The notes below the pieces were generated by a model that saw only the letters and a list, made by a program, of their open reading frames with translations, was not told the origin of the DNA and ran no database searches. Positions 1 through 39,972 of a stretch of DNA of 39,972 nt are shown here, piece by piece; the stretch's first letter is position 1, and the number at the start of each line of letters is the position of its first letter. Source of the DNA: an uncultured Bacilli bacterium (GTDB lineage: Bacteria; Bacillota_I; Bacilli_A; RFN20; CAG-449). The translations under genes and the position numbers were made by a program. The stretch spans positions 1 to 39,972 of the forward strand of contig CANQAG010000011.1 in the NCBI GenBank assembly GCA_947588815.1, in the 5' to 3' direction.

Positions 1-110
1 TTCAGTTTTTTTACTACATTTTTTATTCTTTCAATTTTCTTTCTTTGTTTGTTGCACTTGCTTTTATAATTAACCAATTTATATAATTTTAAAAATCGAT
101 CTATACTCAT
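1..110 (-). CDS. Possible N-terminal part of a CDS leaving the left edge
   Basis: An ATG at 110-108 on the minus strand opens 36 codons without a stop up to the window edge. The peptide is strongly basic and helical in look (begins MSIDRFLKLYKL) and matches no family I know. No good Shine-Dalgarno site is visible upstream (only a purine run), so the start is doubtful. Codons 13-22 lie in a 32-bp sequence that recurs inverted at 39868-39899, where the same frame has a stop instead of Gln. It could equally be non-coding repeat DNA. Confidence 0.3.
   Translation of the reverse strand, partial: MSIDRFLKLYKLVNYKSKCNKQRKKIERIKNVVKKL
43..74 (+). repeat. Left copy of a 32-bp inverted repeat (partner at 39868-39899)
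   Basis: The reverse complement of 43-74 matches 39868-39899 at 31 of 32 positions; the core is TTGCACTTGCTTTTATAATT. The flanks are also purine/pyrimidine-biased in the same way but align poorly. The copies lie 39.8 kb apart and point towards each other. The function is unknown. Confidence 0.8.
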
Positions 111-243
111 CTTTTTAATAAATCAAAATATTTTGGTGATTATTTAGAAAAGTTACTTGAAAAGATTTGCATAATAAAATATTTAATGATAAACTATCAA
201 AGTATGCGAAACTGACGTATCAAATTTTAAGGAGGTATGAAGA

Positions 244-438
244 ATGTCAAGAGTTTGTCCAGTTACTGGAAAAGGACCACTTAGTGGCAATAAGCGCTCC
301 CACTCCTTAATCGCGACCCGCCGGAGATGGAATGTTAACTTACAGCGCGTTAAAGTCGAAGTTGACGGCCGCGTCATGACAGTTAGAATGTCTGCCCGCG
401 CGATTAAGACCCTAAACAAAACACAAAAAGCTCAATAA
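244..438 (+). CDS. rpmB: 50S ribosomal protein L28
   Basis: Structural protein of the large ribosomal subunit. At 64 residues it has the normal bacterial length, with the L28 signature: N-terminal CPVTGKGPLSGN, then a basic stretch with RRRWNVNLQ and the VRMSARAIKTL end. Only the first Cys is present (C5) and no CxxC pairs are seen, so this is the zinc-free form. The start is fixed by an AAGGAGG site at 230-236 followed by ATG. It stands alone on the plus strand and ends in a bidirectional terminator shared with the leftward operon. No clear promoter with both boxes was found in the AT-rich 110-230 stretch. Confidence 0.97.
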   Translation: MSRVCPVTGKGPLSGNKRSHSLIATRRRWNVNLQRVKVEVDGRVMTVRMSARAIKTLNKTQKAQ

Positions 439-450
439 TTAAGTAATTTA

Positions 451-478
451 AAAAGTTAGCGATCGGCTAACTTTTTTT
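451..478. terminator. Bidirectional terminator between rpmB and the leftward operon
   Basis: The 9-bp stem AAAGTTAGC (452-460) / GCTAACTTT (466-474) has a 5-base loop, a T run after it on the plus strand and an A run before it that gives a T run on the minus strand. It overlaps the stop of the membrane protein gene at 477-479. Confidence 0.85.
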
Positions 479-1121
479 AAACAAAACTATAAATCGTCAA
501 AATCACAATAAATATTTCAGTAAAAATAAAATATACCCACTCGCATATCGCGTATAGATTATATTTTTTTCTGTGCAGTGTTTCTGTATCTCCCTCTTTA
601 TTTCGCTCAAGCTTCCACCATTCACTCAATAAAGGGACGATAAGAATGACTAGTAAAAAGCCACCGATGACAAAAGATACAACCGCCAATGAAATATCAA
701 AAATATGATACGGATCAATAAGGACATAGTATCCTAAAAAAAGAAAATCAAATAGTTGTAATACCATATAGCAACTGCTGGCGATAAAATGCAAACGATA
801 TTGGCGAAAATCAACCATAAAAGTTGCCATCCAAAAAAGCATGGTCAAAACGATAAGCACTGCTTCCACATAAGCTTGTTTAATCACAAGCGGAAAAACG
901 AACACGTTAAAAGCAAATAGGACTACACTTCCGGAAAAAAGCGCCATTACCATTCGATACACAAAATTAAAATGAAACCCCGGATTGTTTTGTAATTCAA
1001 AAGGAAAACATCTTAAAAAATTAAAGTTTCTCTTTTCCGTTTGACGATAATTAAGAATTCCAATAACCACCATCGAAACTAAAATCAGACAAGTTACAAT
1101 ACCATTAAATAAAATAACCAT
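477..1121 (-). CDS. Polytopic membrane protein of unknown function
   Basis: I do not recognise a family. The protein has about six hydrophobic segments: near residues 1-24, 55-75, 78-100, 112-135, 145-170 and 192-214. A basic/aromatic loop follows the first segment. The ATG at 1121 is preferred to a longer frame from 1181 because it sits 2 bases after the thiN stop, whereas the longer frame would run 58 bases into thiN and start with a cytoplasmic basic stretch. It is the last gene of the leftward operon and is probably translated by coupling. Context gives no clear role; a small-molecule carrier or sensor would be a guess. Confidence 0.7.
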   Translation of the reverse strand: MVILFNGIVTCLILVSMVVIGILNYRQTEKRNFNFLRCFPFELQNNPGFHFNFVYRMVMALFSGSVVLFAFNVFVFPLVIKQAYVEAVLIVLTMLFWMATFMVDFRQYRLHFIASSCYMVLQLFDFLFLGYYVLIDPYHIFDISLAVVSFVIGGFLLVILIVPLLSEWWKLERNKEGDTETLHRKKYNLYAICEWVYFIFTEIFIVILTIYSFV

Positions 1122-1123
1122 AG

Positions 1124-1738
1124 TTAATCTCTGCTTTCTATCAAAAGAACTCCGCCGCTTTCTACAATTATAGAAGCCCACTCTCCTTCGATTTCATTTG
1201 ATAAGACCAAAGTTTCGTCAAAATTTATTTCTCGCTCTTTTAAAGGATACGCAACACTAGCTAAAGTGATGTTAGCTTTCGGAAAAGCAAAAATTCCAAA
1301 ATAACGATAATTTCCCTTCTTCAATCGATATTCGCCATTAGGCCAATAACGAAGACGATTGTGATCATCTTCAAGAAAAACTTTAAGCGGATAATATTTT
1401 TTTAAGCATAATACAAGGCTATAAACATGATCAAAGCGACCATTAAAATCATTCAAGATTATCACTTCGTCAAAATTCAATTTTTGCGCTAAAATTATGG
1501 CCATCTCTGTATCTGAGTAATCTTTATTTGAAGACAATATCGTAACTTGATCTTTTTTTACGACTTGATAAACGTTCAAAAGATCATAACTATCAAAATC
1601 CCCGATTACTTTAAAAGGAACAATGCCTTTTTTAGTTAATTTTTCAACACCACCTTCAACGGCGATAAAAGGATAATGACGATATTGATCAATTAATTGT
1701 TCGCTTGAAAAAGCCGTCACAATAATTACTCTTTTCAT
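1124..1738 (-). CDS. thiN: Thiamine pyrophosphokinase
   Basis: Transfers pyrophosphate from ATP to thiamine, giving thiamine diphosphate in the cytosol. The 204-residue length fits the family. The three signature motifs are visible: GDFDS (46-50), KDYSDTE (72-78) and GRFDH (100-104), which carry the acidic metal/ATP-binding residues and the active-site His. The C-terminal half is the usual beta-sandwich that binds thiamine. The start overlaps the rpe stop by 4 bases (ATGA). The rsgA-rpe-thiN order is conserved in many Bacillota, so this placement supports the call. Confidence 0.95.
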   Translation of the reverse strand: MKRVIIVTAFSSEQLIDQYRHYPFIAVEGGVEKLTKKGIVPFKVIGDFDSYDLLNVYQVVKKDQVTILSSNKDYSDTEMAIILAQKLNFDEVIILNDFNGRFDHVYSLVLCLKKYYPLKVFLEDDHNRLRYWPNGEYRLKKGNYRYFGIFAFPKANITLASVAYPLKEREINFDETLVLSNEIEGEWASIIVESGGVLLIESRD

Positions 1739-2394
1739 TTGATTAATTTTTTAACGCTTTCTTTTATATCGCTAGCGCCGAAGATATACGAACCGCTGAC
1801 TAATATGTCTGCACCGCTTTGAATGCATCTTGGAGCCGTCATATCGTTGATTCCACCATCAACTTCTATTAAACATGATAAGTTGTGATTATCAATAAAC
1901 GATCTTAATTCCGCTATTTTTTCTAGAGACTCTTCTATAAAGCTTTGACCACCAAAACCGGGTTCAACCGACATTACAAGAACCAAATCAATTTGATTTA
2001 AATATGGTAAAATCTCTTTTACAGCGGTTTTAGGTTTCAACGAAATGCCTACTTTTAATCCTCGTTCGTGAACTCTTGAAATCAATTTTTCAATTTCATC
2101 TTTAGCAACTGCTTCAAGATGAAAAGTGATGATATCCGCTCCCGCATCCATAAAAGCATCTAAATATCGGGCGACGTTTTCAATCATCAAATGAACGTCA
2201 TTTATTAAGTGATGTTTCTTGGCAATGGCTTTTAATACTAGAGGTCCAAAACTGATATTATTAACAAAGTGTCCATCCATTACATCAAAATGTAAATAAG
2301 TAGCTTCCGTTTCTGCGACACGTTTGATTTCTCGTTCTAAGTTCCAGAAATCAGCCGCTAAAATTGAAGGAGCAACAGCGATATTTTTTTTCAT
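1735..2394 (-). CDS. rpe: Ribulose-phosphate 3-epimerase
   Basis: Interconverts ribulose-5-phosphate and xylulose-5-phosphate in the pentose phosphate pathway. It is a 219-residue TIM barrel of standard length. Visible motifs are the N-terminal APSILAADF, DVMDGHFV (37-44), DVHLMI (66-71), the MSVEPGFGGQ phosphate loop in the middle and EVDGGIN near residue 180. The His and Asp metal ligands and both catalytic Asp positions are present. Its ATG overlaps the rsgA stop by 4 bases. It may work with the transaldolase gene at 14718. Confidence 0.97.
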   Translation of the reverse strand: MKKNIAVAPSILAADFWNLEREIKRVAETEATYLHFDVMDGHFVNNISFGPLVLKAIAKKHHLINDVHLMIENVARYLDAFMDAGADIITFHLEAVAKDEIEKLISRVHERGLKVGISLKPKTAVKEILPYLNQIDLVLVMSVEPGFGGQSFIEESLEKIAELRSFIDNHNLSCLIEVDGGINDMTAPRCIQSGADILVSGSYIFGASDIKESVKKLIK

Positions 2395-3257
2395 TGGTAA
2401 CGGTCCTTTCTATATGGTAAATCTTTAAGTAAAGTTAAGTAATTTTGATAATGTTCTTTTGAGATCTTTCCGCTTTGTAAATGCTCTTTAACTTTGCAGT
2501 TCTTTTCATTTTGATGCAAGCAATCGGTAAAATAACATTCATTAACATAGTGAGAAAATGATGGAAAATGTCTTGCTAAATCTTCTTTAAAGCACTGTAA
2601 TTCCAAGGAAGAAAAACCTGGTGTATCTGCTAAATAGCCTTCTCCGTAAGGGAAAATAACCACTTCTTTAGTCTGATGTTTGCCTCTTCCAAGAACTAAG
2701 GAATATTCACCTACTGTCCGTTTATAATTTGGATCAATTAGATTAATTAAGCTTGATTTTCCAACACCGGTTTGCCCGATGAAAGCGACAGTTTTATCTT
2801 TCATTAACGATTTGATTTCTTTTAAGCCTTCCTGCGTTTTTTTGCTATATCGTATCACTTTATAACCTAAAGCTTGATAAGAAGCAATTATCGGGGTAAT
2901 GGTATCTTCTTTAACTAAATCATACTTACTAAGAACAATCACGGCTTCGACATTATTTAAAGAAAGCATCGATAGAAATTTATCGAGCAACAAAGATGAA
3001 AAATCCGGTTCTTTCAAAGAAGTTACCACAAACGCAAAATCAAGATTGGCAATCATCGGACGCATAAGAACATTTTTTCGCTCTTTAATTTGAGCGATCA
3101 TGTTTTCGTCATCAAGGATAACTTGATCGCCAACCAATGGTTTTTTATTTTGGTGACGAAAGATTCCTCTTGGTTTACAAGCAACGATCGTTTTTTGACT
3201 AGTTAAGACACGGTAAATTCCTCCGCTTACCGCTAAAACTTTACCTTCTGTTTTCAT
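2391..3257 (-). CDS. rsgA: Ribosome small subunit-dependent GTPase A
   Basis: A late 30S assembly GTPase that checks the decoding centre and releases factors from the maturing subunit. The 288-residue protein has the family order: an N-terminal OB fold (about 1-68), then a circularly permuted GTPase with G4 as SKYD (110-113), G1 GQTGVGKSS (161-169) and G3 DTPGF (211-215). A C-terminal zinc site follows, with C241, C246, H248 and C254. The start overlaps the kinase stop by 4 bases. Linkage to the kinase/phosphatase pair is common in Bacillota, and RsgA (YloQ/CpgA) is a known PrkC substrate in Bacillus. Confidence 0.96.
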   Translation of the reverse strand: MKTEGKVLAVSGGIYRVLTSQKTIVACKPRGIFRHQNKKPLVGDQVILDDENMIAQIKERKNVLMRPMIANLDFAFVVTSLKEPDFSSLLLDKFLSMLSLNNVEAVIVLSKYDLVKEDTITPIIASYQALGYKVIRYSKKTQEGLKEIKSLMKDKTVAFIGQTGVGKSSLINLIDPNYKRTVGEYSLVLGRGKHQTKEVVIFPYGEGYLADTPGFSSLELQCFKEDLARHFPSFSHYVNECYFTDCLHQNEKNCKVKEHLQSGKISKEHYQNYLTLLKDLPYRKDRYQ

Positions 3258-4132
3258 TTTTTATGTGAAAATAATCGTTTGAAGAACGATTGCTTTTGAA
3301 TTATAGACGGATTGCGCAAAATTCTTTCGATATCCACGCGCATTTCAAACGCACTTTGGTAGCGATCAGAAGGATCTTTACGACAAGCTTTTTCAATAAT
3401 TTTTTCAATAACCACTGGAGTCTTAGGATTATATTTTTTCGGAGACGGAAATTTTTCTTTAATATGTTTTAAAGCGACGGTAACCGCCGATTCATCGTCA
3501 AAAGGAACACGTCCCGTGATAAGTTCAAAGAAAGTGATTCCTAAAGCATAAACGTCCGATTGAGGCGAAGCTTGCGATTCACCTTTTGAAATTTCCGGAG
3601 CCAAATAATGAACAGAGCCAACAACTACTTCACTTCGAGTAATTCGCGCATCATGTTGAAAAGTAGCGATACCAAAATCGCCGAGTTTAATAGTTCCATC
3701 AGCCATAATGAAGACATTTTGCGGTTTAATATCGCGATGAATCACTCCATGTTCGTGAGCATGAAGAACCGCGGAACATAATTGATACATGATATCGCAA
3801 GCTTCCATAAAAGAAAATTTTCCTCGCACGTTCAATGCTTCTTTTAAAGTTTGTCCTTTGACAAGTTCCGTCACCATATAAGGTCTTCCTTCATGAGTTC
3901 CTAAATTGATGACCCGAACAATATTTTGGTGATTTAAGCTTGCCGCCGCTCGTGCTTCACGCTCAAAGCGCGTCAAATTAACCGGATTTTTCATCGTTTC
4001 TTCTTTGATGATCTTAATCGCTACATCTTTTTTTGAAATTAGGTCCTCTGCCGCATAAACAATCGCCATTCCGCCTTCGCCTAATATGGTTTTAATCTTA
4101 TATCTTTCATCAATAATATCGCCTAGTTTCAT
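3254..4132 (-). CDS. prkC: Ser/Thr protein kinase, PrkC type without PASTA domains
   Basis: A Hanks-type kinase, partner of the PP2C phosphatase just upstream. The protein is 292 residues: G-loop GEGGMA (18-23), Lys40 in VAIK, Glu59 in helix C, HRDIKPQN (132-139), DFG (152-154), then the APE motif as LAPEIS. It ends in a basic juxtamembrane-like tail (FFKRLFSHKK). Family PrkC/StkP proteins continue with one membrane helix and PASTA repeats, about 600 residues in all; here both are absent and the gene ends cleanly in an ATGA overlap with rsgA, so no frameshift is needed. The ATG at 4132 overlaps the phosphatase stop by one base (TGATG) and is preferred to an upstream in-frame start that adds 16 residues. 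Confidence 0.93.
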   Translation of the reverse strand: MKLGDIIDERYKIKTILGEGGMAIVYAAEDLISKKDVAIKIIKEETMKNPVNLTRFEREARAAASLNHQNIVRVINLGTHEGRPYMVTELVKGQTLKEALNVRGKFSFMEACDIMYQLCSAVLHAHEHGVIHRDIKPQNVFIMADGTIKLGDFGIATFQHDARITRSEVVVGSVHYLAPEISKGESQASPQSDVYALGITFFELITGRVPFDDESAVTVALKHIKEKFPSPKKYNPKTPVVIEKIIEKACRKDPSDRYQSAFEMRVDIERILRNPSIIQKQSFFKRLFSHKK

Positions 4133-4857
4133 CAGTTTGCCTCCCATAAAACAACCGTTATATTGTCCTTGCCACCACACTTGTTGGCTAATAAAATCAA
4201 TCTTTCACATTTTTCCTCTAAAGGTACCGATTCCTTCAATACTTTAAGAATTTTTTCTTCGCTTACTTCATTATAAAGTCCATCGGAACAAAGTAGCAAA
4301 TAGTCGAAATCAAGATCAAACACTTTCATTTGAATAGTCATGCAAGGATAAGTGCCAAGGGCATTGGTCAACACATGCTTTTTAGGATGTGTTTTCATAT
4401 CCTCTTTAGTGATTTTACCGGTCTTGTAAAGAAACTGAACGTAGGTTTCGTCATCACTGAGTTGCGTGATGTTTTCTTTAATTCCATAGATCCTTGAATC
4501 ACCGACATTGGCCATCACCAGTTTATCTTTAACAATTAACCCGGCGACGATGGTTGTCCCCATATCATGATAAAGAGGATTCTCTTCTCCCATTTTATTA
4601 ATCAGTTGATTGGCTTTTTTAATAGTATTTTTCAACCATCGATAAGCTACAAGACTATTCTTAAAAATTTTTTTCTTTTCAAATTTTTTTGAAATAAACT
4701 CTGCCGCTTTTGATGAAGCTAATTTTCCATATTGATGACCGCCCATCCCATCTAAAACTAGAAGCAAGATATCACCGGCTTCATTCTTCTTGACCAAGGC
4801 TTGATCTTCATTTACCTTACGAAGTTTTCCGACATCCGTTTTAAATACGCACTTCAT
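4132..4857 (-). CDS. stp: PP2C-family protein phosphatase
   Basis: A metal-dependent Ser/Thr phosphatase expected to reverse the action of the kinase encoded next. The 241-residue length is typical of PrpC/Stp. Motifs in order are the N-terminal DVGKLRKVNEDQ, DGMGGH (36-41), GTTIV, ANVGDSRIY, LLCSDGLYNEV and KDNITVVL. The metal-binding Asp residues (D36, the Asp of SDGL, the Asp of KDN) are all present, so it should be active. It overlaps rlmN by 4 bases and the kinase by one. Confidence 0.95.
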   Translation of the reverse strand: MKCVFKTDVGKLRKVNEDQALVKKNEAGDILLLVLDGMGGHQYGKLASSKAAEFISKKFEKKKIFKNSLVAYRWLKNTIKKANQLINKMGEENPLYHDMGTTIVAGLIVKDKLVMANVGDSRIYGIKENITQLSDDETYVQFLYKTGKITKEDMKTHPKKHVLTNALGTYPCMTIQMKVFDLDFDYLLLCSDGLYNEVSEEKILKVLKESVPLEEKCERLILLANKCGGKDNITVVLWEAN

Positions 4858-5888
4858 AGGATTTTCTCCTGTTTAGCCCGAAGTTGACCACAGGCAGCAT
4901 CGATATCGGCACCAAATTCTTTTCTAATGGTACAATTGACCCCGTTTTTTATTAAACGATCCATAAAAGCTTTAGCATTTTTGGAACGTTTAAACTCATT
5001 TTCGACAACTTCATTGTATGGAATCAAATTAACATAAGCAAACGTCGGTTTTATCAATTGGCTCAATTCATCCGCATCTTGTAAAGAATCATTAACCCCA
5101 TCCAATAGAATATATTCATATGTTACTCTCCGCGAAGCATCAGCGATATATTGCTTTACCGCTTCGATAAGAACTTTTAAAGGATAAGCACGATTGATCT
5201 TCATCAATTTTGAGCGCAAAGTATCATTAGGAGCGTGGAGTGAAATGGCTAAGTTAACCTGCAGTCCTTCTTGGCCATAGCGAATGATTTTATCGGGAAT
5301 GCCGCATGTTGAAACGGTGATATGGCGCGCTCCGATTGCAAAAGCCTTTTGATTGTTGACGATTTTTATAAAATCGATGACATTTTCATAATTATCAAAC
5401 GGCTCGCCGGTTCCCATCACCACAATGTGTGTCACTCGTTCTCCGTTTTCTTCAAAAAGAATATCATTGACACAAAGGACTTCTCCAACCATTTCGTCTA
5501 CGGTCAAATTACGAGTTTTTTTAAGTAAACCCGAAGCACAAAAAGAACAGCCCATGTTGCATCCTACCTGCGAAGACACACAAATCACGTTACCATAATT
5601 GTAACGCATCAATACTGTTTCGACTTTTGCACCGTCTCCCATTTCCAAAAGAAGTTTGATAGTGCCGTCTTTAGCATTTTGTCGCAAAAAAACTTTCGGT
5701 TTTTGTAAACAAAATTTTTGTTTTAAAACTTCCCGAAAACTTTTCGAGACATCGCTCATTTCATCAAAAGTAGTCGCCTTTTTTTCATAAATCCAAGTGA
5801 ACAATTGAGTTGCACGATATTTTTTTTGTCCTTCAAGAAGCATTAGCTCCCCGAGCTTTTCCAAAGTAAGTCCATATATATTTATCAT
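4854..5888 (-). CDS. rlmN: 23S rRNA (A2503-C2) / tRNA (A37-C2) methyltransferase
   Basis: A radical-SAM enzyme that methylates C2 of A2503 in 23S rRNA and, in some species, A37 in tRNAs. The protein is 344 residues. The radical-SAM cluster ligands are C110, C114 and C117 (CNMGCSFC). The GTGEPFDNY SAM-binding segment follows, and the C-terminal methyl-carrying Cys lies in DAACGQL (about C333). It is RlmN and not Cfr by its operon neighbours and motifs. Its ATG overlaps the preceding stop by one base (TAATG). Confidence 0.96.
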   Translation of the reverse strand: MINIYGLTLEKLGELMLLEGQKKYRATQLFTWIYEKKATTFDEMSDVSKSFREVLKQKFCLQKPKVFLRQNAKDGTIKLLLEMGDGAKVETVLMRYNYGNVICVSSQVGCNMGCSFCASGLLKKTRNLTVDEMVGEVLCVNDILFEENGERVTHIVVMGTGEPFDNYENVIDFIKIVNNQKAFAIGARHITVSTCGIPDKIIRYGQEGLQVNLAISLHAPNDTLRSKLMKINRAYPLKVLIEAVKQYIADASRRVTYEYILLDGVNDSLQDADELSQLIKPTFAYVNLIPYNEVVENEFKRSKNAKAFMDRLIKNGVNCTIRKEFGADIDAACGQLRAKQEKIL

Positions 5889-7168
5889 TATTCATTTTTT
5901 CCTGTTTTTTTAAGTTTGGCATAGTAGAAACCATCGCAAAAATATTCGTATGGGAAAATTTGTCTTTCATCTACTAGAGTGAATTCCGGATGGTTAGTCA
6001 AAAATTCTTCGATGATTTTAGTCGATTCTTTTTTATTCATCGTTTTAACCATGTAAAGAAGAATCCCTTCTTCTTTAATAAACGTCGCGGTTTCTTCCAA
6101 TAATTTTCTTTGATTATCGATAATTCCATCTAAATCTTCTCGTTTTAATGTCAACAAAATATCCGGATTTCTTCTGATTAATCCTAATTCAGAAGAAGGC
6201 GCTAGCAATAGCATTTTATCTAAACTATTAGGCCCAATATGAGTAATCAAAAGATTGGACGACGCTTCTTCAAAAGCATATATCGAACGAAGGCCGAAAC
6301 GACGAATCATGTTGCGCGTCACATTCAAATCATTGATATTTGTAAGACAAGTGTTGATTCTTCCAATATCATTCATCATCAACGCCAAATCGCAAGCCAT
6401 AAGACCTTTAGCATCACCATAAACGAACACTTCTTCACCATCTAAAGGTTCTAATTGATCGATGGCAAATTGATTGGATTCATCCATCATGAAATATTCA
6501 TTGTCTTTGAAAGCTGCATATTCAATAAGTTTTGTTTTACCACCATAACGCATCGATAGCGAGCCTAATTTTCCAAGCGTGAAATCGCTATTGTTGTTAA
6601 CGACATCGAAAACATTAGTTTTAAGGGGATTAACGCTTAAAGATAATTTTACTGCTTTTCGCGAAGAGACCAAAGATTTAAAAGTGTGCTTAATGCCAAA
6701 ATGCTTGATTAACATTCGCACAACCCATTCAGGATAAGCGTATTTTAAAGCCATTTTTTTGGCAAAGGCTTTTTCATATTTTTCCGGTATTGGAGTAGGC
6801 TCGGCTTTGATGCTTAATAAAAAATTCATGGCTTCATCGACATCAAAGTCAAGACTCTTATTTTCTTTATATGTGGTTAAAAATTCTTTTACGGCACTTT
6901 CATCGACATTTTTTACGTAGCGAAGAGCGGCCAAACTGACGATAAGGGCATCTTTAACTGTCTCGTCTTTTTCAAAGAAGTGAGAATTGATTTCCCAAAA
7001 AAGGAAATGATAGCAATTTATAACGCTTTTAAGAGTTCCTTTCAGTTTTTCGAGTTCATCGCTATCTAACGCTAAAGTGTTGATTTTTTTATTGATAACG
7101 TTAGTAAAAGATATCTCTTTGTTTTTGATAGCCTCCAAATAGGCAACTGCTTCATTTAAAAATTGCAT
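5888..7168 (-). CDS. RsmB-like protein with degenerate catalytic motifs
   Basis: The layout is that of 16S rRNA m5C967 methyltransferase RsmB: an N-terminal NusB-like helical half (about 1-140) and a C-terminal Rossmann half, 426 residues in all. Its place beside rlmN, phosphatase and kinase is the usual one for rsmB. The active site is lost: the AAPGGKT SAM loop reads YGDAKG (250-255), the DAPCSG motif reads LAPSSELG with Ser325 where catalytic Cys is expected, and the YSTC motif reads YMVKTMNKK. The family-typical RRNPDI and the final DGFYYAKLKK are kept. ATG 7168 has an AAGGAG site; an upstream ATG at 7198 would overlap the previous gene and lacks one. It is probably an rRNA-binding, non-methylating homologue. 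Confidence 0.8.
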   Translation of the reverse strand: MQFLNEAVAYLEAIKNKEISFTNVINKKINTLALDSDELEKLKGTLKSVINCYHFLFWEINSHFFEKDETVKDALIVSLAALRYVKNVDESAVKEFLTTYKENKSLDFDVDEAMNFLLSIKAEPTPIPEKYEKAFAKKMALKYAYPEWVVRMLIKHFGIKHTFKSLVSSRKAVKLSLSVNPLKTNVFDVVNNNSDFTLGKLGSLSMRYGGKTKLIEYAAFKDNEYFMMDESNQFAIDQLEPLDGEEVFVYGDAKGLMACDLALMMNDIGRINTCLTNINDLNVTRNMIRRFGLRSIYAFEEASSNLLITHIGPNSLDKMLLLAPSSELGLIRRNPDILLTLKREDLDGIIDNQRKLLEETATFIKEEGILLYMVKTMNKKESTKIIEEFLTNHPEFTLVDERQIFPYEYFCDGFYYAKLKKTGKNE

Positions 7169-7194
7169 ATTTCTCAACTCCTTATTTTGATCGA

Positions 7195-7731
7195 TCAATG
7201 GTGTTTACAATCGCATTCGCAATTGTCATCATCACAATCATGTTCACAATCGCAATTCTCATCATCGCAACAGTGATGGTGTTTATGCTCACTATGTTTG
7301 TCAAAGTTTTGAAAGATGTTTCCGGTAAAGACTTCTTGTGTTTCCCCTTCGCTTGAATCATCTTCGTCATATTCAACGATATTTTTTTCATCCATGAATC
7401 GCGGATAATCTTCATCGATGCGTTCATAGATATTTTCTTCTTTCACGTATATAAAATAACAAAGTGTGTGTACCGAAAAATCTTTACTCGCAGATAAAAC
7501 ATAATCCGCAACTGCTTTTTCATGCTGACGATAACATTCTGGAAGTTCAAATTTAATAACCAACTGATAAGTGGTTTGATCAACTCCTTGGTGAAATACT
7601 AAAGATTCCAAAGCCGATGTAATGATATCTTCGGAACGTACATGAAATAATGAAGCTAATTTGCTATGAATTTCACGATCAAATTCTCCGGCAAGATAAA
7701 TATCAATACCTTTTAACGTAACATTTATCAT
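7195..7731 (-). CDS. Small protein with His/Cys-rich metal-binding tail (DUF1904-like N-terminus?)
   Basis: A 178-residue protein of unknown role. Residues 1-100 form an alpha/beta domain that distantly recalls DUF1904 (tautomerase-like fold); this is from memory and weak. Residues 105-145 are acidic. The last 34 residues hold 8 Cys and 8 His among Asp/Glu (for instance HKHHHCC and NCECDCKHH), as in metallochaperones or metal-storage tails. The DNA for the tail is a run of imperfect repeats of the CATCATCACAATC type. The start has AAGGAG with 8-base spacing. It has its own promoter with an operator-like inverted repeat over the -35, and 26 bases separate it from the RsmB-like gene. Binding of zinc, nickel or copper is inferred. 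Confidence 0.75.
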   Translation of the reverse strand: MINVTLKGIDIYLAGEFDREIHSKLASLFHVRSEDIITSALESLVFHQGVDQTTYQLVIKFELPECYRQHEKAVADYVLSASKDFSVHTLCYFIYVKEENIYERIDEDYPRFMDEKNIVEYDEDDSSEGETQEVFTGNIFQNFDKHSEHKHHHCCDDENCDCEHDCDDDNCECDCKHH

Positions 7732-7750
7732 GGTATATCTCCTTGTTTTT

Positions 7751-7779
7751 ATTATCGTGCAATTTATCTTATTTTACAA
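7751..7779 (-). promoter_or_regulatory. Promoter for the His/Cys-tail gene
   Basis: The -35 TTGTAA (7779-7774), 17-base spacer and -10 GATAAT (7756-7751) lie in the 64-base gap after priA. The predicted start is about 15 bases above the Shine-Dalgarno site. It would let the lower half of the operon be expressed apart from gmk-priA. Confidence 0.6.
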
Positions 7780-7788
7780 GTAAAATAA
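7769..7788. promoter_or_regulatory. Operator-like inverted repeat over the -35 box
   Basis: Perfect 9-bp arms TTATTTTAC (7769-7777) and GTAAAATAA (7780-7788) are separated by 2 bases and cover the -35 of the promoter at 7751-7779. Size and symmetry suit a dimeric repressor. There is no T tail, so a terminator is less likely. A metal-responsive (Fur/Zur-like) regulator is possible because of the downstream product, but the sequence is not a textbook box. Confidence 0.5.
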
Positions 7789-7795
7789 ATCATCA

Positions 7796-9994
7796 CTAGT
7801 AGTCATCGTATGGATCGATGTTAATTGATAAAGTACAATCGCTTCTTTTAGAAATTATCTCGTTCAATTCTTCAAGAACTGTTTTAACTTCTTTCTCTAT
7901 TTTATACTTCAATAAAAGGTTTCGTCGATAACGTCCGTTCAAGCACAAAATAAAAGGTTCGCTTGGTCCCACAATCAAAACTTTTTTATTTTCAAACTTA
8001 ACTTCCAAAAAGGATATTACATCATAAACGCGTTCCATCAGAATATCTTCTTTGACTGCGCTTAGCGTCAAAAGCGTCAAATATGTAAAAGGCGGGTCTT
8101 GGTGCAATTTTCTACGGATCATTTCTTCATTAAAAAATCTCTCATAATCTTGTGTACTTGAAGCATAAATCGCATAATTAGTTGGATTATTAGTTTGAAT
8201 TATCGCTTCTCCCACTTTATCTTTACGCCCCGCTCTTCCGATAGCTTGAGTAATTAGAGCAAAAGTCTTTTCACCTGCTCGATAAGATGGTAATGCAAGC
8301 GTCAAATCTGCCAAAACGACACCTACCAAAGTGACATTTTCAAAGTCGTGTCCTTTGGCAATCATTTGGGTACCGATCAAAATATCGATTTTTTGTTCGC
8401 TGAATTCATCAAGAATTCTTTTAATGTTATTTTTTAATCTTCCGACATCACTATCAAGCCGCGCACATTTTGCATCGGGAAATAAACGTGCCACTTCTTT
8501 TTCGACACGTTCGGTTCCAAATCCGGTTTTAGAAAGATATGGCGAATGACACTTAGGACATTCTTCAATCATCTCTTTTTCATATCCGCAATGATGACAT
8601 TTTAAAATCTGTTCTTGATGATGATAGGTTAATGGGATATCGCATTCGGGACATTTAATTACATGTCCGCATTTTCGACAAGAGATATAGGTAAAATAAC
8701 CGCGGCGATTTACCAAAAGGATAACCTGCTCTTTTTTTTGCAAGCGATCTTTGATTTTTTCTCGAAGAATTTTAGAAAAAATCACCGATTCACGATCGAT
8801 ATTTTTAGAATTCACCATGTCGACAATTTCAGTGTGCGGTAAATCTTGATTGTTGATTCTCCGTGTTAAACGAAGATGGTGATAAATTCCTCGCATTGCT
8901 CGAACTCTAGTTTCTAAAGATGGCGTTGCTGAACCAAACACAACCTTACAATTACAGATTTCACTGCGCATTAACGAAACTTTGTTTACATGATAAAATG
9001 GAGCGTTATCTTGTTTGTATGTTTCAGAATGTTCTTCATCGATAATGATAAGTCCTAAATTTTTAAGAGGAGCAAAAATCGCACTTCTAGCTCCGATCAC
9101 TAAGTTAACTTCTCCTTTAGCAATCCGACGATATTCGTCATATTTTTCACCATCGCTTAATTCGCTATGTAAAACGGCCAAATTTTTAAATCGCGCTTGA
9201 AACTGACGTATTGTTTTCGCAGTTAACGCAATCTCCGGAACAAGCATCAAAACGCTTTGGCCACGATTTAAAACCTCTTTGGCGACATGTAAATAAACTT
9301 CGGTTTTTCCGGATCCTGTAACTCCCTCAAGAAGAAACACTTTATCGTTAGATTCTAAAATTTGTTTTGCTGCTTCGCTTTGTTCTTCATTCAATTTTTT
9401 CTCTTCTTCATATTCGATATCTTCTAATTGGAATCGAGTAATTTCTTGTTTAAAAACTCGCACTCTTTTTTTTTCAATCAAACCTTTCAAAGCCGTAGTT
9501 TTTATCGTGTTTTTCTTGATTGGTTTATTCAAAGATTTCAACTCTAGAAGCAAAGAGGTTTGTTTAGGAGTAAGGTCAAGCGTAGAATCATTTATAATTT
9601 CAACCATCAATTCATAAGCGATTTTTGGTTTACTCAAAGAAGAAATTTTAGGTTTAAGGGAAGGCGGTAACATCGTTTGATAAACGGAAATCAAACTACA
9701 TAAATAATATGCGGAAATTTTATTAGCTAATTCTAACAATTCGTCATTAAACAATGGTTTTTCATCAATGACACTGATTATTTCTTTAACTTCAAATCCT
9801 ACTTTTCTTTTATATTCTTCAAGATTTTCTGAAACTTTATAAACCCTATTGACAAAACCGATGATTCTTTTGTTCGCAAAAGGTACTAAAACTCGCACTC
9901 CTTTAAAAATCGATAAATCACCCAAATAGGCATAAGAAAAAGGACGATTCAAACTTGCTGTTCCATATTCGATTAAAACTTCTAAGATCAACAA
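7796..9994 (-). CDS. priA: Primosomal replication restart helicase PriA
   Basis: A 3'-5' superfamily-2 helicase that reloads the replisome at collapsed forks. The 732-residue protein has the N-terminal 3'-DNA-binding domain (1-105), a winged-helix linker, Walker A GVTGSGKT (about 224-231), DEEH, GSATPSLETR and a zinc-binding insert with eight Cys in CxxC pairs (CRKCGH through CPKCHSPY), then the C-terminal helicase lobe with IGRAGRKD. There is no ATG near the family start: the frame opens at TTG 9994 (or TTG 9991), preceded by a run of nine G on the coding strand (10011-10003). Any upstream extension meets TAA at 10018-10016, so a rare start codon is required unless the tract is misread. Confidence 0.94.
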   Translation of the reverse strand: MLILEVLIEYGTASLNRPFSYAYLGDLSIFKGVRVLVPFANKRIIGFVNRVYKVSENLEEYKRKVGFEVKEIISVIDEKPLFNDELLELANKISAYYLCSLISVYQTMLPPSLKPKISSLSKPKIAYELMVEIINDSTLDLTPKQTSLLLELKSLNKPIKKNTIKTTALKGLIEKKRVRVFKQEITRFQLEDIEYEEEKKLNEEQSEAAKQILESNDKVFLLEGVTGSGKTEVYLHVAKEVLNRGQSVLMLVPEIALTAKTIRQFQARFKNLAVLHSELSDGEKYDEYRRIAKGEVNLVIGARSAIFAPLKNLGLIIIDEEHSETYKQDNAPFYHVNKVSLMRSEICNCKVVFGSATPSLETRVRAMRGIYHHLRLTRRINNQDLPHTEIVDMVNSKNIDRESVIFSKILREKIKDRLQKKEQVILLVNRRGYFTYISCRKCGHVIKCPECDIPLTYHHQEQILKCHHCGYEKEMIEECPKCHSPYLSKTGFGTERVEKEVARLFPDAKCARLDSDVGRLKNNIKRILDEFSEQKIDILIGTQMIAKGHDFENVTLVGVVLADLTLALPSYRAGEKTFALITQAIGRAGRKDKVGEAIIQTNNPTNYAIYASSTQDYERFFNEEMIRRKLHQDPPFTYLTLLTLSAVKEDILMERVYDVISFLEVKFENKKVLIVGPSEPFILCLNGRYRRNLLLKYKIEKEVKTVLEELNEIISKRSDCTLSINIDPYDDY

Positions 9995-10002
9995 GATTGT
10001 CG

Positions 10003-10011
10003 CCCCCCCCC
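10003..10011 (-). repeat. Homopolymer run of nine G before the priA start
   Basis: Nine C on the plus strand (G on the priA strand), followed there by CGACAATC and a TTG start. The run replaces a normal Shine-Dalgarno site and could pair with the CCUCC of 16S rRNA. Changes in its length would alter the spacing, not the reading frame. Confidence 0.8.
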
Positions 10012-10019
10012 TTTTTTAA

Positions 10020-10589
10020 TTATTTGATTCGGCTTTCGATGATTTTAACGATTTCTCTAGCTGCTTCTTTAACGTTGCGATTAAGCACCGTATATTGATA
10101 ATTTTTCTTTAAACCCATCTCTCTTTTGGCTTTTCCTAGGCGTTCTTGAATGATATCTTCCGGTTCGCTACGTCGTCCTCTGATTCTTTTTTCAAGTTCC
10201 GTTAAAGATGGTGGTAATAGAAAAATTGAAATTACTTCATCATCAGGATATTTACTTAAAACTTGTTTGGCTCCTTCAACTTCAATTTCCAAAAAGACAT
10301 TTTTCCCTTCGTCACGCAATTGTTCAACGTAATTGCGCGGTGTTCCATAATAATTTCCGACAAATGTCGCATGTTCTAAAAAATTATCTTTTTTTAAATT
10401 TTCCAAAAAGGTTTTTTCGCTTACAAAAAAATAATCTTCTCCGTCTTTTTCGTGAGCTCTAGGGGTTCTAGTAGTCATCGAGATAGAATAAGCAAGATTT
10501 AAATTTTTATTTTTGAAAACTTCTTTTCTGACAGTTCCTTTTCCCACTCCAGAGGGACCGGAAAGAACAATCAATAAGCCACGATTCAT
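10020..10589 (-). CDS. gmk: Guanylate kinase
   Basis: Phosphorylates GMP to GDP with ATP. The 189-residue length is normal. The P-loop GPSGVGKGT is at 11-19, followed by the GMP-binding stretch (TTRTPRAHEKDGEDY) and the LEIEVEGAKQV segment. The ATG at 10589 has AAGGAG 6 bases before it and is preferred to an ATG 7 codons upstream that would precede the Shine-Dalgarno site. It heads the ten-gene leftward operon, with a good promoter about 30-55 bases upstream. gmk-priA linkage is common in Bacillota. Confidence 0.96.
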   Translation of the reverse strand: MNRGLLIVLSGPSGVGKGTVRKEVFKNKNLNLAYSISMTTRTPRAHEKDGEDYFFVSEKTFLENLKKDNFLEHATFVGNYYGTPRNYVEQLRDEGKNVFLEIEVEGAKQVLSKYPDDEVISIFLLPPSLTELEKRIRGRRSEPEDIIQERLGKAKREMGLKKNYQYTVLNRNVKEAAREIVKIIESRIK

Positions 10590-10615
10590 TTTAATCTCCT
10601 TAAAATACACAAGAT

Positions 10616-10645
10616 ATTATAACTTTTTAATAGTTTAGAAATCAA
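10616..10645 (-). promoter_or_regulatory. Promoter of the gmk-priA operon
   Basis: TTGATT (10645-10640), 18-base spacer, TATAAT (10621-10616), upstream of gmk on the minus strand. The -10 is a perfect consensus. Confidence 0.7.
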
Positions 10646-10718
10646 TCGCTTATCGCTCTTTAGAAATCTTTTCTTTTATTAATGAGTATTGAAGAGTAAA
10701 ATAATAAATGGTGATTTT

Positions 10719-12245
10719 ATGTCAATTTCATGTTATTGCTTAAATAAATTAACCACATTATACGCTTCTTCATTTATCGGCGCTAAAATCAATGCTATTC
10801 AACCGATCGATAACAACGATTACGCTTTTAATTGTTATAATAAAAAAATTTTGCAATTAATCATTTCCTTAAATCCCGGATTCCCGATTATTTTGTCGAA
10901 AGAAAATGCAAATAATTTAATCATGCCCAGCGATGCTTTTACCCTTTCTTTAAAAAAATATGTCGAGCACGGCACTATCGAAGAAATGTACGCTTTATCA
11001 AACGATCGGATTATCACTTTGGTTATCAATAAAATAACGCCATCTTTTTTAAAAATAAAATCGAAAGTAATTATTGAATTAATTCCTTATCGCGCAAATA
11101 TTTTAATTTTAGATCAAGATGATACGATTATCGATGCCAAGAAAAAAACCGATTTAGCCGCCAAACGAATCGTGATGAGAGGAATCAAATATACTTTTCC
11201 TTCAGTCAATGAAAAGGAAGACCCTCTTTCCTTGATGCTCACAAAAAACGAAAAAGAAAATTTGATTGATTGTACCGATTCTTCTTCAATCATCGAAGCT
11301 ATCAAGCAAAGCAAAAATTTTTATTTCGACGGCAAAGATATTGTCGCCTATCAATATAACGATAATTTCAAAGAAATCGATCCTTTAAACAGCGCTTCCA
11401 TAATAGAAGAAAAATTGGAATCCGATCATAAAGGAACCACTTATCACGATCTTTTAAAATTGATTAAAAACAAAAAAAAGTCGCTTAATAAAAAAATACA
11501 AACTTTGCAAAAAGAAAGAATCACTTATCAAGAACATCTACATTACAATGAAATCGGTAATTTACTTTTAACTTACTACGACCGATATATTGATGGCAGT
11601 TCTTTACTCAACATCGAAGAAATTGAAATAAAGTTGGATCCTCGTTTGAATTTATATCAAAATGCCGAACGCTATTTCAAATTATATCGCAAAGCTAAAA
11701 CCGGATTATCAATGATCGACGAGCAAATAAAAAAAGCGGAAGACGAATTAGATTATTGGGAAGAAAAAGAATCTGAAATAATGAATAGTAACGATGATGA
11801 CATCTTAGAAGTAATTGAAGAATTGGAACAAGATGGACATTTAAAAGCTCAACGAAAACATCATCATAGCCAGAATTTAAAACCAAACATCCATCTTTTA
11901 AAAAGGGCTCAGCAACCGACGATCGGCATTGGTTTCACCGCTAAGCAAAACGAACATCTAACCTTTACGATGGCTCATAAAGACGATCATTTTTTTCATA
12001 TCAAAGATCGTCATGGACCGCATGTGATTGTTTTTGATTCAAACCCAGACAATGAAACATTGCTTTTAGCTGCCGAAGCGAGTATTTATTTCGCGGGTTT
12101 CCGCGATGGCGACGTGATGCACGCCATAAAAAACGATGTAAAAAAAGCGTCTTCACGTGGACGCGTCAACATTTTAAAATTTGATTTGATTACGATTCAC
12201 GCTATCCGTGAAAGTAGCGTTAATTTATTCAAGAAATTAAAATAA
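10719..12245 (+). CDS. rqcH: NFACT protein RqcH (ribosome-associated quality control)
   Basis: Binds stalled, split 50S subunits carrying peptidyl-tRNA and, in Bacillus, recruits tRNA-Ala for C-terminal alanine tailing. The 508-residue protein has NFACT-N (about 1-220), a long charged coiled-coil region (about 245-370, with KKKSLNKKIQ and YWEEKESEI) and NFACT-R (about 390-508, with DDHFFHIKDRHGPHVIV). It is somewhat shorter than the usual 560-570 residues. ATG 10719 follows GGTGA; a TTG at 10689 would add ten residues without support. It ends one base before the convergent lipoprotein gene. The older name for the family is FbpA/fibronectin-binding protein. Confidence 0.92.
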   Translation: MSISCYCLNKLTTLYASSFIGAKINAIQPIDNNDYAFNCYNKKILQLIISLNPGFPIILSKENANNLIMPSDAFTLSLKKYVEHGTIEEMYALSNDRIITLVINKITPSFLKIKSKVIIELIPYRANILILDQDDTIIDAKKKTDLAAKRIVMRGIKYTFPSVNEKEDPLSLMLTKNEKENLIDCTDSSSIIEAIKQSKNFYFDGKDIVAYQYNDNFKEIDPLNSASIIEEKLESDHKGTTYHDLLKLIKNKKKSLNKKIQTLQKERITYQEHLHYNEIGNLLLTYYDRYIDGSSLLNIEEIEIKLDPRLNLYQNAERYFKLYRKAKTGLSMIDEQIKKAEDELDYWEEKESEIMNSNDDDILEVIEELEQDGHLKAQRKHHHSQNLKPNIHLLKRAQQPTIGIGFTAKQNEHLTFTMAHKDDHFFHIKDRHGPHVIVFDSNPDNETLLLAAEASIYFAGFRDGDVMHAIKNDVKKASSRGRVNILKFDLITIHAIRESSVNLFKKLK

Positions 12246-12246
12246 T

Positions 12247-12750
12247 TCATTCACTTACTTCAATTAATTGGTCTAAAGCAGTCGTAAAGTTCGTAAAATG
12301 CGGTTCTCCAACTAAAACTTCGCCATCTACAAAAAAATACAAATAAGGCGTATACGGACCTCCGCCTTGATCATCATATGGACGATATTTGCTATTTGCC
12401 GTGACATTTGAAAGGCGAATCAATTCATTTTTAGAAAGAATTTCGATGTTTATTTGATAAATCGCAAATTCTTTTTCAGATAGATAGCCATTTAAATAAT
12501 CATTTTTTGCGACTTCACAAGCACTGCATGATTCAGCATAATAAAGAATTACGAAATCTTCTTTGTTATTGACTTTATTTTCATATTCGCCGATTGTCAC
12601 GTCTTGATATTGAATTTCACTATTATGATAAACGATGATCTTTTGATTAAAAGTTTTATAATCGATCGATTCATAATTCAAATTAGCTGCATTGTTGATG
12701 CATCCGCTAAGTAATGTAATCGCAAATAGTGGAATGATTACTTTTTTCAT
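12247..12750 (-). CDS. Thioredoxin-like lipoprotein with CSAC motif
   Basis: A 167-residue protein. A lipoprotein signal ends in LLSGC (Cys17), so it should be anchored outside the cytoplasmic membrane. The folded part is thioredoxin-like, with a CxxC as C75-S-A-C78 preceded by ILYYAES, and a Thr-Pro (GPYTPYLYFF) in the position of the cis-proline loop. It is probably an extracytoplasmic thiol oxidoreductase or a disulfide-based sensor. The start overlaps the trmL stop by 4 bases, which is unexpected because the roles are unrelated. It converges with rqcH with a one-base gap. Confidence 0.8.
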   Translation of the reverse strand: MKKVIIPLFAITLLSGCINNAANLNYESIDYKTFNQKIIVYHNSEIQYQDVTIGEYENKVNNKEDFVILYYAESCSACEVAKNDYLNGYLSEKEFAIYQINIEILSKNELIRLSNVTANSKYRPYDDQGGGPYTPYLYFFVDGEVLVGEPHFTNFTTALDQLIEVSE

Positions 12751-13265
12751 CTACTTTCCTCCTCTAAAAAATTTTCACCTTTGATAGTTTCAATCGTTGA
12801 AAGTCCAAAAAATTTTTGTTGCCGTAATGCTTCATAACAGATGATAGCTACGCAATTAGAAAGATTCAAGCTGCGGGAAGACGGAACCATTGGAATTCGT
12901 AGCAAGCGATCTTCGTGTTGTCTTAATACTTCGTGAGGAATGCCAGTTGATTCACGTCCGAACATAAAATAATAATCTTGAACCGGGGAAGAAAAATCAA
13001 ATGCCGAGTAACTCCTTTTGGCGTAACGAGTTATATAGTAAATATCCGCGTCGGGATTTTTCATCATAAACTCCTCTAGATTTTCATAAACATGATACTC
13101 GACATCTTTGATATAGTCCATTGCTGACCTTTTAAGGCTTTTTTCATCTAAAGAAAATCCTAGTGGTTTAATAAGATGCAACCGCGCATTAATCGCCATC
13201 GCTGTTCTAAAAATATTGCCGGTATTTTGAGGAATTTCCGGTTGAAATAAGACGATATTAATCAT
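12747..13265 (-). CDS. trmL: tRNA (cytidine/uridine-34 2'-O)-methyltransferase
   Basis: SPOUT-class methyltransferase of the wobble base of tRNA-Leu isoacceptors. The 172-residue protein fits TrmL: an N-terminal VLFQPEIPQNTGNIFRTA, FGRESTGIP in the middle, and the C-terminal knot motif IPMVPSSRSLNLSNCVAII. ATG 13265 has GAGG 7 bases before it. A longer frame to 13352 is rejected because it crosses the promoter of the opposite gene. An extended -10 promoter lies about 20 bases upstream. Note that a tRNA-Leu(GAG) is encoded at 39714. Confidence 0.95.
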   Translation of the reverse strand: MINIVLFQPEIPQNTGNIFRTAMAINARLHLIKPLGFSLDEKSLKRSAMDYIKDVEYHVYENLEEFMMKNPDADIYYITRYAKRSYSAFDFSSPVQDYYFMFGRESTGIPHEVLRQHEDRLLRIPMVPSSRSLNLSNCVAIICYEALRQQKFFGLSTIETIKGENFLEEESR

Positions 13266-13283
13266 ATGCATACCTCGAGTAAA

Positions 13284-13292
13284 ATTATAGCA
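13284..13292 (-). promoter_or_regulatory. Extended -10 promoter of trmL
   Basis: TGCTATAAT on the minus strand (13292-13284): a perfect TATAAT with the TG extension. There is no good -35 at 17 bases, as is usual for extended -10 promoters. Confidence 0.6.
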
Positions 13293-13346
13293 CTTTTTGA
13301 TGTAAAAAGGCCACAGATAACTTATAATTAAGCCTAGGTGAAGTAA

Positions 13347-14162
13347 ATGCAAGACTTAATCAAACGTTTTGAAGAAATTATGAATCAAAAAGTTTACTCA
13401 TTGAAATATCTTCGTAATGGTCTTTCAAACGATAACTATTTAATTAACGAAGAATTTATTATGAGGGTTCCCAAAAATTTTCATCAGCCCTTTAATTCAT
13501 ACGTCAACGAGAAAAAAATCGAGGACAAACTCAAATCTTTTCCTCTTTCGATAGATGTTGTATATATGGATGAATCCGGCATTAAAATTTCTCGTTTTAT
13601 CAAAAATGCCAAATCATTTGCCGAAAGTTCTAAAGATAAAAAGCACATTCGTCTTGCAGCTAAAGCCATAAGAACTTTGCACAATTTAAAAATCGTTTCT
13701 GAAACCGATTTTTCATATTTTGATCGACTAGAAATTTATCAAGAAAAATCTTTGACTCCACCTCTTGAAAATGCTCAAAAAATCATCGACAAAGCAAAAC
13801 AATGGAGTAACGATGCTCCAAAAATTCTATGTCACAACGATCTTGTCGGTGGCAACATTTTATTTGATGGTAATAAAACCTACCTCATTGACTACGAATA
13901 TTCTTCAAATAATGATCCGATGTTTGATATAGCTAGTTTCTTAAGCGAAAATAATCTTCTAGAAAAAAAAGCCATAACAACTTTTGTCGATGAGTATTGT
14001 ATGCACGACACTTCATCTTTTAATTATCAAAAGTTATATGACTATTTTGCCATTCTCGATCTATTATGGTTTTATTGGGCGGAGATGATGTATCACTACA
14101 CTCACGATGACATCTATCGCCTTATCTCTTCCTACAAATTAAATAGAATCAAAGAATATTAA
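13347..14162 (+). CDS. Choline/ethanolamine kinase-like (LicA-type) phosphotransferase
   Basis: A 271-residue APH/choline-kinase fold. The Brenner motif LCHNDLVGGNILF (about 165-177) gives catalytic Asp and metal Asn, and LIDYEYSSNNDPMFDIASFL gives the metal Asp and the choline-kinase signature. It most resembles bacterial LicA-type kinases that phosphorylate choline for surface decoration; thiamine kinase or an aminoglycoside kinase is possible. The start has AGGTGA 5 bases upstream, and a TATAAT at 13323-13328 suggests its own promoter back to back with trmL. No licBCD neighbours are seen, so the substrate is open. Confidence 0.78.
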   Translation: MQDLIKRFEEIMNQKVYSLKYLRNGLSNDNYLINEEFIMRVPKNFHQPFNSYVNEKKIEDKLKSFPLSIDVVYMDESGIKISRFIKNAKSFAESSKDKKHIRLAAKAIRTLHNLKIVSETDFSYFDRLEIYQEKSLTPPLENAQKIIDKAKQWSNDAPKILCHNDLVGGNILFDGNKTYLIDYEYSSNNDPMFDIASFLSENNLLEKKAITTFVDEYCMHDTSSFNYQKLYDYFAILDLLWFYWAEMMYHYTHDDIYRLISSYKLNRIKEY

Positions 14163-14163
14163 A

Positions 14164-14580
14164 CTATAATCCACATTTTTCAGGATTTTCCGGATCATAA
14201 AAACAATGGTTTTTCCATCTTCCGGCAAAGACGCCCCAAAAATTAGTTTTACAATTTTTTCCTTTGCCCGGATTTTGGAAATAAAGTGCATCATAAGCAG
14301 GATCTGCTCTCCAATATTTGATAACGTTTAAAGCCATTTGTTTTTCTTTTTCCGTGGCTCGCGCCGAAAACAAAGGAGTCTGTGTTCCTTCAAATTGTCC
14401 TTTTTGAAAAACCGCATCATAGATGTTATTGATATTTTTAAATGTGTCACAACTAGTAACCACACGATTTACAACCACATTTCCGACTAACTGCATTCCG
14501 AATTTTCCTTCACCGACGGCTTCCGAGCGCATCAGTCTTCCAAGTAGACTCACATCAGAATCACGATATCTTACTCTCAT
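14164..14580 (-). CDS. SleB/CwlJ-like cell wall hydrolase
   Basis: A 138-residue single domain of the Hydrolase_2 family. Typical features are the LLGRLMRSEAVGEGKFGMQLVGNVVVNRV start with the catalytic Glu (SEA), QKGQFEGTQ, and an end with DALYFQNPGKGKNCKT. There is no signal peptide or anchor, as in CwlJ. In spore formers CwlJ and SleB break cortex peptidoglycan during germination; here no sporulation genes are in view, so a general muropeptide role or a late-sporulation role are both open. ATG 14580 follows GAGGTGA. Stop is one base from the convergent kinase. Confidence 0.85.
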   Translation of the reverse strand: MRVRYRDSDVSLLGRLMRSEAVGEGKFGMQLVGNVVVNRVVTSCDTFKNINNIYDAVFQKGQFEGTQTPLFSARATEKEKQMALNVIKYWRADPAYDALYFQNPGKGKNCKTNFWGVFAGRWKNHCFYDPENPEKCGL

Positions 14581-14661
14581 AAGTTCACCTCATTTATTTA
14601 TATGCACCATAAAAACAAATGCAAAAATAAAATAAGTTTTAAATTAATTTTCTCAATAAAA

Positions 14662-14707
14662 AAGCACTTTTTTACTAACAACTTTGTGTTTTAGATGAAA
14701 AGTGCTT
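14662..14707 (-). terminator. Terminator after the transaldolase gene
   Basis: The 10-bp stem AAGCACTTTT (14662-14671) / AAAAGTGCTT (14698-14707) has a 26-base loop and is followed on the minus strand by a T run. Confidence 0.7.
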
Positions 14708-14717
14708 AATATTAAAA

Positions 14718-15353
14718 TTACTTTTTTGAAGCGTTAGCAAATATTTCTAAGCCTTTATCGGTCAATGGATGTTTAACCATTTGCATCAAAACTTTATAAG
14801 GGATAGTAGCGATATCCGCTCCTCTTAAAGATGCTTCTTTGACATGTGCGGTATTACGAATTGAAGCCGCAATAACCTCAGTTTCATAACCATAATTCAC
14901 TATCATCGTCATAATATCTTCAATTAAATCTGCGCCAGATTCACCAAAATCGTTCACTCTTCCCATAAAGGGCGAAATATATGTGGCTCCAGCTTCACAC
15001 GCCATCAATGCCTGTGGTACTGAAAACACTAAGGTCACATTAGTTTTGATTTTGAGTTTTGCAAGTCGCGAAACCAAAGCGATACCATCTAAGGTCATCG
15101 GTACCTTGATGACAATATTAGGATCGATTTTCGATAAAGCGATCGCTTGTTTTTCCATTTCATCAATTGAACCTTCATTTACTTCAGCGGAAATCGGTCC
15201 ATCGATTAATGATACAATCTCCTTAATCACTTCTTCCAATTTGCGTCCTTCTTTAGCGATCAAAGATGGATTGGTAGTCACACCTTTAACGATCCCTAAA
15301 TCTTTGACTGCTTTTATTTCTTCAATATTGGCAGTATCGATAAAAATTTTCAT
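14718..15353 (-). CDS. Transaldolase, small FSA/TalC-like type
   Basis: A TIM-barrel class I aldolase of the 211-220-residue transaldolase group. It moves a dihydroxyacetone unit between sugar phosphates in the non-oxidative pentose phosphate pathway, or cleaves fructose-6-phosphate. Motifs are FIDTANIEEIK, GVTTNPSLIAKEG, the Schiff-base Lys83 in IVIKVPMT, NVTLVFS and SPFMGRVNDFG. The choice between transaldolase and fructose-6-phosphate aldolase cannot be made from sequence alone; most Bacillota members are transaldolases. It sits 18 bases behind a small acidic protein gene and ends in its own terminator. Confidence 0.93.
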   Translation of the reverse strand: MKIFIDTANIEEIKAVKDLGIVKGVTTNPSLIAKEGRKLEEVIKEIVSLIDGPISAEVNEGSIDEMEKQAIALSKIDPNIVIKVPMTLDGIALVSRLAKLKIKTNVTLVFSVPQALMACEAGATYISPFMGRVNDFGESGADLIEDIMTMIVNYGYETEVIAASIRNTAHVKEASLRGADIATIPYKVLMQMVKHPLTDKGLEIFANASKK

Positions 15354-15371
15354 ATCTTTTTCTCCTCAATT

Positions 15372-15680
15372 TTAAAATTCTTGAATGGTATCAGAAAATA
15401 CTTCGCACCAATCATTCAAATCTTCTTCATCATATTCGTCAAGATTGTCGTAAAGAATTTCAATTTGTGTTTTGATTTCTTTTAAAGCCTTCTCGACTTC
15501 TTGAAAATCATCAATTATGAAACTTTCACAAAACAAATCCTTGATTTCGACGCTAATGACATATTGCATTAACGAAGAGTTTTTCATTTTCTTCTTTTCA
15601 ACTTCTACCGTAGCAAAATCATCATACTCCAAAGAAATCATTACTGAAGGGAGATTCGTCTTTTTCGTTGTCCATTCCAT
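15372..15680 (-). CDS. Small acidic protein of unknown function
   Basis: A 102-residue protein with no recognised family. The N-terminal half is beta-rich (KTNLPSVMISLEYDDF, LMQYVISVEIKDLF). The C-terminal half is helical and strongly acidic (YDNLDEYDEEDLNDW). There is no signal peptide or membrane segment. A GAGGTATATAG site precedes ATG 15680. It is the first gene of a two-gene unit with transaldolase, and a 14-bp palindrome lies 29 bases upstream. Confidence 0.7.
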   Translation of the reverse strand: MEWTTKKTNLPSVMISLEYDDFATVEVEKKKMKNSSLMQYVISVEIKDLFCESFIIDDFQEVEKALKEIKTQIEILYDNLDEYDEEDLNDWCEVFSDTIQEF

Positions 15681-15708
15681 TTTCTATATACCTCTTTTTT
15701 TATCATAT

Positions 15709-15722
15709 CACTATCGATAGTG
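15709..15722. promoter_or_regulatory. Perfect 14-bp palindrome, possible operator
   Basis: CACTATCGATAGTG is fully self-complementary and lies 29 bases upstream of the small acidic protein gene, just above a TATGAT sequence that could be a -10 on the minus strand. There is no T tail, so a protein-binding site is more likely than a terminator. Confidence 0.4.
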
Positions 15723-15833
15723 TTTCGCTAGATAAAATCATTGATAATAATTGACCTATAAGCTAATCTATTTTAAGGCAAATTTCCAAATAAATAATTG
15801 ATTTTTAAGTACCAATCGAGTAAGTATTTTGGT

Positions 15834-17573
15834 TTATTCTAAGTTAAGATCTAGTAAATAGTCATTTTTAAATTGCGCTAAATACAATCGTTTATAAATT
15901 CCGTTTCGTTTCAAAAGTTCGTTGTGACTTCCTTCTTCAACGATTTTTCCTTTACTTACCACGGCGATGCGCGAAGCGTTTTTAATCGTTGAGAGGCGAT
16001 GTGCAACCACGATTGTCGTTCGATTTTTACACAGTTCATCCAAGGCTTCTTGAATCAAAACTTCAGTCGTATTATCTAAGGCGCTTGTCGCTTCATCAAA
16101 GATCAAAATGGCCGGATTTTTTAAGAAAATTCTAGCGATTGAAAGCCGTTGTTTTTGACCTCCGGAAAGTTTTACTCCCCGTTCTCCGATTTCCGTTTCA
16201 TATCCATGTGGCAAAGAGACGATGTAATCATGAATTCTTGCCTTTTTAGCGGCTTCAACCATCTCTTCTTCACTCGCATTTAAATTACCATATAGAATAT
16301 TTTCTTTGAAAGTTCCAGTAAAAAGAAAAACATCTTGCTGGACAATGCCGATATTTCGCCTAAGCGAAGTAAAAGTCACATCGTTAATGTCAACATCATC
16401 GATAAGGATTCTTCCTCCGCTGACTTTATAAAAATTAGGCAGTAAATGACAAAGCGTCGTTTTACCACCACCGCTTGGGCCAACTAAAGCCACCATTTCT
16501 CCAGGATTGATAGTTAACGAAATATCATTAATGATCTCTTTTGATTCTTCATAAGCGAAATAAACGTGATCAAAAGTTAATTTTCCTTTTACATCTTTTA
16601 AATCGATCGCATCTTCTTTTTCAGCTTCAGGTTTTTCATCCATGATTTCCAAAAAACGAGCAAAACCAGTCACGCCACTTTGATATTGTTCCATAAAATT
16701 AATCATCGTCGTAATCGGATTGATAAAAAGATTGATAGAGACAATAAAAGTTGAGTAATCCGCAAAAGTTATTTCGCCATTATAAAGGAAAATACCACCA
16801 GCAATAAGCACGATGACATTGAAAACATCGGTAATAAAATTGGTTGATGAGTGAAATTGTCCCATGCTTTTATACGCTTGAGAACGCGCTTCAACAAACT
16901 CTTTATTTCCGACTTCAAATTTTTCTTGTTCAATTTCGGCATTGTTAAAAGCTTTGGTTACCCGAATGCCCGTAATTGAATTTTCTAAAGCAGCATTGAT
17001 TTTAGCCACGCTTTTACGTGAATCCATGAATGCTTTGCTCATCTTTGTTTTAAGTTTCATTGAAATTAATATCAAAATCGGAATGCACATAAAAATAATC
17101 AAAGTCAATTCCCAATTGATAGTCAATAAATATATAAAAGAACCGATAACCATGATGCCACAAATGATAATGTTTTCAGGTCCATGATGCGCTAGTTCGC
17201 TTACATCTTGTAAATCATTGGTCATTCTAGACATAATTTTACCGGTTTCATGATTATCATAATATGCATAAGGAAGACTTTCTAATTTTTTGAACATATC
17301 GCTACGCATTTGAGCTTGCATTCTTACACCAATTACATGGCCATAATATTGTACAAAATAGCGAAGCAACATTCTTAGAATATAAAGTATTAATAAAACG
17401 ACACCGAAGAGAATTAAAAAATCAAATTTTTGATTTGGAATCAAATCCCCTAACATCGTTCTAGTCAAAACCGGATAGAGCATTCCAATAAGAGAAATTA
17501 TCAAAGAGGCAAGCATATCTAAAACAAAAAGGCGCAGATGGGGGCGATAATATTTTATAAATCTTTTAAACAT
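15834..17573 (-). CDS. ABC exporter, fused permease-ATPase
   Basis: A 579-residue half-transporter of the MsbA/BmrA/LmrA type, acting as a dimer in the membrane. Residues 1-320 hold six membrane helices. The nucleotide-binding domain follows with Walker A GPSGGGKTT, signature LSGGQKQRL, Walker B ILIFDEATSALD and the switch His in VVAHRLST; all catalytic residues are present. Multidrug, lipid or peptide export cannot be separated from sequence. The start is 17 bases after the sirtuin stop, so the two are co-transcribed. Confidence 0.93.
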   Translation of the reverse strand: MFKRFIKYYRPHLRLFVLDMLASLIISLIGMLYPVLTRTMLGDLIPNQKFDFLILFGVVLLILYILRMLLRYFVQYYGHVIGVRMQAQMRSDMFKKLESLPYAYYDNHETGKIMSRMTNDLQDVSELAHHGPENIIICGIMVIGSFIYLLTINWELTLIIFMCIPILILISMKLKTKMSKAFMDSRKSVAKINAALENSITGIRVTKAFNNAEIEQEKFEVGNKEFVEARSQAYKSMGQFHSSTNFITDVFNVIVLIAGGIFLYNGEITFADYSTFIVSINLFINPITTMINFMEQYQSGVTGFARFLEIMDEKPEAEKEDAIDLKDVKGKLTFDHVYFAYEESKEIINDISLTINPGEMVALVGPSGGGKTTLCHLLPNFYKVSGGRILIDDVDINDVTFTSLRRNIGIVQQDVFLFTGTFKENILYGNLNASEEEMVEAAKKARIHDYIVSLPHGYETEIGERGVKLSGGQKQRLSIARIFLKNPAILIFDEATSALDNTTEVLIQEALDELCKNRTTIVVAHRLSTIKNASRIAVVSKGKIVEEGSHNELLKRNGIYKRLYLAQFKNDYLLDLNLE

Positions 17574-17590
17574 ATATACTCCTTTCTCTT

Positions 17591-18313
17591 TTAGATTATT
17601 TCAAGTTGTTGGAAAACCTCTCCTATCGCTTCATCAATCACAAGATCGGCTTCATTGTCATAAGGTGTCTTGGATTTATTGATGATGACTAAATGCTTAC
17701 CTTTAAAAAAACGAATCAAATAAGACGCCGGAAAAACCACAAGAGAAGTGCCTCCGATAATTAAAAGTTCAGCATTCGCGATAAATCGTTCCGCTCGTTT
17801 GTATTTTTCATCATCAAGCGGTTCTTCGTAAAGAACCACATCCGGTTTAATTAGACCACCGCAAGCACAAATCGGTAAAGAATGGTCGATAATATAACTC
17901 AACGGGTAACTTTTATGACATTTGACACAATGATTTTGATGAATGGTTCCGTGTAGCTCAATCACTTCTTTACTGCCGCTTTTTTGATGAAGTCCATCGA
18001 TATTTTGCGTGATAATCGCCTTTAGTTTCCCCTTTTTTTCTAATGATGATAAAGCTTTATGGCAATCATTAGGTTCTGCGTGAGGATAAACCATTTTTTT
18101 TCGATAAAAATCATAGAATTCTTGAGGATGTTCGTAAAAAAATGTATGGGAGACAATTTGTTCAGGACTATATTGAGCCCTAACGTTAAAAATTCCTTTG
18201 CTTGATCTAAAATCCGGAATGCCGCTTTCTGTAGAAACACCCGCGCCACCGAAAAATACGATATTATCGCTTTCTTCAATCCATTGTTTTAATAACTTTA
18301 CTTGCTGATTCAT
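17591..18313 (-). CDS. cobB: NAD-dependent protein deacylase (sirtuin)
   Basis: Removes acyl groups from lysines using NAD. At 240 residues it has the short bacterial length. Motifs are FFGGAGVSTESGIPDFRS, TQNIDGLHQKSG, the catalytic His in ELHGT, and a zinc site of CVKC and CACGG (third and fourth Cys as CxC). VLYEEPL and the GTSLVVFPA segment follow. The Ala-Tyr-Arg-Lys-like segment FYRKKMVYPHAEPN points to the class III/U group, but substrate preference cannot be stated. It lies first in a unit with the ABC exporter. Confidence 0.94.
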   Translation of the reverse strand: MNQQVKLLKQWIEESDNIVFFGGAGVSTESGIPDFRSSKGIFNVRAQYSPEQIVSHTFFYEHPQEFYDFYRKKMVYPHAEPNDCHKALSSLEKKGKLKAIITQNIDGLHQKSGSKEVIELHGTIHQNHCVKCHKSYPLSYIIDHSLPICACGGLIKPDVVLYEEPLDDEKYKRAERFIANAELLIIGGTSLVVFPASYLIRFFKGKHLVIINKSKTPYDNEADLVIDEAIGEVFQQLEII

Positions 18314-18443
18314 CTTTTACCACTTTCCGTCTTTAATTAAACTTATTTTTTACTATGACTTTACTAACTCGACACTTTAATACAAAAAGGCTCACGAAAT
18401 AACAATTATCGTGATATGTTTATTTTAATTTGTCATCATTAAA

Positions 18444-18485
18444 AAATCTACCTGTTTTATCAAATGATATTTTCCAGGTAGATTT
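18444..18485 (-). terminator. Terminator after the ibrA-ibrB unit
   Basis: The 11-bp stem AAATCTACCTG (18444-18454) / CAGGTAGATTT (18475-18485) has a 20-base loop and a T run beyond it on the minus strand. It lies 4 bases from the ibrB stop. Confidence 0.8.
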
Positions 18486-18488
18486 ATT

Positions 18489-19064
18489 TTAAACCTTCAT
18501 TTTTTCTAAAATTCGATCCTCATATTCGTCTAAGTCTAATTCTTCATCATCAATCGGCGTCCAGCTTTTTCCAAATTCGACATCAGAAAATAATTCTGCG
18601 AGACCCGTAATTTGCTTTAAGCGCAAAATTTCATCTTTATCCATACCAAGATGTTTAGAAATCCAAGCGTCAGATCGACCTAAATCGTGAAGATCTCGAA
18701 CAATATGACTCATCAAATCGACATTGTGAACTCCTCGAGCCCGATTGTGACGAATAGTCGAAGCCATCCGATGATCAAGCGATTTATCGATGATTGAAAC
18801 CGGCAGTTTTCCACCTTCACGCTCATAGATATCTTTATAATCAAGCATCACGCGATAACGATGAAATCCATCGACAATTTCATAACGATCGTGTTCTTTA
18901 TCATAATAACAGACAATCGGCATCGTATATCCGTCTTGTTTAATGCTATCATAAAGCAGTTTCATCTCCGGGGGAGCGACGCAATTAGGGTTATATTCAT
19001 TAGGGTAAATTTTTTCAATCGGAACCGAGATTATATTGTAAACCGGACTTTTAAATTCCTTCAT
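18489..19064 (-). CDS. ibrB: IbrB-like ParB-domain protein
   Basis: A 191-residue protein with an N-terminal ParB/sulfiredoxin-like domain: VPIEKIYPNEYNPN, then IKQDGYTMPIV and DGFHRYRV in place of the GERR motif. A helical segment with WISKHLGMDKDEILRLKQ follows, which resembles a helix-turn-helix. The C-terminus is acidic. In E. coli the IbrA/IbrB pair acts as a co-activator of immunoglobulin-binding protein genes; the biochemistry is unknown. Its ATG has GAGGAGG and overlaps the ibrA end by 14 bases, so the two are made together. Confidence 0.85.
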   Translation of the reverse strand: MKEFKSPVYNIISVPIEKIYPNEYNPNCVAPPEMKLLYDSIKQDGYTMPIVCYYDKEHDRYEIVDGFHRYRVMLDYKDIYEREGGKLPVSIIDKSLDHRMASTIRHNRARGVHNVDLMSHIVRDLHDLGRSDAWISKHLGMDKDEILRLKQITGLAELFSDVEFGKSWTPIDDEELDLDEYEDRILEKMKV

Positions 19065-20385
19065 TTAATTCCTCCTCGATATTTTTATACTTTTCTTTGA
19101 TTATTTCGATATTTTGTCGTTGTTCTTTAGTGAGTCCGAATCCCATAAAGCGACATATATGATCATTTTTCAAAATACAATAACACATTCGCTTCCAACT
19201 TGGAATATCCTTAGTGCTTTTAATGTCATCGGTATGATCGGGGATTTTCTGTAAAAAAATCACCTTTGAATACTTTAACACGGTATAATTGGACACTCCG
19301 TTCAATTTAATATCGTAACCATGCTCTACCAATTCATCGATTGCTTTTTTTTCAAGACCACCACCGGTCGTATGCCAAAATTGAATTGAAGTTTTAAAAC
19401 GCTTAATATAATTTTTCCGAACCTTGGGCGGAAGCGTCATCAAAAGAAACATCGTATATGATTTCCAAGTGTGTCCTTCCGGCAATGTAATATTTCGATA
19501 ACCTAAAGCTTTGGTTTTTCCGTAGATATTGCCAAAATTAGCACCTTTTACTCTCCCGATAAGTCTAACCCATGTCTGTGGTTCAATCACCCGATATAAA
19601 TTCAAGCTCTCTTTTGCGTAATCGTTAAAAGGTGAAGCCACCCGCATCTGACTCGGATTTAAACCTGCCATATAATAAAGATCATATAGATGATTATAAT
19701 CGTAATTATTAAGGAAATTAGCATGCCAAACGTCTTTGACACTCCAGTCATAAATCGGTGAAGCACACCAAACATTTTTAAATTGTTGCGTGATCCAGCA
19801 TCTTTTTTTATAACCTTTGCGTTTATTTAAAAATCCACTATATCGTTGCATAGATTCGTCAGCTCTAATTCCTAGTAAGCAAATCGTAGAACCGCCACCA
19901 TGGCTGATTTTATACCAGCGACCAAATTGTTTAGCAAGATTTTCTTGGTGCATCTTGTAGTGATAAGTTGTAATCGGATTGTTTTTTAAATTGATGACAT
20001 ATTCATATTTTGGCATTTCACGAATCCACAATTCTTCCTTACGATCATCCCACGGATACCAAAACATCTCATAATTGCTAATGGCAGTTCTTGTCGCCAT
20101 CGGTAAGCATACCCAATATACTTCAACCTCATCTTTAATTTTTTCTAAAGTTCTTTCTACATAACTAGTCGTGTAAGAATATTGTGCTTCAAAGTCTTGA
20201 TGAAAAACTCCGATTTTACGATCGGGATAATATTTGCGTTTAAAATCGAGGACAAGATTTAAAAGTAGTCCGCTATCTTTGCCACCTGAAAAGGAAACGT
20301 AAATATTCTCAAATTCTTCAAAAACAAATTTCAATCGTTCTTGAAGTTCTTCGTAAACATTCCTTTCACTATATCTTTTTTTCAT
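19051..20385 (-). CDS. ibrA: IbrA-like PAPS reductase-family protein (DUF3440)
   Basis: A 444-residue protein of the adenine-nucleotide alpha-hydrolase/PAPS-reductase fold. The PP-loop SFSGGKDSGLLL is at about residues 31-42. LLGIRADESMQRYSGF and a Cys-Trp segment (CWITQQFKNVWCASPIYDW) follow, then a C-terminal region of the DUF3440 type with CYCILKNDHICRFMGFG. Assimilatory reductases are about half this length and end in ECGLH, which is absent here; the enzyme may act on nucleic acid or protein, not on sulfate. A near-consensus promoter lies upstream. The call is secure as a family, not as a function. Confidence 0.87.
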   Translation of the reverse strand: MKKRYSERNVYEELQERLKFVFEEFENIYVSFSGGKDSGLLLNLVLDFKRKYYPDRKIGVFHQDFEAQYSYTTSYVERTLEKIKDEVEVYWVCLPMATRTAISNYEMFWYPWDDRKEELWIREMPKYEYVINLKNNPITTYHYKMHQENLAKQFGRWYKISHGGGSTICLLGIRADESMQRYSGFLNKRKGYKKRCWITQQFKNVWCASPIYDWSVKDVWHANFLNNYDYNHLYDLYYMAGLNPSQMRVASPFNDYAKESLNLYRVIEPQTWVRLIGRVKGANFGNIYGKTKALGYRNITLPEGHTWKSYTMFLLMTLPPKVRKNYIKRFKTSIQFWHTTGGGLEKKAIDELVEHGYDIKLNGVSNYTVLKYSKVIFLQKIPDHTDDIKSTKDIPSWKRMCYCILKNDHICRFMGFGLTKEQRQNIEIIKEKYKNIEEELNEGI

Positions 20386-20410
20386 TTCAAACTATCCTAT
20401 ATATTTATTA

Positions 20411-20439
20411 ATTTTAGCGATAAAGATTAAAAATGTCAA
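20411..20439 (-). promoter_or_regulatory. Promoter of ibrA-ibrB
   Basis: TTGACA (20439-20434), 17-base spacer and TAAAAT (20416-20411) on the minus strand, 26 bases above ibrA. This is one of the strongest promoters in the window. Confidence 0.8.
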
Positions 20440-20517
20440 TTTTTGGCAAATAGCATTTTTCTTTTTCGTTGCGTTAATTTTGTCATTTAACATAAATTTA
20501 TTTTTCAAGTAACTTTA

Positions 20518-20546
20518 TTGAAATTTACCATTATATACAATATATT
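20518..20546 (+). promoter_or_regulatory. Promoter of the acyltransferase gene with overlapping palindrome
   Basis: TTGAAA (20518-20523), 17-base spacer and TATATT (20541-20546). The -10 is covered by the perfect palindrome ACAATATATTGT (20537-20548), which could be an operator or simply AT-rich chance. Confidence 0.6.
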
Positions 20547-20562
20547 GTTTTAGGAGGTAATT

Positions 20563-21666
20563 ATGGAAGATTTAAATATTGAAATGAACAAATCAACTGG
20601 CATTTTTGCAACAAGTGATAATTTAGACAAAAACTATGATGATAAAAAATCAGTAAAAAGGAATTATAATATAGACTTACTAAAAATTTTTGCTTGTATA
20701 GCAGTAATCGGTCTTCATGTTACTCAATTAAATTTTGAATTATTTACTAAACTTTTTCATAGCCTATGTGGTTTTGCAATACCTGTTTTTTTCTTTTGTA
20801 GCGGGTATATTTTATGCAATAGAAAATTTATTTCTTATAAATATATTTTAAACAAAATTATTAGAATTGTAATAATAGTATTCATGTGGAATTTTATTAT
20901 AGAATCAATGCTATTTTTAACTTCACTTGTAAATATTGGCTCTTATGATTTCACAATAACTAATTTTTTATCTAATATAACTTATAAGCCATTTTTACAA
21001 AAGGGTAATACGAGTCAGTTTTGGTATATGGGAGCGATGATATTGGTTTATCTGTTTTTACCGATATTTCATAAAATAGCATCAAGTCAAAAGAAAAGAT
21101 GGTTATATATATGGTTATTGTTTTTTACAATTTCATCAATAATCGAAGTATTATCATTATTATTTGGACACTTTATACAAAAAGACATAATTCAAACTTT
21201 TAGATTATGGACATGGTTACAATATCTAACTCTCGGTGGAGCAATGACTTACATTGGTCCCAAAATAAATAAAATTTTTTCAAAAAAAAATCATCTAATA
21301 ATTTTAGCAATCTATTCAATATTACTCATCGCATATCAATATTTTATAGGCTCCTATATGAAAACTCCTTTTGCTGAATATTATTACGATAGCTTTTTTG
21401 AAGGTATTTGGATAATACTATTGACCTCGTTTGTTATTCGTTTAAAGCTAAATGAAACTTTCATAAAAATTATAAAAATATTGGCACCTTTGACTTTTGG
21501 TGTATACGCTATTCATAAATATGCGATAAGCCTTTTTATTCATTTTATAACCGTTAATTCAACTATTATTTCTTTATTATGTTTTATCGTAACAATTGTT
21601 TTATCCTTCTTAATATCTTTCATTATTTCAAAAATCCCTTTAGTTAAACGACTATTAAGAATATAA
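20563..21666 (+). CDS. Acyltransferase 3 family membrane protein
   Basis: A 367-residue OafA/WecH-type integral membrane O-acyltransferase. After about 35 polar residues come roughly ten membrane helices. The family signature lies in the first (NIDLLKIFACIAVIGLHVTQ), with the expected His, and FFFCSGYIL follows in the second. Such enzymes acetylate or acylate surface polysaccharides, teichoic acids or peptidoglycan. Codons are much richer in A/T (AAT, ATA, TTA) than in neighbouring genes and the gene sits alone between two units, which suggests later acquisition. The start has AGGAGG 6 bases upstream. Confidence 0.9.
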   Translation: MEDLNIEMNKSTGIFATSDNLDKNYDDKKSVKRNYNIDLLKIFACIAVIGLHVTQLNFELFTKLFHSLCGFAIPVFFFCSGYILCNRKFISYKYILNKIIRIVIIVFMWNFIIESMLFLTSLVNIGSYDFTITNFLSNITYKPFLQKGNTSQFWYMGAMILVYLFLPIFHKIASSQKKRWLYIWLLFFTISSIIEVLSLLFGHFIQKDIIQTFRLWTWLQYLTLGGAMTYIGPKINKIFSKKNHLIILAIYSILLIAYQYFIGSYMKTPFAEYYYDSFFEGIWIILLTSFVIRLKLNETFIKIIKILAPLTFGVYAIHKYAISLFIHFITVNSTIISLLCFIVTIVLSFLISFIISKIPLVKRLLRI

Positions 21667-21701
21667 TTTAGATATCGCAATTTAAATTATAGGAGCAAAC
21701 G

Positions 21702-22445
21702 ATGCAAGAACAATTTTCACGAACTGAACTACTTCTCGGTCATGAAACGATGACTATGCTCCAAGGTAAAAAAATCGCCATTTTTGGACTTGGGGGTGTC
21801 GGTGGACACGTTTGTGACGCTTTAGCGCGATGTGGCATTGAAAATTTTGTGTTAGTTGATGACGATAAAATTTCACTTACAAACATCAATCGTCAATTGC
21901 TCGCCAATTTTACGACGCTTGGAAAAGATAAAGTGGTAGCCATGAAAGAGCACATTTTAATCATAAATCCTAACGCTAAAATCGAGACATACAAATGCTT
22001 CTTTACCGATTCAAATCAAAATCAATTTAATTTTGAAGAATACGATTATGTGGTAGACGCTATCGATACCGTCTCTTCTAAAATTGCCTTAGTTCTTAAG
22101 TGTCAAGAGACAAAAACCCCTCTTATCTCTTCAATGGGAGCCGGAAACAAACTCGATCCCACTAAATTTGAAGTCGCTGACATCTATCAAACAAGCGTTT
22201 GCCCTTTAGCAAAAGTGATGCGCTATGAGCTTAAAAAACGTCATGTCAAAAATTTGAAAGTAGTATATTCAAAAGAAATGCCGCTAAAACCATTAAAATC
22301 CATTTCCGATGATCCTCATAAGAAGATGGTTCCCGGAAGCATTTCTTTTGTGCCTTCAGTGGTCGGTTTAATAATCGCGAGCGAAGTGATAAAAGACTTA
22401 ATTAAATTTAATAATAGCAAACAGAACGGAGAATCCCATGCGTGA
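21702..22445 (+). CDS. tcdA: tRNA threonylcarbamoyladenosine dehydratase, TcdA-like
   Basis: An E1-like ThiF-fold enzyme that cyclises t6A37 of tRNA to ct6A using ATP. The 247-residue protein has the nucleotide loop GLGGVGGHVCDALARCGI, DDDKISLTNINRQL with the Arg finger, and DYVVDAIDTVSSK. The C-terminal region with SVCPLAKVMRYELKKR and PGSISFVPSVVGL is typical of TcdA/CsdL and not of ThiF or MoeB, which carry more Cys-x-x-Cys zinc sites. AGGAG precedes the ATG. It overlaps the ttcA-like gene by 8 bases, another tRNA-modifying enzyme. Confidence 0.9.
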   Translation: MQEQFSRTELLLGHETMTMLQGKKIAIFGLGGVGGHVCDALARCGIENFVLVDDDKISLTNINRQLLANFTTLGKDKVVAMKEHILIINPNAKIETYKCFFTDSNQNQFNFEEYDYVVDAIDTVSSKIALVLKCQETKTPLISSMGAGNKLDPTKFEVADIYQTSVCPLAKVMRYELKKRHVKNLKVVYSKEMPLKPLKSISDDPHKKMVPGSISFVPSVVGLIIASEVIKDLIKFNNSKQNGESHA

Positions 22446-23268
22446 GATAAATGAATACGAAAAGTCGATTACAGTAAAGTATCGTCAAAAACTTTGGTCG
22501 CGATTTGTTAAAGGATGCAAAGAATATCAGCTTATTAAGCCCCACGATAAAATTTGCGTTTGCATCTCCGGCGGAAAAGATTCAATGTTAATGGCCAAAC
22601 TTTTTCAACAGTTATTGCGGCATAGCGATTTTGAATTTGAAGCCAAATATGTAGTGATGAACCCCGGCTATAACGAGAAAAATCTTGAAGTTATTAAAGA
22701 AAATTTAAAAAAACTCGATATTCCAGCCCAAATCATCGATACTAACATCTTTGAAATCGCCAATATTCAAGAGCGAAGCCCTTGCTTTTTGTGTGCCAAA
22801 ATGCGTCGTGGCGCCTTATACAACATCGCTAAAAAATTAGGATGCAACAAAATTGCCTTAGGTCATCATTACGATGACGTAATTGAAACCACTTTGATGA
22901 ATATGTTAAACTCTGGTTCCTTTCAAACAATGCTTCCTAAATTGCACAGTACCAATTATGAAGGAATGGAACTCATTAGACCGATGTATTTTATCCGTGA
23001 AAAGGATATTATCTCTTGGAAAAACTACCATAAGCTCAATTTCATTCAATGCGCTTGTCGCCTTACCGAAGCATTAGCTACAAACGAGCAAAATATTTCT
23101 TCCCAACGCAATGAAACTAAAAAATTAATCAAACAATTACTCGCTTATAATCCTCAAGTAGAACAGAATATTTTTAAAAGTGCTTCTAATGTAGTTTGCG
23201 ACAAAGTTCTCGGCTATAAATTGAAAGATAAAAAAATCTCTTTTCTCGATGACTATGATGAACAATAA
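22438..23268 (+). CDS. TtcA/TtuA-family tRNA thiolation protein
   Basis: A PP-loop ATPase, 276 residues. CVCISGGKDSMLMAKLF binds ATP. SPCFLCAKMRRGALY supplies two Cys as in TtcA PCxxC, ALGHHYDDVIETTLMNM follows, and FIQCACRLTE holds the third Cys region. In TtcA the enzyme adds sulfur at C32 of several tRNAs using an iron-sulfur cluster. The third Cys lies in CxC spacing, and Bacillota members of this family are not all tested, so the exact target is uncertain. The start overlaps tcdA by 8 bases. Confidence 0.88.
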   Translation: MREINEYEKSITVKYRQKLWSRFVKGCKEYQLIKPHDKICVCISGGKDSMLMAKLFQQLLRHSDFEFEAKYVVMNPGYNEKNLEVIKENLKKLDIPAQIIDTNIFEIANIQERSPCFLCAKMRRGALYNIAKKLGCNKIALGHHYDDVIETTLMNMLNSGSFQTMLPKLHSTNYEGMELIRPMYFIREKDIISWKNYHKLNFIQCACRLTEALATNEQNISSQRNETKKLIKQLLAYNPQVEQNIFKSASNVVCDKVLGYKLKDKKISFLDDYDEQ

Positions 23269-23301
23269 ACGTGAAATCATAATTTTTTAATTTAATTATT
23301 A

Positions 23302-23345
23302 AAACTCCCTCTTTTTTGTTACAATAATGATGAAAGAAGGAGTTT
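23302..23345 (+). promoter_or_regulatory. Extended -10 promoter and imperfect hairpin before the bile salt hydrolase gene
   Basis: TGTTACAAT (23317-23325) is an extended -10. It lies in the loop of an inverted repeat: AAACTCC (23302-23308) pairs with GGAGTTT (23339-23345), then one mismatch and five more pairs inwards. The right arm holds the Shine-Dalgarno site, so transcripts from further upstream could have it masked, while those starting near 23332 would not. Confidence 0.45.
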
Positions 23346-23349
23346 ATTT

Positions 23350-24324
23350 ATGTGTACAGCCATAACATATGCAACTAAAGATCATTATTTCGGTCGTAAC
23401 CTCGATTTAGAATATTCCTATTTTGAAACGGTGACCATCACTCCGAGAAATTATGGTTTTAATTTCCGTAACATGGGAAAAATGAATTCTCATTATGCGA
23501 TGATCGGCATGGCTTTCGTCTGCGACAATTATCCGCTTTATTACGATGCCACAAACGAAAAAGGATTGTCGATGGCCGGTTTAAATTTCCCAAAAAATGC
23601 TTATTATCCAAAACCGAAAGAAGGAAAAGACAACATCGCACCTTTTGAATTTATCCCATGGATTTTAGGACAATGTGCCACAATCAAAGAAGCGAAAGCA
23701 CTCTTACAAAAAATCAACATTGCCAATATCGATTTTTCAGAAAAATTAAAAGCTTCACCGCTCCATTGGATTATCGCCGATCGTGACAGTTCCATCATCG
23801 TCGAACCATTAAAAGACGGCCTTAAAATTTACGATAACCCAGTTGGAGTTCTCACCAACAATCCACCTTTTGATTATCAGCTATTTAATCTCAACAATTA
23901 TATGTATTTAACGAAGGAAGCTCCACAAAATACTTTTTCCAAAGATTTAAATCTTGAAACATATAGTCGCGGTATGGGTGGATTAGGTTTGCCTGGCGAT
24001 CTTTCATCTGCCTCACGCTTTGTAAAAGCTACTTTCACCAAGATGAATTCATTAAGTGGCACTAGCGAATCTGAAAGTATCAGTCAATTTTTCCATATTC
24101 TTTCCTCAGTTGCTCAACAACGCGGTTGTGTTCATATGGGTAACGAACAATATGAAATAACCATTTACAGTTCTTGTTGCAACGTCGAAAAAGGAATCTA
24201 TTACTACACCACTTACGAAAATAGTCAAATCACCGCGGTTGATATGCACAAAGAAAATCTTGATAGTGAATCAATAATCTCATATCAATTATTGACCGGA
24301 CAAAATATCAAAATGCAAAACTAG
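23350..24324 (+). CDS. bsh: Choloylglycine (bile salt) hydrolase
   Basis: An Ntn-hydrolase that frees glycine or taurine from conjugated bile salts. The 324-residue length is exact for the family. After removal of Met1, Cys2 is the nucleophile. Other catalytic residues are R16, D19, N79 (in MAGLNFP), N171 (LTNNPPFDYQ) and R223 (SSASRFVKATF). The YSRGMGGLGLPGDLSSASRF segment is highly characteristic of true bile salt hydrolases, against penicillin V acylases. There is no signal peptide, so it is cytosolic. AGAAGGAG precedes the ATG. Its presence points to a gut habitat. Confidence 0.95.
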   Translation: MCTAITYATKDHYFGRNLDLEYSYFETVTITPRNYGFNFRNMGKMNSHYAMIGMAFVCDNYPLYYDATNEKGLSMAGLNFPKNAYYPKPKEGKDNIAPFEFIPWILGQCATIKEAKALLQKINIANIDFSEKLKASPLHWIIADRDSSIIVEPLKDGLKIYDNPVGVLTNNPPFDYQLFNLNNYMYLTKEAPQNTFSKDLNLETYSRGMGGLGLPGDLSSASRFVKATFTKMNSLSGTSESESISQFFHILSSVAQQRGCVHMGNEQYEITIYSSCCNVEKGIYYYTTYENSQITAVDMHKENLDSESIISYQLLTGQNIKMQN

Positions 24325-24352
24325 ATATATAATATCGTTTCTTGATATATCA

Positions 24353-25636
24353 TTAAAATTTCTTTCTTAAACCTTTGGGAAGATAATTTTTAATGCGCCC
24401 TTTCACTATCTTAGCAAAATCGACGCCTATACCCTCGTAGAGCAGTAAAGCATATCCATCTTGGCTTAAATCTGCTCTTTTTATTTCTTGGCCTTCATAA
24501 TATTGAATTAATTCCTCGCGAGTTAAAGAAATTTGATAGACAAATGTTTTTAGATAATGTGATAAAGCGTGATCGTAAACAAATCCGTACTTTTCATTAG
24601 CACCGATTTTTAGACCACCACGAAGTAAATGGAGTGACCTTGTGTCAAAAAACCGGCTCAAAGCATAGTAGTCTTTTCCATGTGCATAAATATAATCATC
24701 TTTTAACGTCTCGCATTTAAACGGCAAAGCAAAGAATTTTTCTTTTTTATCATTATTTTTATTGATAACACCCGGTTTTTCGATCAAGGCGATAAAATGC
24801 CCTTCTCCTTTAATTCGATGTGGAAAAAGGTGAATGGTTTCTTTTAAATCACTCCGAAAATAATTATCATCTTGAGGAATCATCAATAATTTAGCGTCGC
24901 TATTATTTAAAAGATATTTGACCACTTCTTCATCCTCTTCATAAGAATAAGAACACGTTGAATAGACCATTTTGCCACCGGGTTTTAACATTTGATAAGC
25001 GCATAGTATCAATTCTTTTTGAATATTTTGAAGATGTAAAACTTTATTGAAAGACCAATCATCTTTCATTTTTTGATCTTTTCGAAACATCCCAGAACCG
25101 GAACATGGGGCATCTAAAATAATTTTATCGAATGATTCTAAATATAATTTTTGTAGTTTAACAACTTCATCATTGATTACCACGACGTTCTTTCTTCCTA
25201 AACGTTCGATATTGTAAGATAAGATGCTTGCTCTTGAAGAAGAAACTTCATTGGAAATAATGATCCCTTTATTCTTCATCAATAATGAAGCGTGAATGGT
25301 TTTACCTCCCGGAGCAGCGCATAAATCAAGCACTTGATCGTCTTCTGTAGGCGCTAAATAATGAGACACAAGCGCCGAGCATGGCTCTAAAAGATAGAAA
25401 CAGCCAAGTTCATGTTCAATAGTTTTACCAGGTGCATCAATTAAAGGATTATATAAAAAACAATTTTCAATAAAAGGATGCTTAACGCTACTTTGAAACA
25501 TTTTTTGCAATTTCAAAGCCGATAATTTTTCGGTATTTAAAAGAAGAGCGGCGGTTCTAGATTCTACCAATGAATTTAAAAGTGATTCGATTTCTTCTTC
25601 TTTTAAATATTTGCGTAAATGTTCTTTAAATTCCAT
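24353..25636 (-). CDS. rsmF: RsmF/YebU-like rRNA m5C methyltransferase
   Basis: Adds a methyl group to C5 of a cytosine in rRNA. The 427-residue protein has the NOL1/NOP2/Sun fold: CAAPGGKT for SAM, DAPCSGSGMFRKD with the release Cys, and YSTCSYSYEEDE with the nucleophile Cys. The C-terminal part has the RsmF PUA-like domain (FVYDHALSHYLKTF through KGRIKNYLPKGLRKKF). The start is ATG 25636 after AAGGAG; the GTG two codons before it is too near the site. Its intact motifs contrast with the RsmB-like protein at 5888. Confidence 0.92.
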   Translation of the reverse strand: MEFKEHLRKYLKEEEIESLLNSLVESRTAALLLNTEKLSALKLQKMFQSSVKHPFIENCFLYNPLIDAPGKTIEHELGCFYLLEPCSALVSHYLAPTEDDQVLDLCAAPGGKTIHASLLMKNKGIIISNEVSSSRASILSYNIERLGRKNVVVINDEVVKLQKLYLESFDKIILDAPCSGSGMFRKDQKMKDDWSFNKVLHLQNIQKELILCAYQMLKPGGKMVYSTCSYSYEEDEEVVKYLLNNSDAKLLMIPQDDNYFRSDLKETIHLFPHRIKGEGHFIALIEKPGVINKNNDKKEKFFALPFKCETLKDDYIYAHGKDYYALSRFFDTRSLHLLRGGLKIGANEKYGFVYDHALSHYLKTFVYQISLTREELIQYYEGQEIKRADLSQDGYALLLYEGIGVDFAKIVKGRIKNYLPKGLRKKF

Positions 25637-25670
25637 AGGCACTCCTTTTTGATAAACTTTTGATTTTATA

Positions 25671-25700
25671 TTGACAAACAGCCATCTAATTATTTATTAT
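25671..25700 (+). promoter_or_regulatory. Promoter of the tRNA-Thr gene
   Basis: TTGACA (25671-25676), 18-base spacer and TATTAT (25695-25700). The expected start, near 25707, is just before the tRNA 5' end at 25712. Confidence 0.75.
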
Positions 25701-25711
25701 TTACTAGCATT

Positions 25712-25785
25712 GCCTCCTTAGTTAATCGGTATAACAAATCCATGGTAAGGATTAGTGGCTAGTTCGACTCTGGCAGGAGGCACCA
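25712..25785 (+). tRNA. tRNA-Thr (anticodon GGT)
   Basis: All four arms fold by eye. The acceptor is GCCTCCT/AGGAGGC, the D stem GTTA/TAAC with loop ATCGGTA, and the anticodon stem AATCC/GGATT with loop ATGGTAA (anticodon 25744-25746). The T stem is GCTAG/CTGGC with loop TTCGACT. An encoded CCA follows. The D loop has only 7 bases and has T where a purine is expected at position 15; the variable loop has 4 bases. Promoter and terminator fit a single-gene unit. Confidence 0.85.
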
Positions 25786-25794
25786 GTAATTTCT

Positions 25795-25823
25795 AACCTG
25801 CAAGAACATTGCTAGGTTTTTTT
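25795..25823 (+). terminator. Terminator of the tRNA-Thr gene
   Basis: AACCT (25795-25799) pairs with AGGTT (25814-25818) and CAA with TTG inside it, followed by a T run to 25823. Confidence 0.75.
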
Positions 25824-25935
25824 ATTTTAACAAAATAGATATAACTTTGCGATATTTACTTCTTTTACTCTAATTATTTACTAGATAATTTCATCTAATA
25901 TTACATATATTTTACTACAATTTTACAAAGCATAA

Positions 25936-25977
25936 AAAAAGTATTCATAGTATTTTAAAGTACCACGAATACTTTTT
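25936..25977 (-). terminator. Terminator of the large lipoprotein gene
   Basis: The 11-bp stem AAAAAGTATTC (25936-25946) / GAATACTTTTT (25967-25977), with an inner GTA/TAC pair, has a T run on the minus strand. It is 25 bases after the stop. Confidence 0.85.
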
Positions 25978-26002
25978 GTTATGTTAGAAGAAATGCAATT
26001 AA

Positions 26003-28831
26003 TTATTCTTCAATCTCAAGTACTAAATCGTAAAAATCACTAGTGTATCCAAAGAAATTACCGCCAGAAGCACTTTCGACCGTTAATTTAGTACCAGTTT
26101 GATCTAAGGTAAGAGTTAAGGTTCCGTCTGATAATTTTAAAGTAATTTTGCCATCATCTTTCATAACCCAAGCCCCGTATCTTTCGTTATTGCTTGGCAA
26201 AGTAATCTTACAATTACTATTATTAAATAAAGTACCTGCCGTTTCGCTTGATTCACCGGTAAATTCAATTTTGCAATCAAAGGAAGGATCGGTAGAAACA
26301 AAGGTCTTTTGATAGACAAGATCCGGACAAACTAAGATAACATCCTCTAGATAATAAGACACATCCCATAAACTTCCACTAACCGATTCGATTTTTAAGG
26401 TTCCATCAGCTTGAGGAGCAATGACGATAGTGCCATCACCCTTGACCGTAATTTTATTATCATCGCCAATGTTATATGCCACATTCTTATTACCATAGGA
26501 TCCTAAATCTAATGTAGCATTAGGTTTAGCAGTACTAGCTTCTGCTGAAGGTTCACCTGTGAATGATAAAGAAATAGGTTCATCAGCTTCAGAATCATAG
26601 AAGGTACCTTGGTATGTTTTACCGACATACGAGAAAGTTTGAACGAATTCTTCATAGGTGTTAGAATCAAAATCTAAGGTAAATTTTAATTGTTCAGTAT
26701 CTTTAGTTACCGTAACCACATTGCCTTTAATGGTATAAGTAATATCACTTTCGCCTAATTTACCGCCGCCGAAGCCATCTAAAACTAAATTATCACTATC
26801 GGCTTTTGTATAAGTTCCGGCTTCTTCACCGGCTACAGCAACTTCACCACCATGCATAAAGTAGCGATTTTCGCCAATAGTAGTCAGTTTTAAAGTCTTA
26901 AGTACAGTGCCGTCAGTTTGTTTGATAACCACTACGTCGCCTCTAGTGTAACCATTACCTAATAACACCTCAGCTTTTACATCCCAATAAATGGTGACAC
27001 TAGAAGATGATATATTATCAATGAAAACACTAGCATTAGTAATAACGGAATCTCCATCAACATCCTTTTTGAAAGAAACTTGAGTAAATAATGAAGTTAA
27101 TGAATAAAGACCGCTACCGGTGTAATACGCAAAGGTTTGAGTATTATCTTTAGATTTATAAGAAGTGTCTAATGCTCCTCTGCCCTTTGAGTATAATTTA
27201 ATATCATTAGCCGAAGTACTATACTTGTCACGATAACCACCACTTATATATAAAGCTAAATCATAATTATTATTGAAAAAATAATGATTTTGGTATGTTG
27301 ATTGGAAAGTATAATGATGCGCGTCGTCTGGATCAGCCACTAATTTAGTGGTAGCTGATTTATTAGTAAGTCCTCGTTCATCAATCGTCAAAGTTTCATT
27401 TGAAGGATATGCGCTCGAATAGGAAGAAGTAGTGAAAGTTATTCCGCCTTCGTATTCTCCAACAAGGGGACTATTCTTAAAGGCCGATTCTTCTTCGGCA
27501 ATAGAAACAACAATATATTTACAACTAGACGGCATTTCGAAATATTGTTTGTCTTCTTCATTTTTAACAGTAACCGATACACTATAAGTTGCTTCTTCAA
27601 AGCTAGTATTGCTACCTTTGAATTGGAATCCCGTTTGAATATAATTATGTTCGCCAACTTCTTCGACATTTAAATATACTTTTTGATTTGCATAGACATT
27701 ATTGCTAGCTTCGACTTCCTCATCGTCTACCATTGTGGTCAAAGAAAGTTTAAAGTGATCCGTACTGACAGCTTTAACATTACGAGCCACGATCTCATAT
27801 TCGGCTTTTAATGTAACGCCATAAGCCGGCATTACAAATGAATAATTTCCATTTTGCTCAGCTTCTAATTCTGTTGAATCGACAAACACTTTAGTAATTA
27901 CTGTATCGGGTCCTAATTTGGATACAGAGAATTCAACTTTTTCACCTACAGCAAACGTTTGTCCATCAGTAATACCATTAAATTGATAGAAATCAGTATT
28001 TTTGGCTTCAACCGCGTAAACACTATTACCGGTTTCGGCAGTGATTGTCACTTGATGAGCCGGCATTGTAAAAGAATAAAGACCGTCTTCTTCAGTTAAG
28101 ATAACATCATCTTCAACAGCTTCGACATATTTAAACCAGAAACCGCTATAAGCTGCGACTTTAAATGAAACTTGTTCGCCTTCAGCAGCAACTTCAGGAG
28201 TTTCAAAATTTAAAGTTAGATATTCAGAAACCTCTTCATCTACTTTAATCTCATACACATCAACAACTTCAACTTCAATTTGTGCATCTTCACCTTCAGG
28301 CATAAAGAATTCATAAACCACAACACCCGGTTGATTGGAGTATTTACCTTCCAAACTCTGACCATTCATCGTTAAAGCATCAATTCTTTTACTTTTTTGA
28401 ACGGTGTTCTTTACAAAAACTCTTACTTTTTCATTAGCGGCAGGTTTTAAAGAACTAGCTTCGATTTTGATACCATCAATTTCATGTGGTAGAACCACTT
28501 TGTATGATACTGGTTCAGTATCTGAAGTGGCACTACTATCTGAAGCTTGACTTGAAGATTCCTCTTCTTGGGAAGAACTAGCTTCTTCAGAAGATACACT
28601 TTCTTCTGAGGAGCTTTCTTCCGCAGAACTTTCTTCCGCGGAGCTCTCTTCTAAAGAACTATCTTCTAAGGAACTTTCTTCCCCAGAGCTTTCTAACGAT
28701 GAGCTAACGCTTTGAGACGTACTAGACGACTGTCCTAAAGAACTACTACCCATCGATGAATCGCCATCTGTGCCTGCACAAGCACCTAAGGTTAAGACGG
28801 CAAGTAAGGGCAAAATAACCTTTTTTTTCAT
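26003..28831 (-). CDS. Large surface lipoprotein with Ser/Glu tract and InlB-type repeats
   Basis: A 942-residue protein. The signal ends in LTLGAC (Cys18), so it is lipid-anchored. Residues 25-100 form a Ser/Glu linker built on ESS/EESS repeats. Residues 110-350 hold several repeats of a beta module ending in F(T/V)MPA..VT..AE, as in InlB B-repeat/Flg_new type domains. The remainder has four or more lipocalin-like beta segments with similar phrasing (FDSNTYEEFVQTFSYVGKTYQGTFYD). ATG 28831 follows AAGGAGG, against a longer frame to 28891 that crosses the promoter. Likely an adhesin or ligand-binding surface protein; the target is unknown. Confidence 0.85.
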   Translation of the reverse strand: MKKKVILPLLAVLTLGACAGTDGDSSMGSSSLGQSSSTSQSVSSSLESSGEESSLEDSSLEESSAEESSAEESSSEESVSSEEASSSQEEESSSQASDSSATSDTEPVSYKVVLPHEIDGIKIEASSLKPAANEKVRVFVKNTVQKSKRIDALTMNGQSLEGKYSNQPGVVVYEFFMPEGEDAQIEVEVVDVYEIKVDEEVSEYLTLNFETPEVAAEGEQVSFKVAAYSGFWFKYVEAVEDDVILTEEDGLYSFTMPAHQVTITAETGNSVYAVEAKNTDFYQFNGITDGQTFAVGEKVEFSVSKLGPDTVITKVFVDSTELEAEQNGNYSFVMPAYGVTLKAEYEIVARNVKAVSTDHFKLSLTTMVDDEEVEASNNVYANQKVYLNVEEVGEHNYIQTGFQFKGSNTSFEEATYSVSVTVKNEEDKQYFEMPSSCKYIVVSIAEEESAFKNSPLVGEYEGGITFTTSSYSSAYPSNETLTIDERGLTNKSATTKLVADPDDAHHYTFQSTYQNHYFFNNNYDLALYISGGYRDKYSTSANDIKLYSKGRGALDTSYKSKDNTQTFAYYTGSGLYSLTSLFTQVSFKKDVDGDSVITNASVFIDNISSSSVTIYWDVKAEVLLGNGYTRGDVVVIKQTDGTVLKTLKLTTIGENRYFMHGGEVAVAGEEAGTYTKADSDNLVLDGFGGGKLGESDITYTIKGNVVTVTKDTEQLKFTLDFDSNTYEEFVQTFSYVGKTYQGTFYDSEADEPISLSFTGEPSAEASTAKPNATLDLGSYGNKNVAYNIGDDNKITVKGDGTIVIAPQADGTLKIESVSGSLWDVSYYLEDVILVCPDLVYQKTFVSTDPSFDCKIEFTGESSETAGTLFNNSNCKITLPSNNERYGAWVMKDDGKITLKLSDGTLTLTLDQTGTKLTVESASGGNFFGYTSDFYDLVLEIEE

Positions 28832-28862
28832 CTTTTTTCCTCCTTCAAAATTTTTTGTTAAT

Positions 28863-28891
28863 ATTTTAATCTTTGATACTCTTATTGTCAA
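28863..28891 (-). promoter_or_regulatory. Promoter of the large lipoprotein gene
   Basis: TTGACA (28891-28886), 17-base spacer, TAAAAT (28868-28863). It is intact although the IS element starts only 46 bases upstream. Confidence 0.8.
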
Positions 28892-28924
28892 TAATAATTT
28901 TTATTATTAAAAATATACCATAAA

Positions 28925-28937
28925 TTTTTATTCTTTG
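28925..28937 (+). repeat. Left target duplication of the IS30 element
   Basis: TTTTTATTCTTTG directly abuts the left terminal repeat and recurs at 30647-30659. One further G matches on both sides. Confidence 0.85.
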
Positions 28938-30646
28938 GCTTAATTAAAATTTAAACTTCAAAAATAAAGATATTCAAAAATAAACTTCAAAAACGATAGA
29001 ATGAAAAAGTATCTGTTGCCACCAAGGAGGAAAAAAATATGGTGCAAATCGTAAGCAAGAAGATACATGAAAGAAATAAACAATTAACAAAAGATGATAG
29101 GTTTGAATTAGTAAAATGTTTGGAAAGAGAATTTAATTTAACGGACACAGCAAAATATTTACATTGTTCAATTTCAACAGTCAAAAGAGAAATAGATCGG
29201 AACAAAACATTAAAGCTAAATATAAAAGCGAAAAATAAATGTGGTTTAAAAGCAACATGTAAAAAGCATAATGTATGTGGCAATTCGCGATGTACCCATA
29301 TTTGTAAAGACTGTAAAGTACCAAAAGTGAATTGCAATGATTACTGTAAAGAATTTACACTATTTCCAAATTGCAAGAAGCTAAAGCATTTAAGCGGTGT
29401 TTGTAATGGGTGTAATGAATATACCATTTGCAAATTAAACAAATTTATTTATTCTGCAGTCGAAGCACAGATGAAACATCAAAGCAATCAAACAAATGCT
29501 CATAAAGGAGCAAGGATAAATGAAGAAGAAGCCAATGTTTTCGCAGATTTTTTAAAGCCATTGATAACTAAAAATTTATCGTTAGAAACTATCAAATCAC
29601 AATATCCAAACATATTCATATACTCCATTCAAACAGTTTACAATTGGATAGATAATGGAGTTCTTCCACTTAATAATCTGATGTTAGTTAGAAAAGTAAG
29701 ATATACCAAAAGAAAGCCATTAAAAACCGATGAGCGAAACATCAATCGAGCTTATTTAGAAAATCGTTACTATGATGATTTTCTAACATACATCACAAAT
29801 CATCCAATGGATGAAGTTGTGGAAATGGATACAATTGAAGGACCTAGGCACAAGTCTTTTATCATGACATTGCTATTTAGACGATGCAATTTTATGTTAG
29901 CTTTCAAAATAAAAGATCAAACATCCAATTCGATTATTGAGATATTTGATCATATCAAAAATTCTGTTGGAAATAAGATTTTCAGTCAGTATTTCAAAGT
30001 TATTTTAACAGATAGAGGCAAGGAATTTAGTAACCCTATTGCGATCGAAATAGATAAAAATACTAACGAAAAATTGATTTCTGTATTCTATTGTGATTCA
30101 AGACAAAGTCAACAAAAAGGCAAAATCGAGAAGAATCATGAAGAATTAAGAAAGATATTTCCTAAAGGATTTGATTTTGACAATATTAATCAAGATCAAC
30201 TTAATTTAGCTCTATGTCATGTGAATTCATATCCACGAAAATTGTTTAATTATAAGACACCATTCAATTTGTTTAAACCTTATGCTGATGATTTATTACT
30301 AATGCTTAATAACTCAAAAGCAATAGATTTTAATCATTTAAATTTGACCCCATCATTAATCAAAATTAAATAATTTTTTTGAATTTTTATAGGCAACAGA
30401 TACCTCTTAAAACAATTCGATATTTTTGCAGTTAACATTGGAATTACTTGAATTATTGCTGTTAACTTGTTTTTGTGTGCCTATTTTTGGTGCCTTACAA
30501 ATCTCATTATAATCTCTTTATGAATTTTTTCAATTTTTATGATTGATTTGTTCTTTTGGTTCCTTTAATTTTGACCTTATTTTTGAAGTTAATTTGTTTG
30601 TCTTTTTAAGTCCTTATTATTTTTGAAGTTTAAATTTTAATTAAGC
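28938..30646 (+). mobile_element. Complete IS30-family insertion sequence, 1709 bp
   Basis: Perfect 30-bp inverted terminal repeats (28938-28967 and 30617-30646; outer end GCTTAATTAAAATTTAAACT) enclose one transposase gene. A 13-bp direct repeat flanks it. Inside lie a 12-bp inverted pair GTATCTGTTGCC (29009-29020) / GGCAACAGATAC (30392-30403) and a second copy of the TTATTTTTGAAGTT subterminal motif at 30577-30590, 40 bp from that in the right repeat. The 273-base right end has no gene. It sits 107 bp upstream of the lipoprotein start. Unbroken gene and identical repeats suggest a recent arrival. Confidence 0.93.
29039..30373 (+). CDS. IS30-family transposase
   Basis: A DDE transposase of 444 residues. 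The N-terminal helix-turn-helix (LVKCLEREFNLTDTAKYLHCSISTVKREI) binds the ends. A Cys-rich block follows (residues 62-140, 14 or more Cys, as CKKHNVCGNSRC and CKDCKVPKVNC), probably zinc-binding. The catalytic core has Asp in VVEMDTIEGP, Asp in VILTDRGKEFS and Glu in KGKIEKNHEELRK. AAGGAGG lies 8 bases before the ATG. All key residues are present, so it is probably active. Confidence 0.95.
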   Translation: MVQIVSKKIHERNKQLTKDDRFELVKCLEREFNLTDTAKYLHCSISTVKREIDRNKTLKLNIKAKNKCGLKATCKKHNVCGNSRCTHICKDCKVPKVNCNDYCKEFTLFPNCKKLKHLSGVCNGCNEYTICKLNKFIYSAVEAQMKHQSNQTNAHKGARINEEEANVFADFLKPLITKNLSLETIKSQYPNIFIYSIQTVYNWIDNGVLPLNNLMLVRKVRYTKRKPLKTDERNINRAYLENRYYDDFLTYITNHPMDEVVEMDTIEGPRHKSFIMTLLFRRCNFMLAFKIKDQTSNSIIEIFDHIKNSVGNKIFSQYFKVILTDRGKEFSNPIAIEIDKNTNEKLISVFYCDSRQSQQKGKIEKNHEELRKIFPKGFDFDNINQDQLNLALCHVNSYPRKLFNYKTPFNLFKPYADDLLLMLNNSKAIDFNHLNLTPSLIKIK

Positions 30647-30659
30647 TTTTTATTCTTTG
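30647..30659 (+). repeat. Right target duplication of the IS30 element
   Basis: Identical to 28925-28937. Joining the two flanks restores a plain AT-rich sequence without a gene. Confidence 0.85.
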
Positions 30660-30660
30660 G

Positions 30661-30985
30661 TCGTAATTTTGCTATATAAAATTTAAAAAATCATTTTGAA
30701 AAATTTCAAAAAGAGAGTGCAGTAACATTTATTAATTGAATTAAGTAGGTATATTTCACAATGATTGCACCAAAATCACTATATATCATAGTATCACACT
30801 ACCATCAGAAAAAACTTGTAAATTAGTATTAGAAACGTATGTTAACTTTTTATCAGCAAATTTGACAATTAATTAAATAGTAACATTAATTTTGAAATCG
30901 GTTTATCTCTTGTAATATACACCTTGTGAATTGAAGGAAGTCTCATTTAATGAAGCAATACTTCCTCTTTTTTACATTTGATGTT
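30661..30985. other. Gene-free AT-rich stretch after the IS element
   Basis: No coding frame or RNA gene is seen. The only structure is the hairpin at its right end (30935-30966). Confidence 0.6.
30935..30973 (+). terminator. Terminator-like hairpin between the IS and the TIR gene
   Basis: AGGAAGT (30935-30941) / ACTTCCT (30960-30966) with an inner TCA/TGA pair, then CTTTTTT on the plus strand. It would stop rightward transcription; on the minus strand the T run is weak. Confidence 0.4.
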
Positions 30986-32281
30986 TTATTTTTTTGCTAA
31001 ATAAATTTGAAATCCGATAGAAAAAACAAACTCATTCATCATAAAATGTTCAAATATTTTTTTATAATTTTGATTATACCACTCATATTCTTCAGCAAAT
31101 GTCGCGTTATTCGGTTCTTTTTCATGTAGTACTTCAATATCATCTAAAACAAATTTACAATAGAGATTAAATAAACTTTCTTTATCATCATCGCTTAAGC
31201 CTATACTAGAAAAGCCTTGTTTTTCTAAAGAGATATTTTTATAACCTGCGCGAACTAAATTAGTATAAATTTGACGACCGTTTTTTCTTTCGCCGGCAAT
31301 TTTATCCTTTTCACAAATTTTAAATATTCTTTCAAAATCTCCATCATCATCCGGATAAGCAAAGTTTAAGCCATCATCAATATCTTTGATGATAAGTATT
31401 CCATTTTGAGATAAAACGCGCCGCAATATTCTTAATAATTTATACTGAGATTTTAAATGTAATAACACCATTGAAATATGAATGATATCGAATTTTTCAA
31501 TTTGCAGTTCTTCCATGATATCTTCTAGTGAATCATAAAAATCATCTTTCTCTAGGTCAACTTCAAAAAAGTGTCCAAAAGGATGCTTTTGTTTTGCGTC
31601 TTCGAGAATTTCACTATTCTTATCTATCCCTACAAGAGTGTAATCCTTAGATCCAAATCGGTTTGTGATAACATCCCCATTTCCACATCCAACATCGAGA
31701 ACAGTCGGTAAATTAAAAGACTTAAAGACTTTTTCGTAAACATCTTGATCAAACTTTTTAACTAATTTATTTTGAATTTCAAGACGATCTTTTTCGCTTG
31801 AATCCATAAAATACATACTCACGGTACGATCTTTCTTTGTATTTTCTTTATCATTAAAAATAGTGCTGTTGTTTTTAACGATTTCTTTCGCTATTTTGTC
31901 AGATGAATTAATGTCTTCTGGAATAATAAAATTAATTCTACGAATGTAATACATGATTTCATCAAAATCTCTTCCATCAATATTAATAGCATCAATACAA
32001 ACAGGTTGAATTACAATATCACCATTAGAATATTTTTTATGACTATACGCCATTTCAATTTCATTTAAAACATGTTCGGATTTCGCGGATTCATTAGATA
32101 GACATAGTAAAAAAACTTTGGCATTTTCTATCGCATCGCAAATTGCTCTAGCGTATCGCCCTACGACATCACGCGGAGCATAAAAACATTTAGCTCCCAT
32201 ACTTTCAAGCGATGAAACAAGGGCTTCTACTTTTTCTTTATCCGCGCTAGAGTAACTTACAAAAAAATCTATATTTTTCAT
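30986..32281 (-). CDS. TIR domain fused to a SAM-dependent methyltransferase
   Basis: A 431-residue protein. Residues 1-130 are a TIR domain: FFVSYSSADKEKVEALV, FYAPRDV, FLLCLSNESAKSEHVLNEIEMA, with Glu74 in the position of the catalytic Glu of NAD-cleaving TIR proteins. A charged linker (150-175) follows. Residues 175-330 are a class I methyltransferase: LDVGCGNGDV (motif I), GIDKNSEIL with the acidic ribose-binding residue, FDIIHISMVLLHL, and LIIKDID. The C-terminal 100 residues are helical with no match. There is no membrane segment. The start at 32281 has a weak AAGGA. Such a pairing is not one I know; a defence or stress role is inferred from the TIR domain and location in an accessory region. 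Confidence 0.85.
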   Translation of the reverse strand: MKNIDFFVSYSSADKEKVEALVSSLESMGAKCFYAPRDVVGRYARAICDAIENAKVFLLCLSNESAKSEHVLNEIEMAYSHKKYSNGDIVIQPVCIDAINIDGRDFDEIMYYIRRINFIIPEDINSSDKIAKEIVKNNSTIFNDKENTKKDRTVSMYFMDSSEKDRLEIQNKLVKKFDQDVYEKVFKSFNLPTVLDVGCGNGDVITNRFGSKDYTLVGIDKNSEILEDAKQKHPFGHFFEVDLEKDDFYDSLEDIMEELQIEKFDIIHISMVLLHLKSQYKLLRILRRVLSQNGILIIKDIDDGLNFAYPDDDGDFERIFKICEKDKIAGERKNGRQIYTNLVRAGYKNISLEKQGFSSIGLSDDDKESLFNLYCKFVLDDIEVLHEKEPNNATFAEEYEWYNQNYKKIFEHFMMNEFVFSIGFQIYLAKK

Positions 32282-32720
32282 ATTCCATATAATCCTTTAA
32301 ATAAAGCTTTTTTGATTAATCAATTCGTGTATAAGTTTTCTTATACAAATAAATATTAAAATTCCTTCAAGAAAAAAACAACTCTTTCATAATTCGTTTC
32401 ATCTATAATTACCATTCAAATTTACCAAAAAAGTAAACTTTCATTAATATTTCGATACGTAAGACAACGGCTTCGCAAGTAAAAATTAATCTTAAGGCAA
32501 TCAATATTTTTTTATTAGTCAAGTGAAGAATCTTTCATTTTTTAGTTTTTTTATCATTAATTAAACTAATATCTTTAGGTTTAATTTTAAAAAATATTTA
32601 AAAGTTTGAACACTATAAAATAAATTGTTTATTTTTAAGTATCAATATAGTTATTTTGGCGTTACAAATCAGTAATATTTAATAACATGCAGTGTTTTTG
32701 CAACAATTTCAATAATTTAA
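32282..32720. other. Gene-free AT-rich stretch with one inverted repeat
   Basis: No credible gene over 439 bases. An 8-bp inverted repeat TGTATAAG/CTTATACA at 32328-32347 is the only clear structure. Nothing else was recognised. Confidence 0.6.
32328..32347. promoter_or_regulatory. Short perfect inverted repeat upstream of the TIR gene
   Basis: TGTATAAG, 4-base loop, CTTATACA, 47-66 bases above the start of the TIR-methyltransferase gene. It could be an operator or leader hairpin. Confidence 0.35.
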
Positions 32721-34016
32721 TCATAATTTTTTTAACTCAAAACGGCGCAAAAAGAGTTTTTCTTCTATAATGGATATTGCAAGGTGCACTACCATTCCAC
32801 AACCAAACATAATAATTATTACATCCATCGTGAAAGTAATAGCACCAGTTAAATACAATATATAAAATATTCCATAATAAACCAAATTGATTATTAACGA
32901 ATTTATAGCGTTATAAATGGTTTTTCCAACTCCTATAAAAATGTTGTCGATTATCGCACATCCTGCATAAGCAATGTAAAATGGAACAAGTTTGATTGTA
33001 ATTAGAAAAATTTCTGATGCATTAGATAAATTCTCAACGTAACGATAAAACGAAGTCCATGTAGGTATTGTTGCAGCCCATAAAATGATGGTGACAACTG
33101 CAACAAAATAGTAATTAAATTGTTTTAATTTTAGATACTTTTCACTGCAATCACGACGAATTACTTCACCAAGAGCAGTTATCGGAATGAGCAACCATCC
33201 CCAAATAAAATTATTGGCAATCCAGTAATTACCTTGTTCAGCAACCATGTTTACCATTTTACAAACCATAATCGCATAAATTAAATTGTCAAGAAATTGT
33301 TGTAATCCGGAAAATACGCCAACTTTACACCATTGTTTAAATATCGGTAAATCAGCTTTCGTAAATTTATTAGGTTTTAAATAATGTTCCACAACAAGCA
33401 ACGATATGCTCACAATAGACAATAAAAGATTTACGATAATGTTAGAAACTGCCACTCCGTACACTCCAAGATTCGGTATGAGTAATAAGTCGGCCATTAT
33501 AGTCAACACCGTATTTGCAATTAAAAAGATATAAACATTCTTGTCTTTACCAACTACAACAAAAACAACATTGACAAAACTGACGACTATATTAATAATA
33601 AAAGCTATTGTTTCAAGTTGTAGGTATTGATTAGCAACAGTTAAATCCACTTCAGACGGATTCATAGCTGTCACTAACACAAAACCATATATCAACACTG
33701 CAATCGAAAACAAAGCATATAATACACAAGCAATCAAACCTGTTTTAAAAGTATATTTTCCAAAGTTTTCATTTTGTTCTTTATAAATTTTATTTAGTAT
33801 AGAGTATAGTGGAATAATAAGAAATGCTTGAAGTGTTTCATTGATGAGATCAAACCATTCCATTTGTCCGATAACATCGAATGCAGAACTGTCTGTATTT
33901 GACGAAATTATAAATGTTCTTATTGTTTGATAAATAGCAGGTATCAGTGATAAGGTACATAATGCAATAAATAATCGCCAATTAAATAATTTTATTTGTT
34001 TTAATTTTCCTTTCAT
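32721..34016 (-). CDS. MATE-family efflux protein
   Basis: A cation-driven exporter of 431 residues with about 12 predicted membrane helices in two similar halves. Typical phrases are the N-terminal IPLYSILNKIY near helix 2, MADLLLIPNLGVYGVAVSNIIVN (the family LIP..G..GAA pattern) and the second-half counterpart AIIDNIFIGVGKT. It is most like the NorM/DinF group; the substrate is unknown. AGGGGA precedes ATG 34016. It lies 88 bases behind the Cys-cluster gene. Confidence 0.85.
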   Translation of the reverse strand: MKGKLKQIKLFNWRLFIALCTLSLIPAIYQTIRTFIISSNTDSSAFDVIGQMEWFDLINETLQAFLIIPLYSILNKIYKEQNENFGKYTFKTGLIACVLYALFSIAVLIYGFVLVTAMNPSEVDLTVANQYLQLETIAFIINIVVSFVNVVFVVVGKDKNVYIFLIANTVLTIMADLLLIPNLGVYGVAVSNIIVNLLLSIVSISLLVVEHYLKPNKFTKADLPIFKQWCKVGVFSGLQQFLDNLIYAIMVCKMVNMVAEQGNYWIANNFIWGWLLIPITALGEVIRRDCSEKYLKLKQFNYYFVAVVTIILWAATIPTWTSFYRYVENLSNASEIFLITIKLVPFYIAYAGCAIIDNIFIGVGKTIYNAINSLIINLVYYGIFYILYLTGAITFTMDVIIIMFGCGMVVHLAISIIEEKLFLRRFELKKL

Positions 34017-34104
34017 AATAATTCCCCTAAAATTTTATCTACTTTCTATTGTTATATACATTAATATTTGTTTTTTAAAAGTTGTAACATGTAATTGAAC
34101 TTTT

Positions 34105-34734
34105 TTAAGTATTCTTTGCTTGCATACAATATGTGCGTGAACAATGTTCATACAAATAGCAATTTTCGCAAATAATATCATCGACTTCTTGTATCATTAA
34201 TTCTTTATCGGTAGGCAATTCATATTTTTCGATTTTTTTCACTTGTTGCGGATTTCTTAAACCAAAATCTAACTTTTTACCGTTGCTAGTTTTGATATAA
34301 AGATATGGTTCGGCAAAAAATGAAACGAAATCCCCTTTGTTCAGTTTATCAAAGCCATTAGTTGACATCCACACATGTTCTTCTTTCCCTTTAAACATCT
34401 TTCCATCAAAATACATACCATCAACATAGATTCTTTTGAAACAAACAGTATTTTTACGAAAGGTTTCTACTTCGCCTTTAAATTCAATTGGACAATAATA
34501 ATAGCAAAGCATAAGCGCGCCTCGATAATCTTTACCGGTTTGGATTTGAATATCGATGAAATCTTCATATGTTAGTTTCTTTGCACCAACAATATCTTTC
34601 ATCGCGTCTTTATCAAAGTTTATTATGATACCTTCATAAGTTTGATAATTTACCTTACTGCCATAGTTCTCTTTGATTACTTCGTAATACTCAGTTTCTT
34701 CGTATTTTTTGAGTAACTCTTTTTTTGTCTTCAT
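34105..34734 (-). CDS. Cytosolic protein of unknown function with C-terminal Cys cluster
   Basis: A 209-residue protein that I do not recognise. The N-terminal part is charged; the middle is beta-rich with VCFKRIYVDGMYFDGKMFKGKEEHVW and GDFVSFFAEPYLYIK. The last 25 residues hold four Cys and a His (ICENCYLYEHCSRTYC), suitable for a zinc or iron-sulfur site. A nucleic-acid or regulatory role is possible. ATG 34734 has GGAGGAAAATAAA upstream; a frame ten codons longer starts before this site. MATE is the next gene. Confidence 0.7.
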   Translation of the reverse strand: MKTKKELLKKYEETEYYEVIKENYGSKVNYQTYEGIIINFDKDAMKDIVGAKKLTYEDFIDIQIQTGKDYRGALMLCYYYCPIEFKGEVETFRKNTVCFKRIYVDGMYFDGKMFKGKEEHVWMSTNGFDKLNKGDFVSFFAEPYLYIKTSNGKKLDFGLRNPQQVKKIEKYELPTDKELMIQEVDDIICENCYLYEHCSRTYCMQAKNT

Positions 34735-34913
34735 TTTATTTTCCTCCATCAATAAGTGATACATCTTGTGTATCCTGACATACTAATAAAGGAATAAGAT
34801 TGCCGATTTTATATTAATATAATATCAAAATATCTGCTTTTAGGCAAATCAATTCATTCATTGCTTGATTTTTCAAATTTAATTTAATTGAGTATGAAAA
34901 AAACATCCAAAAA

Positions 34914-34952
34914 TTATACAAGATAACCTTGTTCTGGATTGTAAATTTTCAT
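34914..34952 (-). CDS. Possible 12-residue mini-ORF (leader peptide?)
   Basis: AGGTGA (34963-34958) lies 5 bases before ATG AAA ATT TAC. The product would be MKIYNPEQGYLV, then TAA. An ACAAG/CTTGT hairpin overlaps its end. It points to the Cys-cluster gene 180 bases away. It may be a leader, a decayed gene or chance. Confidence 0.22.
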   Translation of the reverse strand: MKIYNPEQGYLV

Positions 34953-35089
34953 CATACATCACCTTTTTTATTTTTTTCTTTAGAGAAAGTTTCTAGCTCA
35001 AAGATAGAAATTATATAACAGTAACGATAGTTGAGGTCTAATATTGATTACATCTATTGACAAAAGCCACTAACAATACAATTAGAAGA

Positions 35090-35118
35090 TTGTAACATAA
35101 ACTTAAATTGGCTATAAT
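35090..35118 (+). promoter_or_regulatory. Promoter of the esterase lipoprotein gene
   Basis: TTGTAA (35090-35095), 17-base spacer and perfect TATAAT (35113-35118), 29 bases before the ATG. Confidence 0.7.
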
Positions 35119-35147
35119 TTTTATGTAAATATATTTGAGGTGCTGTT

Positions 35148-36506
35148 ATGAAGAAAATTAAATTAATTTTATTATTTGCTTTATCTTTTATTACTGGATG
35201 CGCTAATAATAGTGAACCCGTGACTTCTTCGTTACTTTCGCCTATTTCTGATTCTACAAATTCTCAAGATTTATCCAGCAATGTTGAATCCACAAATATG
35301 GACACACTGCAAAGCTCTTCGGATATACAAAGTTCTAGTTATATTTCAAGTTCTTCTGATACATCAAGCTCTTTTAATAGCACTCCTATTCCTCAAGACA
35401 CTAAAGTAATGGTATATTACACAAATAGCGAACGTTGGAAAAATGTATATGCCTATATGTGGAATTATAAAAGCCAAGTTCAAAAAGTTGCTTGGCCCGG
35501 AACTAAACTTACTGTTAGTGGTACGTCAGGTTATGGCGAGAATCAATATTCGATTGAAGTAGATTATAGTCAATATGATCGCATAATTTTTAACGACAAC
35601 GCCGGCAACCAAACGAAAGATTTAATAGTTGGACCTGCATCAAGCGGTTATTATGGGAAGGATGGTATTTTTACAATGAATAGTACAAATTATGGAAAAG
35701 TCGAGTATTTTAATTTAACTGATAGTAAAAATTTACAATACACAGCTAAAAAAAGCAAAAAAATCTCGGTTTACACACCAAGTACTTACACGAGTAATAA
35801 GAAATATGGTGTTTTATACATGTTCGATAGTCAAAATTTATATGCTAACGCAACCGGCGCAGCAAAATCATCCGATAGCTATGGCTCCTGGGCAGTAGAT
35901 GTCGCCGTTTCTAATCTGGTTCAAAAAGGAGAAGACGGATTAATTATCGTCGCGATCGATAACTCCGATGGATATCGTGACTCTGAACTTACCATGAGTC
36001 AATCATTCGGTAATCTTACTAACCTTGCTGACAATCAAAGTTTTTATAATGGCAAATTAGATGAATTGGGCAACTTTATGAAAGAAACCCTAATTCCTTA
36101 TATCAACGAAAATTATTCAGTAGACACCAGAAGAGAAAATACCGGAATTGCCGGATCCTCTTCCGGTGGTTTAGCTGCTTATTATTTGGGACTTCGGGAT
36201 AATGACATTTATGGATACATCGGTGCTTTCTCACCGGCGAATGCTCTTTTTGAATCATCGGCGTGGAAACGTTATTATCAAAGTAAAAATTTCAGTTCCG
36301 GACATCCGCAAGTTTATGTTTATTGTGGTAACGGCGATGATTTAGAAAAGAAACTTATTACTGCCTCAAAACAAATTGCCGTTAATTTAAAATCTTTAGG
36401 ATTCAATCAAGATAGCATTGTTGAAAATTATGACAATAACGGCTCTCATAATGAAAGTTATTGGCGCATAGCATTTATAGATTTTTTAAGTAAAATGGCA
36501 AAGTAG
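35148..36506 (+). CDS. Lipoprotein with CBM26-like module and esterase domain
   Basis: A 452-residue protein. The signal ends in FITGC (Cys18). A Ser-rich linker (23-80) leads to a starch-binding-module-26-like domain (about 86-165) with VYYTNSERWKNVYAYMW and the aromatic residues AWPGTKL. Residues 195-452 are an esterase-D/Fes alpha-beta hydrolase, with nucleophile Ser338 in GSSSGG, an acidic residue near D397 and His434 in GSHNESYW. It would sit outside the cell, bind starch-like glucan and cleave an ester. No sugar transporter or amylase is adjacent. GAGGTG precedes the ATG. The domain identities are strong; the substrate is not. Confidence 0.85.
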   Translation: MKKIKLILLFALSFITGCANNSEPVTSSLLSPISDSTNSQDLSSNVESTNMDTLQSSSDIQSSSYISSSSDTSSSFNSTPIPQDTKVMVYYTNSERWKNVYAYMWNYKSQVQKVAWPGTKLTVSGTSGYGENQYSIEVDYSQYDRIIFNDNAGNQTKDLIVGPASSGYYGKDGIFTMNSTNYGKVEYFNLTDSKNLQYTAKKSKKISVYTPSTYTSNKKYGVLYMFDSQNLYANATGAAKSSDSYGSWAVDVAVSNLVQKGEDGLIIVAIDNSDGYRDSELTMSQSFGNLTNLADNQSFYNGKLDELGNFMKETLIPYINENYSVDTRRENTGIAGSSSGGLAAYYLGLRDNDIYGYIGAFSPANALFESSAWKRYYQSKNFSSGHPQVYVYCGNGDDLEKKLITASKQIAVNLKSLGFNQDSIVENYDNNGSHNESYWRIAFIDFLSKMAK

Positions 36507-36595
36507 ATTTGTTCTAATCTATTATTCTATTAACCTATAAATTTATGTGCTTAACTATTTATTTAAAACAGATGAATTATCGATAAATTTATACA

Positions 36596-36626
36596 AAAAA
36601 GATTGGCCATTACAGCCAATCTTTTT
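36596..36626. terminator. Bidirectional terminator
   Basis: The 12-bp stem AAAAAGATTGGC (36596-36607) / GCCAATCTTTTT (36615-36626) with a 7-base loop lies between the converging esterase and membrane/coiled-coil genes. Confidence 0.85.
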
Positions 36627-36645
36627 AATATTTATTGATATATTA

Positions 36646-37848
36646 TTAATCAATAGGTTTTAAATAGCAATCAGCTTCGCCTTCAAATTCAAGTGTTTGT
36701 TTTACTTGCTTATAACTAAGATTATGAATATATGTAAAATATAATTTATAACTTAATATTTCAAGTACGGGTGTTTCTGATTTTGAAGGTCTTACTTTCA
36801 TTTTTCCAGATAATGGATTAAAGGTAAATTCCTTATAGCAATCTTCTCTTGTAAATACATGGTTTCCTAATTCAGCCAGATTTTTTTTCATCTTTCTAAC
36901 ATTTTTTCTCATATATTTAATACCGTTTGTGATTTGTTTATTAGATTTTACGGCATCCTTTTTTGTTTGAAGAGAATCGCTGCTATCAGGATCTATAATT
37001 CGATTGTTCCATTTAATATCTTCGTTAATGTGTTCAACAATTTTATTGAATTCAAAATCAATATGCCAAATAAGATGTTCTATAGTGGAAGGAAATGGAA
37101 TCCATTTAGAATGGTTTCCGGCATTATGAACATCATTAGCATGAAGTTCTTCTTGTTGTTGTTTAATTTCTTGTCTTAGTTGCTCTTCTTTGAGAGCTTT
37201 TTCAGTAGCTTTTGCTTCTTTTCTTTCTTTGATTTCTTCCTCAGTTTCTTCTTCGTATTCTACATGCCTATTGCTAAGTCCTGAAAAGAACTCTTGACGA
37301 TTAGAAATAAGTTTAACAAGCGATGGAATAAAGAAAATTAGTAAGTTAAAGGCATTAAAGATAGATACTAGAACAATATGAACTATAACAGACATATCGA
37401 CACTAATAAACCATAAAACAAAGATTAGACCAGCGATATCAAGAGCTACTGGTACCATATAACGCATGAAGTAACTATCACCTTGATCAACATCACCGGT
37501 TTGATAAAAAGATAATGTTAGAAATAATGCTGCAGCAATATGCAATAGTAATCCACCTTGATAATTAGAATTAATATAAGCATAGATTATAAATCCTACG
37601 GCAACAACAATATTAATGATGTCTAAAATAAGATAAAGGATCTTATTTCTCCATGCTAGCATTCCCATGATAATTGCAAAATAAGCAACAATTATTGAAG
37701 ATGCTAACATATAAATTCCATATGGCTTTTCAAATGATGCTGTTCCTGTAAATAAAATAATTAAAACCGGAATTAAAATTAAGACTAATGAAGTAATAGC
37801 AACTGATAAGCTCATGCTTGTTTTGGTTCTTTTTACTTGTTTTGGCAT
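36646..37848 (-). CDS. Membrane protein with cytoplasmic coiled coil
   Basis: A 400-residue protein, family not recognised. Six membrane segments lie in the first half (about residues 10-33, 42-65, 67-90, 95-115, 127-148 and 150-178). A Glu/Lys-rich coiled coil follows (EEETEEEIKERKEAKATEK, about 196-238), then a 160-residue soluble domain with a helical KKDAVKSNKQITNGIKYMRK stretch. The end is beta-like with LSYKQVKQTLEFEGEADCYL. ATG 37848 has GAGGAG 9 bases upstream. A sensor, scaffold or envelope stress role is a guess. Confidence 0.75.
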   Translation of the reverse strand: MPKQVKRTKTSMSLSVAITSLVLILIPVLIILFTGTASFEKPYGIYMLASSIIVAYFAIIMGMLAWRNKILYLILDIINIVVAVGFIIYAYINSNYQGGLLLHIAAALFLTLSFYQTGDVDQGDSYFMRYMVPVALDIAGLIFVLWFISVDMSVIVHIVLVSIFNAFNLLIFFIPSLVKLISNRQEFFSGLSNRHVEYEEETEEEIKERKEAKATEKALKEEQLRQEIKQQQEELHANDVHNAGNHSKWIPFPSTIEHLIWHIDFEFNKIVEHINEDIKWNNRIIDPDSSDSLQTKKDAVKSNKQITNGIKYMRKNVRKMKKNLAELGNHVFTREDCYKEFTFNPLSGKMKVRPSKSETPVLEILSYKLYFTYIHNLSYKQVKQTLEFEGEADCYLKPID

Positions 37849-37939
37849 TTGTTTACTCCTCACATTTATTTTTTCTATTTTTATTTTAACATATAATTCA
37901 ACTTTTGTTAAACTTCAGTATAGAATCAATTCGATAAAT

Positions 37940-38075
37940 TTAAATGTGAATTGAAATTGTCATTCCTTCATCTAAATGAAGATGAACACATCTTAACTTT
38001 TCTGCCAGTGTTCTTTTCATATTAAAAGCTCCCTTCTTATTGTACCAGTTTTTGGTCCAAATTTTGGGAGCAAGT
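37940..38075 (-). pseudogene. Remnant of an IS3-like element, start of orfA
   Basis: On the minus strand AAGGGAG precedes ATG 38020, which opens MKRTLAEKLRCVHLHLDEGMT and stops after 26 residues, at the point where the second helix of an orfA helix-turn-helix would begin. The upstream stretch around 38041-38070 (GGTCCAAATTTTGGGAG on the plus strand) resembles IS3/IS150 ends from memory. No orfB or right end is present. The call rests on short similarity only. Confidence 0.35.
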
Positions 38076-38110
38076 GCATTCAACATAACAAAAGAGTACC
38101 ATTTTGATAC

Positions 38111-38150
38111 AATGCACGCAGTTGCACGCAAGTGAACGCAAATGCACTCA
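38111..38150. repeat. Four tandem 10-bp units
   Basis: AATGCACGCA, GTTGCACGCA, AGTGAACGCA, AATGCACTCA: four neighbouring units with the consensus RNTGCACGCA. Spacing equals one helical turn. A further partial copy (AAGTGCATTCA) is at 38073-38083. Confidence 0.7.
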
Positions 38151-38211
38151 GGTTAAAAACAAAAACCACCAAAGGCAAATCGATGATTTTCAAAAAAGGA
38201 ATATATTAATA

Positions 38212-39393
38212 CTATAAACTATTCATTAAAAGGAAGTCTTTTAACTTGATATGTCTTACTGTACTTGTAGAATAATCAATTTCATCATTTGTTATGAGAA
38301 CTTTTTGCATTGAATTATCTAAATTATAGAATGCCTCAAATTCTCTATTATATGCTTTATCTTCAGCAACACTATATGCCACCTGCACTAGATATTTCAT
38401 ATTTCCTTTACTAGCTATGAAATCGATTTCTTTGCCATTATTATCGAAGACATTAATCTTGTAACCCATATAAAGAAGCTCATTATAAATAATATTTTCT
38501 AGATTATGTGTTAAATCAAATCGATTATCTAAACAACGTATAGAGTTTAATGCAACGTCTGCATCGTAAATTTTTACATAAAACTCTAACTCTCTTTTTA
38601 CTTTCGTTGAATATTGATTGATTGTATCAATCACATATGCTTCTTTTAAATGATCTAAATATTTCATAATTGTGTTAATTGAGCAATTCATAATATTCTT
38701 ATTCACATAATCATAAATAGACTTAGCAGAGAAAATTCTACTGTTGGATTTCAAAACAAAGTTTACCAATCGCTTAAATAATTCTGTTTTCTTAATTTTG
38801 TATCTTGTGATTAAATCATTAATTACAATTGTTTCATCTAAATCATTTAAATACTTAATCTGTGCCTCTTTTGTTCTAAATTCAAATCTGTTGGGAAAAC
38901 CACCATATATTAAATAGTCCATTATAGTCGCCTCAATTCCCAACTCTTTAGAATACTCTATTATTTCTTTATAAACAAAAGGTCGAACTCTAAAAGCAAT
39001 AAATCTTCCACTTAATTGCTTGGCAAATTCGCTTGATAACAATTTTGAATTTGATCCAGTTATAAATAAAGAACAATTTTCTAATCGAAGTGTTTTACAA
39101 GCCTCAGCCCAATCATCTATCACTTGTAATTCATCCAAAAATACATAGCAAAGCCCTTCTTTTCTTTCTTGACGCACATATTCAATAATAGAATTTGCAT
39201 TTGATATACTTAGCTGTGTAGATTTATTCTCAAAATTCAAATAAATTATATTATCACTCTTTTGCTGAATCTCTGCCTTAATTTGTCCCAAAATAACAGA
39301 TTTACCACTTCTACGAATACCAGTTATAATTTTAATTAAATTTGAATCATAAAACTCTCTTACTTCCTTAATATAATGTTCTCGTTTTATCAT
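38212..39393 (-). CDS. AAA_14/DUF4143 ATPase
   Basis: A 393-residue protein of a common accessory family. The AAA domain holds Walker A GIRRSGKSV (about 25-33), Walker B CYVFLDELQ and sensor SLFITGSNSKLLS, with LSGRFIAFRVRPFVYKE. The C-terminal DUF4143 domain (about 195-393) has winged-helix SAKSIYDYVNKN and a nuclease-like segment with LENIIYNELLYMGYKINVF, EIDFIAS and YLVQVAYS (E..D..Q pattern of the PD-(D/E)xK fold). Function in bacteria is unclear; the family is often mobile or strain-specific. AGGTGA precedes the ATG. A promoter overlaps the four-box array. Confidence 0.9.
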   Translation of the reverse strand: MIKREHYIKEVREFYDSNLIKIITGIRRSGKSVILGQIKAEIQQKSDNIIYLNFENKSTQLSISNANSIIEYVRQERKEGLCYVFLDELQVIDDWAEACKTLRLENCSLFITGSNSKLLSSEFAKQLSGRFIAFRVRPFVYKEIIEYSKELGIEATIMDYLIYGGFPNRFEFRTKEAQIKYLNDLDETIVINDLITRYKIKKTELFKRLVNFVLKSNSRIFSAKSIYDYVNKNIMNCSINTIMKYLDHLKEAYVIDTINQYSTKVKRELEFYVKIYDADVALNSIRCLDNRFDLTHNLENIIYNELLYMGYKINVFDNNGKEIDFIASKGNMKYLVQVAYSVAEDKAYNREFEAFYNLDNSMQKVLITNDEIDYSTSTVRHIKLKDFLLMNSL

Positions 39394-39414
39394 TATAAAT
39401 CACCTACCAAGATA

Positions 39415-39443
39415 ATCATACTGAAAAGTTTTATAAAAATCAA
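39415..39443 (-). promoter_or_regulatory. Promoter of the AAA_14 ATPase gene
   Basis: TTGATT (39443-39438), 17-base spacer, TATGAT (39420-39415). One AAAAGTTTT box lies in the spacer and the next just above the -35. Confidence 0.6.
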
Positions 39444-39493
39444 CAAAAGTTTTCAGCTATAATGAAAAGTTTTGCGAAAATTTCAAAAGTTTT
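39424..39493. promoter_or_regulatory. Array of four AAAAGTTTT boxes
   Basis: Identical 9-base boxes start at 39424, 39445, 39465 and 39485, so spacings are 21, 20 and 20, two helical turns. The flanks alternate (TG before boxes 1 and 3, CA after boxes 2 and 4), giving two inverted pairs. The position over the promoter suggests a repressor or autoregulator site. Confidence 0.6.
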
Positions 39494-39670
39494 CATTTTG
39501 CAATCAACAGCTTAGTTGGTTTTAAAAGCATAAACTTTATACCCTTTCGTCACCAATCGTGCCACTCTAATTTAAGACATCAAAAAAAGGTCCTATAAAA
39601 ATGCAACTTCTGCACTTCCTAAGACCGGTTTTTCTTTAAAAACATATAGACGTTGGGAGTCGAACTCTAT

Positions 39671-39701
39671 AAAAAACAGACTGACACATTGTATCAATCT
39701 G
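39671..39701 (-). terminator. Terminator after tRNA-Leu
   Basis: The 10-bp stem with two wobble pairs, CAGACTGACA (39677-39686) / TATCAATCTG (39692-39701), is followed by a run of six T on the minus strand. Confidence 0.75.
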
Positions 39702-39713
39702 GTTCTTTCAACA

Positions 39714-39798
39714 TGGTGCGGTCGATGAGACTTGAACTCACACGAGTAACCTCATACGCCCCTCAAACGTACGCGTCTGCCGATTCCGCCACGACCGC
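39714..39798 (-). tRNA. tRNA-Leu (anticodon GAG)
   Basis: An 85-base class II tRNA with encoded CCA. The acceptor is GCGGTCG/CGACCGC, the D stem GCG/CGC with loop GAATCGGCAGA, the anticodon stem TACGT/GCGTA with loop TTGAGGG, a long variable arm of about 12 bases, and the T arm GTGAG/CTCAT with TTCAAGT. It reads CUC and CUU codons. Confidence 0.92.
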
Positions 39799-39810
39799 AA
39801 CGGCTTAGAT

Positions 39811-39840
39811 ATTATATAACCATAAATGATTTTGTTGCAA
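39811..39840 (-). promoter_or_regulatory. Promoter of tRNA-Leu
   Basis: TTGCAA (39840-39835), 18-base spacer, TATAAT (39816-39811) on the minus strand. Confidence 0.65.
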
Positions 39841-39867
39841 GTCTTTTAAAAAAATTTAGTAATTACT

Positions 39868-39899
39868 GTTAATTATAAAAGCAAGTGCAACAAATAAAG
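39868..39899 (+). repeat. Right copy of the 32-bp inverted repeat (partner at 43-74)
   Basis: It matches the reverse complement of 43-74 with one change at position 28. It lies 28 bases beyond the -35 of tRNA-Leu. Confidence 0.8.
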
Positions 39900-39916
39900 A
39901 GAGAAACGGGAAGAAA

Positions 39917-39972
39917 ATGTTGCAAACAGAAGTAAAATTACAATTTATAATAAAAGAGCCTTCTTCGAGAGA
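39917..39972 (+). CDS. Possible start of a CDS leaving the right edge
   Basis: GGGAAG (39908-39913) and ATG 39917 open 18 codons (MLQTEVKLQFIIKEPSSR) to the window end. Too little is visible for an identity. Confidence 0.25.
   Translation, partial: MLQTEVKLQFIIKEPSSR

Follow-up and report, generated by a model that had tools for sequence, protein, structure and literature searches.

TIR domains are NAD-cleaving enzyme domains frequent in immunity. Thoeris pairs a TIR protein, ThsB, with an effector, ThsA, of the SIR2-SLOG or macro/TM type. For most architectures of bacterial TIR proteins, the way in which infection is detected and the readers of the products have yet to be established. In phages, proteins with a RyR (ryanodine receptor) domain bind 2'cADPR and 3'cADPR and cleave them via H75, W78, H100 and D117, ligand residues that are common across the RyR (PF02026) family (2026 preprint, PMC13232231). 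Another group with which the present locus can be compared is that of the Swarozyc/DUF4062 TIR-like NADases (PMC13174449). On the methyltransferase side, class I enzymes of the 3mgg type, TmtA/GtmA, YcgJ and LahSB are all separate enzymes. The methyltransferase fold can also serve without methyl transfer, as in the cyclase SpnF.

The stretch of DNA analysed here (the window, 39,972 nucleotides) comes from an uncultured Bacilli bacterium (genome G000, 1.33 Mb in 37 contigs) and carries the only copy in that genome of a gene for a TIR domain fused to a methyltransferase fold (TIR-MT). The likeness to Thoeris lies in a TIR domain with the catalytic Glu, in a separate candidate protein for an ADP-ribose-type ligand and in probable mobility; one candidate partner moreover has a C-terminus that reads as SLOG-like. 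The fusion of the TIR domain to a methyltransferase fold and the RyR-family nature of the candidate receptors set the two apart. PADLOC ThsB models matched the TIR residues of the protein only, and weakly (E=5e-7 at best), with no ThsB match over the whole protein, and the Pfam ThsB_TIR model scored below its cut-off. Among the neighbours examined there was no ThsA-type SIR2-SLOG or macro/TM partner, the partners being RyR-family and GNAT proteins. By analogy, TIR-MT may work like Thoeris while falling outside the Thoeris models. No description of TIR-MT proteins was found in the literature searched, the coverage of which was incomplete, so that the architecture or a coupling of RyR and TIR proteins may already be published; priority for both is uncertain.

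Architecture and conserved residues

The gene (P0001) spans positions 30986..32281 on the minus strand and encodes 431 residues in a single open frame with an ATG start; the plus strand of this interval contains many stops. A preliminary description had reported one chain of this length, without giving the strand, and its TIR and methyltransferase parts were both recovered by Pfam. Residues 6–98 match TIR_2 (E=7.7e-17, 62.4 bits against a curated cut-off of 28) and residues 193–302 match Methyltransf_31 (E=3.4e-16), and the cut-offs of Methyltransf_11, 12, 23 and 25 are likewise exceeded. An AlphaFold2 model, computed from an alignment of 32 members, has a mean pLDDT of 89.4 and consists of two compact domains. 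From the TIR_2 match and the model, the TIR domain was assigned to residues 1–125 (31907..32281, minus). It is followed by a linker with helices (residues 126–152; 31826..31906, minus), which includes a disordered joint at residues 144–151 (pLDDT <50).

The TIR half is a well-predicted flavodoxin-like fold. Glu74 (codon 32060..32062, minus), the putative catalytic residue, lies inside helix 69–84 after the third strand, the place of the catalytic Glu in TIR NADases such as SARM1 and the bacterial TIRs. The assignment of this residue in the preliminary description is supported, and it is retained in all 56 members in which the TIR region is sequenced. The catalytic Glu supports the suggestion, also made there, of a NAD-processing TIR: an active NAD-processing enzyme is probable, with a confidence above that of the whole signalling chain proposed below.

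Residues 153–431 (30989..31825, minus) adopt the fold of class I methyltransferases, extended by long helices at the C-terminus. The best solved relative is 3mgg, an archaeal methyltransferase from Methanosarcina mazei, and the best 50 Foldseek matches listed for the model are all to this half. P0001 shares the fold and the SAM motif with 3mgg, TmtA/GtmA, YcgJ and LahSB; it differs from them in its fusion to a TIR domain, its longer helical C-terminus and, in one clade of relatives, the lack of a SAM site. Motif I, LDVGCGNGD, stands where it had been described, at residues 195–203 (31673..31699, minus). Further conserved positions are the segment D300-I-D302-D303 (31373..31384, minus) and the pair R332 and R336 (31274..31288, minus), of which the latter is R or K in the family. 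R166, D302 and D303 are retained in 57 of 57 members, and R332 in every member that reaches that position.

The 57 distinct members differ in their SAM site. It is retained in 43, P0001 included; in the other 14, motif I is lost or rebuilt. These 14 form one clade in the methyltransferase tree (support 100/98), and the multiple independent losses that were first suspected are rejected in favour of a single one. In this clade the site was dismantled in a coordinated way, with changes in the G-loop (G198/G202) and in the acidic residue after strand 2 (D220), Gln170 replaced by Glu in 12/14 and His275 by Asp in 14/14, while R166, D302, D303 and R332 persist. One member, at locus L122, was scored as active by one residue only and groups with this clade. 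For a member of the clade no NCBIfam model matched; the methyltransferase fold was still predicted (pLDDT 86.7), again with 3mgg as the best match. SpnF was matched as well, and it differs in being a biosynthetic enzyme, not a sensor.

The two halves of the protein have not always travelled together. The methyltransferase domains of L120/L121 are 47–49% identical to that of L114, and the TIR domains only 22%; the TIR domains of L120/L121 are in turn 44% identical to that of the SAM-less L096. Judged by these identities, the TIR half is exchanged between members and the methyltransferase half kept. Because Glu74 is constant while the SAM site is lost in one clade, and because TIR halves are exchanged, the TIR domain appears to be the shared output of the family, methyl transfer appears dispensable, and methylation is not required of the methyltransferase fold. 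As the SAM site is gone from an entire clade in which the catalytic Glu of the TIR domain persists, sensing is better ascribed to the methyltransferase fold, which more likely senses than methylates. This agrees with the small-molecule sensor envisaged in the preliminary description, and makes a sensor role of this half well motivated.

Distribution and surroundings

The family occurs mostly in gut Bacillota. The full-length architecture was found again, at 22–70% identity, in dozens of independent genomes, and an assembly fusion, which had been considered, is therefore rejected. In the order, a relative covering much of the protein was present in 23 of 279 genomes, as tallied by hand from the match table. 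The sister genus g2 carries two paralogues in each of the 3/3 genomes sampled, and a few further relatives exist elsewhere in the class. About 30 loci are in named genomes, among them Clostridia, Christensenellaceae, an Oscillospiraceae, an Olsenella (Actinomycetota) and a Bacteroidota MAG. A phage or plasmid gene is rejected as an explanation, since the viral contigs searched held no member and the phages and plasmids searched gave single-domain matches only, without a full-length relative. A relative of the methyltransferase half without a TIR domain, broken across two frames, was seen at L097 (7567-8369, genome G548).

The distribution among the genomes of the order and class is patchy. The closest relative (70% identity) is in G042, a genome from a different family within the order, while for RsmF, which the window also encodes, the identity to G042 is only 38%. 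From this disparity, the gene probably moves horizontally, in line with the mobile-style distribution anticipated earlier.

The TIR-MT gene is alone locally. An insertion sequence (28938..30646, plus), with perfect 30-nt terminal inverted repeats and a transposase-like gene at 29039-30373, terminates 340 bp beyond the stop codon of TIR-MT. The flanks of the element have TTTTATTCTTT in common, offset by a single base, which may be a target duplication. As the surroundings of relatives vary from locus to locus, the element is most likely an incidental neighbour. That TIR-MT is its cargo is unsupported, since the inverted repeats bound the element and leave the gene 340 bp outside. The preliminary description had taken the position "alone next to an IS" as a defence context: an IS does adjoin the gene, but the informative context is provided by the RyR-family and GNAT genes beside relatives and by RyR genes on another contig of G000. 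Elsewhere in the window, a gene of the choloylglycine hydrolase family (bile salt hydrolase type; 23350-24324) fits a gut bacterium, and a lipoprotein-like esterase with a starch-binding CBM26 module is encoded at 35148-36506.

The neighbours of relatives include RyR-family and GNAT genes and, in places, Cas9-like (read from sequence), DUF4062-STAND, TIR-LRR and AbiEii-like AAA genes; many loci have ordinary metabolic neighbours. In 12 of the 14 SAM-less members, the gene directly preceding TIR-MT, in the same orientation, encodes a GNAT acetyltransferase; of the 43 other members, 3 have a related gene on the same strand no more than 1.5 kb away (Fisher p=5e-8, to be taken as a guide only, as related sequences are not independent). 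At L073 (1477-10797), one cluster holds a pair of TIR-MT genes and another TIR gene along with a GNAT and a DUF4062-STAND gene. This cluster is the point of likeness to the Swarozyc/DUF4062 proteins, from which P0001 differs in being a TIR_2 protein without a DUF4062 or STAND domain. The gene directly downstream of TIR-MT at L067 (9178-9717) and L102 (11263-11802) reads like luxS; it could recycle the product of a methyltransferase or be there by chance.

RyR-family genes linked to TIR-MT

Eight loci (L074, L082, L083, L085, L090, L092, L093 and L114) have the TIR-MT gene in a tight operon, with a gap of 12 bp or less, with a gene for a membrane protein of about 620–960 residues. This protein has N-terminal hydrophobic segments, a Rossmann-like stretch with IGFGKxN and a C-terminal EHxRW motif, and is termed here the membrane RyR-like protein. 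Among the 279 genomes of the order, its gene is present in 19 of 23 TIR-MT carriers and in 16 of 256 non-carriers (p=2e-16; p=8e-6 by genus). Restriction genes as a whole are somewhat more frequent in TIR-MT carriers. A control family, the HsdM-like N6_Mtase, is present in 12/23 carriers and 76/256 other genomes (p=0.03), and this association being only weak, defence-rich genomes are rejected as the sole cause of the co-occurrence.

The membrane family is likely related to RyR domains, judging from its alignment to the HD-RyR family described below (hhalign probability 92% across the EHxRW region), from the EHxRW motif common to the two and from one protein of L114 that is hit by the membrane profile (E=2e-12) and, slightly below the cut-off, by Pfam RyR (E=2e-5). 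Typical members have no Pfam RyR match, and a PDB profile search with the family found nothing. The full ligand tetrad of the phage proteins is absent from most members and present in a few.

The cluster at L114 (1253-11322) contains, in order, a membrane RyR-like gene, TIR-MT with an 11 bp overlap, a second membrane RyR gene, an HD-RyR gene and a gene for a TIR protein with BspA-type LRR_5 repeats. The counterparts in the genome of the window are on contig 6 (L138, 4394-8894), where a membrane RyR-like gene (6705-8894, minus) and an HD-RyR-SLOG-like gene (4394-6655, plus) are convergent and about 50 bp apart. Their products are 75% and 84% identical to the membrane and HD-RyR proteins of L114, respectively. 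In the HD-RyR protein the RyR part is confirmed by Pfam (PF02026, 32.8–36.6 bits against a cut-off of 27.4), the HD and SLOG-like parts being read from sequence. G042 also has all three genes, in separate places; the match to its membrane gene spans one stop codon in the table, yet a 737-residue frame was found. The pair on contig 6 is likely to be the partners of the window gene, which does not share an operon with them.

H503, W506, H533 and D550 are invariant in the HD-RyR family, with the same 17-residue spacing from H to D as in the phage RyR proteins. Aligned by eye, they appear to correspond one to one to H75, W78, H100 and D117. The HD-RyR protein of G000 thus resembles the phage RyDEP/RyR proteins (PF02026/R12) in its cADPR-binding residues; the G000 proteins differ in being chromosomal and larger, with HD/SLOG-like or membrane parts, and in being linked to a TIR enzyme and not opposing one. 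Because phage RyR domains bind cADPR and the HD-RyR family keeps these residues, the RyR proteins are credible readers of a TIR product.

Membrane RyR-like genes are also found without TIR-MT. At L157, L158, L159 and L160 they adjoin NLR-like (AAA/NB-ARC/TPR) or TIR_2-like genes, and for that reason the protein is suggested to be a general receptor for the products of the TIR family. Distant membrane RyR-like genes are clustered at L168, L170, L171, L172 and L173, most with small ClpP-like proteins, as read from sequence.

A signalling reading and its alternatives

TIR-MT is proposed to act as both enzyme and sensor in a Thoeris-like system of immune signalling in which an ADP-ribose-type signal is read by RyR proteins, a reading to which a probability of about one half is assigned. 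When the cell is infected or meets a metabolic cue, the side of the methyltransferase-fold domain that formerly took the substrate would be engaged by a ligand or partner, and the engaged fold would turn on the TIR domain, which would cleave NAD+ and produce the signal. The readers would be the membrane protein, with its Rossmann-like and RyR-like parts, and the soluble HD-RyR-SLOG-like protein, encoded in cis in relatives and in trans in G000. They would disturb the membrane or nucleotide pools, and the phage would be stopped. We infer the NADase activity, the signal, the sensing by the methyltransferase fold and the anti-phage role; the nature of the signal and the action at the membrane are held with less confidence than the chain as a whole. 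The RyR-family signalling partner is newly suggested here. It is proposed more tentatively that the family represents a new type of TIR signalling system. Its ligand sensor would be a methyltransferase fold, SAM-free in one clade and there assisted by GNAT helpers, and RyR-like membrane receptor-effectors would respond to a NAD-derived signal, so that the system would be the bacterial equivalent of cADPR action on RyR channels.

Both the window gene and the relative at L013, 70% identical to it, are solitary locally, and four of the 23 carrier genomes are without a membrane RyR-like gene. These observations would suit a stand-alone abortive-infection effector, in which the methyltransferase fold senses, the TIR domain depletes NAD+ and the cell dies, with no need of a second gene and with the RyR link secondary. 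The residue four before Glu74 is consistent with this too: it is His70 in P0001 and its subfamily and often Trp in other members, at a position that is presumably important for cyclisation in AbTir. The presence of the membrane RyR-like gene in 19 of 23 carriers and the tight operons at eight loci speak against such self-sufficiency, which is considered possible but doubtful.

The methyltransferase could instead be enzymatically active in the clade of the window gene, where it would methylate the NAD-derived product, nicotinamide (blocking NAD salvage), or a phage or host target, the SAM-less clade delegating the task to its GNAT partners. The SAM site kept in 43 members, P0001 among them, and the GNAT genes that accompany its loss in 12/14 argue for this; so does the luxS-like gene beside two members, as LuxS recycles the product of SAM. 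Yet one clade drops SAM binding and retains the remaining protein with Glu74, and no shared substrate is known, so that this explanation is regarded as unlikely. The preliminary description had similarly offered modification of the NAD product or of a target, which cannot hold for the clade that lacks the SAM site and may still hold for that of the window gene. A role outside immunity, in which gut bacteria use the same TIR and RyR parts to signal metabolic or cell state, would fit the two paralogues in 3/3 genomes of g2 and the many metabolic neighbours, but is improbable given the patchy distribution, the horizontal spread and the places linked to Cas9-like, DUF4062-STAND, TIR-LRR and AbiEii-like AAA genes.

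Returning to the signalling system with RyR readers, the family provides a natural pair for testing: the fusion exists in a form that has the SAM site and in one that lacks it, with the catalytic Glu of the TIR domain in both. A single genome of a gut bacterium contains all candidate components, which can be cloned as a set. The link between TIR enzymes and RyR-family membrane proteins bears on a possible bacterial immune counterpart of cADPR-RyR signalling in animals.
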